Shown piece by piece: positions 1 to 41,134 of a stretch of DNA of 41,134 nucleotides; position 1 is the first letter of the stretch, and each line of letters opens with the position of its first letter. Below the pieces are notes generated by a model, which was not told the DNA's origin, searched no databases, and saw only the letters and a list, made by a program, of their open reading frames with translations. Both the position numbers and the translations under genes were made by a program. Source of the DNA: Candidatus Bathyarchaeota archaeon (GTDB taxonomy: Archaea > Thermoproteota > Bathyarchaeia > Bathyarchaeales > UBA233); NCBI GenBank assembly GCA_007050895.1, contig SMYP01000064.1:1-41134 (forward strand), in the 5' to 3' direction.

Positions 1-57
1 TTATAAGTAAACTTAATAGCTTGCCTTGTGTATATCAACGAGAACGGTGAAAAACAC

Positions 58-687
58 ATGGAGGGTTATGGAGCGCAAGCGCAGCAAGGTGGAATAGCCT
101 GGATTCCAGGCGCCACAACAGTCGGAGTTGTATGCAAAGATGGAGTTATCTTGGCTTCTGAAAAGCGCGTTACATACGGTCATCTAGTTATGAGTAAAGG
201 TGGCAAGAAAGTTTTCAAACTAACCAACCAAATAGGAGCAGCTTGCGCGGGACTTGTTGGCGACATGCAAATTCTCACCAGAGAAGTGGAGGCACAAGCC
301 AACCTTTTCAGCATGGACGTTGGACGGCGAATTTCAGTGAGAGCCACCGCCAAGCTCATGTCCAACATTCTCTTTAACCGCCGATATGCGCCATTAATCA
401 CGCAGACAATTGTTGGTGGCTTGGACGATGAAGGGCCATCGCTTTATGTGCTGGACGTTTTGGGCTCGCTGATACCTGACAAGTACGCTGCAGTTGGTTC
501 TGGAACAGAAATGGCCATGGGCGTTTTGGAAGAAATCTACAAGGAAGACCTAACAGTGGAAGAAGCAAAAACGCTGGTTATCCGAGCCATAAAGTCCGCG
601 ATAAGCAGAGACGCCATGAGCGGTGATGGCATAGATTTTCTGATAATAACCAAGGACGGCGTAGCTGAAGAATCAATGAAATTCTAA
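58..687 (+). CDS. psmB: Proteasome beta subunit, non-catalytic (beta1-like) type
   Basis: This is a 20S proteasome beta subunit, a ring component of the self-compartmentalised protease. The fold is clear from the GxxTVGVVCKDG start of the mature domain, the SEKR segment holding Glu17, the KGGKKVF segment holding Lys33, and the C-terminal SGDGID motif. The residue that should be catalytic Thr1 is Ala (codon 112-114), so active-site and autoprocessing function are probably lost, as in the unprocessed PsmB1 of Sulfolobus. A catalytic partner beta subunit must lie elsewhere. I chose ATG 58 over GTG 28 because GGTGA at 46-50 sits 7 nt upstream. A TATA-like stretch lies at the window edge. The alpha subunit is at 14302. 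Confidence 0.93.
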   Translation: MEGYGAQAQQGGIAWIPGATTVGVVCKDGVILASEKRVTYGHLVMSKGGKKVFKLTNQIGAACAGLVGDMQILTREVEAQANLFSMDVGRRISVRATAKLMSNILFNRRYAPLITQTIVGGLDDEGPSLYVLDVLGSLIPDKYAAVGSGTEMAMGVLEEIYKEDLTVEEAKTLVIRAIKSAISRDAMSGDGIDFLIITKDGVAEESMKF

Positions 688-724
688 ATCCGCAAGTTTT
701 TCGACTCAAAATTAAACGCCAATC

Positions 725-733
725 ACAATATAA
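725..733 (+). promoter_or_regulatory. TATA-like element before the AMMECR1 gene
   Basis: The AT-rich stretch ACAATATAA lies about 25 nt before ATG 754, the spacing expected for a leaderless archaeal transcript. No Shine-Dalgarno motif precedes that ATG. Seen in sequence; the promoter role is inferred. Confidence 0.4.
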
Positions 734-753
734 CTCAGTCAAGTGCTGCGGTT

Positions 754-1401
754 ATGCGGCGAGGGTGTGGTTGTTTGGTTTTCGAATTATGTTTGAAAGA
801 AGGAAAATTCTTGGTATACCTTGCGCGGAATGCAGTAAAAGAGTATTTGACGGAAGGGAAAACTGTTACTGCTCCAACAAATACCCCTGAAAAGCTCTTT
901 GAATGTTGCGGGGTTTTCGTTACTATAAACAGATTGGAAGAAGGTGCGAAGAGGCTTAGAGGTTGCATAGGTTATCCTTATCCTACAAGTCCACTCGTTG
1001 AGGCGGTTATTGATTCTGCTATTAACGCAGCTACACGAGATCCTAGGTTTTATCCGCTTTCTTCCAGCGAGCTTCGTGACGTGGTTTTTGAGGTTAGCGT
1101 GCTTACTCCGCCTGAAAACGTAGAAGTTGGGAATCCTAGGGAATATCTGTCTAAAATTAAAATAGGCGAAGACGGCTTGATCGTTGAGAAAGGGAGTTAC
1201 AAAGGGTTGCTTTTACCCCAAGTGCCTGTTGAATGGGAGTGGGACGAAGAAGAATTTCTATGCCAATGTTGCGTCAAGGCTGGGTTACCTCCAGACAGTT
1301 GGTTGATTGAAGGCGCTAAAATATACAAGTTCCAAGCCATAATCTTCGAAGAAGAAACTCCTCAAGGCGAAGTTAGACGCTTGACCCCCAGCGAAAAATA
1401 A
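754..1401 (+). CDS. AMMECR1 domain protein
   Basis: This 215-residue protein belongs to the AMMECR1 family, which is widespread in archaea and eukaryotes and has no settled biochemical function. Diagnostic segments are [10 protein letters not shown] (around residue 70), the DPRFYPLS region, and the C-terminal [10 protein letters not shown]...[12 protein letters not shown] block. Length is normal for the family. ATG 754 fits a leaderless start about 25 nt after a TATA-like box; TTG 793 (LKEGKFLV...) is an alternative that matches the usual family N-terminus. Its position beside psmB is conserved enough in archaea to note but does not define a role. It converges on the glycosyltransferase with 15 nt between stops. 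Confidence 0.9.
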
Positions 1402-1416
1402 GGAGTAAGTCTTGTT

Positions 1417-2553
1417 CTATACTGCGTTTTCGATTATTTCCACTGCACGGTTTAAACCTTTGAATTTGTGGGAGAACGCGTTCAACCTTTTGACATTTCT
1501 CGTGAAGAGCTGGTGTTCCTCTTCAATCTTCTTGACGCCAACCTTCAGCTCTTGTTTGTTTTTCACGGATATTGAACATTTCATTTTTTGAAGTTTCGCA
1601 GCGTTTCCCATTTGCTCTGGTTGAGTTGGGATGCATATGCTTGGCTTTCCATATTTTATCGTTTCAAAGCATGTTCTGTGTCCGCCACTGAAAATGATTA
1701 ATTTGGCGTTTTTGAGGGCTTCTTCCCGTTCTCGCGTAGATAACCATGCACTTATCTGGCATTTGCCTCTTTTTATGCTGGTTTTTTCGTTGGGTGTTCC
1801 TAAACTGACTATGCTTTTTGTTTCAATTTCTTCAAGCACGGGCAGTATCATCTGAATTAATTTGGTTCTTGTTCCGTATGGTCCGCTTATTGGAGCGAAA
1901 ACGTGCTCTTCTATCCCTTGCGTGTAAGTGATGTCGAGAAAGTTACCTACAAACTCCGTTTTTTCGCTTATTCCTATGCTTTCCAAGTCGCCTATGTTGT
2001 ATTCACTGACGGTATACGGGGGTGGATTATCAGGTATTATTATTTTCCGGCATGTTTTCACGTATCTTTCGACGAAGCGCTCGCCAGGATTGAGCAATGT
2101 GGAAAAGCCATAACTTGGTCTTATCAGGTTCGCTATGTAGACCGCTGGAAACTTCCATCTTGAAGCCATACGAAGCGCGTGCAAGTCACCATCTGCGATT
2201 ATCAGGTCTGGCTTGATTTTTCGGATGTGCCTTCTTAGGTCATAATATCGTTTTACGGTTTCCATTGCGGCTGAGGTTTTTATTTCGAATTTGTCTTTCT
2301 CATAATTGAAAACTGGAAGAGGTGCCAAAATGTTGATGAGTGATGCTGAAGCAACTATTCCGCTCGCATTTTCGTACCAAGCCACAGGCGTGCAAGGGTA
2401 AACATTCCTAAACTTCTTCTGCAAAAGATCATATGCTTTACCACCTGAAAAAAAGAATAATTCATGACCTTCTTCTTGCAGTTTTTTGCCTAACGGTATA
2501 ATTCGGGAAACATGTCCTAAACCGAGTTCAGAGCAGCAAAGCATCAGTCGCAT
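1417..2553 (-). CDS. MurG/UDP-glycosyltransferase-like protein (MJ1255 type)
   Basis: This protein of about 378 residues looks like a GT-B glycosyltransferase of the MurG/GT28 kind, close to the archaeal MJ1255 family. Visible signs are the N-terminal GLGHVSR glycine/His turn of the acceptor domain, DLIIADGD near residue 125, and the C-terminal nucleotide-sugar site SGGHRTCFETIKYGKP followed by Q-P-E-Q, where MurG-like enzymes bind the UDP sugar. Sugar and acceptor cannot be told from sequence; a lipid or surface glycan is plausible. ATG 2553 is preferred over GTG 2562 because an AT-rich TATA-like stretch lies about 25-35 nt upstream (2578-2592). Confidence 0.75.
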   Translation of the reverse strand: MRLMLCCSELGLGHVSRIIPLGKKLQEEGHELFFFSGGKAYDLLQKKFRNVYPCTPVAWYENASGIVASASLINILAPLPVFNYEKDKFEIKTSAAMETVKRYYDLRRHIRKIKPDLIIADGDLHALRMASRWKFPAVYIANLIRPSYGFSTLLNPGERFVERYVKTCRKIIIPDNPPPYTVSEYNIGDLESIGISEKTEFVGNFLDITYTQGIEEHVFAPISGPYGTRTKLIQMILPVLEEIETKSIVSLGTPNEKTSIKRGKCQISAWLSTREREEALKNAKLIIFSGGHRTCFETIKYGKPSICIPTQPEQMGNAAKLQKMKCSISVKNKQELKVGVKKIEEEHQLFTRNVKRLNAFSHKFKGLNRAVEIIENAV

Positions 2554-2726
2554 GATATTCACAAGTAAACATCTGGATTTATTTTATTTATCCCCTGTTT
2601 TTAGAAACGACAAGGAGAACCCCCTGAATTTCTTGCTGGAGCGTGATTAGACTTGCGTATGAGACTGTTTTGATGCGATACAGTTTAATTTCACCACTTT
2701 TCTCATATTGTTACGGTGTCTGTACT

Positions 2727-3020
2727 TTGCAAGTTTCAATTCGCTTTTTCACCAGCCTAAGAGAACTCATCGGCAAGAAAGAGGAAACACTTGCATTTCC
2801 GCAGGGAGCGTCTGTGACCGTGGACATGGTTCTCAGTTCGCTGGTGAAGCTTTACGGCAAACCTTTCGTTGAATATATTTATAATCACAAGACTGGAGAG
2901 GTGAAAGGGTTTCTTCAGCTTCTAGTGAATGGAAAAAGCATCGCAACTCTTAGTGGGTTGAAGACAGAACTGGCAACTGGTGATGTCTTGGCTATTTTAC
3001 CTCCAGTTGGCGGCGGATAA
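2727..3020 (+). CDS. MoaD/ThiS/SAMP-type ubiquitin-like sulfur carrier
   Basis: This is a beta-grasp protein ending in the di-glycine tail PPVGGG, the site that is adenylated and thiocarboxylated in MoaD, ThiS and the small archaeal modifier proteins. The N-terminus LQVSIRFFTSLREL matches MoaD. The frame stays open back to GTG 2643, but TTG 2727 is preferred: GGTG at 2715-2718 is spaced 8 nt from it and it gives the normal length (97 residues). It could feed molybdopterin synthesis, tRNA thiolation or protein conjugation; no E1-like partner is in the window. Confidence 0.8.
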   Translation: MQVSIRFFTSLRELIGKKEETLAFPQGASVTVDMVLSSLVKLYGKPFVEYIYNHKTGEVKGFLQLLVNGKSIATLSGLKTELATGDVLAILPPVGGG

Positions 3021-3076
3021 ACAACAACTCAATGCCAAAAATTGTAAACTTACCGACTTTTTCTTGGAAGTAAAGG

Positions 3077-4861
3077 CTAGAAACCACCCCAGAAGGGAGT
3101 TTTCTTTTGCATTATCTTCACATAATCCCTGAGAACTTCCTTTTCCTCATCGGAAAGCTTGTTCGCGTGTGACTGCATCAAAGCCTTAGCGTCAGACTCC
3201 GTCACCTTAACATAGAGAATGTCCTTCTCGAAAATATGCCTGCCTATGATAGGCTTATCCATCGACACAGCAACTTGCATACCTTTCTTAGCTTCAGATA
3301 CTGCTTTGCCCTTGTCTTGAATCTGTTGCACGACGCCCACATCTGCGCCATCTTCTTCTCTCATGAGCGCGTATTTCGATTTAAGCTGACCTCCCAAGAT
3401 TTCCACGCCAAATATGGCTGGTTTTGCTCTTCGAAAAACAAAACCGGGCATAATCAAGATTTTTCCAGGCTTGACTAATTTTTCAAATTCAAGCTCCGAT
3501 TTAGCCTCACGGGTTGATTTGAACCATTCCAGGTAATTGTCAATAAGATTATAGATTATTTGATCTTTAAAAACTTGAACGTCAGTGTTAGATGCCTCTT
3601 CTTCGGCGTCTGGCAAAACTTTAACATTGAAAGCTAAAACCGCTCCGAACAATGGTTCATGCGCCTTCACTACTGAGGCTTCAACAACGTCACGTTTGGA
3701 AACATCGCCCACATCTGCGATCCTAACAGGAATATTGTTTTGTTTTAAGATTTCAGCAATGGCTTCCAATGACCCTAACGTGTCGGTCTTCAGAACTATG
3801 CCTTTAACATCAGTTCCGATTCGGATTTGTTCAAGTTCTTCAACCACAAGTTTAACATACTTAGCGGGGTCTTCACCCGAAGGAACAGCATATAAAGGTG
3901 CTCCTGCAAGTGCACCTTCTAAATCTGACGCAACCACTTTTACGCCTGCTGCCGCAAAAATACAGCCAACTGCAGTGAACCTGTCGCGTGGATCTCTGAT
4001 TTCATCTAGAGGCTTCGGTACAAGAATCGTCCTTATGTGGGTTATAATCGGCTTCTCTTTGCCGCCTACTACTATTAAATCGTCCTTTTCCAGCGTGCCA
4101 TCATAAATTATGCAGTTAAGCGTTAATCCCAAGCCGGGCTCCTCCTTAACTTCGAGAACGGAACCCTTCGCTGGACCTTCTGTGGTCTGAAGCCGTTTCT
4201 TCAAGTATTGTTGTGCCAAGCCGACGAGAACCATCATGAGCTCAGTCATGCCCTCGCCAGTCTTTGCACTGGTGGGAACCAACGCGATCGTAGATGTGAA
4301 ATCTTTAATTTGATCAAAACGGTTCGTACGAAATCCTTCACGTGAGAAAGCACCCATAACCTCATAGAGTTTGTTGTCCAAATTCTCTTTAACAAATGCG
4401 TCCTGAACCGCATAAGACTTCAAAAAGGATGTCACTTGCTGTGGCTTCCAACCTGGGACACGGTCAATTTTGTTTACAGCAACAATGAATGGTGTTTTGC
4501 GGGCTTTCAAGATTTCAATGCACTCGCAAGTTTGCGCCTCAAACCCTTTCAGCACGTCAACAACAAGAATGGCTATGTCAGCTACGCTACCCCCTCTCCG
4601 CCTTAGATTAGTGAAAGCCTCATGCCCAGGAGTATCAACAATAAGCAAACCAGGAATTTGAATGTCCCCTTTAAGCATTGAGAGAAAAGGACCAATTAAC
4701 TGCTTAAGCGTTTCAACAGGGAAAAAACTAGCTCCTATATGTTGCGTTATGCCGCCTGCTTCTCTCGCCTGAACACTTGTTCGTCTAATCTTGTCCAAAA
4801 GCAAAGTCTTGCCAGTATCCACATGTCCTAGAACGCATACTATGGGCTGACGGATGGGCAT
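3077..4861 (-). CDS. infB: Translation initiation factor aIF5B (IF2 homologue)
   Basis: aIF5B is the GTPase that promotes ribosomal subunit joining and stabilises initiator tRNA. The 594-residue length is normal for the archaeal form, which lacks the eukaryotic N-terminal extension. The GTPase domain opens with GHVDTGKT (residues 12-19), then DTPGHEAF (about 76) and NKID (about 129). These are followed by the beta-barrel II, the alpha-beta-alpha domain III (GLGLTLNCIIYDGTLEKDD, then SLEAIAEIL) and the C-terminal barrel that binds Met-tRNA. It is a single-gene unit converging on the MoaD-like gene. No intein is seen. Confidence 0.97.
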   Translation of the reverse strand: MPIRQPIVCVLGHVDTGKTLLLDKIRRTSVQAREAGGITQHIGASFFPVETLKQLIGPFLSMLKGDIQIPGLLIVDTPGHEAFTNLRRRGGSVADIAILVVDVLKGFEAQTCECIEILKARKTPFIVAVNKIDRVPGWKPQQVTSFLKSYAVQDAFVKENLDNKLYEVMGAFSREGFRTNRFDQIKDFTSTIALVPTSAKTGEGMTELMMVLVGLAQQYLKKRLQTTEGPAKGSVLEVKEEPGLGLTLNCIIYDGTLEKDDLIVVGGKEKPIITHIRTILVPKPLDEIRDPRDRFTAVGCIFAAAGVKVVASDLEGALAGAPLYAVPSGEDPAKYVKLVVEELEQIRIGTDVKGIVLKTDTLGSLEAIAEILKQNNIPVRIADVGDVSKRDVVEASVVKAHEPLFGAVLAFNVKVLPDAEEEASNTDVQVFKDQIIYNLIDNYLEWFKSTREAKSELEFEKLVKPGKILIMPGFVFRRAKPAIFGVEILGGQLKSKYALMREEDGADVGVVQQIQDKGKAVSEAKKGMQVAVSMDKPIIGRHIFEKDILYVKVTESDAKALMQSHANKLSDEEKEVLRDYVKIMQKKTPFWGGF

Positions 4862-4989
4862 TGGAATTTATCCTTCTGTTTTTGTTACGCATAAGCTCGA
4901 CTGACCGAAAAATAATGAGGTTTAGGTTAATAAACACTCAGCCTAAAGTTGGACAATATTTTTAAGTTGGCTGCAACCGTTGAAGCTTT

Positions 4990-4996
4990 GAGGTGA
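4990..4996 (+). promoter_or_regulatory. Shine-Dalgarno GAGGTGA pointing to a non-canonical start
   Basis: The perfect ribosome binding motif GAGGTGA ends 6 nt before ATC 5003. Its last three bases are an in-frame TGA, so translation cannot begin further upstream. The placement supports initiation at ATC 5003 (or ATT 4997), not at TTG 5033. Confidence 0.6.
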
Positions 4997-5002
4997 ATTA
5001 GT

Positions 5003-5320
5003 ATCCCTTATTGCACTAAGTGTGGTGCTCTTTTGAAAGAAGATGACAAGTTCTGTCCTGTTTGCGGCGCGTCAGCAGCCAAAGTCACCCGAGAAGAATA
5101 TACTGTTTCATCAAGCAACCTCATTGACCGCATAGGCGAAATCCTCCATGAAGGAAACGTTATAAGAATAATCGTGAAGGACGAGAAAGGAAAACAACTG
5201 CTTGAAATTCCAGCTACCGTAGGGGTAATAGGCGTTGTCATAGCTCCTTGGTTGGCAGCCCTAGGCGTAATAGCCGCATTGGTTGCCAACTGCACAATAA
5301 TAGTAGAGAGAAGAGAGTAG
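5003..5320 (+). CDS. Zinc-ribbon DUF4342-like membrane-associated protein, probable AUC start
   Basis: This small protein has an N-terminal zinc ribbon with two knuckles (YCTKCG and FCPVCG) followed by a DUF4342-like segment: LIDRIGEILHEGNVIRIIVKDE, then a hydrophobic stretch TVGVIGVVIAPWLAALGVIAALVA and a charged tail. Function is unknown for the family. The first CxxC lies upstream of the only canonical start in frame (TTG 5033), so the true start is probably ATC 5003, 6 nt after GAGGTGA; ATT 4997 is the other option. It ends 3 nt from the convergent membrane-protein gene. A TATA-like AATATTTTTAAG lies around 4953-4964. Confidence 0.75.
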   Translation: MPYCTKCGALLKEDDKFCPVCGASAAKVTREEYTVSSSNLIDRIGEILHEGNVIRIIVKDEKGKQLLEIPATVGVIGVVIAPWLAALGVIAALVANCTIIVERRE

Positions 5321-5323
5321 GGC

Positions 5324-5521
5324 TTATTCTGGCGGCTTGACAACGAGTAGGAACAAGCCTATAAGTAAGACTACGATTCCTAAGAAACCGAAAAGCCCTG
5401 TGAAACCACCAAGAGCAGTGCTGGTTAGAGTAAAGTATAGGAATAGAGCGCCTATTATCGTGAGAATAAGTCCGAAAAACTTCTCTGCTAGTGATACCCA
5501 GAACGTGTCTCCTTCGCTCAT
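5324..5521 (-). CDS. Small two-helix membrane protein
   Basis: A 65-residue protein with two predicted transmembrane helices (about residues 13-33 and 38-60) separated by a Gly-rich turn (GGFTGLFG), ending in VVKPPE. I do not recognise the family. The frame is open further upstream (to 5569), but ATG 5521, reading MSEGDTFWVS, is the better start because GGAAG lies about 10 nt before it and the upstream residues look unstructured. It is convergent with the zinc-ribbon gene, whose product is also hydrophobic at its C-terminal half. Confidence 0.6.
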   Translation of the reverse strand: MSEGDTFWVSLAEKFFGLILTIIGALFLYFTLTSTALGGFTGLFGFLGIVVLLIGLFLLVVKPPE

Positions 5522-5612
5522 GCCCGTTTCTTCCTTTCTTTTTAATGTGTTTTCTACATAAAATAGCAACAGTTATTTTATGCTTTCGATTAGAGACTCT
5601 TATTATCTACGA

Positions 5613-5690
5613 CTTGACGTAACTTATTAGTTTTTTATGGTGCTGTGGAGCAGCCGTTTCTAATAAGACAACTAATATCATTATGTCAAG
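5613..5690. repeat. Two-tier inverted repeat between minus-strand genes
   Basis: The outer arms CTTGACGTAA (5613-5622) and TTATGTCAAG (5681-5690) pair at 9 of 10 positions. The inner arms CTTATTAG (5623-5630) and CTAATAAG (5660-5667) pair perfectly. A smaller GCTG/CAGC pair lies in the loop. It covers the stop codon of the TyrRS-like gene and the leader of the small membrane protein gene, so it could be a 3' structure or an operator. Confidence 0.5.
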
Positions 5691-7122
5691 CAATGCTTCG
5701 AAAGAAGCGACGCTCTTCAGTAAGGGATAGACGGATACGAATTGTGTTTTTGTTTCCATATATAATGTACTTGTGAAGTTTTCGTCCTTCAGGAATCCTA
5801 TCTACCAAACCACATTTCACAAGCGTCTCCAAGTTTCTCCAAAGTCCTTTTTTAGCTCCTTTTTTCAACCCCATTTTCTCAAACAGTTCATTAACAGTCA
5901 TTGGTGAACCATGTTTTTGGTAATGCTTCGCAAGTTCACTTAGAATCTGTCTATTCCGCTCAGAACCTAAAGCATCCAGAGTTTTCTCAGTTAATTCTTC
6001 TGGAACAAACAAGCTTTCATGAGTGCCAAGAATTGTTTCCATAGATTGGTAATACGGCTTTATGAACTCCCAATAACACTTCAGAACGAGGCGCTTCAGC
6101 TCCCGGGATGCCAATTCATTTTCCATGTATTTATTTCCAGTGAATTTATTCCAAATCGCTTCGCAATCTTTCATTTGGGACGCTTTAACAAACGGGTGAA
6201 TTATATTTCGCAAAAGATAATCAAGAAATTTCATGGAAACATTTTCCCGCTCATAGATCTTTCGGCTGATGTCACTGTAAGAGTCGCTTATGAACAAGGT
6301 TTCATCTGGATTCAGATCCCTTGAGTGTAAGTACCTCATTAGGCTCCCCGACACGGCAACAGGGTCAGGTAAAACAATGGTTGCTGGATATTCAATGCCT
6401 TGATCTTCACAGATCATTCTTTTAAGAACTGAGAGCCCCGCATTTGACTTGTCAAAAATATTATATGAAGCTCCCAAATACCCTAGGGACTCCAAACCCC
6501 AGCTCACGTAAGGGTATTTTTTGATTTCTGTTGCCAGCTTATTTCTCTCGAAGAGGTAAATGCTGAGAAGCTCTTTCTCGTAACGTGTGAGCGGGTACGT
6601 TTTTTCTTTGAACCGAACAGCTTTTGTTTCAAGAAGCTTCTCTGGCGTGTTAATTTGCCCAAGAATTGCTTGCAGGCTTTTCTCAAATTCGAGTATTCTC
6701 AATATGCTGTAGACATCTCTTTGAATTTCAATCCTATCTTCAACAATTACTACCCGTGCACTTGGAGTAAATATTCCTTGAAAGAAGTTATGTGCTTCTG
6801 CAACTCTTTCCCTGATATCTCCCCTGTGATAACCACGACCGATATCTCGCAGAGCTCCAATATACACAACGGGATTCACTGAATATCCGCTGCGTATCAA
6901 GTGTTCTGTGAAAAACAGTGGAAAAAAATGTTTGAGTTGTGCTACCTCCAAATCGGCGTGAAACGCAACGACGATTACAGAATTTAGTTTCCGTCTTTTC
7001 CAATGCTCACCTACGCCTTCAATAACCCGAATACTTCCCATCTCGGGAAATCTCTGTTCGAACCATTTTTGAGTCAATAATGGTAGAGGAACGGCTTCTT
7101 TTATCTTGTCTTGGTTACCCAT
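5686..7122 (-). CDS. Degenerate TyrRS-like class I synthetase fold fused to a winged helix
   Basis: This 478-residue protein resembles archaeal tyrosyl-tRNA synthetase by eye. Residues 46-150 follow the Rossmann half, including GDIRERVAEAHNFFQGIF and DRIEIQRDVYSILRILE. Residues 204-313 follow the second half, and residues 335-357 (ENELASRELKRLV...FIKPYY) match the TyrRS C-terminal helices. A helical insert sits near 155-200. The catalytic motifs are eroded: the IHLGH position reads AQLKH (61-65) and the KMSSS position reads AVSGS (256-260). A winged helix follows (about 386-455). I infer a non-synthetase, possibly a tRNA- or nucleotide-sensing regulator. The ATG is preceded by GAGGTT. The homology call is moderately sure; the function is unknown. 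Confidence 0.65.
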   Translation of the reverse strand: MGNQDKIKEAVPLPLLTQKWFEQRFPEMGSIRVIEGVGEHWKRRKLNSVIVVAFHADLEVAQLKHFFPLFFTEHLIRSGYSVNPVVYIGALRDIGRGYHRGDIRERVAEAHNFFQGIFTPSARVVIVEDRIEIQRDVYSILRILEFEKSLQAILGQINTPEKLLETKAVRFKEKTYPLTRYEKELLSIYLFERNKLATEIKKYPYVSWGLESLGYLGASYNIFDKSNAGLSVLKRMICEDQGIEYPATIVLPDPVAVSGSLMRYLHSRDLNPDETLFISDSYSDISRKIYERENVSMKFLDYLLRNIIHPFVKASQMKDCEAIWNKFTGNKYMENELASRELKRLVLKCYWEFIKPYYQSMETILGTHESLFVPEELTEKTLDALGSERNRQILSELAKHYQKHGSPMTVNELFEKMGLKKGAKKGLWRNLETLVKCGLVDRIPEGRKLHKYIIYGNKNTIRIRLSLTEERRFFRSIA

Positions 7123-7341
7123 TTTCAGAACCTCGTTTTCGATTGTTACATTTACTCCGTTTATTAGAGATTATAGTAACTATGATTGTAACTGAATCCG
7201 AATACATTAACTTTTCCTTGATTATATTTAAGTTTGAGTAATATTTAATGTGACTAAAATCAAAATGTGCTCTCTTTCTTAACCTTAAAGAATAATCCTC
7301 CCTCTCAGGTATGATATTGTGGCAAAAAAGAGGTTTATCCA

Positions 7342-7536
7342 ATGGAAGCAATAACTCACCGAGACGCGAAAGAAATCAAAAACGGAATAGTCAACATACA
7401 CAGATTACTTGAACTAAGAAAACTACATATAAGACGCATCAATGCGGGAAGTATGTGCGACTCCTGCAAGAGCTTCTGCCAAGAGCTAGGGCTGCAAAAG
7501 CAAACTAGAGACTTCATAAAAAAATACCCTATGTAA
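7342..7536 (+). CDS. Small basic protein with CxxCxxxC motif, unknown function
   Basis: A 64-residue basic, mostly helical protein with three cysteines (C39, C42, C46; MCDSCKSFC) that could bind a metal. I do not recognise the family. Support for a real gene is the GAGGT motif about 7 nt before the ATG and a hairpin just after the stop. It is divergent from the TyrRS-like gene and convergent with top6A. Confidence 0.5.
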   Translation: MEAITHRDAKEIKNGIVNIHRLLELRKLHIRRINAGSMCDSCKSFCQELGLQKQTRDFIKKYPM

Positions 7537-7548
7537 AATACCGTAAAC

Positions 7549-7578
7549 ACCCATGAATTTCTCGACGTCGTCATGGGT
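7549..7578. terminator. Hairpin between convergent genes
   Basis: The perfect 8-bp arms ACCCATGA (7549-7556) and TCATGGGT (7571-7578) enclose a 14-nt loop, 12 nt after the stop of the 64-residue ORF and before the top6A stop. Location suggests a 3'-end structure; there is no strong T-run, so a termination role is tentative. Confidence 0.4.
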
Positions 7579-7632
7579 CTTTGATATTACCTAAATACTG
7601 GGGTTGACACATTATACGAGCAGCAACATAAC

Positions 7633-8739
7633 CTATTTCTTCTTTTTACCTTTATCATACAACTTAGCAGGCAAATACTCATCCACAATGTAAGTCAAAC
7701 CGTAGCGGCTAAAAGCCTCTTGTTCGGCCTTCCGTCTGATTTTCAAGAATGTTTTGATTTCTCTCTGCCACATAGGGTCGCCTTGATATCGTGGGTCTCT
7801 CTGCAGTTCGTGAAGTCGTTTAATGTCCACGTCGTCCAGTGGGTCAGTGGGCAGCTTATAATTTACTATGTCTGTAGCCCAAACGCCACTCCAAACAGCG
7901 TCAGGTGTGGTTAAATCCCGCAGGTGAGCAGCGTTTGCTGACCCAGAGATTATAACCATGGCAATGTGCATTCCCCAAGGGTCGCCATCAGTGAAAACGT
8001 ACACAGGTATTTTCAGTTCGTCATGAAGCCTTCGTATGAAATAGCGTGTTTGCCTTGGAGCTTGACCAGCAGTTAAGACTAATATCGAGTTGTGCTTTTT
8101 ATGCACGTTTTCTTCAATGAAACGTGTGAACAAGCCACCTTTCTCTATGGCTATGACTTTATCTGCTGTGGTGCTTGCGAACTCGGAGGAAGTTAAAGCA
8201 GGCCCAATCAAAACGCCGTCAGGGTGTGACGAAAGATTCAAGGTTTTACCCTCATAACCTGGAACCGTATACTCTATGGTTAGGTCGCCAAAAACTGCAG
8301 AGCGTTCTTCAGGGAAAATATTAAAGTCTTCTCTGGAACGACCAGTCGCCGTTTCCAAGTCGGTTATTATGTTGTTGGATTCTTGTTGGTCCTTGAAGGT
8401 CATGTTGTAAGCTTGAGCGGAGTAATAGACATCTCTAAGAGTTGAGGTCTTACGATGGAACGTTAGTTCATTGGAAAACATGGCAGCCCATGATAATTGC
8501 GTGAAAGGTTTCACGTGACGTATATTCCGTGCGCTTCGGGTGACACTTTTTTCGCCTAGAATGTATTGGCGCAAATCAGGATCATAGTGAATATTCTCTG
8601 TGGATCGACTGGGCATGGTGATGGTCGGGAAGTTGCCGCTTTCAAGTTGATCATAAATTTGTGTACCTAATTTTTTCAAGCTACTCATAATCTCGTTTTT
8701 CTTCTCGGCTATAACGCCTTTACTTTTCTTCTGTATCAT
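7633..8739 (-). CDS. top6A: DNA topoisomerase VI subunit A (Spo11-like)
   Basis: Subunit A of type IIB topoisomerase cleaves both DNA strands to relax supercoils and decatenate chromosomes. The CAP/winged-helix domain carries the catalytic tyrosine in LRDVYYSAQ (about residue 103). The Toprim domain carries its glutamate early (VIAIEKGGLF) and the Mg-binding Asp pair in TDGDPWGMHIA (about 250). Length (368) is standard. It is translated after top6B, whose 3' end overlaps its start by 20 nt, so the A2B2 subunits are co-expressed. ATG 8739 is used. Confidence 0.97.
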   Translation of the reverse strand: MIQKKSKGVIAEKKNEIMSSLKKLGTQIYDQLESGNFPTITMPSRSTENIHYDPDLRQYILGEKSVTRSARNIRHVKPFTQLSWAAMFSNELTFHRKTSTLRDVYYSAQAYNMTFKDQQESNNIITDLETATGRSREDFNIFPEERSAVFGDLTIEYTVPGYEGKTLNLSSHPDGVLIGPALTSSEFASTTADKVIAIEKGGLFTRFIEENVHKKHNSILVLTAGQAPRQTRYFIRRLHDELKIPVYVFTDGDPWGMHIAMVIISGSANAAHLRDLTTPDAVWSGVWATDIVNYKLPTDPLDDVDIKRLHELQRDPRYQGDPMWQREIKTFLKIRRKAEQEAFSRYGLTYIVDEYLPAKLYDKGKKKK

Positions 8740-10345
8740 ACTTCTGCACGCTCTTTATCAATTTTTGAATGTCAGGCCTTTTCTCTTTTCCAGCAAGGGT
8801 TGTAGAAAACTCTGCGATTCGGGGAAGGTATTTTGCGAAAACGCTGAGCCGTCGTTTCTCCCTATCCACATGTTCGCGTTTGGACAAGAAATGCTGAAGT
8901 TGACGGCCAACTTCCCGCAGCGCATTAGCCACTTCCTTTCTGACTTCGGGTCGATCGGCGATAAACTCTTTTCCAACAGTTTTGTAGGGTACTTTGGTGC
9001 TGCAAATGTGCACTACTATGGCTACGGGCATGTCAGGTGAAACCTTGTACCTGCGCCAGTTCATGGAGTTTATTACCCTGTATGAAACGTCGCTTGCCTC
9101 ATCATAAAGCAATGGAATCTTATTGGCAAAACGGTAAATAATGAAGCTGTTTTTCCTAGGAATATCCCCCCCGTAGGCAATGCCCAGTTCGATAATGAAT
9201 GGGTGACCCGCATAAGTTGAGGGTTTACGCTGATTCACGACCAAGTATTCTGGATTCAATTCTTTCATAATTCCAGCTTTCAAAAGCTCTTCACCCAGAG
9301 GCGACAAGCAGCTGGCATCTGGCGGCAGAAACTCTTTGAATTTCTTCAGGTGTTGCATTAACCTAACAATTTCTTGGTGTGAAAGCTTTTTTGGGTTCTT
9401 TGATACGGTAAGGGTTAATGGTTGACTGCAGCGGGGGCAACTTGGTCCTCCAGTCCAGTTTATGTCTTGGTACGCGATATCGCCGTGTTTGTTGCAGGAT
9501 GCGGTAGTTAAACCGCTGAATACTTGAAACTTCTGTGCGGTGATATCGCCGACCCTGTGAAAATGGTTTTTCAAAAATTCCTGCATATTCTTGTACGGTG
9601 TTACTTGGATAAGCCGCTGAAGAAGTTCCACGTCAACGCCATATGGATGCGGATCGGTCTCTTTTGGTGGCTCAGGCATATTTTTTGTGGCTCGAGTGAA
9701 CTTGTAGAGCCTGCCTTTCGGGTCAATGAATGTCAAATTCGCGTATGGATTTACCATGGCTGTCTGCTTGAAGTACTCTAGAATCTTGGACCTTGCCCGC
9801 AAGTAGTCGCCTTCAATTGTGAACTCGACGATTGTGCCGCGCCACTGTTCCTTGTTTATGAGCACTTTGCGATCGAGGATTAGAGGGCGGTTCCTCTGGA
9901 TATCAATCATAAGTTTGAAAGAGTAGATTTTGGCAGAACCAGTGCTGGAAGTCACGTAGGCAGGCTGATGAGTCATTATCTGCCCATAGAGCACAGCCAT
10001 TTTGCCGCCCAAACCAAAGGTGCCTCTCGTCTGTTTCAGCTTGTATTTTGAACCATAAAGAACCTGACCGAAAGCTGAGGGTATAAACCGAGGTTGAATT
10101 CCACAGCCGTTGTCTTCAACTCTGAGCTTATAGATTTGTGTGTCTTGGCTGGCTTCGCCCTCAAAAGAGAGGCGCACATAAATATCTGGTGGTAATTTAA
10201 GGCTCTCAGCTGCGTCCAATGAGTTCTCGACAAGTTCCCTAATCGCCGCGAATATGGCTCTAGATGGATTAGTAAAGCCCGCGATGTCACGGTTGCGGTA
10301 GAAGAAGTCGGACGCGCTGATTTCTTGGAAAGTTGCCTGCGCCAC
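8720..10345 (-). CDS. top6B: DNA topoisomerase VI subunit B (GHKL ATPase)
   Basis: Subunit B binds ATP and dimerises to gate DNA passage. The GHKL ATPase motifs are present: ELVENSLDAAE (about 36), DNGCGI (about 78) and GTFGLGGKMAVLYGQ (about 106). These are followed by the helix-two-turn-helix region, which here also shows a Cys pair (GPSCPRCSQPL, near 313), and the transducer domain. At 541 residues it is a normal archaeal length. The start is GTG 10345, with GGTGG 7 nt upstream. It forms a two-gene operon with top6A. Confidence 0.97.
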   Translation of the reverse strand: MAQATFQEISASDFFYRNRDIAGFTNPSRAIFAAIRELVENSLDAAESLKLPPDIYVRLSFEGEASQDTQIYKLRVEDNGCGIQPRFIPSAFGQVLYGSKYKLKQTRGTFGLGGKMAVLYGQIMTHQPAYVTSSTGSAKIYSFKLMIDIQRNRPLILDRKVLINKEQWRGTIVEFTIEGDYLRARSKILEYFKQTAMVNPYANLTFIDPKGRLYKFTRATKNMPEPPKETDPHPYGVDVELLQRLIQVTPYKNMQEFLKNHFHRVGDITAQKFQVFSGLTTASCNKHGDIAYQDINWTGGPSCPRCSQPLTLTVSKNPKKLSHQEIVRLMQHLKKFKEFLPPDASCLSPLGEELLKAGIMKELNPEYLVVNQRKPSTYAGHPFIIELGIAYGGDIPRKNSFIIYRFANKIPLLYDEASDVSYRVINSMNWRRYKVSPDMPVAIVVHICSTKVPYKTVGKEFIADRPEVRKEVANALREVGRQLQHFLSKREHVDREKRRLSVFAKYLPRIAEFSTTLAGKEKRPDIQKLIKSVQKYDTEEK

Positions 10346-10467
10346 TTCTAGTTTCCACCAGTCTGATCCTTTCTCATCATGATTCGCTTACGTTATTGTT
10401 GCGCTTATTCTTTAACTTAACTACGTTTTTCGAGTAAAAATTTCGGTTTGAAAAAAAGGTGGGTCCT

Positions 10468-12255
10468 TCATTTTTCCCGCAGACGCGTGTAATAGTACTC
10501 GCCAATCTCTTTCTGGAAAGTATCCATCTTTGAGTTTTCTTTGTTAACTCTGGGGCGTCTGGTGACTGAGTCTCTTCGGAAAGTGACGTTCATTTCTTTC
10601 AGGAAGATGTTCATGCCTTTTCGCAGGCTTGTAGGTGGATTCGCGGTGCCGTTGACACCCGGGGTTCCTTCGAAAATCATTAGTTTGTCAGCGATGAAGT
10701 CTTGAGTTACTACGTCATGCTCAACCACGAAAGCAGGTACATTTCTGGATTCAATGACTCTTCGGATGGTTCGTGCCATATTCAATCTTTCTTCCACGTC
10801 CAAGTAGGCACTGGGTTCATCCAGCAAGAGCAAATCAGCTTTTCGGGAAAGGCAGGCAGCGATGGCGACTTTTTGCAGTTCTCCTCCACTCAGTTCCATG
10901 ACGTTTCTGTCTAACATTAGGTTAAGTCTTAGCGGTTGCAGAATCTCGGTTTTGTACCAGCTTGATGTGAACATCTCTTTGGCTACACTAATAAGGAGTT
11001 CCTGAACGGTTCCTTCGTATTCTGGAGCGATGTACTGAGGTTTATAGCTGACCTTCAACTCGCCAAATTCTTGTTTTTCATCTGGCTTTTCAAGACCTGC
11101 TAAAATTTTCACAAACGTGGTCTTCCCAATGCCATTGGGTCCAAGAATCCCGATTATTTCACCCCGTTTGATTTCACCCGGCATGGCAACGAGTCTGAAA
11201 TCTTTGAAAGTTATCTTAAGCTGATCCCAACTCAGTAGGATTTCGCCTGCGCCTGCACTTATCGCGGGGGGCTTCTCGTGGAATATGATGGCTTCTTTTC
11301 GGAACCTAATATTCTCGTCGGAGATGAAGCCTTGCAAGTATATGTTTATGCCCGTTCTCACGCCATGGACATGTGATACTACACCGTAGACGCCTGCATC
11401 TCCATAATAAACGCAGATTTGATCTGATAGGTAATCTATGATCGCTAAGTCGTGTTCAGCAACGATTATGGTTTTCTGCTCTTCCTTGAGGCTTCTTATG
11501 GCTCTGGCAACTTGCAGTCTCTGTTTTACGTCAAGGTAGCTGGATGGCTCGTCAAAGAGATATACATCTGCATTTCGGCTCAGGGCAGCAGCCGTTGCCA
11601 CGCGCTGGAGTTCACCTCCACTTAGTACCTCCAAGGGGCGCTCCCAGATCTTCGTCAATTCAAGATCGATCGCCAGCTTGTGTAAAAGTTTTCTCTCATC
11701 AACCTTCTCGAGAAGGTCTCTGACTTTGCCTGAAACAGCTTTCGGAATCTTATCTACGTACTGCGGTTTATGAGCAACCTTAAGCTTGCCATCGCTTATC
11801 CTTTGGAAATATTCCTGAAGTGTTGATCCCCTGTAAAACTGAAATATTTCACTCCATTCAGGCGGCTCCTTAAATCGCCCCAAGTTTGGTTTATACTCTC
11901 CCGATAACAACTTCAATGTGGTGGTTTTACCGATCCCGTTTTGACCCAGCAAACCCATAACGGTACCTGGAGAGGGCGTGGGCAACCTGAAAAGCTTGAA
12001 CGAGTTAGGTCCGAAACGATGACTGCAATCCTTATCCAGTTCGTCTGGAAGATTAACTATGCTGATAGCTTTAAAGGGACATTTTTTGATGCATATGCCG
12101 CAGCCGCTGCATAGAACCTCGGATATTACTGCTTTGTTTCCTTCTATCTTTATGGCTTCCACTCGGCTGCGCACCATAGGGCAGAAGTTAATGCATGATT
12201 TATCGCATTTTTTCACTTTACATCTGTCGGTTTCCAATACAGCAACGCGGGTCAT
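10468..12255 (-). CDS. abce1: ABCE1/Rli1 ribosome-recycling ATPase
   Basis: ABCE1 splits ribosomes after termination, working with aRF1 or aPelota. The N-terminal iron-sulfur domain has two ferredoxin-like clusters ([15 protein letters not shown] and [12 protein letters not shown]). Two ABC domains follow: Walker [10 protein letters not shown] and GPNGIGKTT, signatures LSGGELQR and LSGGELQK, and Walker [10 protein letters not shown] and LDEPSAYLD, with the ABCE1 hinges between. ATG 12255 ([12 protein letters not shown]) fits the family N-terminus better than the upstream 12279 start, and a TATA-like GTTTATAAC on the minus strand at 12285-12293 is about 35 nt before it. Confidence 0.96.
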
Positions 12256-12374
12256 AGCAAGTTCGAAATATGAAGTCAAATGCTAAGTTATAAACATGAA
12301 CCCGAAAAAATTGATAAAAACAATAGTTTAATATAGAAAAGAAAAAAGTTAAAAAGCCATTTTATTGCGGAATT

Positions 12375-12440
12375 TTACCATTCCTCTTCTTCCCATTCTT
12401 CATCTTCGCCTTCTTCCCAATCGTCTTCCTCAAACACCAT
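12375..12440 (-). CDS. Acidic Trp-rich microprotein (21 residues)
   Basis: A tiny ORF follows the perfect Shine-Dalgarno GGAGGTGA (12446-12453, minus strand). ATG 12440 is 5 nt from it; ATG 12443 would add one residue but sit only 2 nt away. The product contains EEDDWEEGEDEEWEEEEW and ends there: 14 of 21 residues are acidic, three are Trp, none basic. A TATA-like GTTTAAAA (12490-12498, minus) is 50 nt upstream and a T-rich run follows the stop, so it looks like a complete monocistronic unit. No family recognised; a disordered or binding peptide is possible. Confidence 0.6.
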   Translation of the reverse strand: MVFEEDDWEEGEDEEWEEEEW

Positions 12441-12445
12441 CATAT

Positions 12446-12453
12446 TCACCTCC
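12446..12453 (-). promoter_or_regulatory. Consensus Shine-Dalgarno of the microprotein gene
   Basis: GGAGGTGA on the minus strand is among the strongest ribosome binding sites in the window and directly precedes only this 21-22 codon frame, which argues that the frame is translated. Confidence 0.6.
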
Positions 12454-12489
12454 GCCAATATTCGGATGTACTGTAGGGTAGTCTGGAAA

Positions 12490-12498
12490 GTTTTAAAC
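12490..12498 (-). promoter_or_regulatory. TATA-like element upstream of the microprotein gene
   Basis: GTTTAAAAC on the minus strand would place transcription start near 12465-12470, giving a leader of about 25-30 nt that holds the Shine-Dalgarno. Position inferred from spacing. Confidence 0.4.
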
Positions 12499-12754
12499 AT
12501 TTTTATTCGTCATTTGTCGTAGTCTCACTTCAAAAATAAGAGAAAACCAGCGCTTTTCACCAATTTTTTCTCTATGAAAGTTGATTGAATAACAACTGCG
12601 ACTTTTCCCAAATAACCACAAGTGACTCAAGTCATCAAAATGGATAAATCCGTGGTTTTCTAATTCTACTGTGGGATGATGTGAGGCGACGGCTTCGAGC
12701 GACAAGCTGTGAGAAAAGCCATAAACTTACACTGACCCCAAAGCAATACTATTA

Positions 12755-13312
12755 ATGAAGCTGAAAACTGTGCTCAAAGACTTCAACATTTTGGCTACAA
12801 CTTCTCGTGGGAACGAGCGACAAATGTGTTATGAATTGACCTATCTGCTCAAGGATGAACTTGGCGACACTTCGCCAATGGTCGGCAAGACAGGAATTAG
12901 CGGATTAGTAACGGCAAAAACCTGTTTCGATCCCTACGATGTCATAGAAAAATTTCGTACGATTTTGCGTGATCACCCCTATAAGTTCCGCTATGCCCTT
13001 AGAATAATCCCCATCGAAAAAGTTGTGCCCACTAATTTAGACGAAATAAAGCGCGCGGTCTCGGAACTTGCATCAAGCATCAAAGAAAACGAAACCTTCA
13101 GAGTCACAGTAGAAAAGCGCTTCACTAACCTGCACTCGCGTGATCTGATAGAAGTAGCCGTTACAGGCATAGACTTAACTTTAAGTGAAAGAAGAGTTGA
13201 TTTGGAAAACCCTGATAAAATCGTTCTAATCGAAATCATAGGCAGGTTAACAGGCTTATCTATCATTAGACCCAATGATGTTCTAGCCGCGCTAAAGGAG
13301 AAAATGTTGTAG
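12755..13312 (+). CDS. THUMP-domain protein, TAN1-like
   Basis: A 185-residue protein resembling stand-alone archaeal THUMP proteins related to eukaryotic TAN1, the tRNA-binding partner of the tRNA ac4C acetyltransferase. Visible signs are NILATTSRGNERQMCYELTYLL at the N-terminus, and the THUMP core with YALRIIPIEK and ETFRVTVEKRFTNLHSRDLIE, typical of the RNA-binding fold. No catalytic domain is present, so it probably delivers tRNA to another enzyme. A TATA-like TAAACTTA lies about 30 nt upstream, consistent with a near-leaderless start. It converges with cgi121, with a single nucleotide between stops. Confidence 0.8.
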   Translation: MKLKTVLKDFNILATTSRGNERQMCYELTYLLKDELGDTSPMVGKTGISGLVTAKTCFDPYDVIEKFRTILRDHPYKFRYALRIIPIEKVVPTNLDEIKRAVSELASSIKENETFRVTVEKRFTNLHSRDLIEVAVTGIDLTLSERRVDLENPDKIVLIEIIGRLTGLSIIRPNDVLAALKEKML

Positions 13313-13313
13313 C

Positions 13314-13880
13314 CTAAAGCTGAGTAGGTAGCAAAGCCACTCTTTCGATGACAAGGTTAACCAAAGCCTTTTTACCATTATTTTTTTTCGAAGCCGCTTC
13401 AAGCTCCGCATCAGTTATTCCGAAAGCTTCTCGAATGCTTTTCTCTTTCTCATTTGAAATCTCGAGAACGGAATCGTCATTTTCCTCGCCCACGCGTTTT
13501 GCCACTGCGTAAAGAAGCGCTTCTACGGACTCTGTGCTTGCACCTATTATCACTACAGCAACATCGCAAGATGCGCATTTCACTCCCATTAACTCTATGG
13601 CTTTTTTAATCTGCCTTTGAGCGGATGCGTAAAGCATAGTCTCCATTGTCACGCTCTTGGATATATTACTCTTATTTTTGAAGACAAGCAAAGCGTTCAA
13701 AACTGCAAAGTACAAGTGCTGCCAAGTAGCTACCAATCCAGCATCGAAGAACTGAACCCCCGCGTTTTTATGGAACTCCTTGCGAGTCATATTCACAAAT
13801 TCCTCTGTGTTCTTGATGTTTACGTTTCTGAAGCCCGTGATTTCCACATATTTTCCAGCTTCCTCAATATATTTCAGCAT
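13314..13880 (-). CDS. cgi121: KEOPS subunit Cgi121
   Basis: Cgi121 binds Bud32 and the tRNA CCA end and helps activate the KEOPS complex that makes t6A37 in ANN-decoding tRNAs. Family signs are GVQFFDAGLVATWQHLYFAVLNAL (about 41), NISKSVTMETMLYASAQRQIKKAIELMGV and the VAVVIIG strand. At 188 residues it is slightly long: about 35 C-terminal residues (KKNNGKKALVNLVIERVALL) look like the usual final helix. GAGGCGG lies 5 nt before ATG 13880. It follows the 77-residue ORF with 14 nt between, so the two are probably one transcript. Confidence 0.9.
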   Translation of the reverse strand: MLKYIEEAGKYVEITGFRNVNIKNTEEFVNMTRKEFHKNAGVQFFDAGLVATWQHLYFAVLNALLVFKNKSNISKSVTMETMLYASAQRQIKKAIELMGVKCASCDVAVVIIGASTESVEALLYAVAKRVGEENDDSVLEISNEKEKSIREAFGITDAELEAASKKNNGKKALVNLVIERVALLPTQL

Positions 13881-13894
13881 TTTTCCGCCTCTAT

Positions 13895-14128
13895 TTAAAT
13901 TTCTTTAAAGACCTCTTTTACAAGTTGTTTGGGTGAACCTGCCTTTACAAGTTTCGCAGTTTTCAGGTTTCTCGAGCTTTCATCTACGTGTTTCTTCAAC
14001 ATTTTTCTGATTGTTTCCTTCAAATCCCGCGGAATGAACACCCAACTATGCGTTTCCTTCTCGTAACAGTTAGCTTTAGTCACTTCTAAGAGCTTGCGAT
14101 ACACAGTGGGGGTTATAACCCCAATCAT
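13895..14128 (-). CDS. Small protein co-transcribed with cgi121, unknown function
   Basis: A 77-residue basic protein, mostly helix, with no recognised family; YRKLLEVTKANCYEKETHSWVFIPRDLKETIRKML suggests a compact fold with a strand pair between helices. A TATA-like CATAAAAC about 20-25 nt before ATG 14128 on the minus strand fits a leaderless start, and 14 nt separate its stop from the cgi121 start. Its position suggests a link to KEOPS or tRNA modification, but that is guilt by association only. Confidence 0.6.
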   Translation of the reverse strand: MIGVITPTVYRKLLEVTKANCYEKETHSWVFIPRDLKETIRKMLKKHVDESSRNLKTAKLVKAGSPKQLVKEVFKEI

Positions 14129-14301
14129 GCCCTTTTGCTTGAGATGTTTTATGGCAAGATTGACTTATTCATGAATGAGCGAAAGACATCTCACATCTGC
14201 TAATCCCAAAGAATAGATCATCCTTATATGAGAAAGGTTTTTACTTTAGTTATTGTATGAGTGAGAGCAAAAGCGTATAGCGTAATACGAGGTTAAACGT
14301 T

Positions 14302-15030
14302 ATGTCTGTATTTGCAGCACCAGGAGCATATGATCGTGCAATAACAGTCTTCTCCCCAGACGGGCGGCTGTTTCAAGTTGAATATGCCATGGAGCTAGTA
14401 AACCGTGGCGCAACAATTATGGGAATCCAATGTGCAGAAGGAATCGTTCTAGGCTCAGAAGAGAATATTGAGCCTCTTGAAGAAGCAGAATATTCATGGA
14501 AAATCTTCAAGGTTGATGACCACGTTGGCGCCGCTATAGTGGGTCTTAGCTCCGACGCGAGAATACTCATTGATCAAGCGCGGATATACGCGCAAAGCAA
14601 CAAACTAACTTACGACGAACCCGTGGACATTGAGGTTGTAACCAAAAAGATATGTGACATACAGCAGATGTACACCCAGCATGCAGGAGTACGGCCTTTC
14701 GGAGTTTCAATAATCTTCGGCGGCGTCGACAAAACTGGAGCACATGTTTTCGGAACACACCCAAGCGGGACCTACAGAGGCTATAAAGCCACAGCTTTGG
14801 GTGCTGGCCGAGAAACTGTTTTGGCGATATTGAAAGAGGATTACCGAGAAGACCCTAGCTTGGAAGAGAATACGAAGCTGACAGTAAAATGCCTAGTGAA
14901 AGCATTGGAAGCGAGACAATTGCCCCCCAGAATAAAAATTGCTGTTATCCCAACCGCAACGAAACAACTGCAAATGCTGACTGACGAAAAAATCGAAAGC
15001 TATATCAAAGAGCTGGGTTCGAGCAAGTGA
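14302..15030 (+). CDS. psmA: Proteasome alpha subunit
   Basis: The alpha subunit forms the outer gating rings of the 20S proteasome. The N-terminal gate [20 protein letters not shown] (about 10-29) is diagnostic, followed by the NTN-hydrolase fold with [11 protein letters not shown] and the [10 protein letters not shown] region. Length (242) is normal. GAGGT at 14289-14293 sits 8 nt before the ATG. It leads a run of same-strand genes (SBDS, rrp4, rrp41, rrp42, L37Ae, pcc1), the classic archaeal proteasome-exosome superoperon. The beta subunit at 58 is a distant, non-catalytic type. Confidence 0.97.
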
Positions 15031-15037
15031 CAATTTG

Positions 15038-15727
15038 ATGAGTGAGAAATACACTATTGCGCGTTTAACAAAAGATACTGAACATTTTGAGATTCTGGTG
15101 AAACCTGACAAAGCATTAGACTATCGTACGGGAAAAACATCTCGAATTAGCGAGGTCTTGGCAGCCGAAATAATATTTGTGGACGCAAACAAAGGCACCA
15201 AAGTCTCGGAAGAGCAAATGAACAAAGCCTTCGAAACAACTGATCCATTAAAAATCGCTGATGAAATTCTCAAGAAAGGCACACTTCAGCTAACAACCGA
15301 GCAAAGGCGTAAAATGGTTGAAGATAAAAGAAAACAAGTAATTGATTTCATATCAAGGCAAGCAGTTGATCCTAAAACCAATCTTCCTCACCCGCCTTTA
15401 AGAATAGAAAACGCCATGGAGCAAATCCGTTACCAAATAGATGCACATAAATCTGTTGAGGAACAGGCAAGAGATATAGTTAAACTTTTGCGGCCAATTT
15501 TACCTTTGAAAATCGAGCAAATTTCCGTGAGTGTTCGGATACCTGCCTCGTATTCAGCAAGAGCATATGGTTCAATCAAGAGTGCTGGCGAAATTAGACA
15601 AGATCACTGGCTTTCAGATGGTTCATGGCAAGGTGTAATAGAGATGCCTGCTGGCGCATACGCTTCATTTCTAAACAAACTTGGAGACATTACAAAAGGA
15701 AATGGAGAAGCGAAAATACTTCCCTAA
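15038..15727 (+). CDS. sbds: SBDS family ribosome maturation protein
   Basis: SBDS/Sdo1 helps remove aIF6 from the large subunit during late ribosome maturation. All three domains are visible: the N-terminal FYSH domain ([33 protein letters not shown]), the helical middle domain ([36 protein letters not shown]) and the ferredoxin-like C-terminal domain. At 229 residues it is standard. ATG 15038 is used instead of the TTG one codon upstream. It starts 7 nt after psmA ends and 28 nt before rrp4, so it is co-transcribed. Confidence 0.96.
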
Positions 15728-15755
15728 TAAAATTTGAATTGGAGGTAAATTAATT

Positions 15756-16463
15756 ATGCCAACATATTTTGAAAAGAAGCAGCTTGTGACGCCTGGAGAA
15801 ATGCTTGCTGAAGGCGACTACTTAGCTGGAAGCAACACTTACGCGGAAAATGATAAAATCTACGCTTCACGAATCGGGCTTGCAGACTTTAATAATAAGC
15901 AAGTAAACGTCGTCGCTTTGCGGTCATTTTATTTTCCGAAGGTAGGCGACATAGTCATAGGAACAGTCTTGGAAGTAGGATTCAACGGGTGGACCGTGGA
16001 CATCAAAGCACCCTACACAGCTCTTCTTAGAGCGTCAGACGTTCTAAGTAGGCCTTTCAAGCCGCAAAACGACGAGTTATCGCAAGTTCTTAGCGGAGGC
16101 GATTTAATAGTCGCTAAAATAGCTTCGTACGACAGAGCGCACGATCCACAGCTCACGGTAGGCGAGCCAGGCTTGGGAAAAATAACCCGTGGACAGATAA
16201 TTAAAGTAACTCCGTCTAAGATTCCTCGCGTCATAGGTAAAAAGGGCTCAATGATTTCGATGATAAAACAGGAAACCAACTGCCAGATAATTCTTGGGCT
16301 TAACGGAGTCATATTGATCACTGGCAAAAACCATGAGGACGAGGAACTCGCCCTGGCAGCAATTCAAAAGATCGAAGATGAGTCCCACACAAGCGGTCTA
16401 ACAGATCGCATTACACAATTTCTTAAACAAGAAAAAGAAAAAACTGGAGGAAAAGAAGAATGA
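15756..16463 (+). CDS. rrp4: Exosome RNA-binding subunit Rrp4
   Basis: Rrp4 caps the archaeal exosome ring and feeds RNA into it. It has an N-terminal domain ([14 protein letters not shown]), an S1 domain ([21 protein letters not shown], about 67-88) and a KH domain with [20 protein letters not shown] in place of the usual GXXG loop context (GKKG). GGAGGT lies 9-10 nt upstream of the ATG. Its stop overlaps the rrp41 start (ATGA), implying coupled translation. Confidence 0.95.
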
Positions 16464-17203
16464 ATTCAAAACCTGAAAAATTAATTGATAAAAAAGGCTT
16501 AAGATTGGATGGTAGAAAAGCAGACGAATTAAGACCTGTAAAAATTGAAGTAGGTATCTTGCCAAACGCAGATGGCTCAGCATACATAGAACATGGGAAA
16601 AACAAGATTTTAGCTGCTGCGTTCGGTCCAAGAGAAATGCATCCGAAACACTTGTCGCGTCCAGACCGTATGGTATTGCGGTGCCGTTATCACATGGCTC
16701 CTTTCTCAGTGGGAGAGCGCAAGTCACCCGCGCCTTCAAGAAGGGAAATTGAGCTTTCAAAAGTAATTAGGGAATCCCTTGAGCCCTCAGTGTTCTTGGA
16801 ATATTACCCACGCACTGGCGTAGATGTTTTCATTGAAGTCTTGCAGGCGGATGGCGGAACAAGATGCGCAAGCATCACCGCAGCTTCGTTGGCTTTAGCA
16901 GATGCTGGCATTCCTATGCGTGACTTGGTGGTCGCATGTGCTGCTGGTAAAGTCGAAGACAAAGTTGTTCTGGACTTATTCGACACTGAAGACAAAGTGG
17001 GCTCCGCTGATGTTCCATTGGCATTCATGCCTAACTTGAACGCGATTACATTGTTGCAGATGGACGGAACGCTAACACCTGAAGAATTTGAACAAGCAGT
17101 TGAAATGGCTATTGATGGATGTCGAAGAATTTACGAATTGCAGAAGGAAGCCTTGAAAACCAAGTACATGCTCATCGAGCAGGAAGAGGAGGTTGAAGAA
17201 TAA
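16460..17203 (+). CDS. rrp41: Exosome catalytic subunit Rrp41
   Basis: Rrp41 is the phosphorolytic RNase PH subunit that degrades or tails RNA 3' ends. RNase PH features include [16 protein letters not shown] (about 14), the [21 protein letters not shown] phosphate/RNA-binding stretch (about 85-105), [13 protein letters not shown] and the catalytic Asp region [14 protein letters not shown] (about 175). Length 247 is typical. It overlaps rrp4 by 4 nt and rrp42 by one base, so the ring is translated stoichiometrically. Confidence 0.96.
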
Positions 17204-17994
17204 TGTCTTCATTAGTTACGCGCGTGAGACTAAAGCAGATAGAGCAATTAATAGAGAAAGCGAAACGTCTCGATGGAAGAGGTTTAGCTGACTACAGAGA
17301 AATCAAGATTGAACAAGGCATTATTGAAAAAGCGGAAGGCTCAGCTAGAGTTCGGTTGGGAAAAACTGAGGTTCTAGTCGGAATAAAAGTTGAGACTGGT
17401 ACGCCATTTCCAGATACACCTAACGATGGAGTCATGACGGTAAACGCGGAACTTGTGCCACTGGCTTCGCCTGATTTCGAGCCTGGTCCTCCAGATGAGA
17501 ATTCCATAGAGTTAGCTAGAATAGTCGACAGAGGTATACGCGAGTCTAAAGCAATAGACACTGAAAAATTGTGCATTGAGCCTGGAAAGAAAGTGTTCGT
17601 TGTTTTTATTGATGTTTACGTGCTTAACCACGATGGCAACTTGATAGATGCTTCAGCGTTAGCTGCTGTTGCTGCTTTGATGAACACGAAGATGCCTAAT
17701 TACGATGTCAAAGAAGGCGAGATAGTAATCAAGCAGGGCTACTCTCAGCTTCCGATGAAAGCCCACCCGATAACAGTGACGCTTGGAAAGATAAACGACA
17801 AATTGATAGTTGACCCGTGGCTGGAAGAAGAGCAAGTCATTGATGCCAGGCTAACGATGGCTTTCAACGACGAAGGCAACATTTGCGCAATACAGAAGGG
17901 ATGTGCAGGTTATTTCACGCAGAAACAGATTTTAGAGGGAATGAAACTAGCACAGGAAAAAGCAACAGAACTGCGTAAGAAACTGAAGTGGTGA
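17203..17994 (+). CDS. rrp42: Exosome structural subunit Rrp42
   Basis: Rrp42 is the non-catalytic RNase PH-fold partner of Rrp41 in the hexameric exosome ring. Signs are KRLDGRGLADYREIKIEQG (about 25), VLVGIKVETGTPFPDTP, PDENSIELARIVDRGIRES and DASALAAVAALMNT. The Arg-Arg phosphate-binding set of Rrp41 is not conserved, as expected. Length 263 is standard. Its ATG shares a base with the rrp41 stop; L37Ae starts 4 nt after its stop. Confidence 0.95.
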   Translation: MSSLVTRVRLKQIEQLIEKAKRLDGRGLADYREIKIEQGIIEKAEGSARVRLGKTEVLVGIKVETGTPFPDTPNDGVMTVNAELVPLASPDFEPGPPDENSIELARIVDRGIRESKAIDTEKLCIEPGKKVFVVFIDVYVLNHDGNLIDASALAAVAALMNTKMPNYDVKEGEIVIKQGYSQLPMKAHPITVTLGKINDKLIVDPWLEEEQVIDARLTMAFNDEGNICAIQKGCAGYFTQKQILEGMKLAQEKATELRKKLKW

Positions 17995-17998
17995 AAAG

Positions 17999-18307
17999 TT
18001 GGGAAAAACAAAAAAGGTAGGTCCAACACGAGGATTAGGTGCCCGATATGGATCAACTGTCAGAAAACGATACATAAGAGCCACAGCGGGGCTCAAGAAA
18101 GCACACCGATGCCCACAATGCGGCTTCGTAAGAGTTAAACGCGAAAGCGTCGGCATCTGGAAATGCAGAAAATGCGATTACACGTTTGCCGGAGGAGCCT
18201 ACAGGCCTTCCACAAAACTCGGAGTCGTAGCCAAACGCGCAGCCAAAGGAACAGTCGCAGGGGAAATAGCGGCATCCGTTCCAGCAACCGAAGAAGAAAC
18301 AGACTAA
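17999..18307 (+). CDS. rpl37ae: Ribosomal protein eL43 (L37Ae)
   Basis: Large-subunit zinc-ribbon protein. RGLGARYGSTVRKRY and the four-Cys ribbon CPQCGFVRVKRESVGIWKCRKC (about 38-59) are diagnostic. It starts at TTG 17999, with GGTGA a few nt upstream inside the end of rrp42. It carries an unusual C-terminal extension ending in an acidic tail (PATEEETD), about 15-20 residues beyond the common archaeal length. In many archaea the RNA polymerase subunit P gene follows; here no such frame is present in the 95 nt before pcc1. Confidence 0.96.
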   Translation: MGKTKKVGPTRGLGARYGSTVRKRYIRATAGLKKAHRCPQCGFVRVKRESVGIWKCRKCDYTFAGGAYRPSTKLGVVAKRAAKGTVAGEIAASVPATEEETD

Positions 18308-18321
18308 GCCGCAACCAATTC

Positions 18322-18329
18322 TTTTTTTT
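18322..18329 (+). terminator. T8 run after L37Ae
   Basis: Eight consecutive T lie 15 nt after the L37Ae stop. Archaeal RNA polymerase terminates at such T-runs, so the psmA-L37Ae transcript probably ends or attenuates here before the separate pcc1 promoter. Confidence 0.6.
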
Positions 18330-18352
18330 CTCCATTTGCCGTCTACACCTAG

Positions 18353-18368
18353 CATATTTTAAAATGCA
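18353..18368 (+). promoter_or_regulatory. Palindromic TATA element of pcc1
   Basis: The stretch GCATATTTTAAAATGC is a near-perfect palindrome holding the TATA-like core TTTTAAAA, about 40 nt before ATG 18402. It is most simply a promoter; a repressor site embedded in it is possible. Confidence 0.45.
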
Positions 18369-18401
18369 AAACACCCAATTCAATAATTGGAAGGCTTGAA
18401 A

Positions 18402-18656
18402 ATGAAGGCCAAAGCAACAGTTCGTCTACGCTTATCTTCACAAAAACACTTGACAACGCTTCTTGAAGCTTTGGCACCTGAAGCAAAAAGTCCTGTTAGC
18501 CTAAGGACAAAAGCAGTTTTGGAGAGAGAAGGAGACTTTGCGGTTCTGAAGGTTGAAGCTAACGACACAACTGCACTGCGGGCCGCGTTGAATGCTTACC
18601 TAAGATGGATTGGCTCAACGATGAACGTTCTGGAAGTTGTTGAACGAGTTTCGTAG
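18402..18656 (+). CDS. pcc1: KEOPS subunit Pcc1
   Basis: Pcc1 is the dimerising KEOPS subunit that binds Kae1 and tRNA. The short fold is visible: KAKATVRLRLSSQKHLTTLLEALAPEA, a strand VLEREGDFAVLKVEANDTTALRAALNAYLRWI and a C-terminal helix. The 84-residue length is normal. ATG 18402 is used; the frame opens at an upstream TTG without support. It is convergent with a second Pcc1-like gene with a 1-nt gap. Confidence 0.88.
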   Translation: MKAKATVRLRLSSQKHLTTLLEALAPEAKSPVSLRTKAVLEREGDFAVLKVEANDTTALRAALNAYLRWIGSTMNVLEVVERVS

Positions 18657-18657
18657 A

Positions 18658-18927
18658 TCAATGCTGTTCAAGGCGATTTCTGTTTACTGTGCGAAGCACT
18701 TGTTCCGCGGTAGAGATGCAGAAGAGTAAATCATCAATTGTGGCGATAAGAGTGGAGAGTTTTCCCTCAGTCTTTATCTCTGTAAGTACTGAATGATTTT
18801 TTCTTGTAGTTTTTATAAATAATTCTGCTGGTGTTTTGAAGTTATCTGGTGATACCGCGTTGACTACAGCGTCGGCAGTTTTCGAGTCTCGATACTCAAG
18901 GGTTATCTTTGCTTCCAACGTCGACAC
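18658..18927 (-). CDS. pcc2: Second Pcc1-like protein, probable KEOPS subunit Pcc2
   Basis: This 89-residue protein shows the Pcc1 pattern: an N-terminal strand (EAKITLEYRDSKTADAVVNAVSPDN), two strands (AELFIKTTRKNHSVLTEIKTEG) and a helix (LSTLIATIDDLLFCISTAEQVLRTV). It is distinct from the Pcc1 directly facing it. Archaeal KEOPS has a known Pcc1 paralogue, Pcc2, that pairs with Pcc1 in place of eukaryotic Gon7; this is the best match. Start is GTG 18927 or TTG 18918 (GGTG 6 nt upstream of the latter). It overlaps the DHH gene by 32 nt, implying translational coupling. Confidence 0.7.
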   Translation of the reverse strand: MSTLEAKITLEYRDSKTADAVVNAVSPDNFKTPAELFIKTTRKNHSVLTEIKTEGKLSTLIATIDDLLFCISTAEQVLRTVNRNRLEQH

Positions 18928-20362
18928 CTTTCAGCTGTTTTTCAACCAATTCGTTGACCGAGATTAAAAAGTCTTCAATTTGGTCTATGGGAACTTGAGC
19001 GCCTGCGGCTACATTGTGTCCACCGCCTTTTCCACCATACTTCTCGGAAGCGATGCGCATTACGTCGCCGAGGTTTATACCCTTGCTGAGTGCCATTTCT
19101 GTGGTTCTAGCTGAAAACTTCGCTGCATTTTCTTCTTCGATGTTGGCGAAGGCTAAGAGCGGTTTTTCAGGGTTTGCGAGTCCAGAAACCAGTATGGATG
19201 AGATGGTACCGATAATCTTTTCGTTTATGAACGTTTCTCCGTAGACAACGTAAATATGCTCAAGTTCCTTCATACGTTCAGGTTTTTCATCAATCCAGTT
19301 GAGGTAAGTGCTTATGTTTTTCCTGTAGACATCCAAGACTTTGTTTGCTTCTTCAAGCGCTGCGCCTCTTTCACCCATGCAGATGGCTATGCCGAGGCTA
19401 GGTCTGTCCAAGCGACCTGTCGAGTTCAGTACTACTGCAAATTCTCGAGCATCACGGAGCGGCGTCCAAGGCTCCTCGTGGTTTAAAATGTAAACGTTGC
19501 CTATGAGCCTCTCCACATCAGTGTGGAGTCCCCTTGCAATCAAGTGGTCTGCCAGTGCGCTGGCAAGCTTCTTCTTTTCGTCTTCTGTAAGATCCCTAAG
19601 CGCACGCCACTTCTCGCCATCCTTAAGTTTAATATCCAAGCTCGCTAGAAAAGCCAAACACTTGTCTTCTTCTCCGCTTAAACCTGGAATGAACGGAGTT
19701 GTCGCGGATGCAAGAGCTCTATGTATTGCACGAGTTTCTCTGCCGAAAAAGGTCAAGTCCTTCTCCACTTCAACCAGTTTTGCGGCTACGGCATCTTCAA
19801 CTATCAACTTGTTTAATCCGTGTAGTCTTCTCTGCTCGTTCTTGTCTTGCATGTCTCCGAGAGCGCCAACAAGCGCTATAGTCGACAAATCTACGTTCTC
19901 TATGTTGACTGCTTTGGCTACAAAATATGTTACTCCGGAACCGCTGATTTCGGTAGCGCCATCTATGCCGCACAAATGCGGATTAACTTGCAGAAAATTC
20001 ATGTTATTTACGTCTTCGCTTATTTGATGATGGTCCAGAATAAGCACTTTGAATTTCGGAATTTTCTCGTTTAGAAGATCGAGGTAACCGCTCCCAAAAT
20101 CTGTAAAAATAACTAGTTTTGGTTTATCTGTAGTGATTTCGCTTATGATTTTTTCGTCCACCCATTGGGTTACCCTTAATCTAAACTTAGCGTCAAGTTT
20201 GAACAAGGCTTTTCCTATTATTCCCGCTGCAGCAATGCCGTCAGCATCTAAGTGTGAAAAAATATGGATGAAACCATCGTTCTCCACGGTTTCCACGATA
20301 ACTTTAGCTGCCTTGTCGGCTGAGGCCAAAAAGCGTTCAATTGGTGCTTGATCTTCACGCAT
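18896..20362 (-). CDS. DHH-family phosphoesterase (archaeal RecJ-like)
   Basis: A 488-residue DHH/DHHA1 protein of the archaeal RecJ-like nuclease family, which acts on single-stranded DNA or RNA ends and in some archaea binds GINS (GAN). Metal-binding motifs are HLDADG (about 36), FTDFGSG (about 86) and LDHHQ (about 109). The C-terminal DHHA1 signature is GGKGGGHNVAAGA (about 440). A GAN role cannot be separated from other RecJ-like roles by eye. A TATA-like CTTTAAATC lies about 37 nt before ATG 20362. Its 3' end overlaps pcc2. Confidence 0.9.
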   Translation of the reverse strand: MREDQAPIERFLASADKAAKVIVETVENDGFIHIFSHLDADGIAAAGIIGKALFKLDAKFRLRVTQWVDEKIISEITTDKPKLVIFTDFGSGYLDLLNEKIPKFKVLILDHHQISEDVNNMNFLQVNPHLCGIDGATEISGSGVTYFVAKAVNIENVDLSTIALVGALGDMQDKNEQRRLHGLNKLIVEDAVAAKLVEVEKDLTFFGRETRAIHRALASATTPFIPGLSGEEDKCLAFLASLDIKLKDGEKWRALRDLTEDEKKKLASALADHLIARGLHTDVERLIGNVYILNHEEPWTPLRDAREFAVVLNSTGRLDRPSLGIAICMGERGAALEEANKVLDVYRKNISTYLNWIDEKPERMKELEHIYVVYGETFINEKIIGTISSILVSGLANPEKPLLAFANIEEENAAKFSARTTEMALSKGINLGDVMRIASEKYGGKGGGHNVAAGAQVPIDQIEDFLISVNELVEKQLKGVDVGSKDNP

Positions 20363-20466
20363 ACTATTTCACTCTTTCCGTAAAGGGAAATTAAGATTTA
20401 AAGCTGGTGCCGACCTAAATTCTTGTGTGTAAGAATGAGCATAATAATTCTATTCTTGAGATCGCA

Positions 20467-20907
20467 CTAAGTTATGGATGCTACTTTAGCCTTATATTTC
20501 CATTTTTTCGGCAGAACGCCTGTTCGCTTGTAATATCTTGAAAGCTTGTGGATTCTCGCTTCGATAACTTGCATTGATCGCTTGTTGTGCAGGTCTTTAT
20601 TGTTTTTGTCCATGTGAGCTGCAAGACCCTGCGCTTTCTTAACTAAATTAGCCAAATCTTCGGGCATCGTTGGCGCTAATCCTGCCGTATCAAGTATGCC
20701 GGTTATGCTCTTCCCCGTTAAGGGTTTTACTAAAGGAATTGCGTATTGATCTCTGAGAATCGTGCCTATCTTGCTGACCGAGTTTCCTTCCTTCGCTAGT
20801 TTAATTATGAAGGCTTCCACCTCTTCAGGCTGGTACTTGCACCAGCTTGGTGGGCGCCTGCTGACAGGTCTAGTTGAATGGGCTCTCCCTTTTTCCTTTT
20901 TCGGCAT
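20467..20907 (-). CDS. rps15: Ribosomal protein uS15
   Basis: Small-subunit protein that binds 16S rRNA near the central junction. The archaeal/eukaryotic N-terminal extension (KGRAHSTRPVSRRPPSW) precedes the four-helix S15 core, with HKLSRYYKRTGVLPKKWKYK at the C-terminus. The length of 146 residues is typical of archaea. GGTGT lies just upstream of ATG 20907. S15 followed by a RecJ-like gene is a known archaeal arrangement. Confidence 0.97.
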   Translation of the reverse strand: MPKKEKGRAHSTRPVSRRPPSWCKYQPEEVEAFIIKLAKEGNSVSKIGTILRDQYAIPLVKPLTGKSITGILDTAGLAPTMPEDLANLVKKAQGLAAHMDKNNKDLHNKRSMQVIEARIHKLSRYYKRTGVLPKKWKYKAKVASIT

Positions 20908-21121
20908 CTACACACCTTAAGCACTATGACCCACGGAACACGAATATTTAAAACTAGTGGCAAGATTTCCCAATGCAAACCTTCTGAAAGTTCGAGATTT
21001 ACCTAATGTCTTTGAAAAAAATTACCTATTCCTAATCCAGTTCTTTGATATTTGGTATTTTTCTTCTTCGCTATAAATTTAGAAAAACCTTTGTTACACA
21101 GCAGATTTCAGTTCCGCAGAA

Positions 21122-21739
21122 TCATTGAAGCTTTTTGTACCATTCAGAAAACTTGGAGATAGCCTTTGCTCGGTGCGAAAAACTGTTTTTCTCTTCAAGA
21201 GTCATTTCCGCAAAAGTTTTGGCACTTCCTTTAGGCTGGAAGATGGGATCAAACCCGAAACCTGATTTGCGTTTTCCAACACGTTCTTTGTTAGTTATTT
21301 TTCCATTGGTTTCGCCATTGAAAACCATAGGGTTACTTGTTTCGCTGTCACAGTAAGCTATGGCTGAACGGAACACTGCTTTTCTGTTTTTCTGACCTTT
21401 CAGGAGTCTCAGTATGCCCTTGTTTCCTATCGTTTTGTATGCATAAGCAGCGTAGGGACCTGGAAAACCTTTAAGTCCGGATATGAAGAGCCCAGCGTCC
21501 TCCACTATAACAGGTAAGTTGCATTGTTTAAACACGTCTGTAGCGCTTGTCTGAGCGATTTTAATGAGGCTATCGCTTTGTATCTCAGTGTTTTTTAACC
21601 TGAGCATGCCCACCGCTATGTCAAAGTTTATTAGTATGCTGCGGACTTCGTTGAACTTGTGAATATTTCCCGTTGCGAAAAACACCGCTCTGCCTTTTAA
21701 AGAATATTCCTTTTCAAGCTTTTTTCCTTTCGTCAACAT
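21122..21739 (-). CDS. XTP/dITP (HAM1/RdgB-type) diphosphatase
   Basis: This enzyme hydrolyses non-canonical purine triphosphates such as XTP and ITP to keep them out of RNA and DNA. Family motifs are FFATGNIHKFNEVRSIL (about 19-36), VEDAGLFISGLKGFPGPYAAY (about 81-101) and GFGFDPIFQPKG with the following SHRAKA (C-terminal). Length 205 is slightly long from an N-terminal extension; a later start is possible. Its start overlaps the end of bud32 by 26 nt, so the gene is in the kae1-bud32 operon. Confidence 0.94.
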   Translation of the reverse strand: MLTKGKKLEKEYSLKGRAVFFATGNIHKFNEVRSILINFDIAVGMLRLKNTEIQSDSLIKIAQTSATDVFKQCNLPVIVEDAGLFISGLKGFPGPYAAYAYKTIGNKGILRLLKGQKNRKAVFRSAIAYCDSETSNPMVFNGETNGKITNKERVGKRKSGFGFDPIFQPKGSAKTFAEMTLEEKNSFSHRAKAISKFSEWYKKLQ

Positions 21740-22376
21740 AGCGCCCCCTCCGTTCTATTTCACTAATTTTCTCAAAGACTTCTTTTACGTTTTCCCTGCC
21801 CAAAACTGACGAATAGCCCTTAAGCACGTTACTGAAACAGTCTTCCGCAAATTGGGAATGAGTACTCTGTAATGCTTGTTTCATTAAATGCAAATCCACT
21901 CCTCTGGCTTCAAGTTCACTGGTTTTTTCACCTAAACCAAAATCAACAAGAAAGATCTTGCCCTCACAGTTCAGAATCATGTTCGAAGTGGTCAAGTCAC
22001 CGTGAACCAAACCGTGCTTGTGCATTTTTCCAATCATAACGCCAATTCTGAAGCATATTTCCTCCTGTTTCTTCGGAGAAATTTGAGGCAAAATCATCTT
22101 AATCTGTTTTCCCTCTACAAACTCCATAGTTATTGCAGAGTTGTTCATATCCACAAGAAAAATCGCAGGTGTTGGTACTCCAGCTTTTTTAGCTTCATGC
22201 ATAAGTTGCGGTTCATGTGCGGTTCTATATCTGCGAATTTTCGTGTCCAACTCGGCTGGGCGATACCTTTTTGGCAACCGCACTTTTACGATAACTTTTT
22301 GTCCATGCCAGCTTACTAGAAATAGATTTGCCTCAGCGCCTTTCTTGAGAAGTGAATCTGATTTTACTTTATCCAT
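21714..22376 (-). CDS. bud32: KEOPS subunit Bud32 (atypical small kinase/ATPase)
   Basis: Bud32 is the P-loop-less, RIO-like kinase that energises KEOPS. The compact 220-residue fold shows VIVKVRLPKRYRPAELDTKI (catalytic Lys and the Bud32 signature), the catalytic loop HGDLTTSNMIL (about 119) and the metal-binding DFGLGEKTSELEARGVDLHL. The final basic tail (RRGRYVDERKK) is typical of the family. It overlaps kae1 at its 5' end and the XTP pyrophosphatase at its 3' end, so three genes read as one unit. Confidence 0.96.
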   Translation of the reverse strand: MDKVKSDSLLKKGAEANLFLVSWHGQKVIVKVRLPKRYRPAELDTKIRRYRTAHEPQLMHEAKKAGVPTPAIFLVDMNNSAITMEFVEGKQIKMILPQISPKKQEEICFRIGVMIGKMHKHGLVHGDLTTSNMILNCEGKIFLVDFGLGEKTSELEARGVDLHLMKQALQSTHSQFAEDCFSNVLKGYSSVLGRENVKEVFEKISEIERRGRYVDERKKA

Positions 22377-23377
22377 GGAACATCAACCTTTTCTAATCGC
22401 CAACGTAGCTTGACAAAACTCTTTTCGATAGGTGTGATTAACCCGTGCGAGTAAGCTAGAACTCCAGTCCAAGCTATCATAGCGCCGTTATCCGTTGCAA
22501 ACTGGTGCGGTACCACATTAAACTCTGCTTCATGCTCATCCGCTATTGAGGAAAGCATGACCTGCAAACGCTTGTTGGCTGCGACGCCTCCTGTCAATAG
22601 AACCTCTTGTTTCTCAGTATGCGATAATGCTCGTTCAGTGACCTCTGTAACCATAGAAAAAGCATGCTCCTGAAGACTATAGCAGATATCCTCTAGCCTG
22701 TACTCTGCTTTGTTGAGCAAAGTTGTTGCGGCAGTTAGTAATCCGCTGAGAGAGATGTCCATGCCTTTCACAACATACGGTAGCGAAATCAGTTTCTCAC
22801 CTTTAGCGGCTAGCCTTTCCAGTGCAGCGCCTAGAGGAACACCTTGCTCATGTTTGAAACCTGCGGCTCTTGCGAAAACATCCAAGCAGTTACCAAGAGC
22901 GATATCCAAGGTTTCGCCGAAAACCCTATAGCGCGCCGCATCAAAAGCTGAAACGAGGGTGTTGCCGCCGGAAACGTAAAGTGTCACCGGGTCCACCGAC
23001 CGCGTCTGGAGTTTTCCAATTTCGATGTGGGCTACGGAGTGATTCACACCTATAAGCGGGATATCAAGGTACGAGGCTAAGGCTCGGGCTATGGTTGCTC
23101 CGGTGCGGAGGCATGGTCCAAGACCTGGGCCTTGAGCGAAAGCGATCAGCTCCAGCTCCTTTGGTTTGACTCCTGCTTTGGATAGGGCGTTTTTTATGAC
23201 TTTATCTGCTGCTTCCGCATGGTGTCTCGCAGCTTCTCTAGGATGGATTCCACCAACTTCCGGTATGTACCCGTTTGAGACGTTGGCTAATATTTCGCCT
23301 CTGAATGTAGCTATTCCAACGCCGAAGTCATCTGCTGTTGATTCTATACCCAAGCAGTACTGTTCATCTGTTTTCAT
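22364..23377 (-). CDS. kae1: KEOPS catalytic subunit Kae1 (TsaD family)
   Basis: Kae1 transfers threonylcarbamoyl to A37 of tRNA. Visible are GIESTADDFGVGI at the start, AFAQGPGLGPCLRTGA (about 79), the metal ligand motif NHSVAHIEIG (about 112), LLTGGVAANK and FATDNGAMIAWTG. At 337 residues it is the standard unfused archaeal form; in some archaea Kae1 and Bud32 are one polypeptide, here they overlap by 13 nt. GAAGGA precedes ATG 23377. It diverges from the TFE-beta-like gene across a shared promoter region. Confidence 0.97.
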   Translation of the reverse strand: MKTDEQYCLGIESTADDFGVGIATFRGEILANVSNGYIPEVGGIHPREAARHHAEAADKVIKNALSKAGVKPKELELIAFAQGPGLGPCLRTGATIARALASYLDIPLIGVNHSVAHIEIGKLQTRSVDPVTLYVSGGNTLVSAFDAARYRVFGETLDIALGNCLDVFARAAGFKHEQGVPLGAALERLAAKGEKLISLPYVVKGMDISLSGLLTAATTLLNKAEYRLEDICYSLQEHAFSMVTEVTERALSHTEKQEVLLTGGVAANKRLQVMLSSIADEHEAEFNVVPHQFATDNGAMIAWTGVLAYSHGLITPIEKSFVKLRWRLEKVDVPWIK

Positions 23378-23441
23378 CTTTTGCAGTCCTTCAAGGATTT
23401 TTGAGTTTGTAGGGGTACATATTTTTATCTTGGAACCACCG

Positions 23442-23453
23442 CTTATATTTAAT
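23442..23453 (+). promoter_or_regulatory. TATA element of the TFE-beta-like gene
   Basis: CTTATATTTAAT is centred about 29 nt before ATG 23476, implying a leaderless or nearly leaderless transcript. The divergent kae1 has its own AT-rich element at about 23420-23432 on the other strand. Confidence 0.55.
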
Positions 23454-23475
23454 GTAATACGCGGAACTGAGATTT

Positions 23476-23895
23476 ATGCCGAAACGTAACGATCTGGAAC
23501 AGAAAGCCCTTCACTTCGTAATAGGCATGGGTTTTAAAGGCGTGCTTCAATCTGATCTGTGGCGGGAATTGGAAGCAAGTAGCCGAGAAGGCTCTAGAGT
23601 GGCAATCAAGCTTGAGGAGAAAGGGCTGATTCGCAGAGAAAAAGAATTGCAGGGTGGAAGGTGGACGTACAGGCTTTTCCCTAAAAGGATGCCTGCTTCT
23701 ATAGAATCAATTGCAAACTGTCCCTGTTTGCTTTGTAAAGACAACGCTAGATGTGATCCGACGACCACGATTTCGCCTAAAGACTGCTTAAAACTTACTG
23801 AGTGGATCGTTACTTTGGATGAAAGTGCTCCAGACGCGTTAGAGGAAGACGCGTTAGGTGAAGATTCTTTTGCCGAAAGCATGGATCCAAGATAG
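23476..23895 (+). CDS. TFE-beta / hRPC39-like wHTH-FeS transcription factor
   Basis: A 139-residue protein with an N-terminal winged helix (ALHFVIGMGFKGVLQSDLWRELEASSREGSRVAIKLEEKGLI...WTYRL, residues 10-75) followed by a Cys cluster (CPCLLCKDNARCDPTTTISP.DCLKLTEWI, about 86-118). The closing C-L-x-L-T-E-W resembles the iron-sulfur domain of hRPC39 and of archaeal TFE-beta, which pairs with TFE-alpha to open promoters for RNA polymerase. An acidic tail follows. Alternative reading: a MarR-like regulator with an FeS site. Its 3' end overlaps the ftsJ start by 26 nt. Confidence 0.7.
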   Translation: MPKRNDLEQKALHFVIGMGFKGVLQSDLWRELEASSREGSRVAIKLEEKGLIRREKELQGGRWTYRLFPKRMPASIESIANCPCLLCKDNARCDPTTTISPKDCLKLTEWIVTLDESAPDALEEDALGEDSFAESMDPR

Positions 23896-24502
23896 AAAGC
23901 GCGATTATTATTATCAGAAAGCAAAAGCTGAAAATTATCGCTCCAGAGCAACTTACAAGCTTTCTTTAACCGCAAGAAAATATCATTTTATCCGTAGAGG
24001 CGATGTAGTTGTTGACTTGGGTGCAGCTCCAGGAGGTTGGATTCAAGCTGCCAGAAAGATTGCTGGAAAGACCGGTTTTGTTTTGGGCGTGGATTTGAAG
24101 CCTATTGATCCCTTCCCTCAGGAATACGTTAGAACGATTGTTGCAGACTTTACGGAGCCTGGAACGGCGAAGCAGATCATGGATTTTCTGCCTCGTAAAG
24201 CTGATGTTGTTCTTTCGGACGCGTCGCCAAACATTTCAGGAATATGGGAAGTCGATAATGCGCGGCAGATAGACTTGGCAAGTGATGCGTTAAGAGTCGC
24301 GTTGGATGTGCTATGCCCTTCAGGCAACTTTTTTGTCAAGGTGTTTGAAGGCAATATGTTGCCGGGTTTTGTTAAAAGCGTTAAGAAGCATTTTGAAATT
24401 GTCAAGGTTATTAAGCCGAAGGCAAGCCGTGCTAGAAGCTCTGAAATGTTTCTTTTGGCAATGAAGTTAAAGCAGGCTAGCCTCGTTGGAGAGCAAAGCT
24501 AA
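23870..24502 (+). CDS. rlmE: FtsJ/RlmE-type 2'-O-methyltransferase
   Basis: SAM-dependent methyltransferase for 2'-O-methylation of rRNA (possibly tRNA) near the FtsJ/RlmE family. The N-terminus AWIQDRKRDYYYQKAKAE leads into SRATYKL (catalytic Lys), the SAM motif VVDLGAAPGGW (about 47-57), LSDASPNISG with the catalytic Asp, and VKVFEGN with the second Lys. TTG 23870 is chosen over GTG 23858 because GGTGA (23857-23861) sits 8 nt upstream and the protein then matches the family N-terminus. Starts inside the preceding gene. Confidence 0.93.
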   Translation: MPKAWIQDRKRDYYYQKAKAENYRSRATYKLSLTARKYHFIRRGDVVVDLGAAPGGWIQAARKIAGKTGFVLGVDLKPIDPFPQEYVRTIVADFTEPGTAKQIMDFLPRKADVVLSDASPNISGIWEVDNARQIDLASDALRVALDVLCPSGNFFVKVFEGNMLPGFVKSVKKHFEIVKVIKPKASRARSSEMFLLAMKLKQASLVGEQS

Positions 24503-24542
24503 TTTTTGGTAGCGCTCTTATTAATAAAAAGGTGGAAGAGAT

Positions 24543-25241
24543 TTGAAGATTGTATCGGCGGATTCGTCGGTTGCGATATTAGACTCGGAGTTTGTACCAC
24601 AATATCTTGTTGGGTCTGCTTCGGTGCTAGTTGAAAGCCCTTATAGGGAAGCACGTTCGCGGTTGGCTAAGCCAATTTTCAAGGAAGTTAAGGATGGTTA
24701 CGAGGTAATTGTGGGTGAGGCTGAGCTTTGTAGGGACCTATTGAGCATTGTTAAAGCTGATGTTGTGCATTTAGACTTGTCTTTAGGCGCGGTTCCAGTT
24801 GAAGATTTGTCTCCAGTTCAGCTTTCAAATATGAGAGTTTCAGCTAAGGCACGACAGAGTCTTTTGCGATTGTTGCCTCGTCTTCGGAAGGTCGCTAGTG
24901 AAATTAAACGGGTATACGGATTGGATATGCTGGCTATCGGGAAAGAAAGCATTCCAGTGAGAGTCGCAGAGTTGACAGCTGCCGCTGAGGCAGTGTTGTT
25001 TGCTTGTGGAGAAGCATTGGCCGAAAATGAAGAAATGCTGTTGGGTTTGCCTTCTAAGTGTCAACCACGGGTAGCCGGGACAAGATTTTACTTGCACTCA
25101 CTTATGGCAGCGGAGCATGATGTGTGTGGGTACGTTGAAGACTTTAAGGGAATTTTAAGCAAAGTTAATATTGTGGAAACCCTGAATCCATGTGCCAGAG
25201 GTTTTCGCGCTTTACGAGTAAGACCAAAACATCAGGTTTGA
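24543..25241 (+). CDS. DUF4152-like archaeal protein, unknown function
   Basis: A protein of 232 residues resembling the archaeal DUF4152 family. The N-terminus (MKIVSADSSVAILD then VGSASVLVESPYREARSRLAKP) and the middle (HLDLSLGAVPVEDLSPVQLSNMRVSAKARQSLL) look nuclease/RNase H-like in the sense that acidic residues are regularly spaced (DS, E, D, D), but that is inference. TTG 24543 has GGTGG about 8 nt upstream. It lies 40 nt after ftsJ and likely in the same unit. Confidence 0.6.
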   Translation: MKIVSADSSVAILDSEFVPQYLVGSASVLVESPYREARSRLAKPIFKEVKDGYEVIVGEAELCRDLLSIVKADVVHLDLSLGAVPVEDLSPVQLSNMRVSAKARQSLLRLLPRLRKVASEIKRVYGLDMLAIGKESIPVRVAELTAAAEAVLFACGEALAENEEMLLGLPSKCQPRVAGTRFYLHSLMAAEHDVCGYVEDFKGILSKVNIVETLNPCARGFRALRVRPKHQV

Positions 25242-25264
25242 AAACCGCTTGATTAAGGTGTTTA

Positions 25265-25957
25265 TTGAAGTTGACTACAGGAAATCCTATGGAGCAAGAA
25301 AAAATCGTTGCGGTTTCCACCGTTGAAGCTGTTCTAGTTATAGCGGTTACTTTTATTTTGATTTTGCTTTTAGGCGGCTTGTTTTATCTTGTGCTCGACA
25401 CTGGTTTGGCTTTGATCCTTACCGAACTGATTATACTTGCTGTACCGCTAGTCTATCTATTGTCAAAAGGTGTGAACGTCAAGCGTTACGTTGGATTGGA
25501 TATAAGTCCCAAACTTGTGTTGCTGGGGTTCGCGTCTGGGGCGATTCTACTTTTTGTGGACGTCATAGTTTCATTGGTGCTTGTAATCTTCTTAGGGGAG
25601 AGCCAAGCTGTCATAGAATCAAATAAAGTGATAACTGATCTCATTTCTTCACCTTCGGGCCTTGTCGCTGTGGCAACTGCGCTAACTCTTGCTGGAATTT
25701 GTGAAGAATTTGCGTTTAGAGGTTTTCTACAGAACACTCTAACTCGTAGGTTCTCGTTTGCGCCTGCGGTTCTAATTTCTGCTCTTATTTTTGGGCTTTT
25801 CCATTTTGACATACAATTGGTTTACATTCTTTCAGCTTTGTCCGCGGGATTAGTGCTTGGATACGTATATCATCGTTGGAACTCTTACACAGTAGCGGCC
25901 ATAGCTCACTCTTCAGTGAACCTTCTAGTACTGGTTACCTTGATTCTAGGAATATAA
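25265..25957 (+). CDS. CPBP-family (Abi/Rce1-like) intramembrane protease
   Basis: A membrane protein of about 230 residues with six to eight hydrophobic helices and the CPBP metalloprotease motifs: EEFAFRGFL (motif 1, Glu-Glu-x3-Arg), FGLFHFD (His) and AHSSVN (His and Asn). The substrate is not known; family members process CaaX-like or signal-peptide-like sequences. Starts are ambiguous: TTG 25265 (GGTG 4 nt upstream), TTG 25271 or ATG 25289. It ends 10 nt before the convergent nadC stop. Confidence 0.85.
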   Translation: MKLTTGNPMEQEKIVAVSTVEAVLVIAVTFILILLLGGLFYLVLDTGLALILTELIILAVPLVYLLSKGVNVKRYVGLDISPKLVLLGFASGAILLFVDVIVSLVLVIFLGESQAVIESNKVITDLISSPSGLVAVATALTLAGICEEFAFRGFLQNTLTRRFSFAPAVLISALIFGLFHFDIQLVYILSALSAGLVLGYVYHRWNSYTVAAIAHSSVNLLVLVTLILGI

Positions 25958-25967
25958 AAAGTGACAA

Positions 25968-26825
25968 TTATTCGACGTTGACAATATCCAAGCTCATATC
26001 TAATGCTTTTGTGCTGTGGGTCAACGCGCCCATACTTATAACGTCAACTTGAGTCAAAGCGTAGTCCATCATGTTCTGTTCGGTGATTCCGCCGCTGACT
26101 TCTAATTGAACTTTCCCGAAGAATCCTGCCTTTTTAAGCGCTGCAACAGCTTCTTTGACTTGTTTTGGAGAGAAATTATCCAACATGACTATATCAGCGC
26201 TTGCTTCAGCCGCTTTCAGAGCATCCTCCGTTCTCGTAACTTCCACCTCGATTTTCTTGTTGAAAGACGCCTTTTTAGCTTTCTTAACCGCCTCTTCAAC
26301 GGTTCCGACTATCGCCACGTGATTGTCTTTCAATAAAATCATGTCGTCCAACCTCAGTCTATGAGGATCACCGCCGCCAACTAACACGGCCTTCTTGTCG
26401 AAATATAGCAAACCTGGAGCTGTTTTGCGTGTTGCCGCGATTTTCACAGTCAACTTGGCTTTTCGGAGCTTATCAGCAAGCCTTCGAGTTTTCGTAGCGA
26501 TACCGCTCATACGCGACAGCAAATTCAAAATTGTCCGCTCTGCTGAAAGAATTGTCCTAGCATTTCCCGAGATCTTCAAAATTACTGTGCTTTTCTCAAT
26601 TTCGTTGCCATCAATAACTTCCGCTTTAACGCTTAGCCCTAGACTCTTTGAAAGAATCACTGCTTCTTCTAATCCCGCGATTACTCCAGCTTCTTTTGCA
26701 ACAACTTCAGACTCAATTACGAGACTAGCAGGAACAACAGCCGCTGACGTAACATCTCCGAGTCCAACATCCTCAGCTAATAACTGCTTGAGTTTCTCTT
26801 CCAGAACCTCACGAGGCATAAACAT
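25968..26825 (-). CDS. nadC: Quinolinate phosphoribosyltransferase (decarboxylating)
   Basis: NadC converts quinolinate and PRPP to nicotinate mononucleotide in NAD synthesis. Diagnostic stretches are LAEDVGLGDVTSAAV (about 16), LNLLSRMSGIAT, ATRKTAPGLLYFDKKAVLVGGGDPHRLRLDD (about 131-160) with substrate-binding Arg, Lys and His, then LKDNHV and MLDNFSP. The 285-residue length is normal. No nadA or nadB neighbour is seen, so the rest of the pathway is elsewhere. Start could be ATG 26825 or ATG 26819. Confidence 0.95.
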   Translation of the reverse strand: MFMPREVLEEKLKQLLAEDVGLGDVTSAAVVPASLVIESEVVAKEAGVIAGLEEAVILSKSLGLSVKAEVIDGNEIEKSTVILKISGNARTILSAERTILNLLSRMSGIATKTRRLADKLRKAKLTVKIAATRKTAPGLLYFDKKAVLVGGGDPHRLRLDDMILLKDNHVAIVGTVEEAVKKAKKASFNKKIEVEVTRTEDALKAAEASADIVMLDNFSPKQVKEAVAALKKAGFFGKVQLEVSGGITEQNMMDYALTQVDVISMGALTHSTKALDMSLDIVNVE

Positions 26826-27206
26826 AAGTGGTACTCTTCTCTTTTAGGCTTAAAACAATTGCTTTTAATGGTATTAGAAACTTCATGTTGTTCTGGAGAA
26901 ATAAGGTGCGGGATAAGAAGCGCGTAACTGTACAAATCTTTCAACTTTAATCGAGTGCATAAGCTCACGAGGAAGCTATGACTGCAAACTTCCTGAGGTT
27001 TCTGGTAAGGAAACTATACTCGAACATAATAGAATCGATAGCACTATGAAATATGTCGAAATGATCAACCTCAAACATGATCAGTTTGAAGTAGTAGCAA
27101 TAGAAACAAACGGCGAAAAATCAAAGCAGAGCTGAACGCAGTTTCGGTCGAGTCATTAAAAAAAGATATAATGCTGTTTAGAAAATCTAAAAGGTTCTCA
27201 AGAAAT
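26826..27206. other. Intergenic stretch with overlapping micro-ORFs
   Basis: About 380 nt with no conventional gene. It contains a 23-codon frame at 26978-27049 preceded by GAGGAAG. That frame overlaps by ATGA a 29-codon frame at 27046-27135 (MKYVEMINLKHDQFEVVAIE...). The second frame stays open some 43 codons upstream without any canonical start, so it could be a decayed gene. Both halves are weakly supported. Confidence 0.3.
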
Positions 27207-27250
27207 CTTTAAATACAAACGCAGAAGCAACAAGGTAAAAGTTTATATTT
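27207..27250 (+). promoter_or_regulatory. Promoter region of the thermosome gene
   Basis: Two TATA-like boxes, CTTTAAATAC (27207-27216) and GTTTATATTT (27241-27250), precede the chaperonin start. The downstream one would give a leader of roughly 40 nt that carries the Shine-Dalgarno. Tandem promoters are plausible for a heat-responsive gene. Confidence 0.5.
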
Positions 27251-27311
27251 TTGGGTTCTTGCATATTTCCGATTGAAAAATAGCATTATGATTAAAGAGA
27301 GGTTTGACAAT

Positions 27312-28964
27312 ATGGCGTATTTAACAACAACTGGTTCAGGTCAACCAGTTCTGATACTAAAAGAAGGTACATCACGAAGCAGAGGAAAAGAAGCACAGAG
27401 AAACAACATAATGGCTGCACGGGTAATCGGCGAAGTCTTAAAGACAACACTTGGTCCACGTGGTATGGATAAAATGCTGATCGACAGTTTAGGCGACATA
27501 ACCATAACAAACGACGGCGCAGCAATACTCGACGAAATGGACGTTGAACATCCAGCTGCAAAAATGATGGTTGAAATCGCAAAGACCCAAGACGACATGG
27601 TTGGCGATGGCACAACCACCACCGTAGTATTAGCAAGCGAACTGCTCAAGAAAGCCGAGGACCTCCTCGACCAGAACATCCACCCAACTATACTGGTAAG
27701 TGGCTATCGAAAAGCAGCTCACAAAGCCATTGAAACCATAAACAAAGTTGCAGTCCCTGTGGATGTAAACGACCGCAAAACACTCCTCAAGGTCGCATTA
27801 ACTTCAATGGGTAGCAAAGCAGTCGGCGCAGCTCGTGAGCACTTAGCGGAAATCTCTATAGATGCGGTTAAGCAAATTATCGAGCAGCGTGGAGACAGAA
27901 AACTCGCCGATATCGAAAACATCCAACTCGTAAAGAAAACGGGCAAAAGTCTACTCGAAACGCAACTTATAAGTGGTATAATAATCGACAAAGAAGTCGT
28001 CCACTCAGGTATGCCCAAAAAGAAGGAAAACGCGAAAATCGCCCTCATTGATTCAGCTTTGGAAATCGAGAAAACCGAAATGAGCGCTGAAATTCGAATC
28101 CGTGACCCAACACAAATGCAAGCGTTCTTGGATCAAGAAACCAACATGATGAAAGCCATGGTGGACAAAATCAAAGCTGCAAAGGCTGACGTAGTTTTTT
28201 GCCAAAAAGGCGTGGACGACATGGTTCAACACTTCCTATCAAAAGAAGGTATACTTGCTGCAAGAAGAATTAAACAATCAGACATGGAAAAACTATCCCG
28301 AGCAACGGGCGGCAGAATAATCTCCGACCTAGATGACCTCACAGCCAAAGACTTAGGACAAGCCGGGTTGGTAGAAGAACGCAAAATTGGAGACGACAAA
28401 ATGATATTCGTCGAAAAATGCAAAGACCCCCACAGCGTAGCCATACTCATACGCGCAGGACTTGAACGAATGGTGGACGAAGCTGAAAGAGCTATGACCG
28501 ACTCGTTATCAGTAGTTTCAGACGTCGTCGAAAACAACAAAATTGTTGCTGGTGGTGGGGCGGTAGAAGTTGAAGTCGCTAAGGAACTTCGTAGGTACGC
28601 AACAAATGTTGGTGGTAGGGAACAGCTCGCTGTAGAAGCATTCGCAGATGCAGTTGAAATAATACCGAAAACTCTAGCCGAAAACGCAGGCTTAGAAGCT
28701 ATAGACATCATCGTAGAACTCAGGTCAACACACGAAAAACCAAAAGGAAAATACACAGGCGTCAACGTCTTCAACGGAAAAATCCAAGACAGCGTCGAAA
28801 ACGGAGTAATTGAACCCGCAGTAGTCAAAGAACAAGCCATTAAATCAGCAGCTGAGTCAGCAGCTATGATACTCAGAATAGACGATGTTATCGCAGCCAC
28901 AAAGCCAAAAGAGGGGCCTGGAGGGCCAGGTGGAATGCCTGGAGGTCCTGAGGGCGACTATTAA
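27312..28964 (+). CDS. ths: Thermosome (group II chaperonin) subunit
   Basis: ATP-driven protein-folding chamber. Signatures include [19 protein letters not shown] (about 10), [34 protein letters not shown] (about 88) and [14 protein letters not shown] (about 417). The tail is Gly-Met rich ([14 protein letters not shown]), typical of archaeal thermosomes. ATG 27312 is chosen because GAGAGGT (27297-27303) sits 8 nt upstream and the family normally starts MAYL...; upstream ATG 27288 and TTG 27273 are in frame but unsupported. It is a single-gene unit. Confidence 0.96.
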
Positions 28965-28982
28965 ACCCCTAAAACCCCATTA

Positions 28983-28993
28983 TTTTTTCTTTT
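28983..28993 (+). terminator. T-rich terminator of the thermosome gene
   Basis: The T-run TTTTTTCTTTT begins 19 nt after the stop codon, the usual archaeal intrinsic terminator form. Confidence 0.6.
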
Positions 28994-29420
28994 GATATAC
29001 TATTCTTATTAAATCAAACATTTAGTAACGCTTGCCATTTACGCTCGAATATTGTAGTCCAGTCACATCAAGACAAACATAGCGTTTTAATCCTTAAAAC
29101 TTCCTCTTTCTTTGATGATGCTGAAATAGGATCTCTGGTTTCTACAGCGGTCACTGGGCTTTAAACATAGCTCCATGTGGAGATACTTTGAAATTCAATT
29201 TTCGCAATATCAGAAAAATCTAAAGTCAAAAGTACAATAGTCCAATATAACATCCACATATTAGAGAGACATTTGAATGTCCCGTGTTTATGTTATCTCG
29301 CTTCGGACCGGACTTACTAGGCTTGAGCATCGCATAAAAAAATGAACCCTAAAGGAGAAACAAGCGGAAAATCAAATATTTCCAAGTTTTAGGGACGGTC
29401 TTGTGTACTATCTGTAGCGA
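28994..29420. other. Intergenic stretch, about 430 nt, no supported gene
   Basis: AT-rich, between the plus-strand thermosome and the minus-strand ferredoxin gene. Contains a motif shared with another gap (29051-29074), a short hairpin CTCCA/TGGAG near 29171-29182, and only very short frames. Nothing else is recognised. Confidence 0.4.
29051..29074 (+). repeat. Intergenic motif shared with 36694-36717
   Basis: ATTGTAGTCCAGTCACATCA resembles ATTATAGTCCGGTCACATTG at 36694: about 16 of the first 20 bases agree and all differences are transitions, with partial similarity beyond. Both lie in gaps free of genes. Origin unknown. Confidence 0.3.
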
Positions 29421-30425
29421 TTATTTTGACCTGAAGAATAATTTCCTCAACGATTTTGGGATTTTTCCAGCTGAATTTCTTGACTTGAACAGTCGTTTTC
29501 CTGCTATCTTTAGCTTTATTGCGTCTGGGTGGGGGCAGCTCTCAACGCAACTTGCGCATAGTATACACTGTGAACTGTATATTTTTCCATTCTTTTGTTC
29601 ATACAGTTCGTTAACTTGTGTAGGACAAGCAATCTTGCAGACTTCACAATCCTTGCATTTCTTTTCGTCCTTTTCGATGTAAAGTAGAGGTGACCATTTG
29701 AATCCCTTAAACCTGTTTATAATGGCTAAGGATGAGCCTGTTGGACAAAAGCGGCACCAAACACGTCTAAATAGAACCATACCTACTAGGGTTAAACTGA
29801 CAAAGACAACAGTTATTGCCAAACCAACATCTCCGCTAATGTAGGTAACGATGTTTTGAGCATATGGATAGTTTAAGTAAATTGAGTTGAGTGAAAATGG
29901 AGTAGTATATGGCACTATAAGCGGTGTCAATGGATCAATCAAAAATGTGTATGGTCGAAAAGGACCAGAAAGAAATCGCAGCATAAGTACACCAAAATCA
30001 AGACTTGGTAACGGATCCATAAACCATAATAATGTTGGCAGAAGCAAGAAAAACAACAATAAAATGTATCTTAGATAGTGCAGACTTTTATTAAGTCTGT
30101 CAGGGAGAATTCGGTTAGTCCTTCTAAACCTTCTTTTTAACTGAGAAATTACATCCATGAGAAAACCGAAGGGGCAAAGCCAACCACAATACAACCGGCC
30201 CAAAAAAATCGTCAATAGAAACAATAATAGATAGTAAGATAGCGGAATAAGTTTAGAGAAAAGGTAAAAGATTGTCGCAGAAGCAACTGCTTGGACAACC
30301 AATCTGGAATAAGTTATTCTTGTTCTCAAGTTTTCCTTCCATATTAAAACGATCAAAACGCCAGCTATCCCAAATGCCGCAAGCGCCGATAATCTTAGTG
30401 CGTCACCTATTATTTCCCAAATCAT
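29421..30425 (-). CDS. NapH/CcoG-like membrane polyferredoxin
   Basis: A 334-residue membrane protein with about five hydrophobic helices and several Cys clusters. Two are the membrane-edge CxxxCP motifs (YCGWLCPFG near residue 83 and WCRFCPTGS near 224). Two are a C-terminal ferredoxin domain (CKDCEVCKIACP and CILCASCVESCP, about 262-303). This is the NapH/CcoG/YccM plan, moving electrons across or along the membrane. It follows the CARDB protein by 99 nt on the same strand and is divergent from hcp, so a joint redox role is possible but inferred. Confidence 0.85.
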   Translation of the reverse strand: MIWEIIGDALRLSALAAFGIAGVLIVLIWKENLRTRITYSRLVVQAVASATIFYLFSKLIPLSYYLLLFLLTIFLGRLYCGWLCPFGFLMDVISQLKRRFRRTNRILPDRLNKSLHYLRYILLLFFLLLPTLLWFMDPLPSLDFGVLMLRFLSGPFRPYTFLIDPLTPLIVPYTTPFSLNSIYLNYPYAQNIVTYISGDVGLAITVVFVSLTLVGMVLFRRVWCRFCPTGSSLAIINRFKGFKWSPLLYIEKDEKKCKDCEVCKIACPTQVNELYEQKNGKIYSSQCILCASCVESCPHPDAIKLKIAGKRLFKSRNSAGKIPKSLRKLFFRSK

Positions 30426-30524
30426 CTAAACCCATGGTTCCCCCCGAGAGCTTTTAAAGCTTGCACATATTTTGCCTTTGTTCCGTTTATCATGTCAGCT
30501 CTTTCACCGTTTCGTTTTCTTAGG

Positions 30525-32777
30525 CTACGGTGGGCTAATTATTCTTGTATTGTATTCTTCGAGGTACGCCAAATGCGCTGGATCATATGGATAGCTTTCA
30601 GTTTCAGGATAAGGATATCCACTCATACCTTGGAATGGCAATGGATCAACCGAGAAGTTGAATCCGAAACCCCAAGCTCCAGGTTCGTCTTTATAGAAAC
30701 ATGCTGTCACTATGAAGTACTCTCTTACCATACCTGCGTCAGCTGCGGTTAAGTTGGCGATTGGAAATCGAGCATAAATTTGGTCACCTTGTCTTCCAAT
30801 CACATACATTTCGTCAGCAATTTGCACGAGGGGTGTTACGTCACCATATCTTGTGAACGCCCCGTAAGATTTGGAGAAGGTTTCCCATCCAATTTGGACA
30901 AGAGTTGCTTGATCAGCGATGATTTTTTGTACTGTTATGTTCTCTTGTGTTGAAAGATCGATTCCAATGTAGTCCCAACTTATATTCCAAAAATTGTTAA
31001 TTCTAATTTGGTAATCAGTTGTCCCGGCTGGAAATAGATCAGTGATGTCCACCACGAACATTCTAGGAACATAGTCTGATGGCAGAGGAATTTGTTTATC
31101 CTTGGGCACTCTTATCCAGCTACCATTCGCATCCTTGACTTCCATGTATGGAGCTGGACAAATCTCCGTGCCATCTGTTATTAACCCTTGCGAAGCTGCC
31201 TCCTCGAAACTGGCTATCCATGGGTAATAGGGTGCTGGGTCCCCCCAATCAGCTATGCCTGTAAGTAATAGTTTGATTTGCTTTGCACCAGACAGATTGC
31301 CCAAGTCTACAGTTAGCTGGTTCAAGCTGATGTTATTCCATGATTGACTATAAAGTCCGTTGTTTCCAGGCGTGAAAATTCCGTCAAGTTGTGCAATCAG
31401 TGATAAAACATTTTCCCCTTCCGCGTTTGTGTCAACTGGTGCCCAAATATAAGTCGCGTTTACAGGAGACATTAGAGTTGTTGGATTCACTGTATAGATT
31501 TGATCGTTAAAAACCGTATTGACATAATTGCTCATTGTGGTATATACATCCACATCTGCCGGGTGGTCAACCACCATCATGTAAGCTGAGTCAAAATAGA
31601 AAAGTTCGTCCCATTGCTGAGTTAGAACGATGTCGAAATAGCCGTCTTTTGCTTGAATCAGGTCCTCACCCAATTTAATGTAGTCCCATTTATTTCCTCC
31701 AGCAAAAACGATTTGACCGTCTGCGTTGATGTGATCGATGTCTCCTAACCATCCAGAGTTTGAGACTTCACAAATATAGACATATTGCGTTCCATTCCAA
31801 ACGTAAAGTGAGGGGCAAGATGCCCATCCGCTGACTAAAGTATATGTCGCAACCAATATCAAACGGCTGTCCAAAGTGAAACTTCTCGTACTGCTTGTTA
31901 GCCCATCACTCCAATATGAGAATTCCAGTATGCCGGTCCCAACATCGAAAACATCAGGTACGGAAATGGTGTATTCTCCAACAGGAAGAACAAGTAGGTA
32001 ACCAGTTTCATAATCTTCACCATTCAAAGTGAAAGGCAATGGTTGAGTTCCACCACCGGATCTGCCAATTAAAAGCGTATGATACCCTGTCTTTATAACC
32101 GTATATGAACCACTTAAAGTGTTCAGTTTAACCGTGTGTTTTCCTTCTGTTGATGATGCATTGACAGTAAATTCAACGGTTTCAGTTGCACCGGCTTCTA
32201 ACGCAATAATCTTGTATTCTAAAATTTCATTGTCCACAACTATTTTGACGGTGAGCTCATCTGCTTGTGAGGTGGGATTCTGAGCAGTAGCAGTTAATGT
32301 AACTGGCTCGTCTGCCCAAACTTCATACGGCGCTACCTTAAGATTTGACAAGATTATGTTGCTTGTTTCAGGTGGTGCAGGTTTAACAAGGAATGCTCCA
32401 TTCAAATTGCCGACTTTAACACTATGATTTCCAACAACAGTTTCTACATAACTGAACTCTATAATTTCAGATGCGCCAGCTGCAAGAGTTATGTTCTTTG
32501 TGTCTTTTAAAATATCGTTAATCTCAAGATTTAAGCTTTCGTTGCCTTCAACATCACCAACATTAGTTGTATTTAGCGATATGCTTATAGCTTCACCCGG
32601 ATAAATTTCAGACGGATCAACAATTAGGTTTGAAAAAGTGAATTTTGCTGGTTTTGATCCAACAACGATTAAGCCTTGATCCTGGAAGTAAAAGTAAGTC
32701 GAGATGACTGCGCCCAAGAAGATTAGATCGATAATTAGAAACGCTTTAAGCTTAGATATAGCTAAACGTGACCGCAT
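30525..32777 (-). CDS. Secreted, membrane-anchored CARDB-domain protein
   Basis: A 750-residue protein with an uncleaved N-terminal signal anchor (KAFLIIDLIFLGAVISTYFYF, about 11-30). Two CARDB-like Ig-fold modules follow (about 45-130 and 140-235; each has a P-E-E/GEAISISLNTTNVG-like pattern), then a beta-rich region rich in W, Y, N and D with CPSLYVWNGTQYVYICE near 345. Many N-x-S/T sequons suggest heavy N-glycosylation on the outer surface. Function unknown; probable cell-surface binding or assembly. A TATA box at 32809-32820 is about 38 nt before ATG 32777 and no Shine-Dalgarno is seen. Confidence 0.75.
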   Translation of the reverse strand: MRSRLAISKLKAFLIIDLIFLGAVISTYFYFQDQGLIVVGSKPAKFTFSNLIVDPSEIYPGEAISISLNTTNVGDVEGNESLNLEINDILKDTKNITLAAGASEIIEFSYVETVVGNHSVKVGNLNGAFLVKPAPPETSNIILSNLKVAPYEVWADEPVTLTATAQNPTSQADELTVKIVVDNEILEYKIIALEAGATETVEFTVNASSTEGKHTVKLNTLSGSYTVIKTGYHTLLIGRSGGGTQPLPFTLNGEDYETGYLLVLPVGEYTISVPDVFDVGTGILEFSYWSDGLTSSTRSFTLDSRLILVATYTLVSGWASCPSLYVWNGTQYVYICEVSNSGWLGDIDHINADGQIVFAGGNKWDYIKLGEDLIQAKDGYFDIVLTQQWDELFYFDSAYMMVVDHPADVDVYTTMSNYVNTVFNDQIYTVNPTTLMSPVNATYIWAPVDTNAEGENVLSLIAQLDGIFTPGNNGLYSQSWNNISLNQLTVDLGNLSGAKQIKLLLTGIADWGDPAPYYPWIASFEEAASQGLITDGTEICPAPYMEVKDANGSWIRVPKDKQIPLPSDYVPRMFVVDITDLFPAGTTDYQIRINNFWNISWDYIGIDLSTQENITVQKIIADQATLVQIGWETFSKSYGAFTRYGDVTPLVQIADEMYVIGRQGDQIYARFPIANLTAADAGMVREYFIVTACFYKDEPGAWGFGFNFSVDPLPFQGMSGYPYPETESYPYDPAHLAYLEEYNTRIISPP

Positions 32778-32808
32778 TCTTCGGGCCCGTTCAATTGTTA
32801 GAAAGAAC

Positions 32809-32820
32809 TGATATATAATT
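32809..32820 (-). promoter_or_regulatory. TATA element of the CARDB gene
   Basis: AATTATATATCA on the minus strand lies about 38 nt before ATG 32777, consistent with a short leader. Confidence 0.5.
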
Positions 32821-33137
32821 ATGATTATATTTACCCATAGAAAGAGCCTGAATTAAATTTGACCGGCTGAATGGATTCTCCTTTTATTCTTCTATTGAAA
32901 TGCGTCGCGCCCCATGTTGAAGTGGAAAGTGAAGTAGGCATGAGAGTTTGAGCTCGCGACCGAGTGTAGATGTTACCTGCACATCCCCACTGTTAGTGCA
33001 AGTCCAGCAGATCAAGACTGAGATTACGATTTCTCCCGCGTTTTATTGCCTTTTTCATTGCGATTAGCAAAACGAGACTTCTGGGTTTTATGGTTGCAAC
33101 CACTAGGGATTATGGGAACCGTTTCTATAGGTTTGAA

Positions 33138-33153
33138 CCCTTACTGATAAGGG
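33138..33153 (+). promoter_or_regulatory. Perfect hairpin in the hcp upstream region
   Basis: CCCTTA (33138-33143) and TAAGGG (33148-33153) form a perfect 6-bp inverted repeat with a 4-nt loop, about 50 nt before the hcp start and just upstream of the AT-rich promoter. As DNA it is a candidate operator for a dimeric regulator. Confidence 0.35.
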
Positions 33154-33200
33154 GCAAGAGATATTTACGTTCGCAATTAATTTATAACAGGTGAATTCTG

Positions 33201-34865
33201 GTGAATAAAGATTCGATGTTCTGTTTTCAATGTGAGCAAACTGCTCAGGGAAAAGGGTGCACCACTATTGGTGTTTGTGGAAAAAACCCTGAAGTAAATG
33301 CGCTTCAAGACTTGTTAATTTACATGCTGAAAGGACTGTCTCAACTATCATTAGAAGGACAAAAAGTGGGGGTCAAAGATGATGAATTAAACCTCTTCAT
33401 TTGCAAGTCAGCATTTGCCACATTAACTAACGTAAACTTCGACCCACCGATACTGCTTGAATATATTAAAAAGTCAGCGCGATTCCGCGATATTCTCCTT
33501 GAGAAAGTGCGTTCCGCAGGAGGAAATGTCGGATTTCATGGTCCAGTTGATATGCTGCTTGAAAAGACAAGAGAGGGGTTGATTAGACAGGGAGAACAGG
33601 TAGGAGTTAACGCCAATCGCTCAATCGATCCTGACTTACATGCGCTTCACTGGCTCCTTATCTTTGGGATAAAAGGAGTAGCAGCCTATGCTTATCATGC
33701 GTATCGACTTGGAAAGAAAGATAGCAGAGTTTTCGAGTTCATTCAGCAGGGTCTTGCGGCAACCTTGGATGAGTCGTTGGACGTTGAGGACTTTTTTAAC
33801 CTTGCTTTGAAATGTGGAGAAATCAATATCAGAGCCATGGAACTATTGGATGCTGGAAACACTGAAACTTATGGTGATCCAGTTCCCACGAGAGTTCCTT
33901 TAGGTCATAAGAAAGGCAAAGCAATTCTGGTATCGGGTCACGATCTGAAGGATCTAGCTGAAGTTCTGAAGCAAAGCGAGGCCAAGGGCCTCTATGTTTA
34001 CTCACATGGAGAAATGTTGCCTGCTCATGCTTATCCCAATTTGAAGAAATATCGTCACTTTTTCGGCCATTATGGCACCGCATGGCAAAATCAACAAAAA
34101 GAATTCGTGGATTTTCCTGGTGCAATTTTGATGACCACTAACTGTCTTCAGAGACCTATAGACAACTACAAAGAAAATCTATTCACTTCCGGTCCAGTAG
34201 GCTGGCCAGGTGTAACTCACGTTGAGTCTTCCAACGGGGTAAGAGCCGATTTCTGTCTTGTCATAGAAAAAGCATTGGAAATGCCGGGATTTAGCGAGGA
34301 GATGGCGGATCATACAGTGACTGTTGGCTATGGAAGGCAGTCATTTCTTTCGTTGGTAGATAATATCACTGAGTTAGTGATGAAAGGGCGCGTTAATTCT
34401 TTCTTCCTCGTGGCTGGTTGCGACGGTGCCAAACCTGGGCGTAATTACTATACTGAGTTTGTTGAGAAGGCTCCTGATGACTCTCTTGTTCTGACTTTGG
34501 CTTGTGGGAAGTTCAGGTTCTTTGACAAAGATTTAGGTCAGATCGATGGCATCCCCAGATTATTGGATATTGGGCAATGTAACGATGCTTATTCAGCTAT
34601 CAAAGTAGCTGAGGCTTTTCAAGAGATATTTGGGTCTAAGATTAGTGAATTACCCTTGTTCTTTATACTTTCGTGGTATGAGCAAAAGGCTGTGGCTATT
34701 CTACTGTCTCTTTTCCATCTAGGGGTAAAAAACATTCGGTTAGGACCTAGTCTTCCTGCGTTTATGACTCCGAGAATCCTCAAAAGGTTTGGCGTAGAAC
34801 CTATAAAAACTCCTGACGAGGATCTAAAAGCAATTCTCGATTATGTTACAGGTGTTGCCCTTTGA
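33201..34865 (+). CDS. hcp: Hybrid cluster protein (hydroxylamine/NO reductase family)
   Basis: Hcp carries an [Fe4S2O2] hybrid cluster and reduces nitric oxide or hydroxylamine in anaerobes. The N-terminal cluster ligands are C-x2-C-x8-C-x5-C (CFQCEQTAQGKGCTTIGVCG), the class I pattern of strict anaerobes. Hybrid-cluster ligands appear in order: SGHDLKD, SHGEMLP, TTNCLQR, AGCDGAKPG, LACGKFRF, GQCNDAYSA and SWYEQKAV. The 554-residue length is full size. GTG 33201 has AGGTGA 7 nt upstream; ATG 33216 is the alternative and matches the usual MFC start. Neighbours are an FeS membrane protein (divergent) and a cobalamin-fold protein downstream. Confidence 0.95.
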   Translation: MNKDSMFCFQCEQTAQGKGCTTIGVCGKNPEVNALQDLLIYMLKGLSQLSLEGQKVGVKDDELNLFICKSAFATLTNVNFDPPILLEYIKKSARFRDILLEKVRSAGGNVGFHGPVDMLLEKTREGLIRQGEQVGVNANRSIDPDLHALHWLLIFGIKGVAAYAYHAYRLGKKDSRVFEFIQQGLAATLDESLDVEDFFNLALKCGEINIRAMELLDAGNTETYGDPVPTRVPLGHKKGKAILVSGHDLKDLAEVLKQSEAKGLYVYSHGEMLPAHAYPNLKKYRHFFGHYGTAWQNQQKEFVDFPGAILMTTNCLQRPIDNYKENLFTSGPVGWPGVTHVESSNGVRADFCLVIEKALEMPGFSEEMADHTVTVGYGRQSFLSLVDNITELVMKGRVNSFFLVAGCDGAKPGRNYYTEFVEKAPDDSLVLTLACGKFRFFDKDLGQIDGIPRLLDIGQCNDAYSAIKVAEAFQEIFGSKISELPLFFILSWYEQKAVAILLSLFHLGVKNIRLGPSLPAFMTPRILKRFGVEPIKTPDEDLKAILDYVTGVAL

Positions 34866-34978
34866 GTCATAAATACCCGCATTTTCATCGACATTTTTTC
34901 TTGTTGCAGTTTGTAGACGAATTAGTATTACTGGAGGCTTTGATCGCTAATTTTGAAGGATATAGGAGGTGGTTTTGA

Positions 34979-35419
34979 ATGTCGTGGTTAAAAGCCATGA
35001 GGGAAAAGGAACCTCCCGAACCGACTGATCCAATTGGCACAGTTGTCATAGGTACCCTTCATCCGGATATAATGGATACAGCTAAACATATGGTTCGAAG
35101 ATCACTTAAACTGGCGCAGTTTAAGACTGTTGATGTCGGGCGGGGAGTTGCTCCGGAGACTTTTGCTGCCAAGGCTAAAATTGCAAATGCTGACATTATT
35201 GTTGTTTCTGTTTTGCTTTCAGCAGCTAAGGAGAATCTTCCAAAGTTAGTTTCTGCTTTAGAACTTGAGGGTCTAAAAGGCAAGGTTGTGATCATGATTG
35301 GGGGTGCAGCAGTAAACAAAGAAGATGCAGACAAAATAGGTGCATTGTTCGGCAAAACAAGAGAAGAGGCAGTGATTTTAGCTAGGAAAGTAATTGAGCA
35401 AAAGCGGAGCAAAAACTGA
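34979..35419 (+). CDS. Cobalamin-binding-fold protein lacking the His ligand
   Basis: A 146-residue protein with the B12-binding Rossmann fold of corrinoid proteins and methylmalonyl-CoA mutase. GTLHPDIMDTAKHM aligns with GTVKGDIHDIGKNI, then VDVGRGVAPETFAAKAKIANADIIVVS, and MIGGAAVNKEDADKIGA near the C-terminus. The DxHxxG motif reads DIMDTA (35066-35083): His is replaced by Met and Gly by Ala, so the normal cobalt ligand is gone. No helical cap domain precedes it. AGGAGGTGG lies 7 nt before the ATG. It follows hcp by about 110 nt; substrate unknown. Confidence 0.75.
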   Translation: MSWLKAMREKEPPEPTDPIGTVVIGTLHPDIMDTAKHMVRRSLKLAQFKTVDVGRGVAPETFAAKAKIANADIIVVSVLLSAAKENLPKLVSALELEGLKGKVVIMIGGAAVNKEDADKIGALFGKTREEAVILARKVIEQKRSKN

Positions 35420-35507
35420 CCTCTATTATTATATGTCTGATAATCTGGCCACGAACTGTTTAGTTAGGCAGTCTTATTTGATTTAGTTCTTGTACGCTAT
35501 CATATTG

Positions 35508-35526
35508 AAAAAAGAGTAGCTTTTTT
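35508..35526. terminator. Bidirectional hairpin terminator
   Basis: AAAAAAG (35508-35514) and CTTTTTT (35520-35526) form a perfect inverted repeat with a 5-nt loop. It gives T-runs in both directions between the convergent cobalamin-fold and CBS genes. Confidence 0.55.
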
Positions 35527-35632
35527 ACCGCTTTTACTCCCTTTTTCTGTTTGGTATGAATATTTGACCACAATATCCATTGAAGATACAAAACGTGCAC
35601 TCTAGGTATTATAAAAAGAGGGGAATTTTGGG

Positions 35633-36469
35633 CTATTTTGCGTAAGCCTCGACGAGATCACGTGCTGTAATAATTCCTACCATTTTTTCCTCGGTCACGA
35701 TAGGTAATCTTCTAATCTTTTTTAACATCATTACAGCGGCAGCTCGGTGAACGCTTGTCCCGGCAGAGATTGTGATGAGAGGTGAAGAAGCTTCCCCGCC
35801 TACTTTTGTTAATAACGGTTTGCCTTTAGCTAAAAAAGTGGTGAGCAAGTCTCGCTCAGTGAAGATTCCAAATGGTTCTTCTTTTCTAGTGACAATGACA
35901 CTGCCGATGCGTTGATCACCCATGATCTTGGCTATGCTGGCCACAGTCGTTTTCTCGTCGGCAGTTACGACCTCTTTAGTCATAAAATCATCGACTTTGA
36001 CTTCGGTTTCGGGTACATCGGGTAAACTGCTAACAAGGTCTGATGCGGTTATGACTCCCACAAGCTTTCCTCTATCAAACACCGCAAGCCTGCCTTTCTT
36101 CTTTATCATCAAATGAGCTGCTTCCTTTATCTTTGCTGTTGGACCTATAGTTATGAGTGGATATGACATTGTTGCCTCTACTTTTGTCTCTACAGGATCT
36201 TTTCCCAAAGCTAAAACTTTGCTGAGTAAGTCTCTCTCGGTAACTATACCCACAGGCGTTTCATATTTCTTGACAATTAGGCTTCCGATGTGCTTATCGC
36301 CCATTATTCCTGCAGCCTCAGCCATTGACGCCTCGGGGGTAATTGTAACGACATCCTGTCTCATGATATGTTTAACTTCTTTGTAACGCGATAGATCCCG
36401 AAGATATTGTTTATATGCGCTGTCGAGGACGCTTGGAAACTCTTTTTTTAAGTCTTTAGGTGTCCTCAT
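35633..36469 (-). CDS. Protein with four CBS motifs
   Basis: A 278-residue protein made of two Bateman modules (four CBS motifs at about 35-90, 95-150, 163-218 and 225-278), after a short helical N-terminal segment (MRTPKDLKKEFPSVLDSAYKQYLRDLSRY). CBS pairs bind adenosine nucleotides (AMP, ATP, SAM). The repeated GSLIVKK/GSVIVTR and GI.TERDL patterns are clear. No catalytic domain is attached, so it is probably a regulator that senses energy state or a partner protein. GAGG lies 8 nt before ATG 36469. An inverted repeat CTAATTAA/TTAATTAG (36504-36537) lies upstream. Confidence 0.9.
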   Translation of the reverse strand: MRTPKDLKKEFPSVLDSAYKQYLRDLSRYKEVKHIMRQDVVTITPEASMAEAAGIMGDKHIGSLIVKKYETPVGIVTERDLLSKVLALGKDPVETKVEATMSYPLITIGPTAKIKEAAHLMIKKKGRLAVFDRGKLVGVITASDLVSSLPDVPETEVKVDDFMTKEVVTADEKTTVASIAKIMGDQRIGSVIVTRKEEPFGIFTERDLLTTFLAKGKPLLTKVGGEASSPLITISAGTSVHRAAAVMMLKKIRRLPIVTEEKMVGIITARDLVEAYAK

Positions 36470-36503
36470 AAAATTTGCCTCATGTTAATAATATCCTCGA
36501 TAT

Positions 36504-36537
36504 CTAATTAAGGCTTAAGTTTTCGTTGGTTAATTAG
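36504..36537. repeat. Inverted repeat upstream of the CBS gene
   Basis: CTAATTAA (36504-36511) and TTAATTAG (36530-36537) are perfect 8-bp arms 18 nt apart in the CBS promoter region. The arms are low-complexity AT, so chance is possible. Confidence 0.35.
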
Positions 36538-36693
36538 CTAGTTCTCGCCAACTGGGATACTAGATATTCATCTGTCTTGTTTCCAGTCCAAATCCTATTA
36601 GACCATAGACTCACATTGGAAGTTGCAGTGCATCGATAGCGCGTTAGATATTAAATGCAAAAAATTAAGAGCAGATTGATCTGGATTTTTAGA

Positions 36694-36717
36694 TTATAGT
36701 CCGGTCACATTGAGAAA
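36694..36717 (+). repeat. Intergenic motif shared with 29051-29074
   Basis: See the motif at 29051. Here ATTATAGTCCGGTCACATTG also shares TATAGTCCGGTCA with the D-arm of the tRNA-Glu at 38665. Could be a diverged copy of an unknown element; statistically weak. Confidence 0.3.
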
Positions 36718-36752
36718 GGTGGTGATTTCTCCCGAAAAAACCTTCCCTTTTT

Positions 36753-37367
36753 TCAGATCCATTTAGTTAATGGTTCTTTCTTAATCGCACAAATCCTCTC
36801 TAAAGCATCAGAAACTGCTGCAGTAGGCTTATTTTTAGGGTAACCAATCAAGATTGGACCGTAGATCTGTTCATTTTCGTTTAGTTCGAGAGCTTTTACA
36901 ATTTCTCGGTTACCTTTAACCATTGCACCAAATCCAGTATAACAGCTTCCAAGACCAAAAGATGTAGCAGCAATCATCATATTCTCGCATGCGAGTGCAC
37001 AACTTATGGCACCTCCAGTTGCGGGGCCTATCACAAAGATGATAACGGGTGCATTGTAGTAAATTACATCTTTTGGTTTATTCATCGCATTATAGAGGCA
37101 AGTAGCCATTTCGTATAGCTCGGGATATTGATCTTTCATTCCATCTGTAGCATTTTTCCAGAACGGAAATGCGGTCTGAAAGAGTTCTTGCTTGAATTCT
37201 GGATCTTGGACAACAACAAATCGCCAAGGTTGGGAACGTGTTGCTGAGGTGAAGGGCGCTTGATTACCTGCTTCAATAATTGCTTCGATAATGTCTTTTG
37301 GAACTGGTTTTTGCTCATAGGCTCTGGTAGATCTTCGTTTGTTTATAGCTTCAATAACTGAATTCAT
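36753..37367 (-). CDS. Nitroreductase-family flavoprotein
   Basis: An FMN-dependent oxidoreductase of the nitroreductase superfamily. The N-terminal RRSTRAYEQKPV loop that binds FMN phosphate, APFTSATRSQPWRFVVV, the middle GAISCALACENMMIAATSFGLGSCYTG segment and the C-terminal GYPKNKP are all typical. ATG 37367 (MNSVIEAINKRRSTR) gives 204 residues and fits the family; the ORF opens 12 codons earlier without support. The substrate (quinone, nitro compound, or B12-like lower ligand) is not determined. Divergent from the DJ-1 gene, 111 nt apart. Confidence 0.9.
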   Translation of the reverse strand: MNSVIEAINKRRSTRAYEQKPVPKDIIEAIIEAGNQAPFTSATRSQPWRFVVVQDPEFKQELFQTAFPFWKNATDGMKDQYPELYEMATCLYNAMNKPKDVIYYNAPVIIFVIGPATGGAISCALACENMMIAATSFGLGSCYTGFGAMVKGNREIVKALELNENEQIYGPILIGYPKNKPTAAVSDALERICAIKKEPLTKWI

Positions 37368-37434
37368 AGCTAAATCACAACCAGGAAGTATGCCTAAAAA
37401 CACATAAAAATGTTGGTTGCTGATGAGGCGCTAA

Positions 37435-37446
37435 AGTTTATTTATG
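37435..37446 (+). promoter_or_regulatory. TATA element of the DJ-1 gene
   Basis: AGTTTATTTATG lies about 35-40 nt before ATG 37479, in the gap shared with the divergent nitroreductase gene. Confidence 0.45.
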
Positions 37447-37478
37447 CTTTGAGAACCTAATAGTCTTGGTGTGAAGTA

Positions 37479-38042
37479 ATGGTTTCGGCATTGTTATTTT
37501 TGGCTCCTGGATTCGAGGAAATAGAGGCTACTACTGTAGTGGATGTACTCAGAAGATGCGGTGTAGAAGTGGTTATTGCTGGATTAGAAGCTCATGTCAT
37601 TGAGGGAGCGCACGGCATGAAATTTGTTTCTGACACTTCAATCGATGAGAGTAGTATGAAGAACTTTGATGCGGTTATATGTCCAGGAGGCAACCCTGGC
37701 TACGTGAACCTCAGAAATGACGCTAGAGTTTTGGCAATGATTAAGGAGGCTTTTAGTTCCGACAAGCTTGTGGCTGCCATCTGTGCGGCTCCAGCTGTGC
37801 TCGCAGACGCCGGTATCCTGAGAAACAAAGATTGCACGATCTATCCTGGGATGGAGAATGAACTTGAAAAGGGCGGAGGAAACGCACGTAAGGATTTGGT
37901 AGTTGAGGATGGCAATATTATAACCAGTCAAGGTCCTGCGACGGCTCTTCTATTCGCTTTTAGTGTAGCCAAACGGTTGGTGGATAAAAAAACCGTTGAT
38001 GTCGTTTGGGAAAAAACGCTAGCAAATGTCTTTGTAAAATAA
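37479..38042 (+). CDS. DJ-1/PfpI family protein
   Basis: A 187-residue protein of the DJ-1/PfpI superfamily, whose members act as glyoxalases, chaperones, deglycases or proteases. The N-terminal GFEEIEATTVVDVLRR and the elbow AAICAAPAVLADAG (Cys near 105) match DJ-1; the Glu of GFEE is the residue that hydrogen-bonds the catalytic Cys. Length is normal for the DJ-1 clade. GGTGTGA precedes ATG 37479. Near the nitroreductase, so a role in stress or carbonyl detoxification is plausible but inferred. Confidence 0.92.
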   Translation: MVSALLFLAPGFEEIEATTVVDVLRRCGVEVVIAGLEAHVIEGAHGMKFVSDTSIDESSMKNFDAVICPGGNPGYVNLRNDARVLAMIKEAFSSDKLVAAICAAPAVLADAGILRNKDCTIYPGMENELEKGGGNARKDLVVEDGNIITSQGPATALLFAFSVAKRLVDKKTVDVVWEKTLANVFVK

Positions 38043-38259
38043 GCTTTGGCTCTGAACTTTTTCTTTTCTGTGGAAAGTAGCCGGGATGAGGTAGCCTTGG
38101 TTGTTATGTAGGTGTTTTTAACATGGCTCTCATCTTTCTTTCCTTTTTCAGCAGGTATTTTATGAATGCGATTTTTTCCCCGGTTCTTGGTTTTTGCGAG
38201 TATTCAAATCAATTTTAGTCGTTATTTGGCAAAAGATTCCCTTTCTTGAGCTAAAGATC

Positions 38260-38270
38260 CTTATACTTTT
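38260..38270 (+). promoter_or_regulatory. TATA element of the small-protein pair
   Basis: CTTATACTTTT is about 30 nt upstream of the GAGGTG (38293-38298) that precedes the GTG at 38305; the spacing suggests transcription starts just before that Shine-Dalgarno. Confidence 0.45.
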
Positions 38271-38304
38271 TAAGAAGTCTACGGTGCGTGATGAGGTGTT
38301 ATTG

Positions 38305-38472
38305 GTGAAAATTAGGTTTGTACATTTTTGGTTTCCTGCTGCAAGCTTGTATTTAGTAGCAGTGTTCATGGCATGTATTCAACGAGGAGAGTTGGCAGCC
38401 TTTTGTACTCTCGGATACATGTCCCTGCTTGCATCCACAAAATTAGCAAACGACTTAAATCAAGATAAATGA
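38305..38472 (+). CDS. Small one-helix membrane protein
   Basis: A 55-residue protein starting at GTG 38305 with GAGGTG 6 nt upstream and a TATA element in the right place. It has one hydrophobic helix (about residues 9-25, FPAASLYLVAVFMACI), then a hydrophilic helix ending in ANDLNQDK. No family is recognised. The longer frame from 38194 lacks a ribosome site. The 57-residue gene follows by 8 nt. Confidence 0.5.
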   Translation: MKIRFVHFWFPAASLYLVAVFMACIQRGELAAFCTLGYMSLLASTKLANDLNQDK

Positions 38473-38480
38473 AGTCATAA

Positions 38481-38654
38481 ATGGTTTGCATAAAAATTGT
38501 AGAGATAACTCAAATAGTAGATTTTAAAGATGATGCATGCAATGTTGCTCATACTTTGATCTTGAAAGAGGAAAAGAAATTAATAGAAGCTGGGTTTCAG
38601 TATGTGCGCTACAGCGAACGAGATGAAGTAGCTATCTGCAAGCAACCAAAGTGA
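38481..38654 (+). CDS. Small cytosolic protein, 57 residues, unknown
   Basis: A short frame beginning ATG 38481, 8 nt after the preceding stop, so probably co-translated. It looks like a compact alpha/beta protein: a strand (CIKIVEITQIVDF), a long amphipathic helix (ILKEEKKLIEAGF) and a final strand pair (YVRYSERDEVAICK). Codon use and composition look coding. No recognised family. It ends 10 nt before the tRNA-Glu gene. Confidence 0.5.
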   Translation: MVCIKIVEITQIVDFKDDACNVAHTLILKEEKKLIEAGFQYVRYSERDEVAICKQPK

Positions 38655-38664
38655 TCTCTCTAGC

Positions 38665-38742
38665 GCTCCGGTAGTATAGTCCGGTCAAGTATAACGGCCT
38701 CTCGAGCCGTGGACCCGGGTCCGAATCCCGGCCGGAGCACCA
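38665..38742 (+). tRNA. tRNA-Glu (anticodon CUC), CCA encoded
   Basis: Acceptor arms GCTCCGG (38665-38671) and CCGGAGC (38732-38738) pair perfectly, followed by discriminator A and encoded CCA. The anticodon stem ACGGC/GCCGT encloses loop CTCTCGA, giving anticodon CTC, which decodes GAG. The T stem CCGGG/CCCGG encloses TCCGAAT, where the usual first loop bases are TT. A four-base variable loop is present. No intron. A T5 run follows at 38749. Confidence 0.95.
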
Positions 38743-38748
38743 AACACC

Positions 38749-38753
38749 TTTTT
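38749..38753 (+). terminator. Short T-run after tRNA-Glu
   Basis: Five T begin 6 nt after the encoded CCA, a plausible termination point for the tRNA transcript. Confidence 0.35.
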
Positions 38754-38867
38754 CTGGAAGGTCTTTTGTCAAGAATGGTGCCTACAAGTACTTCGGGTGA
38801 GGAAATTGTCCGCGAGTCCGACTGCAAAAATGCACCAAGAAAACAGAAAAAAGAAAATGGTGGTTGG

Positions 38868-40964
38868 TTATAGGCCTAGCATGCCTAGTAGATTGTACTG
38901 GACAACCAGTGCAGCGAAAAGTGAAGCAACTAGTGACATTACCGTGATCATTGTGTTCAATGAAGGTCCTGCTGTGTCTTTGAATGGGTCGCCAACTGTG
39001 TCTCCAACAACCGCTGCTTTGTGTGCGTCTGAACCTTTTCCTCCGTGAACGCCTGTCTCAATATACTTCTTTGCGTTGTCCCATAGTCCGCCAGCGTTTG
39101 ACATTAACAGTGCTAGCAACAAGCCTGAGAATATGGCTCCTGCTAGGTATCCGCCTAGTGCTTGGGCTCCGCCTATGAAACCCACAATCAAAGTTACACC
39201 AATCGTTATGGTGCTTGCAGGTAATAGTTCGCGCAATGCTCCTGTAGTGGCTATGTCAACGCATCGGGCGTAGTCAGGTTTTACTCCTTTCTTTCCTTCT
39301 TTCAAGCCTGGGATTTCCTTGAATTGTCTGCGGACTTCTGCTATCATTCTTTCAGCATTTCGTCCAACTCCGAGCATGACCATTGCTGAAAACAAAGCTG
39401 GCATGGCTAAACCCACGAAAGCGCCTAGCATAACTTTTGGATTTAAAAGGTTGAAATCAACGAGTGCTGCGATCTCTGCTTGTGTCTTTCCAGCTTCCAC
39501 TAGAGCTGCTATGGCTTCACTTTGGAAAGTAGCGAGTAACGCAATGACTGTTAAGCCAGCTGCGCCTATGGCAAAGCCTTTGGTTATGGCTTTGGCTGTG
39601 TTTCCAGCAGCGTCAAGTTCGTCGGTTATCCTTATTACTTCGTCTCCCAATCCGGCTTGTTCAGCTATTCCTCGCGAATTGTCAACTATTGGACCGTACG
39701 CGTCATTTGATATTATCAGTCCTACGATTGAAAGCATACCTATTGCGGCCATTCCTATTCCGAATACAGCATAGCCTGAGCCTAGCGGTTCGCATAAGAA
39801 ATAGGCGATTACTGCTGCTACACCTATTCCAATGAGCGGTGGGAAAACACTTTGCAGTCCGTAAGAGAATCCTGTGATAATGTTTGTTGCTGTTCCAGTT
39901 GTTGAAGCTTTTGCAGTGTTTAAGACAGGCTTCTTGTTTTCTGAAGTGAAGAAGTCTGAGGTTGTACCGATTACGATTCCCGCAGCCAAACCTACTATTG
40001 AGGCGCCCCACAATCGCAGGTCATACCCGATATAGTAGGATGCAACCAACGTTAATATGCCGAAAATGATGCAGGTTATGTAGGTCCCCATGTTAAGTGA
40101 TTTTCCAGGGTTGCCTTTAGCTCCGATTCTCAGGGTTGCGGCGCCTATAATTGAGGCGAATATCCCTAAACCTGCGAAAACCAGTGCTATTTCAACGAGT
40201 CCCAGTACTGTGCCAAGTATCATTACGGCTACGATGCTCGCGATGTAAGAGTCCGCTAAGTCGGCACCCATGCCTGCGACGTCACCAACGTTGTCGCCTA
40301 CGTTGTCTGCTATTACTGCTGGGTTTCTAGGATCATCTTCAGGAATGCCGAGTTCCACTTTTCCGACTAGGTCTGCACCAATGTCCGCAGTTTTCGTGAA
40401 TATTCCGCCGCCTGCTTTTGCAAAAAGGGCTAGTGCACTTGCGCCGAAACTGAACCCGAGGACTGCTCCTGCGTCTCTAGTTATGAAGTAAACAATGCTT
40501 ATGCCAAGTAGAGAAAAGCCTACTACTGCAAGTCCCATGACTGCTCCGCCTCGGAATCCGACCGGGAACGCTTTATTTAAACCGCTGCGTGCTGCGTAAG
40601 CGGCTTTAGCATTTGCTTTTGTGGCTATGTCCATTCCGACGTAGCCTGCTAAAGCTGAGAGAAACGCGCCAAAGAAGTATGACAGGGTTAGGCTAATATT
40701 TTGTATTGGGTCTGCGCTAGTCCACACTGGTGAGGGCAGAAAGATTCCCATGAGGGTTCCTACGACTACTACGAAGATTGCTAGAATTGTGTATTCTCTT
40801 TTCAAGAAAGCTTTTGAGCCTTCTTTTATTGCATCGGAGATTTCTTTCATTCGTTCTGTTCCAGAGTCTTGCTTGTCGACGTAACGGTAAAAGTAGAGTC
40901 CTGCTAGAATTGAAATTAAAGCGGCTATTGGTGCTATTAACCATGGTTGAAATATTTCAAGCAT
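38868..40964 (-). CDS. hppA: H+-translocating membrane pyrophosphatase (K+-independent type)
   Basis: A 698-residue integral membrane pyrophosphatase with about 15-16 helices that couples PPi hydrolysis to ion pumping. The pyrophosphate site is DIGADLVGKVELGIPEDDPRN, then DNVGDNVGDVAGMGADL (about 220-236), with the symmetric acidic cluster GDTVGDPFKDTAGPSLN near the C-terminus. The position that is Ala in K+-dependent enzymes reads Lys here (GNTAKAITKGF, 39573-39605), and the Gly next to GKGF is Thr, which is the K+-independent H+-pump signature. Single-gene unit with AAGG before the ATG. It recovers energy from biosynthetic PPi. Confidence 0.95.
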   Translation of the reverse strand: MLEIFQPWLIAPIAALISILAGLYFYRYVDKQDSGTERMKEISDAIKEGSKAFLKREYTILAIFVVVVGTLMGIFLPSPVWTSADPIQNISLTLSYFFGAFLSALAGYVGMDIATKANAKAAYAARSGLNKAFPVGFRGGAVMGLAVVGFSLLGISIVYFITRDAGAVLGFSFGASALALFAKAGGGIFTKTADIGADLVGKVELGIPEDDPRNPAVIADNVGDNVGDVAGMGADLADSYIASIVAVMILGTVLGLVEIALVFAGLGIFASIIGAATLRIGAKGNPGKSLNMGTYITCIIFGILTLVASYYIGYDLRLWGASIVGLAAGIVIGTTSDFFTSENKKPVLNTAKASTTGTATNIITGFSYGLQSVFPPLIGIGVAAVIAYFLCEPLGSGYAVFGIGMAAIGMLSIVGLIISNDAYGPIVDNSRGIAEQAGLGDEVIRITDELDAAGNTAKAITKGFAIGAAGLTVIALLATFQSEAIAALVEAGKTQAEIAALVDFNLLNPKVMLGAFVGLAMPALFSAMVMLGVGRNAERMIAEVRRQFKEIPGLKEGKKGVKPDYARCVDIATTGALRELLPASTITIGVTLIVGFIGGAQALGGYLAGAIFSGLLLALLMSNAGGLWDNAKKYIETGVHGGKGSDAHKAAVVGDTVGDPFKDTAGPSLNTMITVMSLVASLFAALVVQYNLLGMLGL

Positions 40965-41134
40965 TTTTTTACTAACCTTCTTCTTTAGTTATCGTTGTTT
41001 GTTTTGAATTGGGTTGGGAAATTGTGTAAACTTGTTTATTAGCCTTTGTTTTATTGAAACCCAAAGGGAAAGTATTATAACCCTTATCCTTAAGATAATG
41101 GAGCTAAAATCCTCTAACCGAAGGGGACAGCGTT

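Follow-up and report, generated by a model that had tools for sequence, protein, structure and literature searches.

Enzyme folds reused as the sensors of transcription factors are already known. BirA is a biotin ligase and a repressor, with an active class II-type catalytic domain and a winged helix at its N-terminus, and NadR and ThiR are enzyme-derived regulators built on other enzyme folds. To our knowledge, none of the enzyme-derived transcription-factor sensors known so far comes from a class I synthetase. The TyrRS/TrpRS-like scaffold also serves outside tRNA charging in the cyclodipeptide synthase AlbC, which lacks the C-terminal tRNA-binding domain, and HisZ is an enzyme fold reused for regulation, although it regulates an enzyme and not DNA (PMC9437257). 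Here we describe a gene, referred to as X, whose product is predicted to join a synthetase-like core to a winged helix in one chain. It lies in a window (the whole stretch of DNA analysed) of 41,134 nt from contig SMYP01000064.1 of assembly GCA_007050895.1, which belongs to a Candidatus Bathyarchaeota archaeon of the lineage UBA233.

5686..7122, minus strand: gene X, encoding a 478-aa protein with a TyrRS-like core and a C-terminal winged helix (from the ORF, its homologues and their alignments)
6025..7089, minus strand: TyrRS-like core of X, residues 12-366 (from the predicted fold)
5743..6000, minus strand: predicted winged helix of X, about residues 375-460 (from weak family matches, the secondary structure in model 2 and a conservation of 0.923)

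The predicted structure of X matches the fold of archaeal TyrRS/TrpRS in the structure comparison, with the same order of elements over residues 12-366, and both the Rossmann core and the C-terminal helical domain of the class Ic fold are present in the model. The earlier note on this DNA had called the core TyrRS-like and had proposed structural comparison with TyrRS as a check, and the predicted fold confirms that reading. The HHpred-type check that it also proposed gave a divided answer: hhalign against Bathyarchaeal TyrRS and TrpRS was not significant, whereas the structure comparison matched. Pfam, NCBIfam and a PDB sequence search likewise gave nothing significant for a relation between the core and synthetases, and sequence-level proof of that relation was abandoned. 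PF00579, the family of archaeal TyrRS and TrpRS, did not appear when the window protein was matched to Pfam at E <= 10, nor is it one of the 17 families listed for 36 X members. X shares the synthetase fold but lacks the sequence signatures of that family, and it differs further by its added C-terminal winged helix. The earlier note knew of no described family with this architecture, in agreement with the family libraries and with open-literature full-text searches, which gave none among the papers listed; nor was it found in the available parts of two synthetase reviews (PMC9437257, PMC7373986).

A protein search at E <= 0.001 returned 195 clusters homologous to X, with local identity of at least 74% among the 120 listed, and a profile search with X returned 194 matches from the same group of homologues (120 of the 194 listed). 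No distant homologue was seen among the listed profile matches or in 398 genomes of the phylum, bar one match to 41 residues of the winged helix only (E 0.044); five of the 398 genomes match X at E <= 0.1. All ten titled relatives are metagenome-assembled records, labelled Bathyarchaeota, Bathyarchaeum or miscellaneous Crenarchaeota groups. X is rare, occurring in 11/162 genomes in the order of the X-carrying genome G001, 4/27 in its family and 6/201 in its class, and the absences are uncertain because the completeness of those genomes is not given. Two of the 11 copies are broken by in-frame stops or a frame break, which may reflect assembly error or decay: the copy in G002 carries an in-frame TGA (L006, 10001-11428) and that in G004 a frame break with TAG codons (L010, 9983-11370). 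Within clades, X has diverged to a similar extent as TyrRS, with identities of 78 vs 81%, 74 vs 76%, 92.5 vs 93.4% and 75 vs 76% for X and TyrRS, respectively. Between clades, X proteins share 71-77%, against 39-45% for the TyrRS and 30-32% for the TrpRS compared, which may be non-orthologous types; X may also have been transferred between clades. Each of the ten genomes checked, X being present in six and absent from four, has two or three PF00579 matches of its own.

The window neighbours of X, named from their sequence, are topoisomerase VI subunits, an ABCE1-like and an IF2-like protein. Operon logic was rejected as a guide to function, the neighbours being common only to L001 and L002 among 12 loci. 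The window also encodes, at 5033-5320 on the plus strand, a 95-aa protein with a DUF4342 match and an N-terminal CPVC.

The X proteins were aligned first as 36 members and then as 131, the second alignment omitting P0001 (99% identical), P0014, P0040 and P0108. Three segments mark the presumed former active site:

6928..6942, minus strand: AQLKH, residues 61-65, the HIGH equivalent (131-member alignment; equivalence by hand alignment)
6310..6324, minus strand: SRDLN, residues 267-271, the probable KMSKS equivalent (hand alignment)
6817..6858, minus strand: GALRDIGRGYHRGD, residues 89-102, identical in 131/131 aligned members

AQLKH occupies the HIGH position in 111/131 members and SQLKH in 17/131, while HxGH or TxGH occurs in none, so that the loss of HIGH noted earlier holds in all aligned members. 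Loss of KMSKS holds as well (KMS[KSAT] in 0/131), but its placement at AVSGS was probably about 10 residues off, SRDLN being the likelier equivalent; SRDLNPD is found in 108/131 members. Around the TyrRS active site, other segments are also nearly fixed, namely FHADL (130/131), YPYVSW (123/131) and FDKSNAGLS (125/131). Within residues 46-299, 40/57 positions are invariant in the pocket segments vs 50/197 elsewhere, a comparison that is partly circular because the segments were picked after the alignment had been seen. Residues 90-101, part of the pocket loop, have a pLDDT below 50 in the model. The two Rossmann halves average 0.906 and 0.921 in conservation and the winged helix 0.923, vs 0.744 for the C-terminal helical part (residues 282-366) and 0.731 for the N-terminus. 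From this pattern we infer that the core is a sensor domain.

Since the region of the remodelled pocket is under tighter constraint than the part that would read tRNA, the signal is probably a small molecule bound there in the pocket. Tyrosine itself is an unlikely ligand: Tyr32 and Asp158 of M. jannaschii TyrRS, which hold the tyrosine hydroxyl, have no retained equivalents in X when it is aligned by hand to the M. jannaschii sequence. The TyrRS match, which takes in the C-terminal helical domain and ends at residue 366, could also suit a protein that senses charged or uncharged tRNA docked on the core and so links aminoacylation to transcription. We regard this as improbable, since that helical part, which reads the anticodon in archaeal TyrRS, is among the less conserved parts, and this leans the case toward a small ligand; in addition, Rfam found no tRNA-like leader in the six sources searched, the only structured RNAs being tRNA genes, two of them in L077 and L003.

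The near-fixed pocket segments could also fit an enzyme. X might still be catalytic, activating or transferring an acyl or aminoacyl group although it lacks the usual motifs, in the way of the cyclodipeptide synthases with their TyrRS-like scaffold. It would bind DNA besides, perhaps as a bifunctional protein like BirA. This seems to us quite unlikely, given that HxGH and KMS are missing in all 131 members, that X keeps to residue 366 the C-terminal helices that AlbC lacks (AlbC also lacks a winged helix), and that a scan of 36 members at E <= 10 turned up no cyclodipeptide synthase family. The 50 structure matches listed for X include no cyclodipeptide synthase either, which excludes nothing. 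The biotin ligase family was not among the Pfam matches of the window protein or the 36 members, and the core of X matches class I TyrRS.

A winged helix is predicted in the same polypeptide, with weak matches of the LexA/ArsR type, and the promoter of X carries candidate operators. We compared the 220 bases upstream of X in 11 loci (the window, L001-L008, L010 and L052); L009 had no upstream sequence, and L018, L019, L050, L051 and L054 were left out as duplicates. Two dyads of the form GTNAC-N7-GTNAC, extended to AGTNACA-N5-TGTNACT, were found on opposite sides of a TATA-like box:

7175..7193, no strand: site B, a putative operator dyad lying downstream of the TATA-like box and before the X start codon, with one mismatch to AGTNACANNNNNTGTNACT
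7221..7232, minus strand: TATA-like box of X, between the dyads (from the sequence; an AT-rich conserved block in the upstream alignment)
7237..7255, no strand: site A, a putative operator dyad immediately beyond the upstream side of the TATA-like box and 62 bp from site B, with one mismatch
7342..7536, plus strand: divergent 64-aa cysteine-containing protein (MCDSCKSFC), sharing the intergenic region with X

All 11 loci have site B with at most one mismatch, and 9/11 have site A, which lies 62 bp upstream of site B in seven loci and 61 bp upstream in two; L007 and L008 have no clear site A. Such conserved dyads at a gene's own promoter are found with one-component HTH regulators. Allowing two mismatches, the window holds four dyad sites, a number reached in 6/100 shuffles.

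Single dyads were dropped as a test of the regulon because one-mismatch sites numbered 68 in 11 genomes vs 54 for a reversed-pattern control. Pairs were scored instead. A dyad matrix built from 18 training sites, with G001 excluded, was scanned over the G001 chromosome (1,556,845 bases), and sites spaced 56-68 bp were ranked by the score of the weaker site. The top four pairs scored 21.3, 16.0, 15.0 and 9.2, and the fifth 3.8. They lie before a NapH-like gene, before X and, for two of them, in one intergenic region, where one precedes an operon encoding zinc-ribbon, ferredoxin and GltD-like proteins and the other a divergent gene for a 119-aa protein. With both sites at 6.5 or above and spacings of 20-120 bp, the only extra pairs in G001 were one each at 33 and 44 bp. 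The same zinc-ribbon/ferredoxin/GltD-like operon is preceded by a 62-bp pair in G528. G527 has a 62-bp pair between genes for a PLP enzyme and an M50 peptidase (L087, 5377-5455) and also a 61-bp pair ahead of a degenerate stretch; the L088 pair of this genome was rejected as a target, with no clean gene downstream. Weak pairs were seen in G003 at L072 and L084, with weaker-site scores of about 6.2-6.3.

The pair before the NapH-like gene, judged from the alignment, is a copied X promoter. It lies within a stretch of G001 (L075, 7658-8038) that matches the X promoter and its divergent small gene (L005, upstream of 9986) at 82% identity across 382 bp, and the coding sequence of X is absent downstream of the copy. 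This pair is perhaps a relic, and we downgraded the NapH-like gene as a regulon member because its promoter is such a copy.

These pairs could belong to another regulator, which would control both X and the redox genes; the winged helix of X would then bind something else. G135 speaks for this, as it has a strong 61-bp pair before a 60-aa ORF (L239, 1-100, G135:C13) and X was not found there; so do exact single dyads, which occur at 26 sites in 24/151 genomes without X (12 sites in 6/11 genomes with X). The G135 assembly is fragmented, though, and its pair sits at the end of a contig of 4,528 bases, which leaves room for X to have escaped assembly. Of the 30 best ferredoxin loci (from 153 genomes with a match), 2/4 in genomes with X carry a pair and 0/26 in genomes without it; for the 30 best NapH-like loci (68 genomes) the figures are 1/8 and 0/22, respectively, two of the latter having fewer than 600 bases upstream. 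The two ferredoxin loci that lack a pair in genomes with X are only 49% and 64% identical and may be paralogues. G529, which lacks X, had no pair and no site scoring 15 or above in the 400 kb scanned. Together with the presence of site B at every X promoter examined, this makes another regulator an unlikely owner of the pairs. X itself is the better candidate; in some Bathyarchaeia it probably regulates, by way of paired dyads, its own gene together with a small number of iron-sulfur redox genes.

The small genes around X add a separate connection. The divergent 64-aa protein has 45 homologous clusters and no Pfam match at E <= 1, and a divergent small cysteine-containing ORF lies upstream of X in 8/11 loci. 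One kind is found in the window, L001, L002, L003 and L006, and another, ending in WCRGIM-GC-NCGGC, in L004, L005 and L052. The cysteine-containing ORFs of L008 and L010 are different ones that begin with TTG and lie further away, and no divergent cysteine ORF was seen in the short upstream sequence of L007. In L004, L005 and L052, translated frames upstream of X and opposite to it in strand read as decayed-looking zinc-ribbon relatives, and a related zinc ribbon (CPFGC...CPYCG) opens the ferredoxin operon in G001 and G528, tying the X locus to that operon independently of the operators. The cysteine-rich partners suggest a redox or metal theme for the locus.

Based on these results, we propose that X is an autoregulating one-component regulator with a class Ic synthetase core as sensor and a C-terminal winged helix as output, and we give this reading a probability of roughly 0.65. 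The core would have lost HIGH and KMSKS while keeping a tightly conserved pocket region in their place. An X dimer would bind each AGTNACA-N5-TGTNACT dyad through its winged helices, so that X holds two dyads about 62 bp, or six helical turns, apart. Because the dyads flank the TATA-like box, bound X would hide its BRE/TATA side and the start site, and X would most simply act as a repressor, with activation from site A also possible. A ligand in the former aminoacyl-adenylate pocket would alter DNA binding. The targets would be the gene of X itself and, in some genomes, the zinc-ribbon/ferredoxin/GltD-like operon and the gene divergent from it. The interpretation in the earlier note is partly supported. 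Its 'TyrRS-derived regulator' is backed by the predicted fold, by the absence of the ATP-site signatures in 131/131 members and by the operator pair at X and a few other promoters; it also suggested that tRNA or an aminoacyl-like ligand might be sensed, and here conservation leans to a small ligand over tRNA.

X would thus work as an enzyme-derived one-component regulator in the manner of BirA, NadR and ThiR, on a fold different from those of NadR and ThiR, and would act on DNA where HisZ acts on an enzyme. Like BirA, it combines a synthetase-like domain with a predicted winged helix in a single chain and has a putative operator at its own promoter; unlike the active, class II-type BirA with its N-terminal winged helix, it has a predicted class I fold, a C-terminal winged helix and no ATP signatures. 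At even odds, X represents a class I synthetase fold converted into the ligand sensor of a transcription factor, a class I counterpart of BirA. It would then autoregulate through twin operators on either side of its TATA box, govern small cysteine-rich genes and genes of iron-sulfur electron transfer within a narrow set of Bathyarchaeia, and read a metabolite in a remodelled aminoacyl-adenylate pocket. The claim is directly testable in vitro, since the 19-bp dyad is defined, the twin-site promoter is fixed and the targets are few. The pocket offers a route to learning what a former amino-acid-activating site now senses, and X would provide a regulatory way into the Bathyarchaeia, which the ten titled records represent by metagenome assemblies alone.
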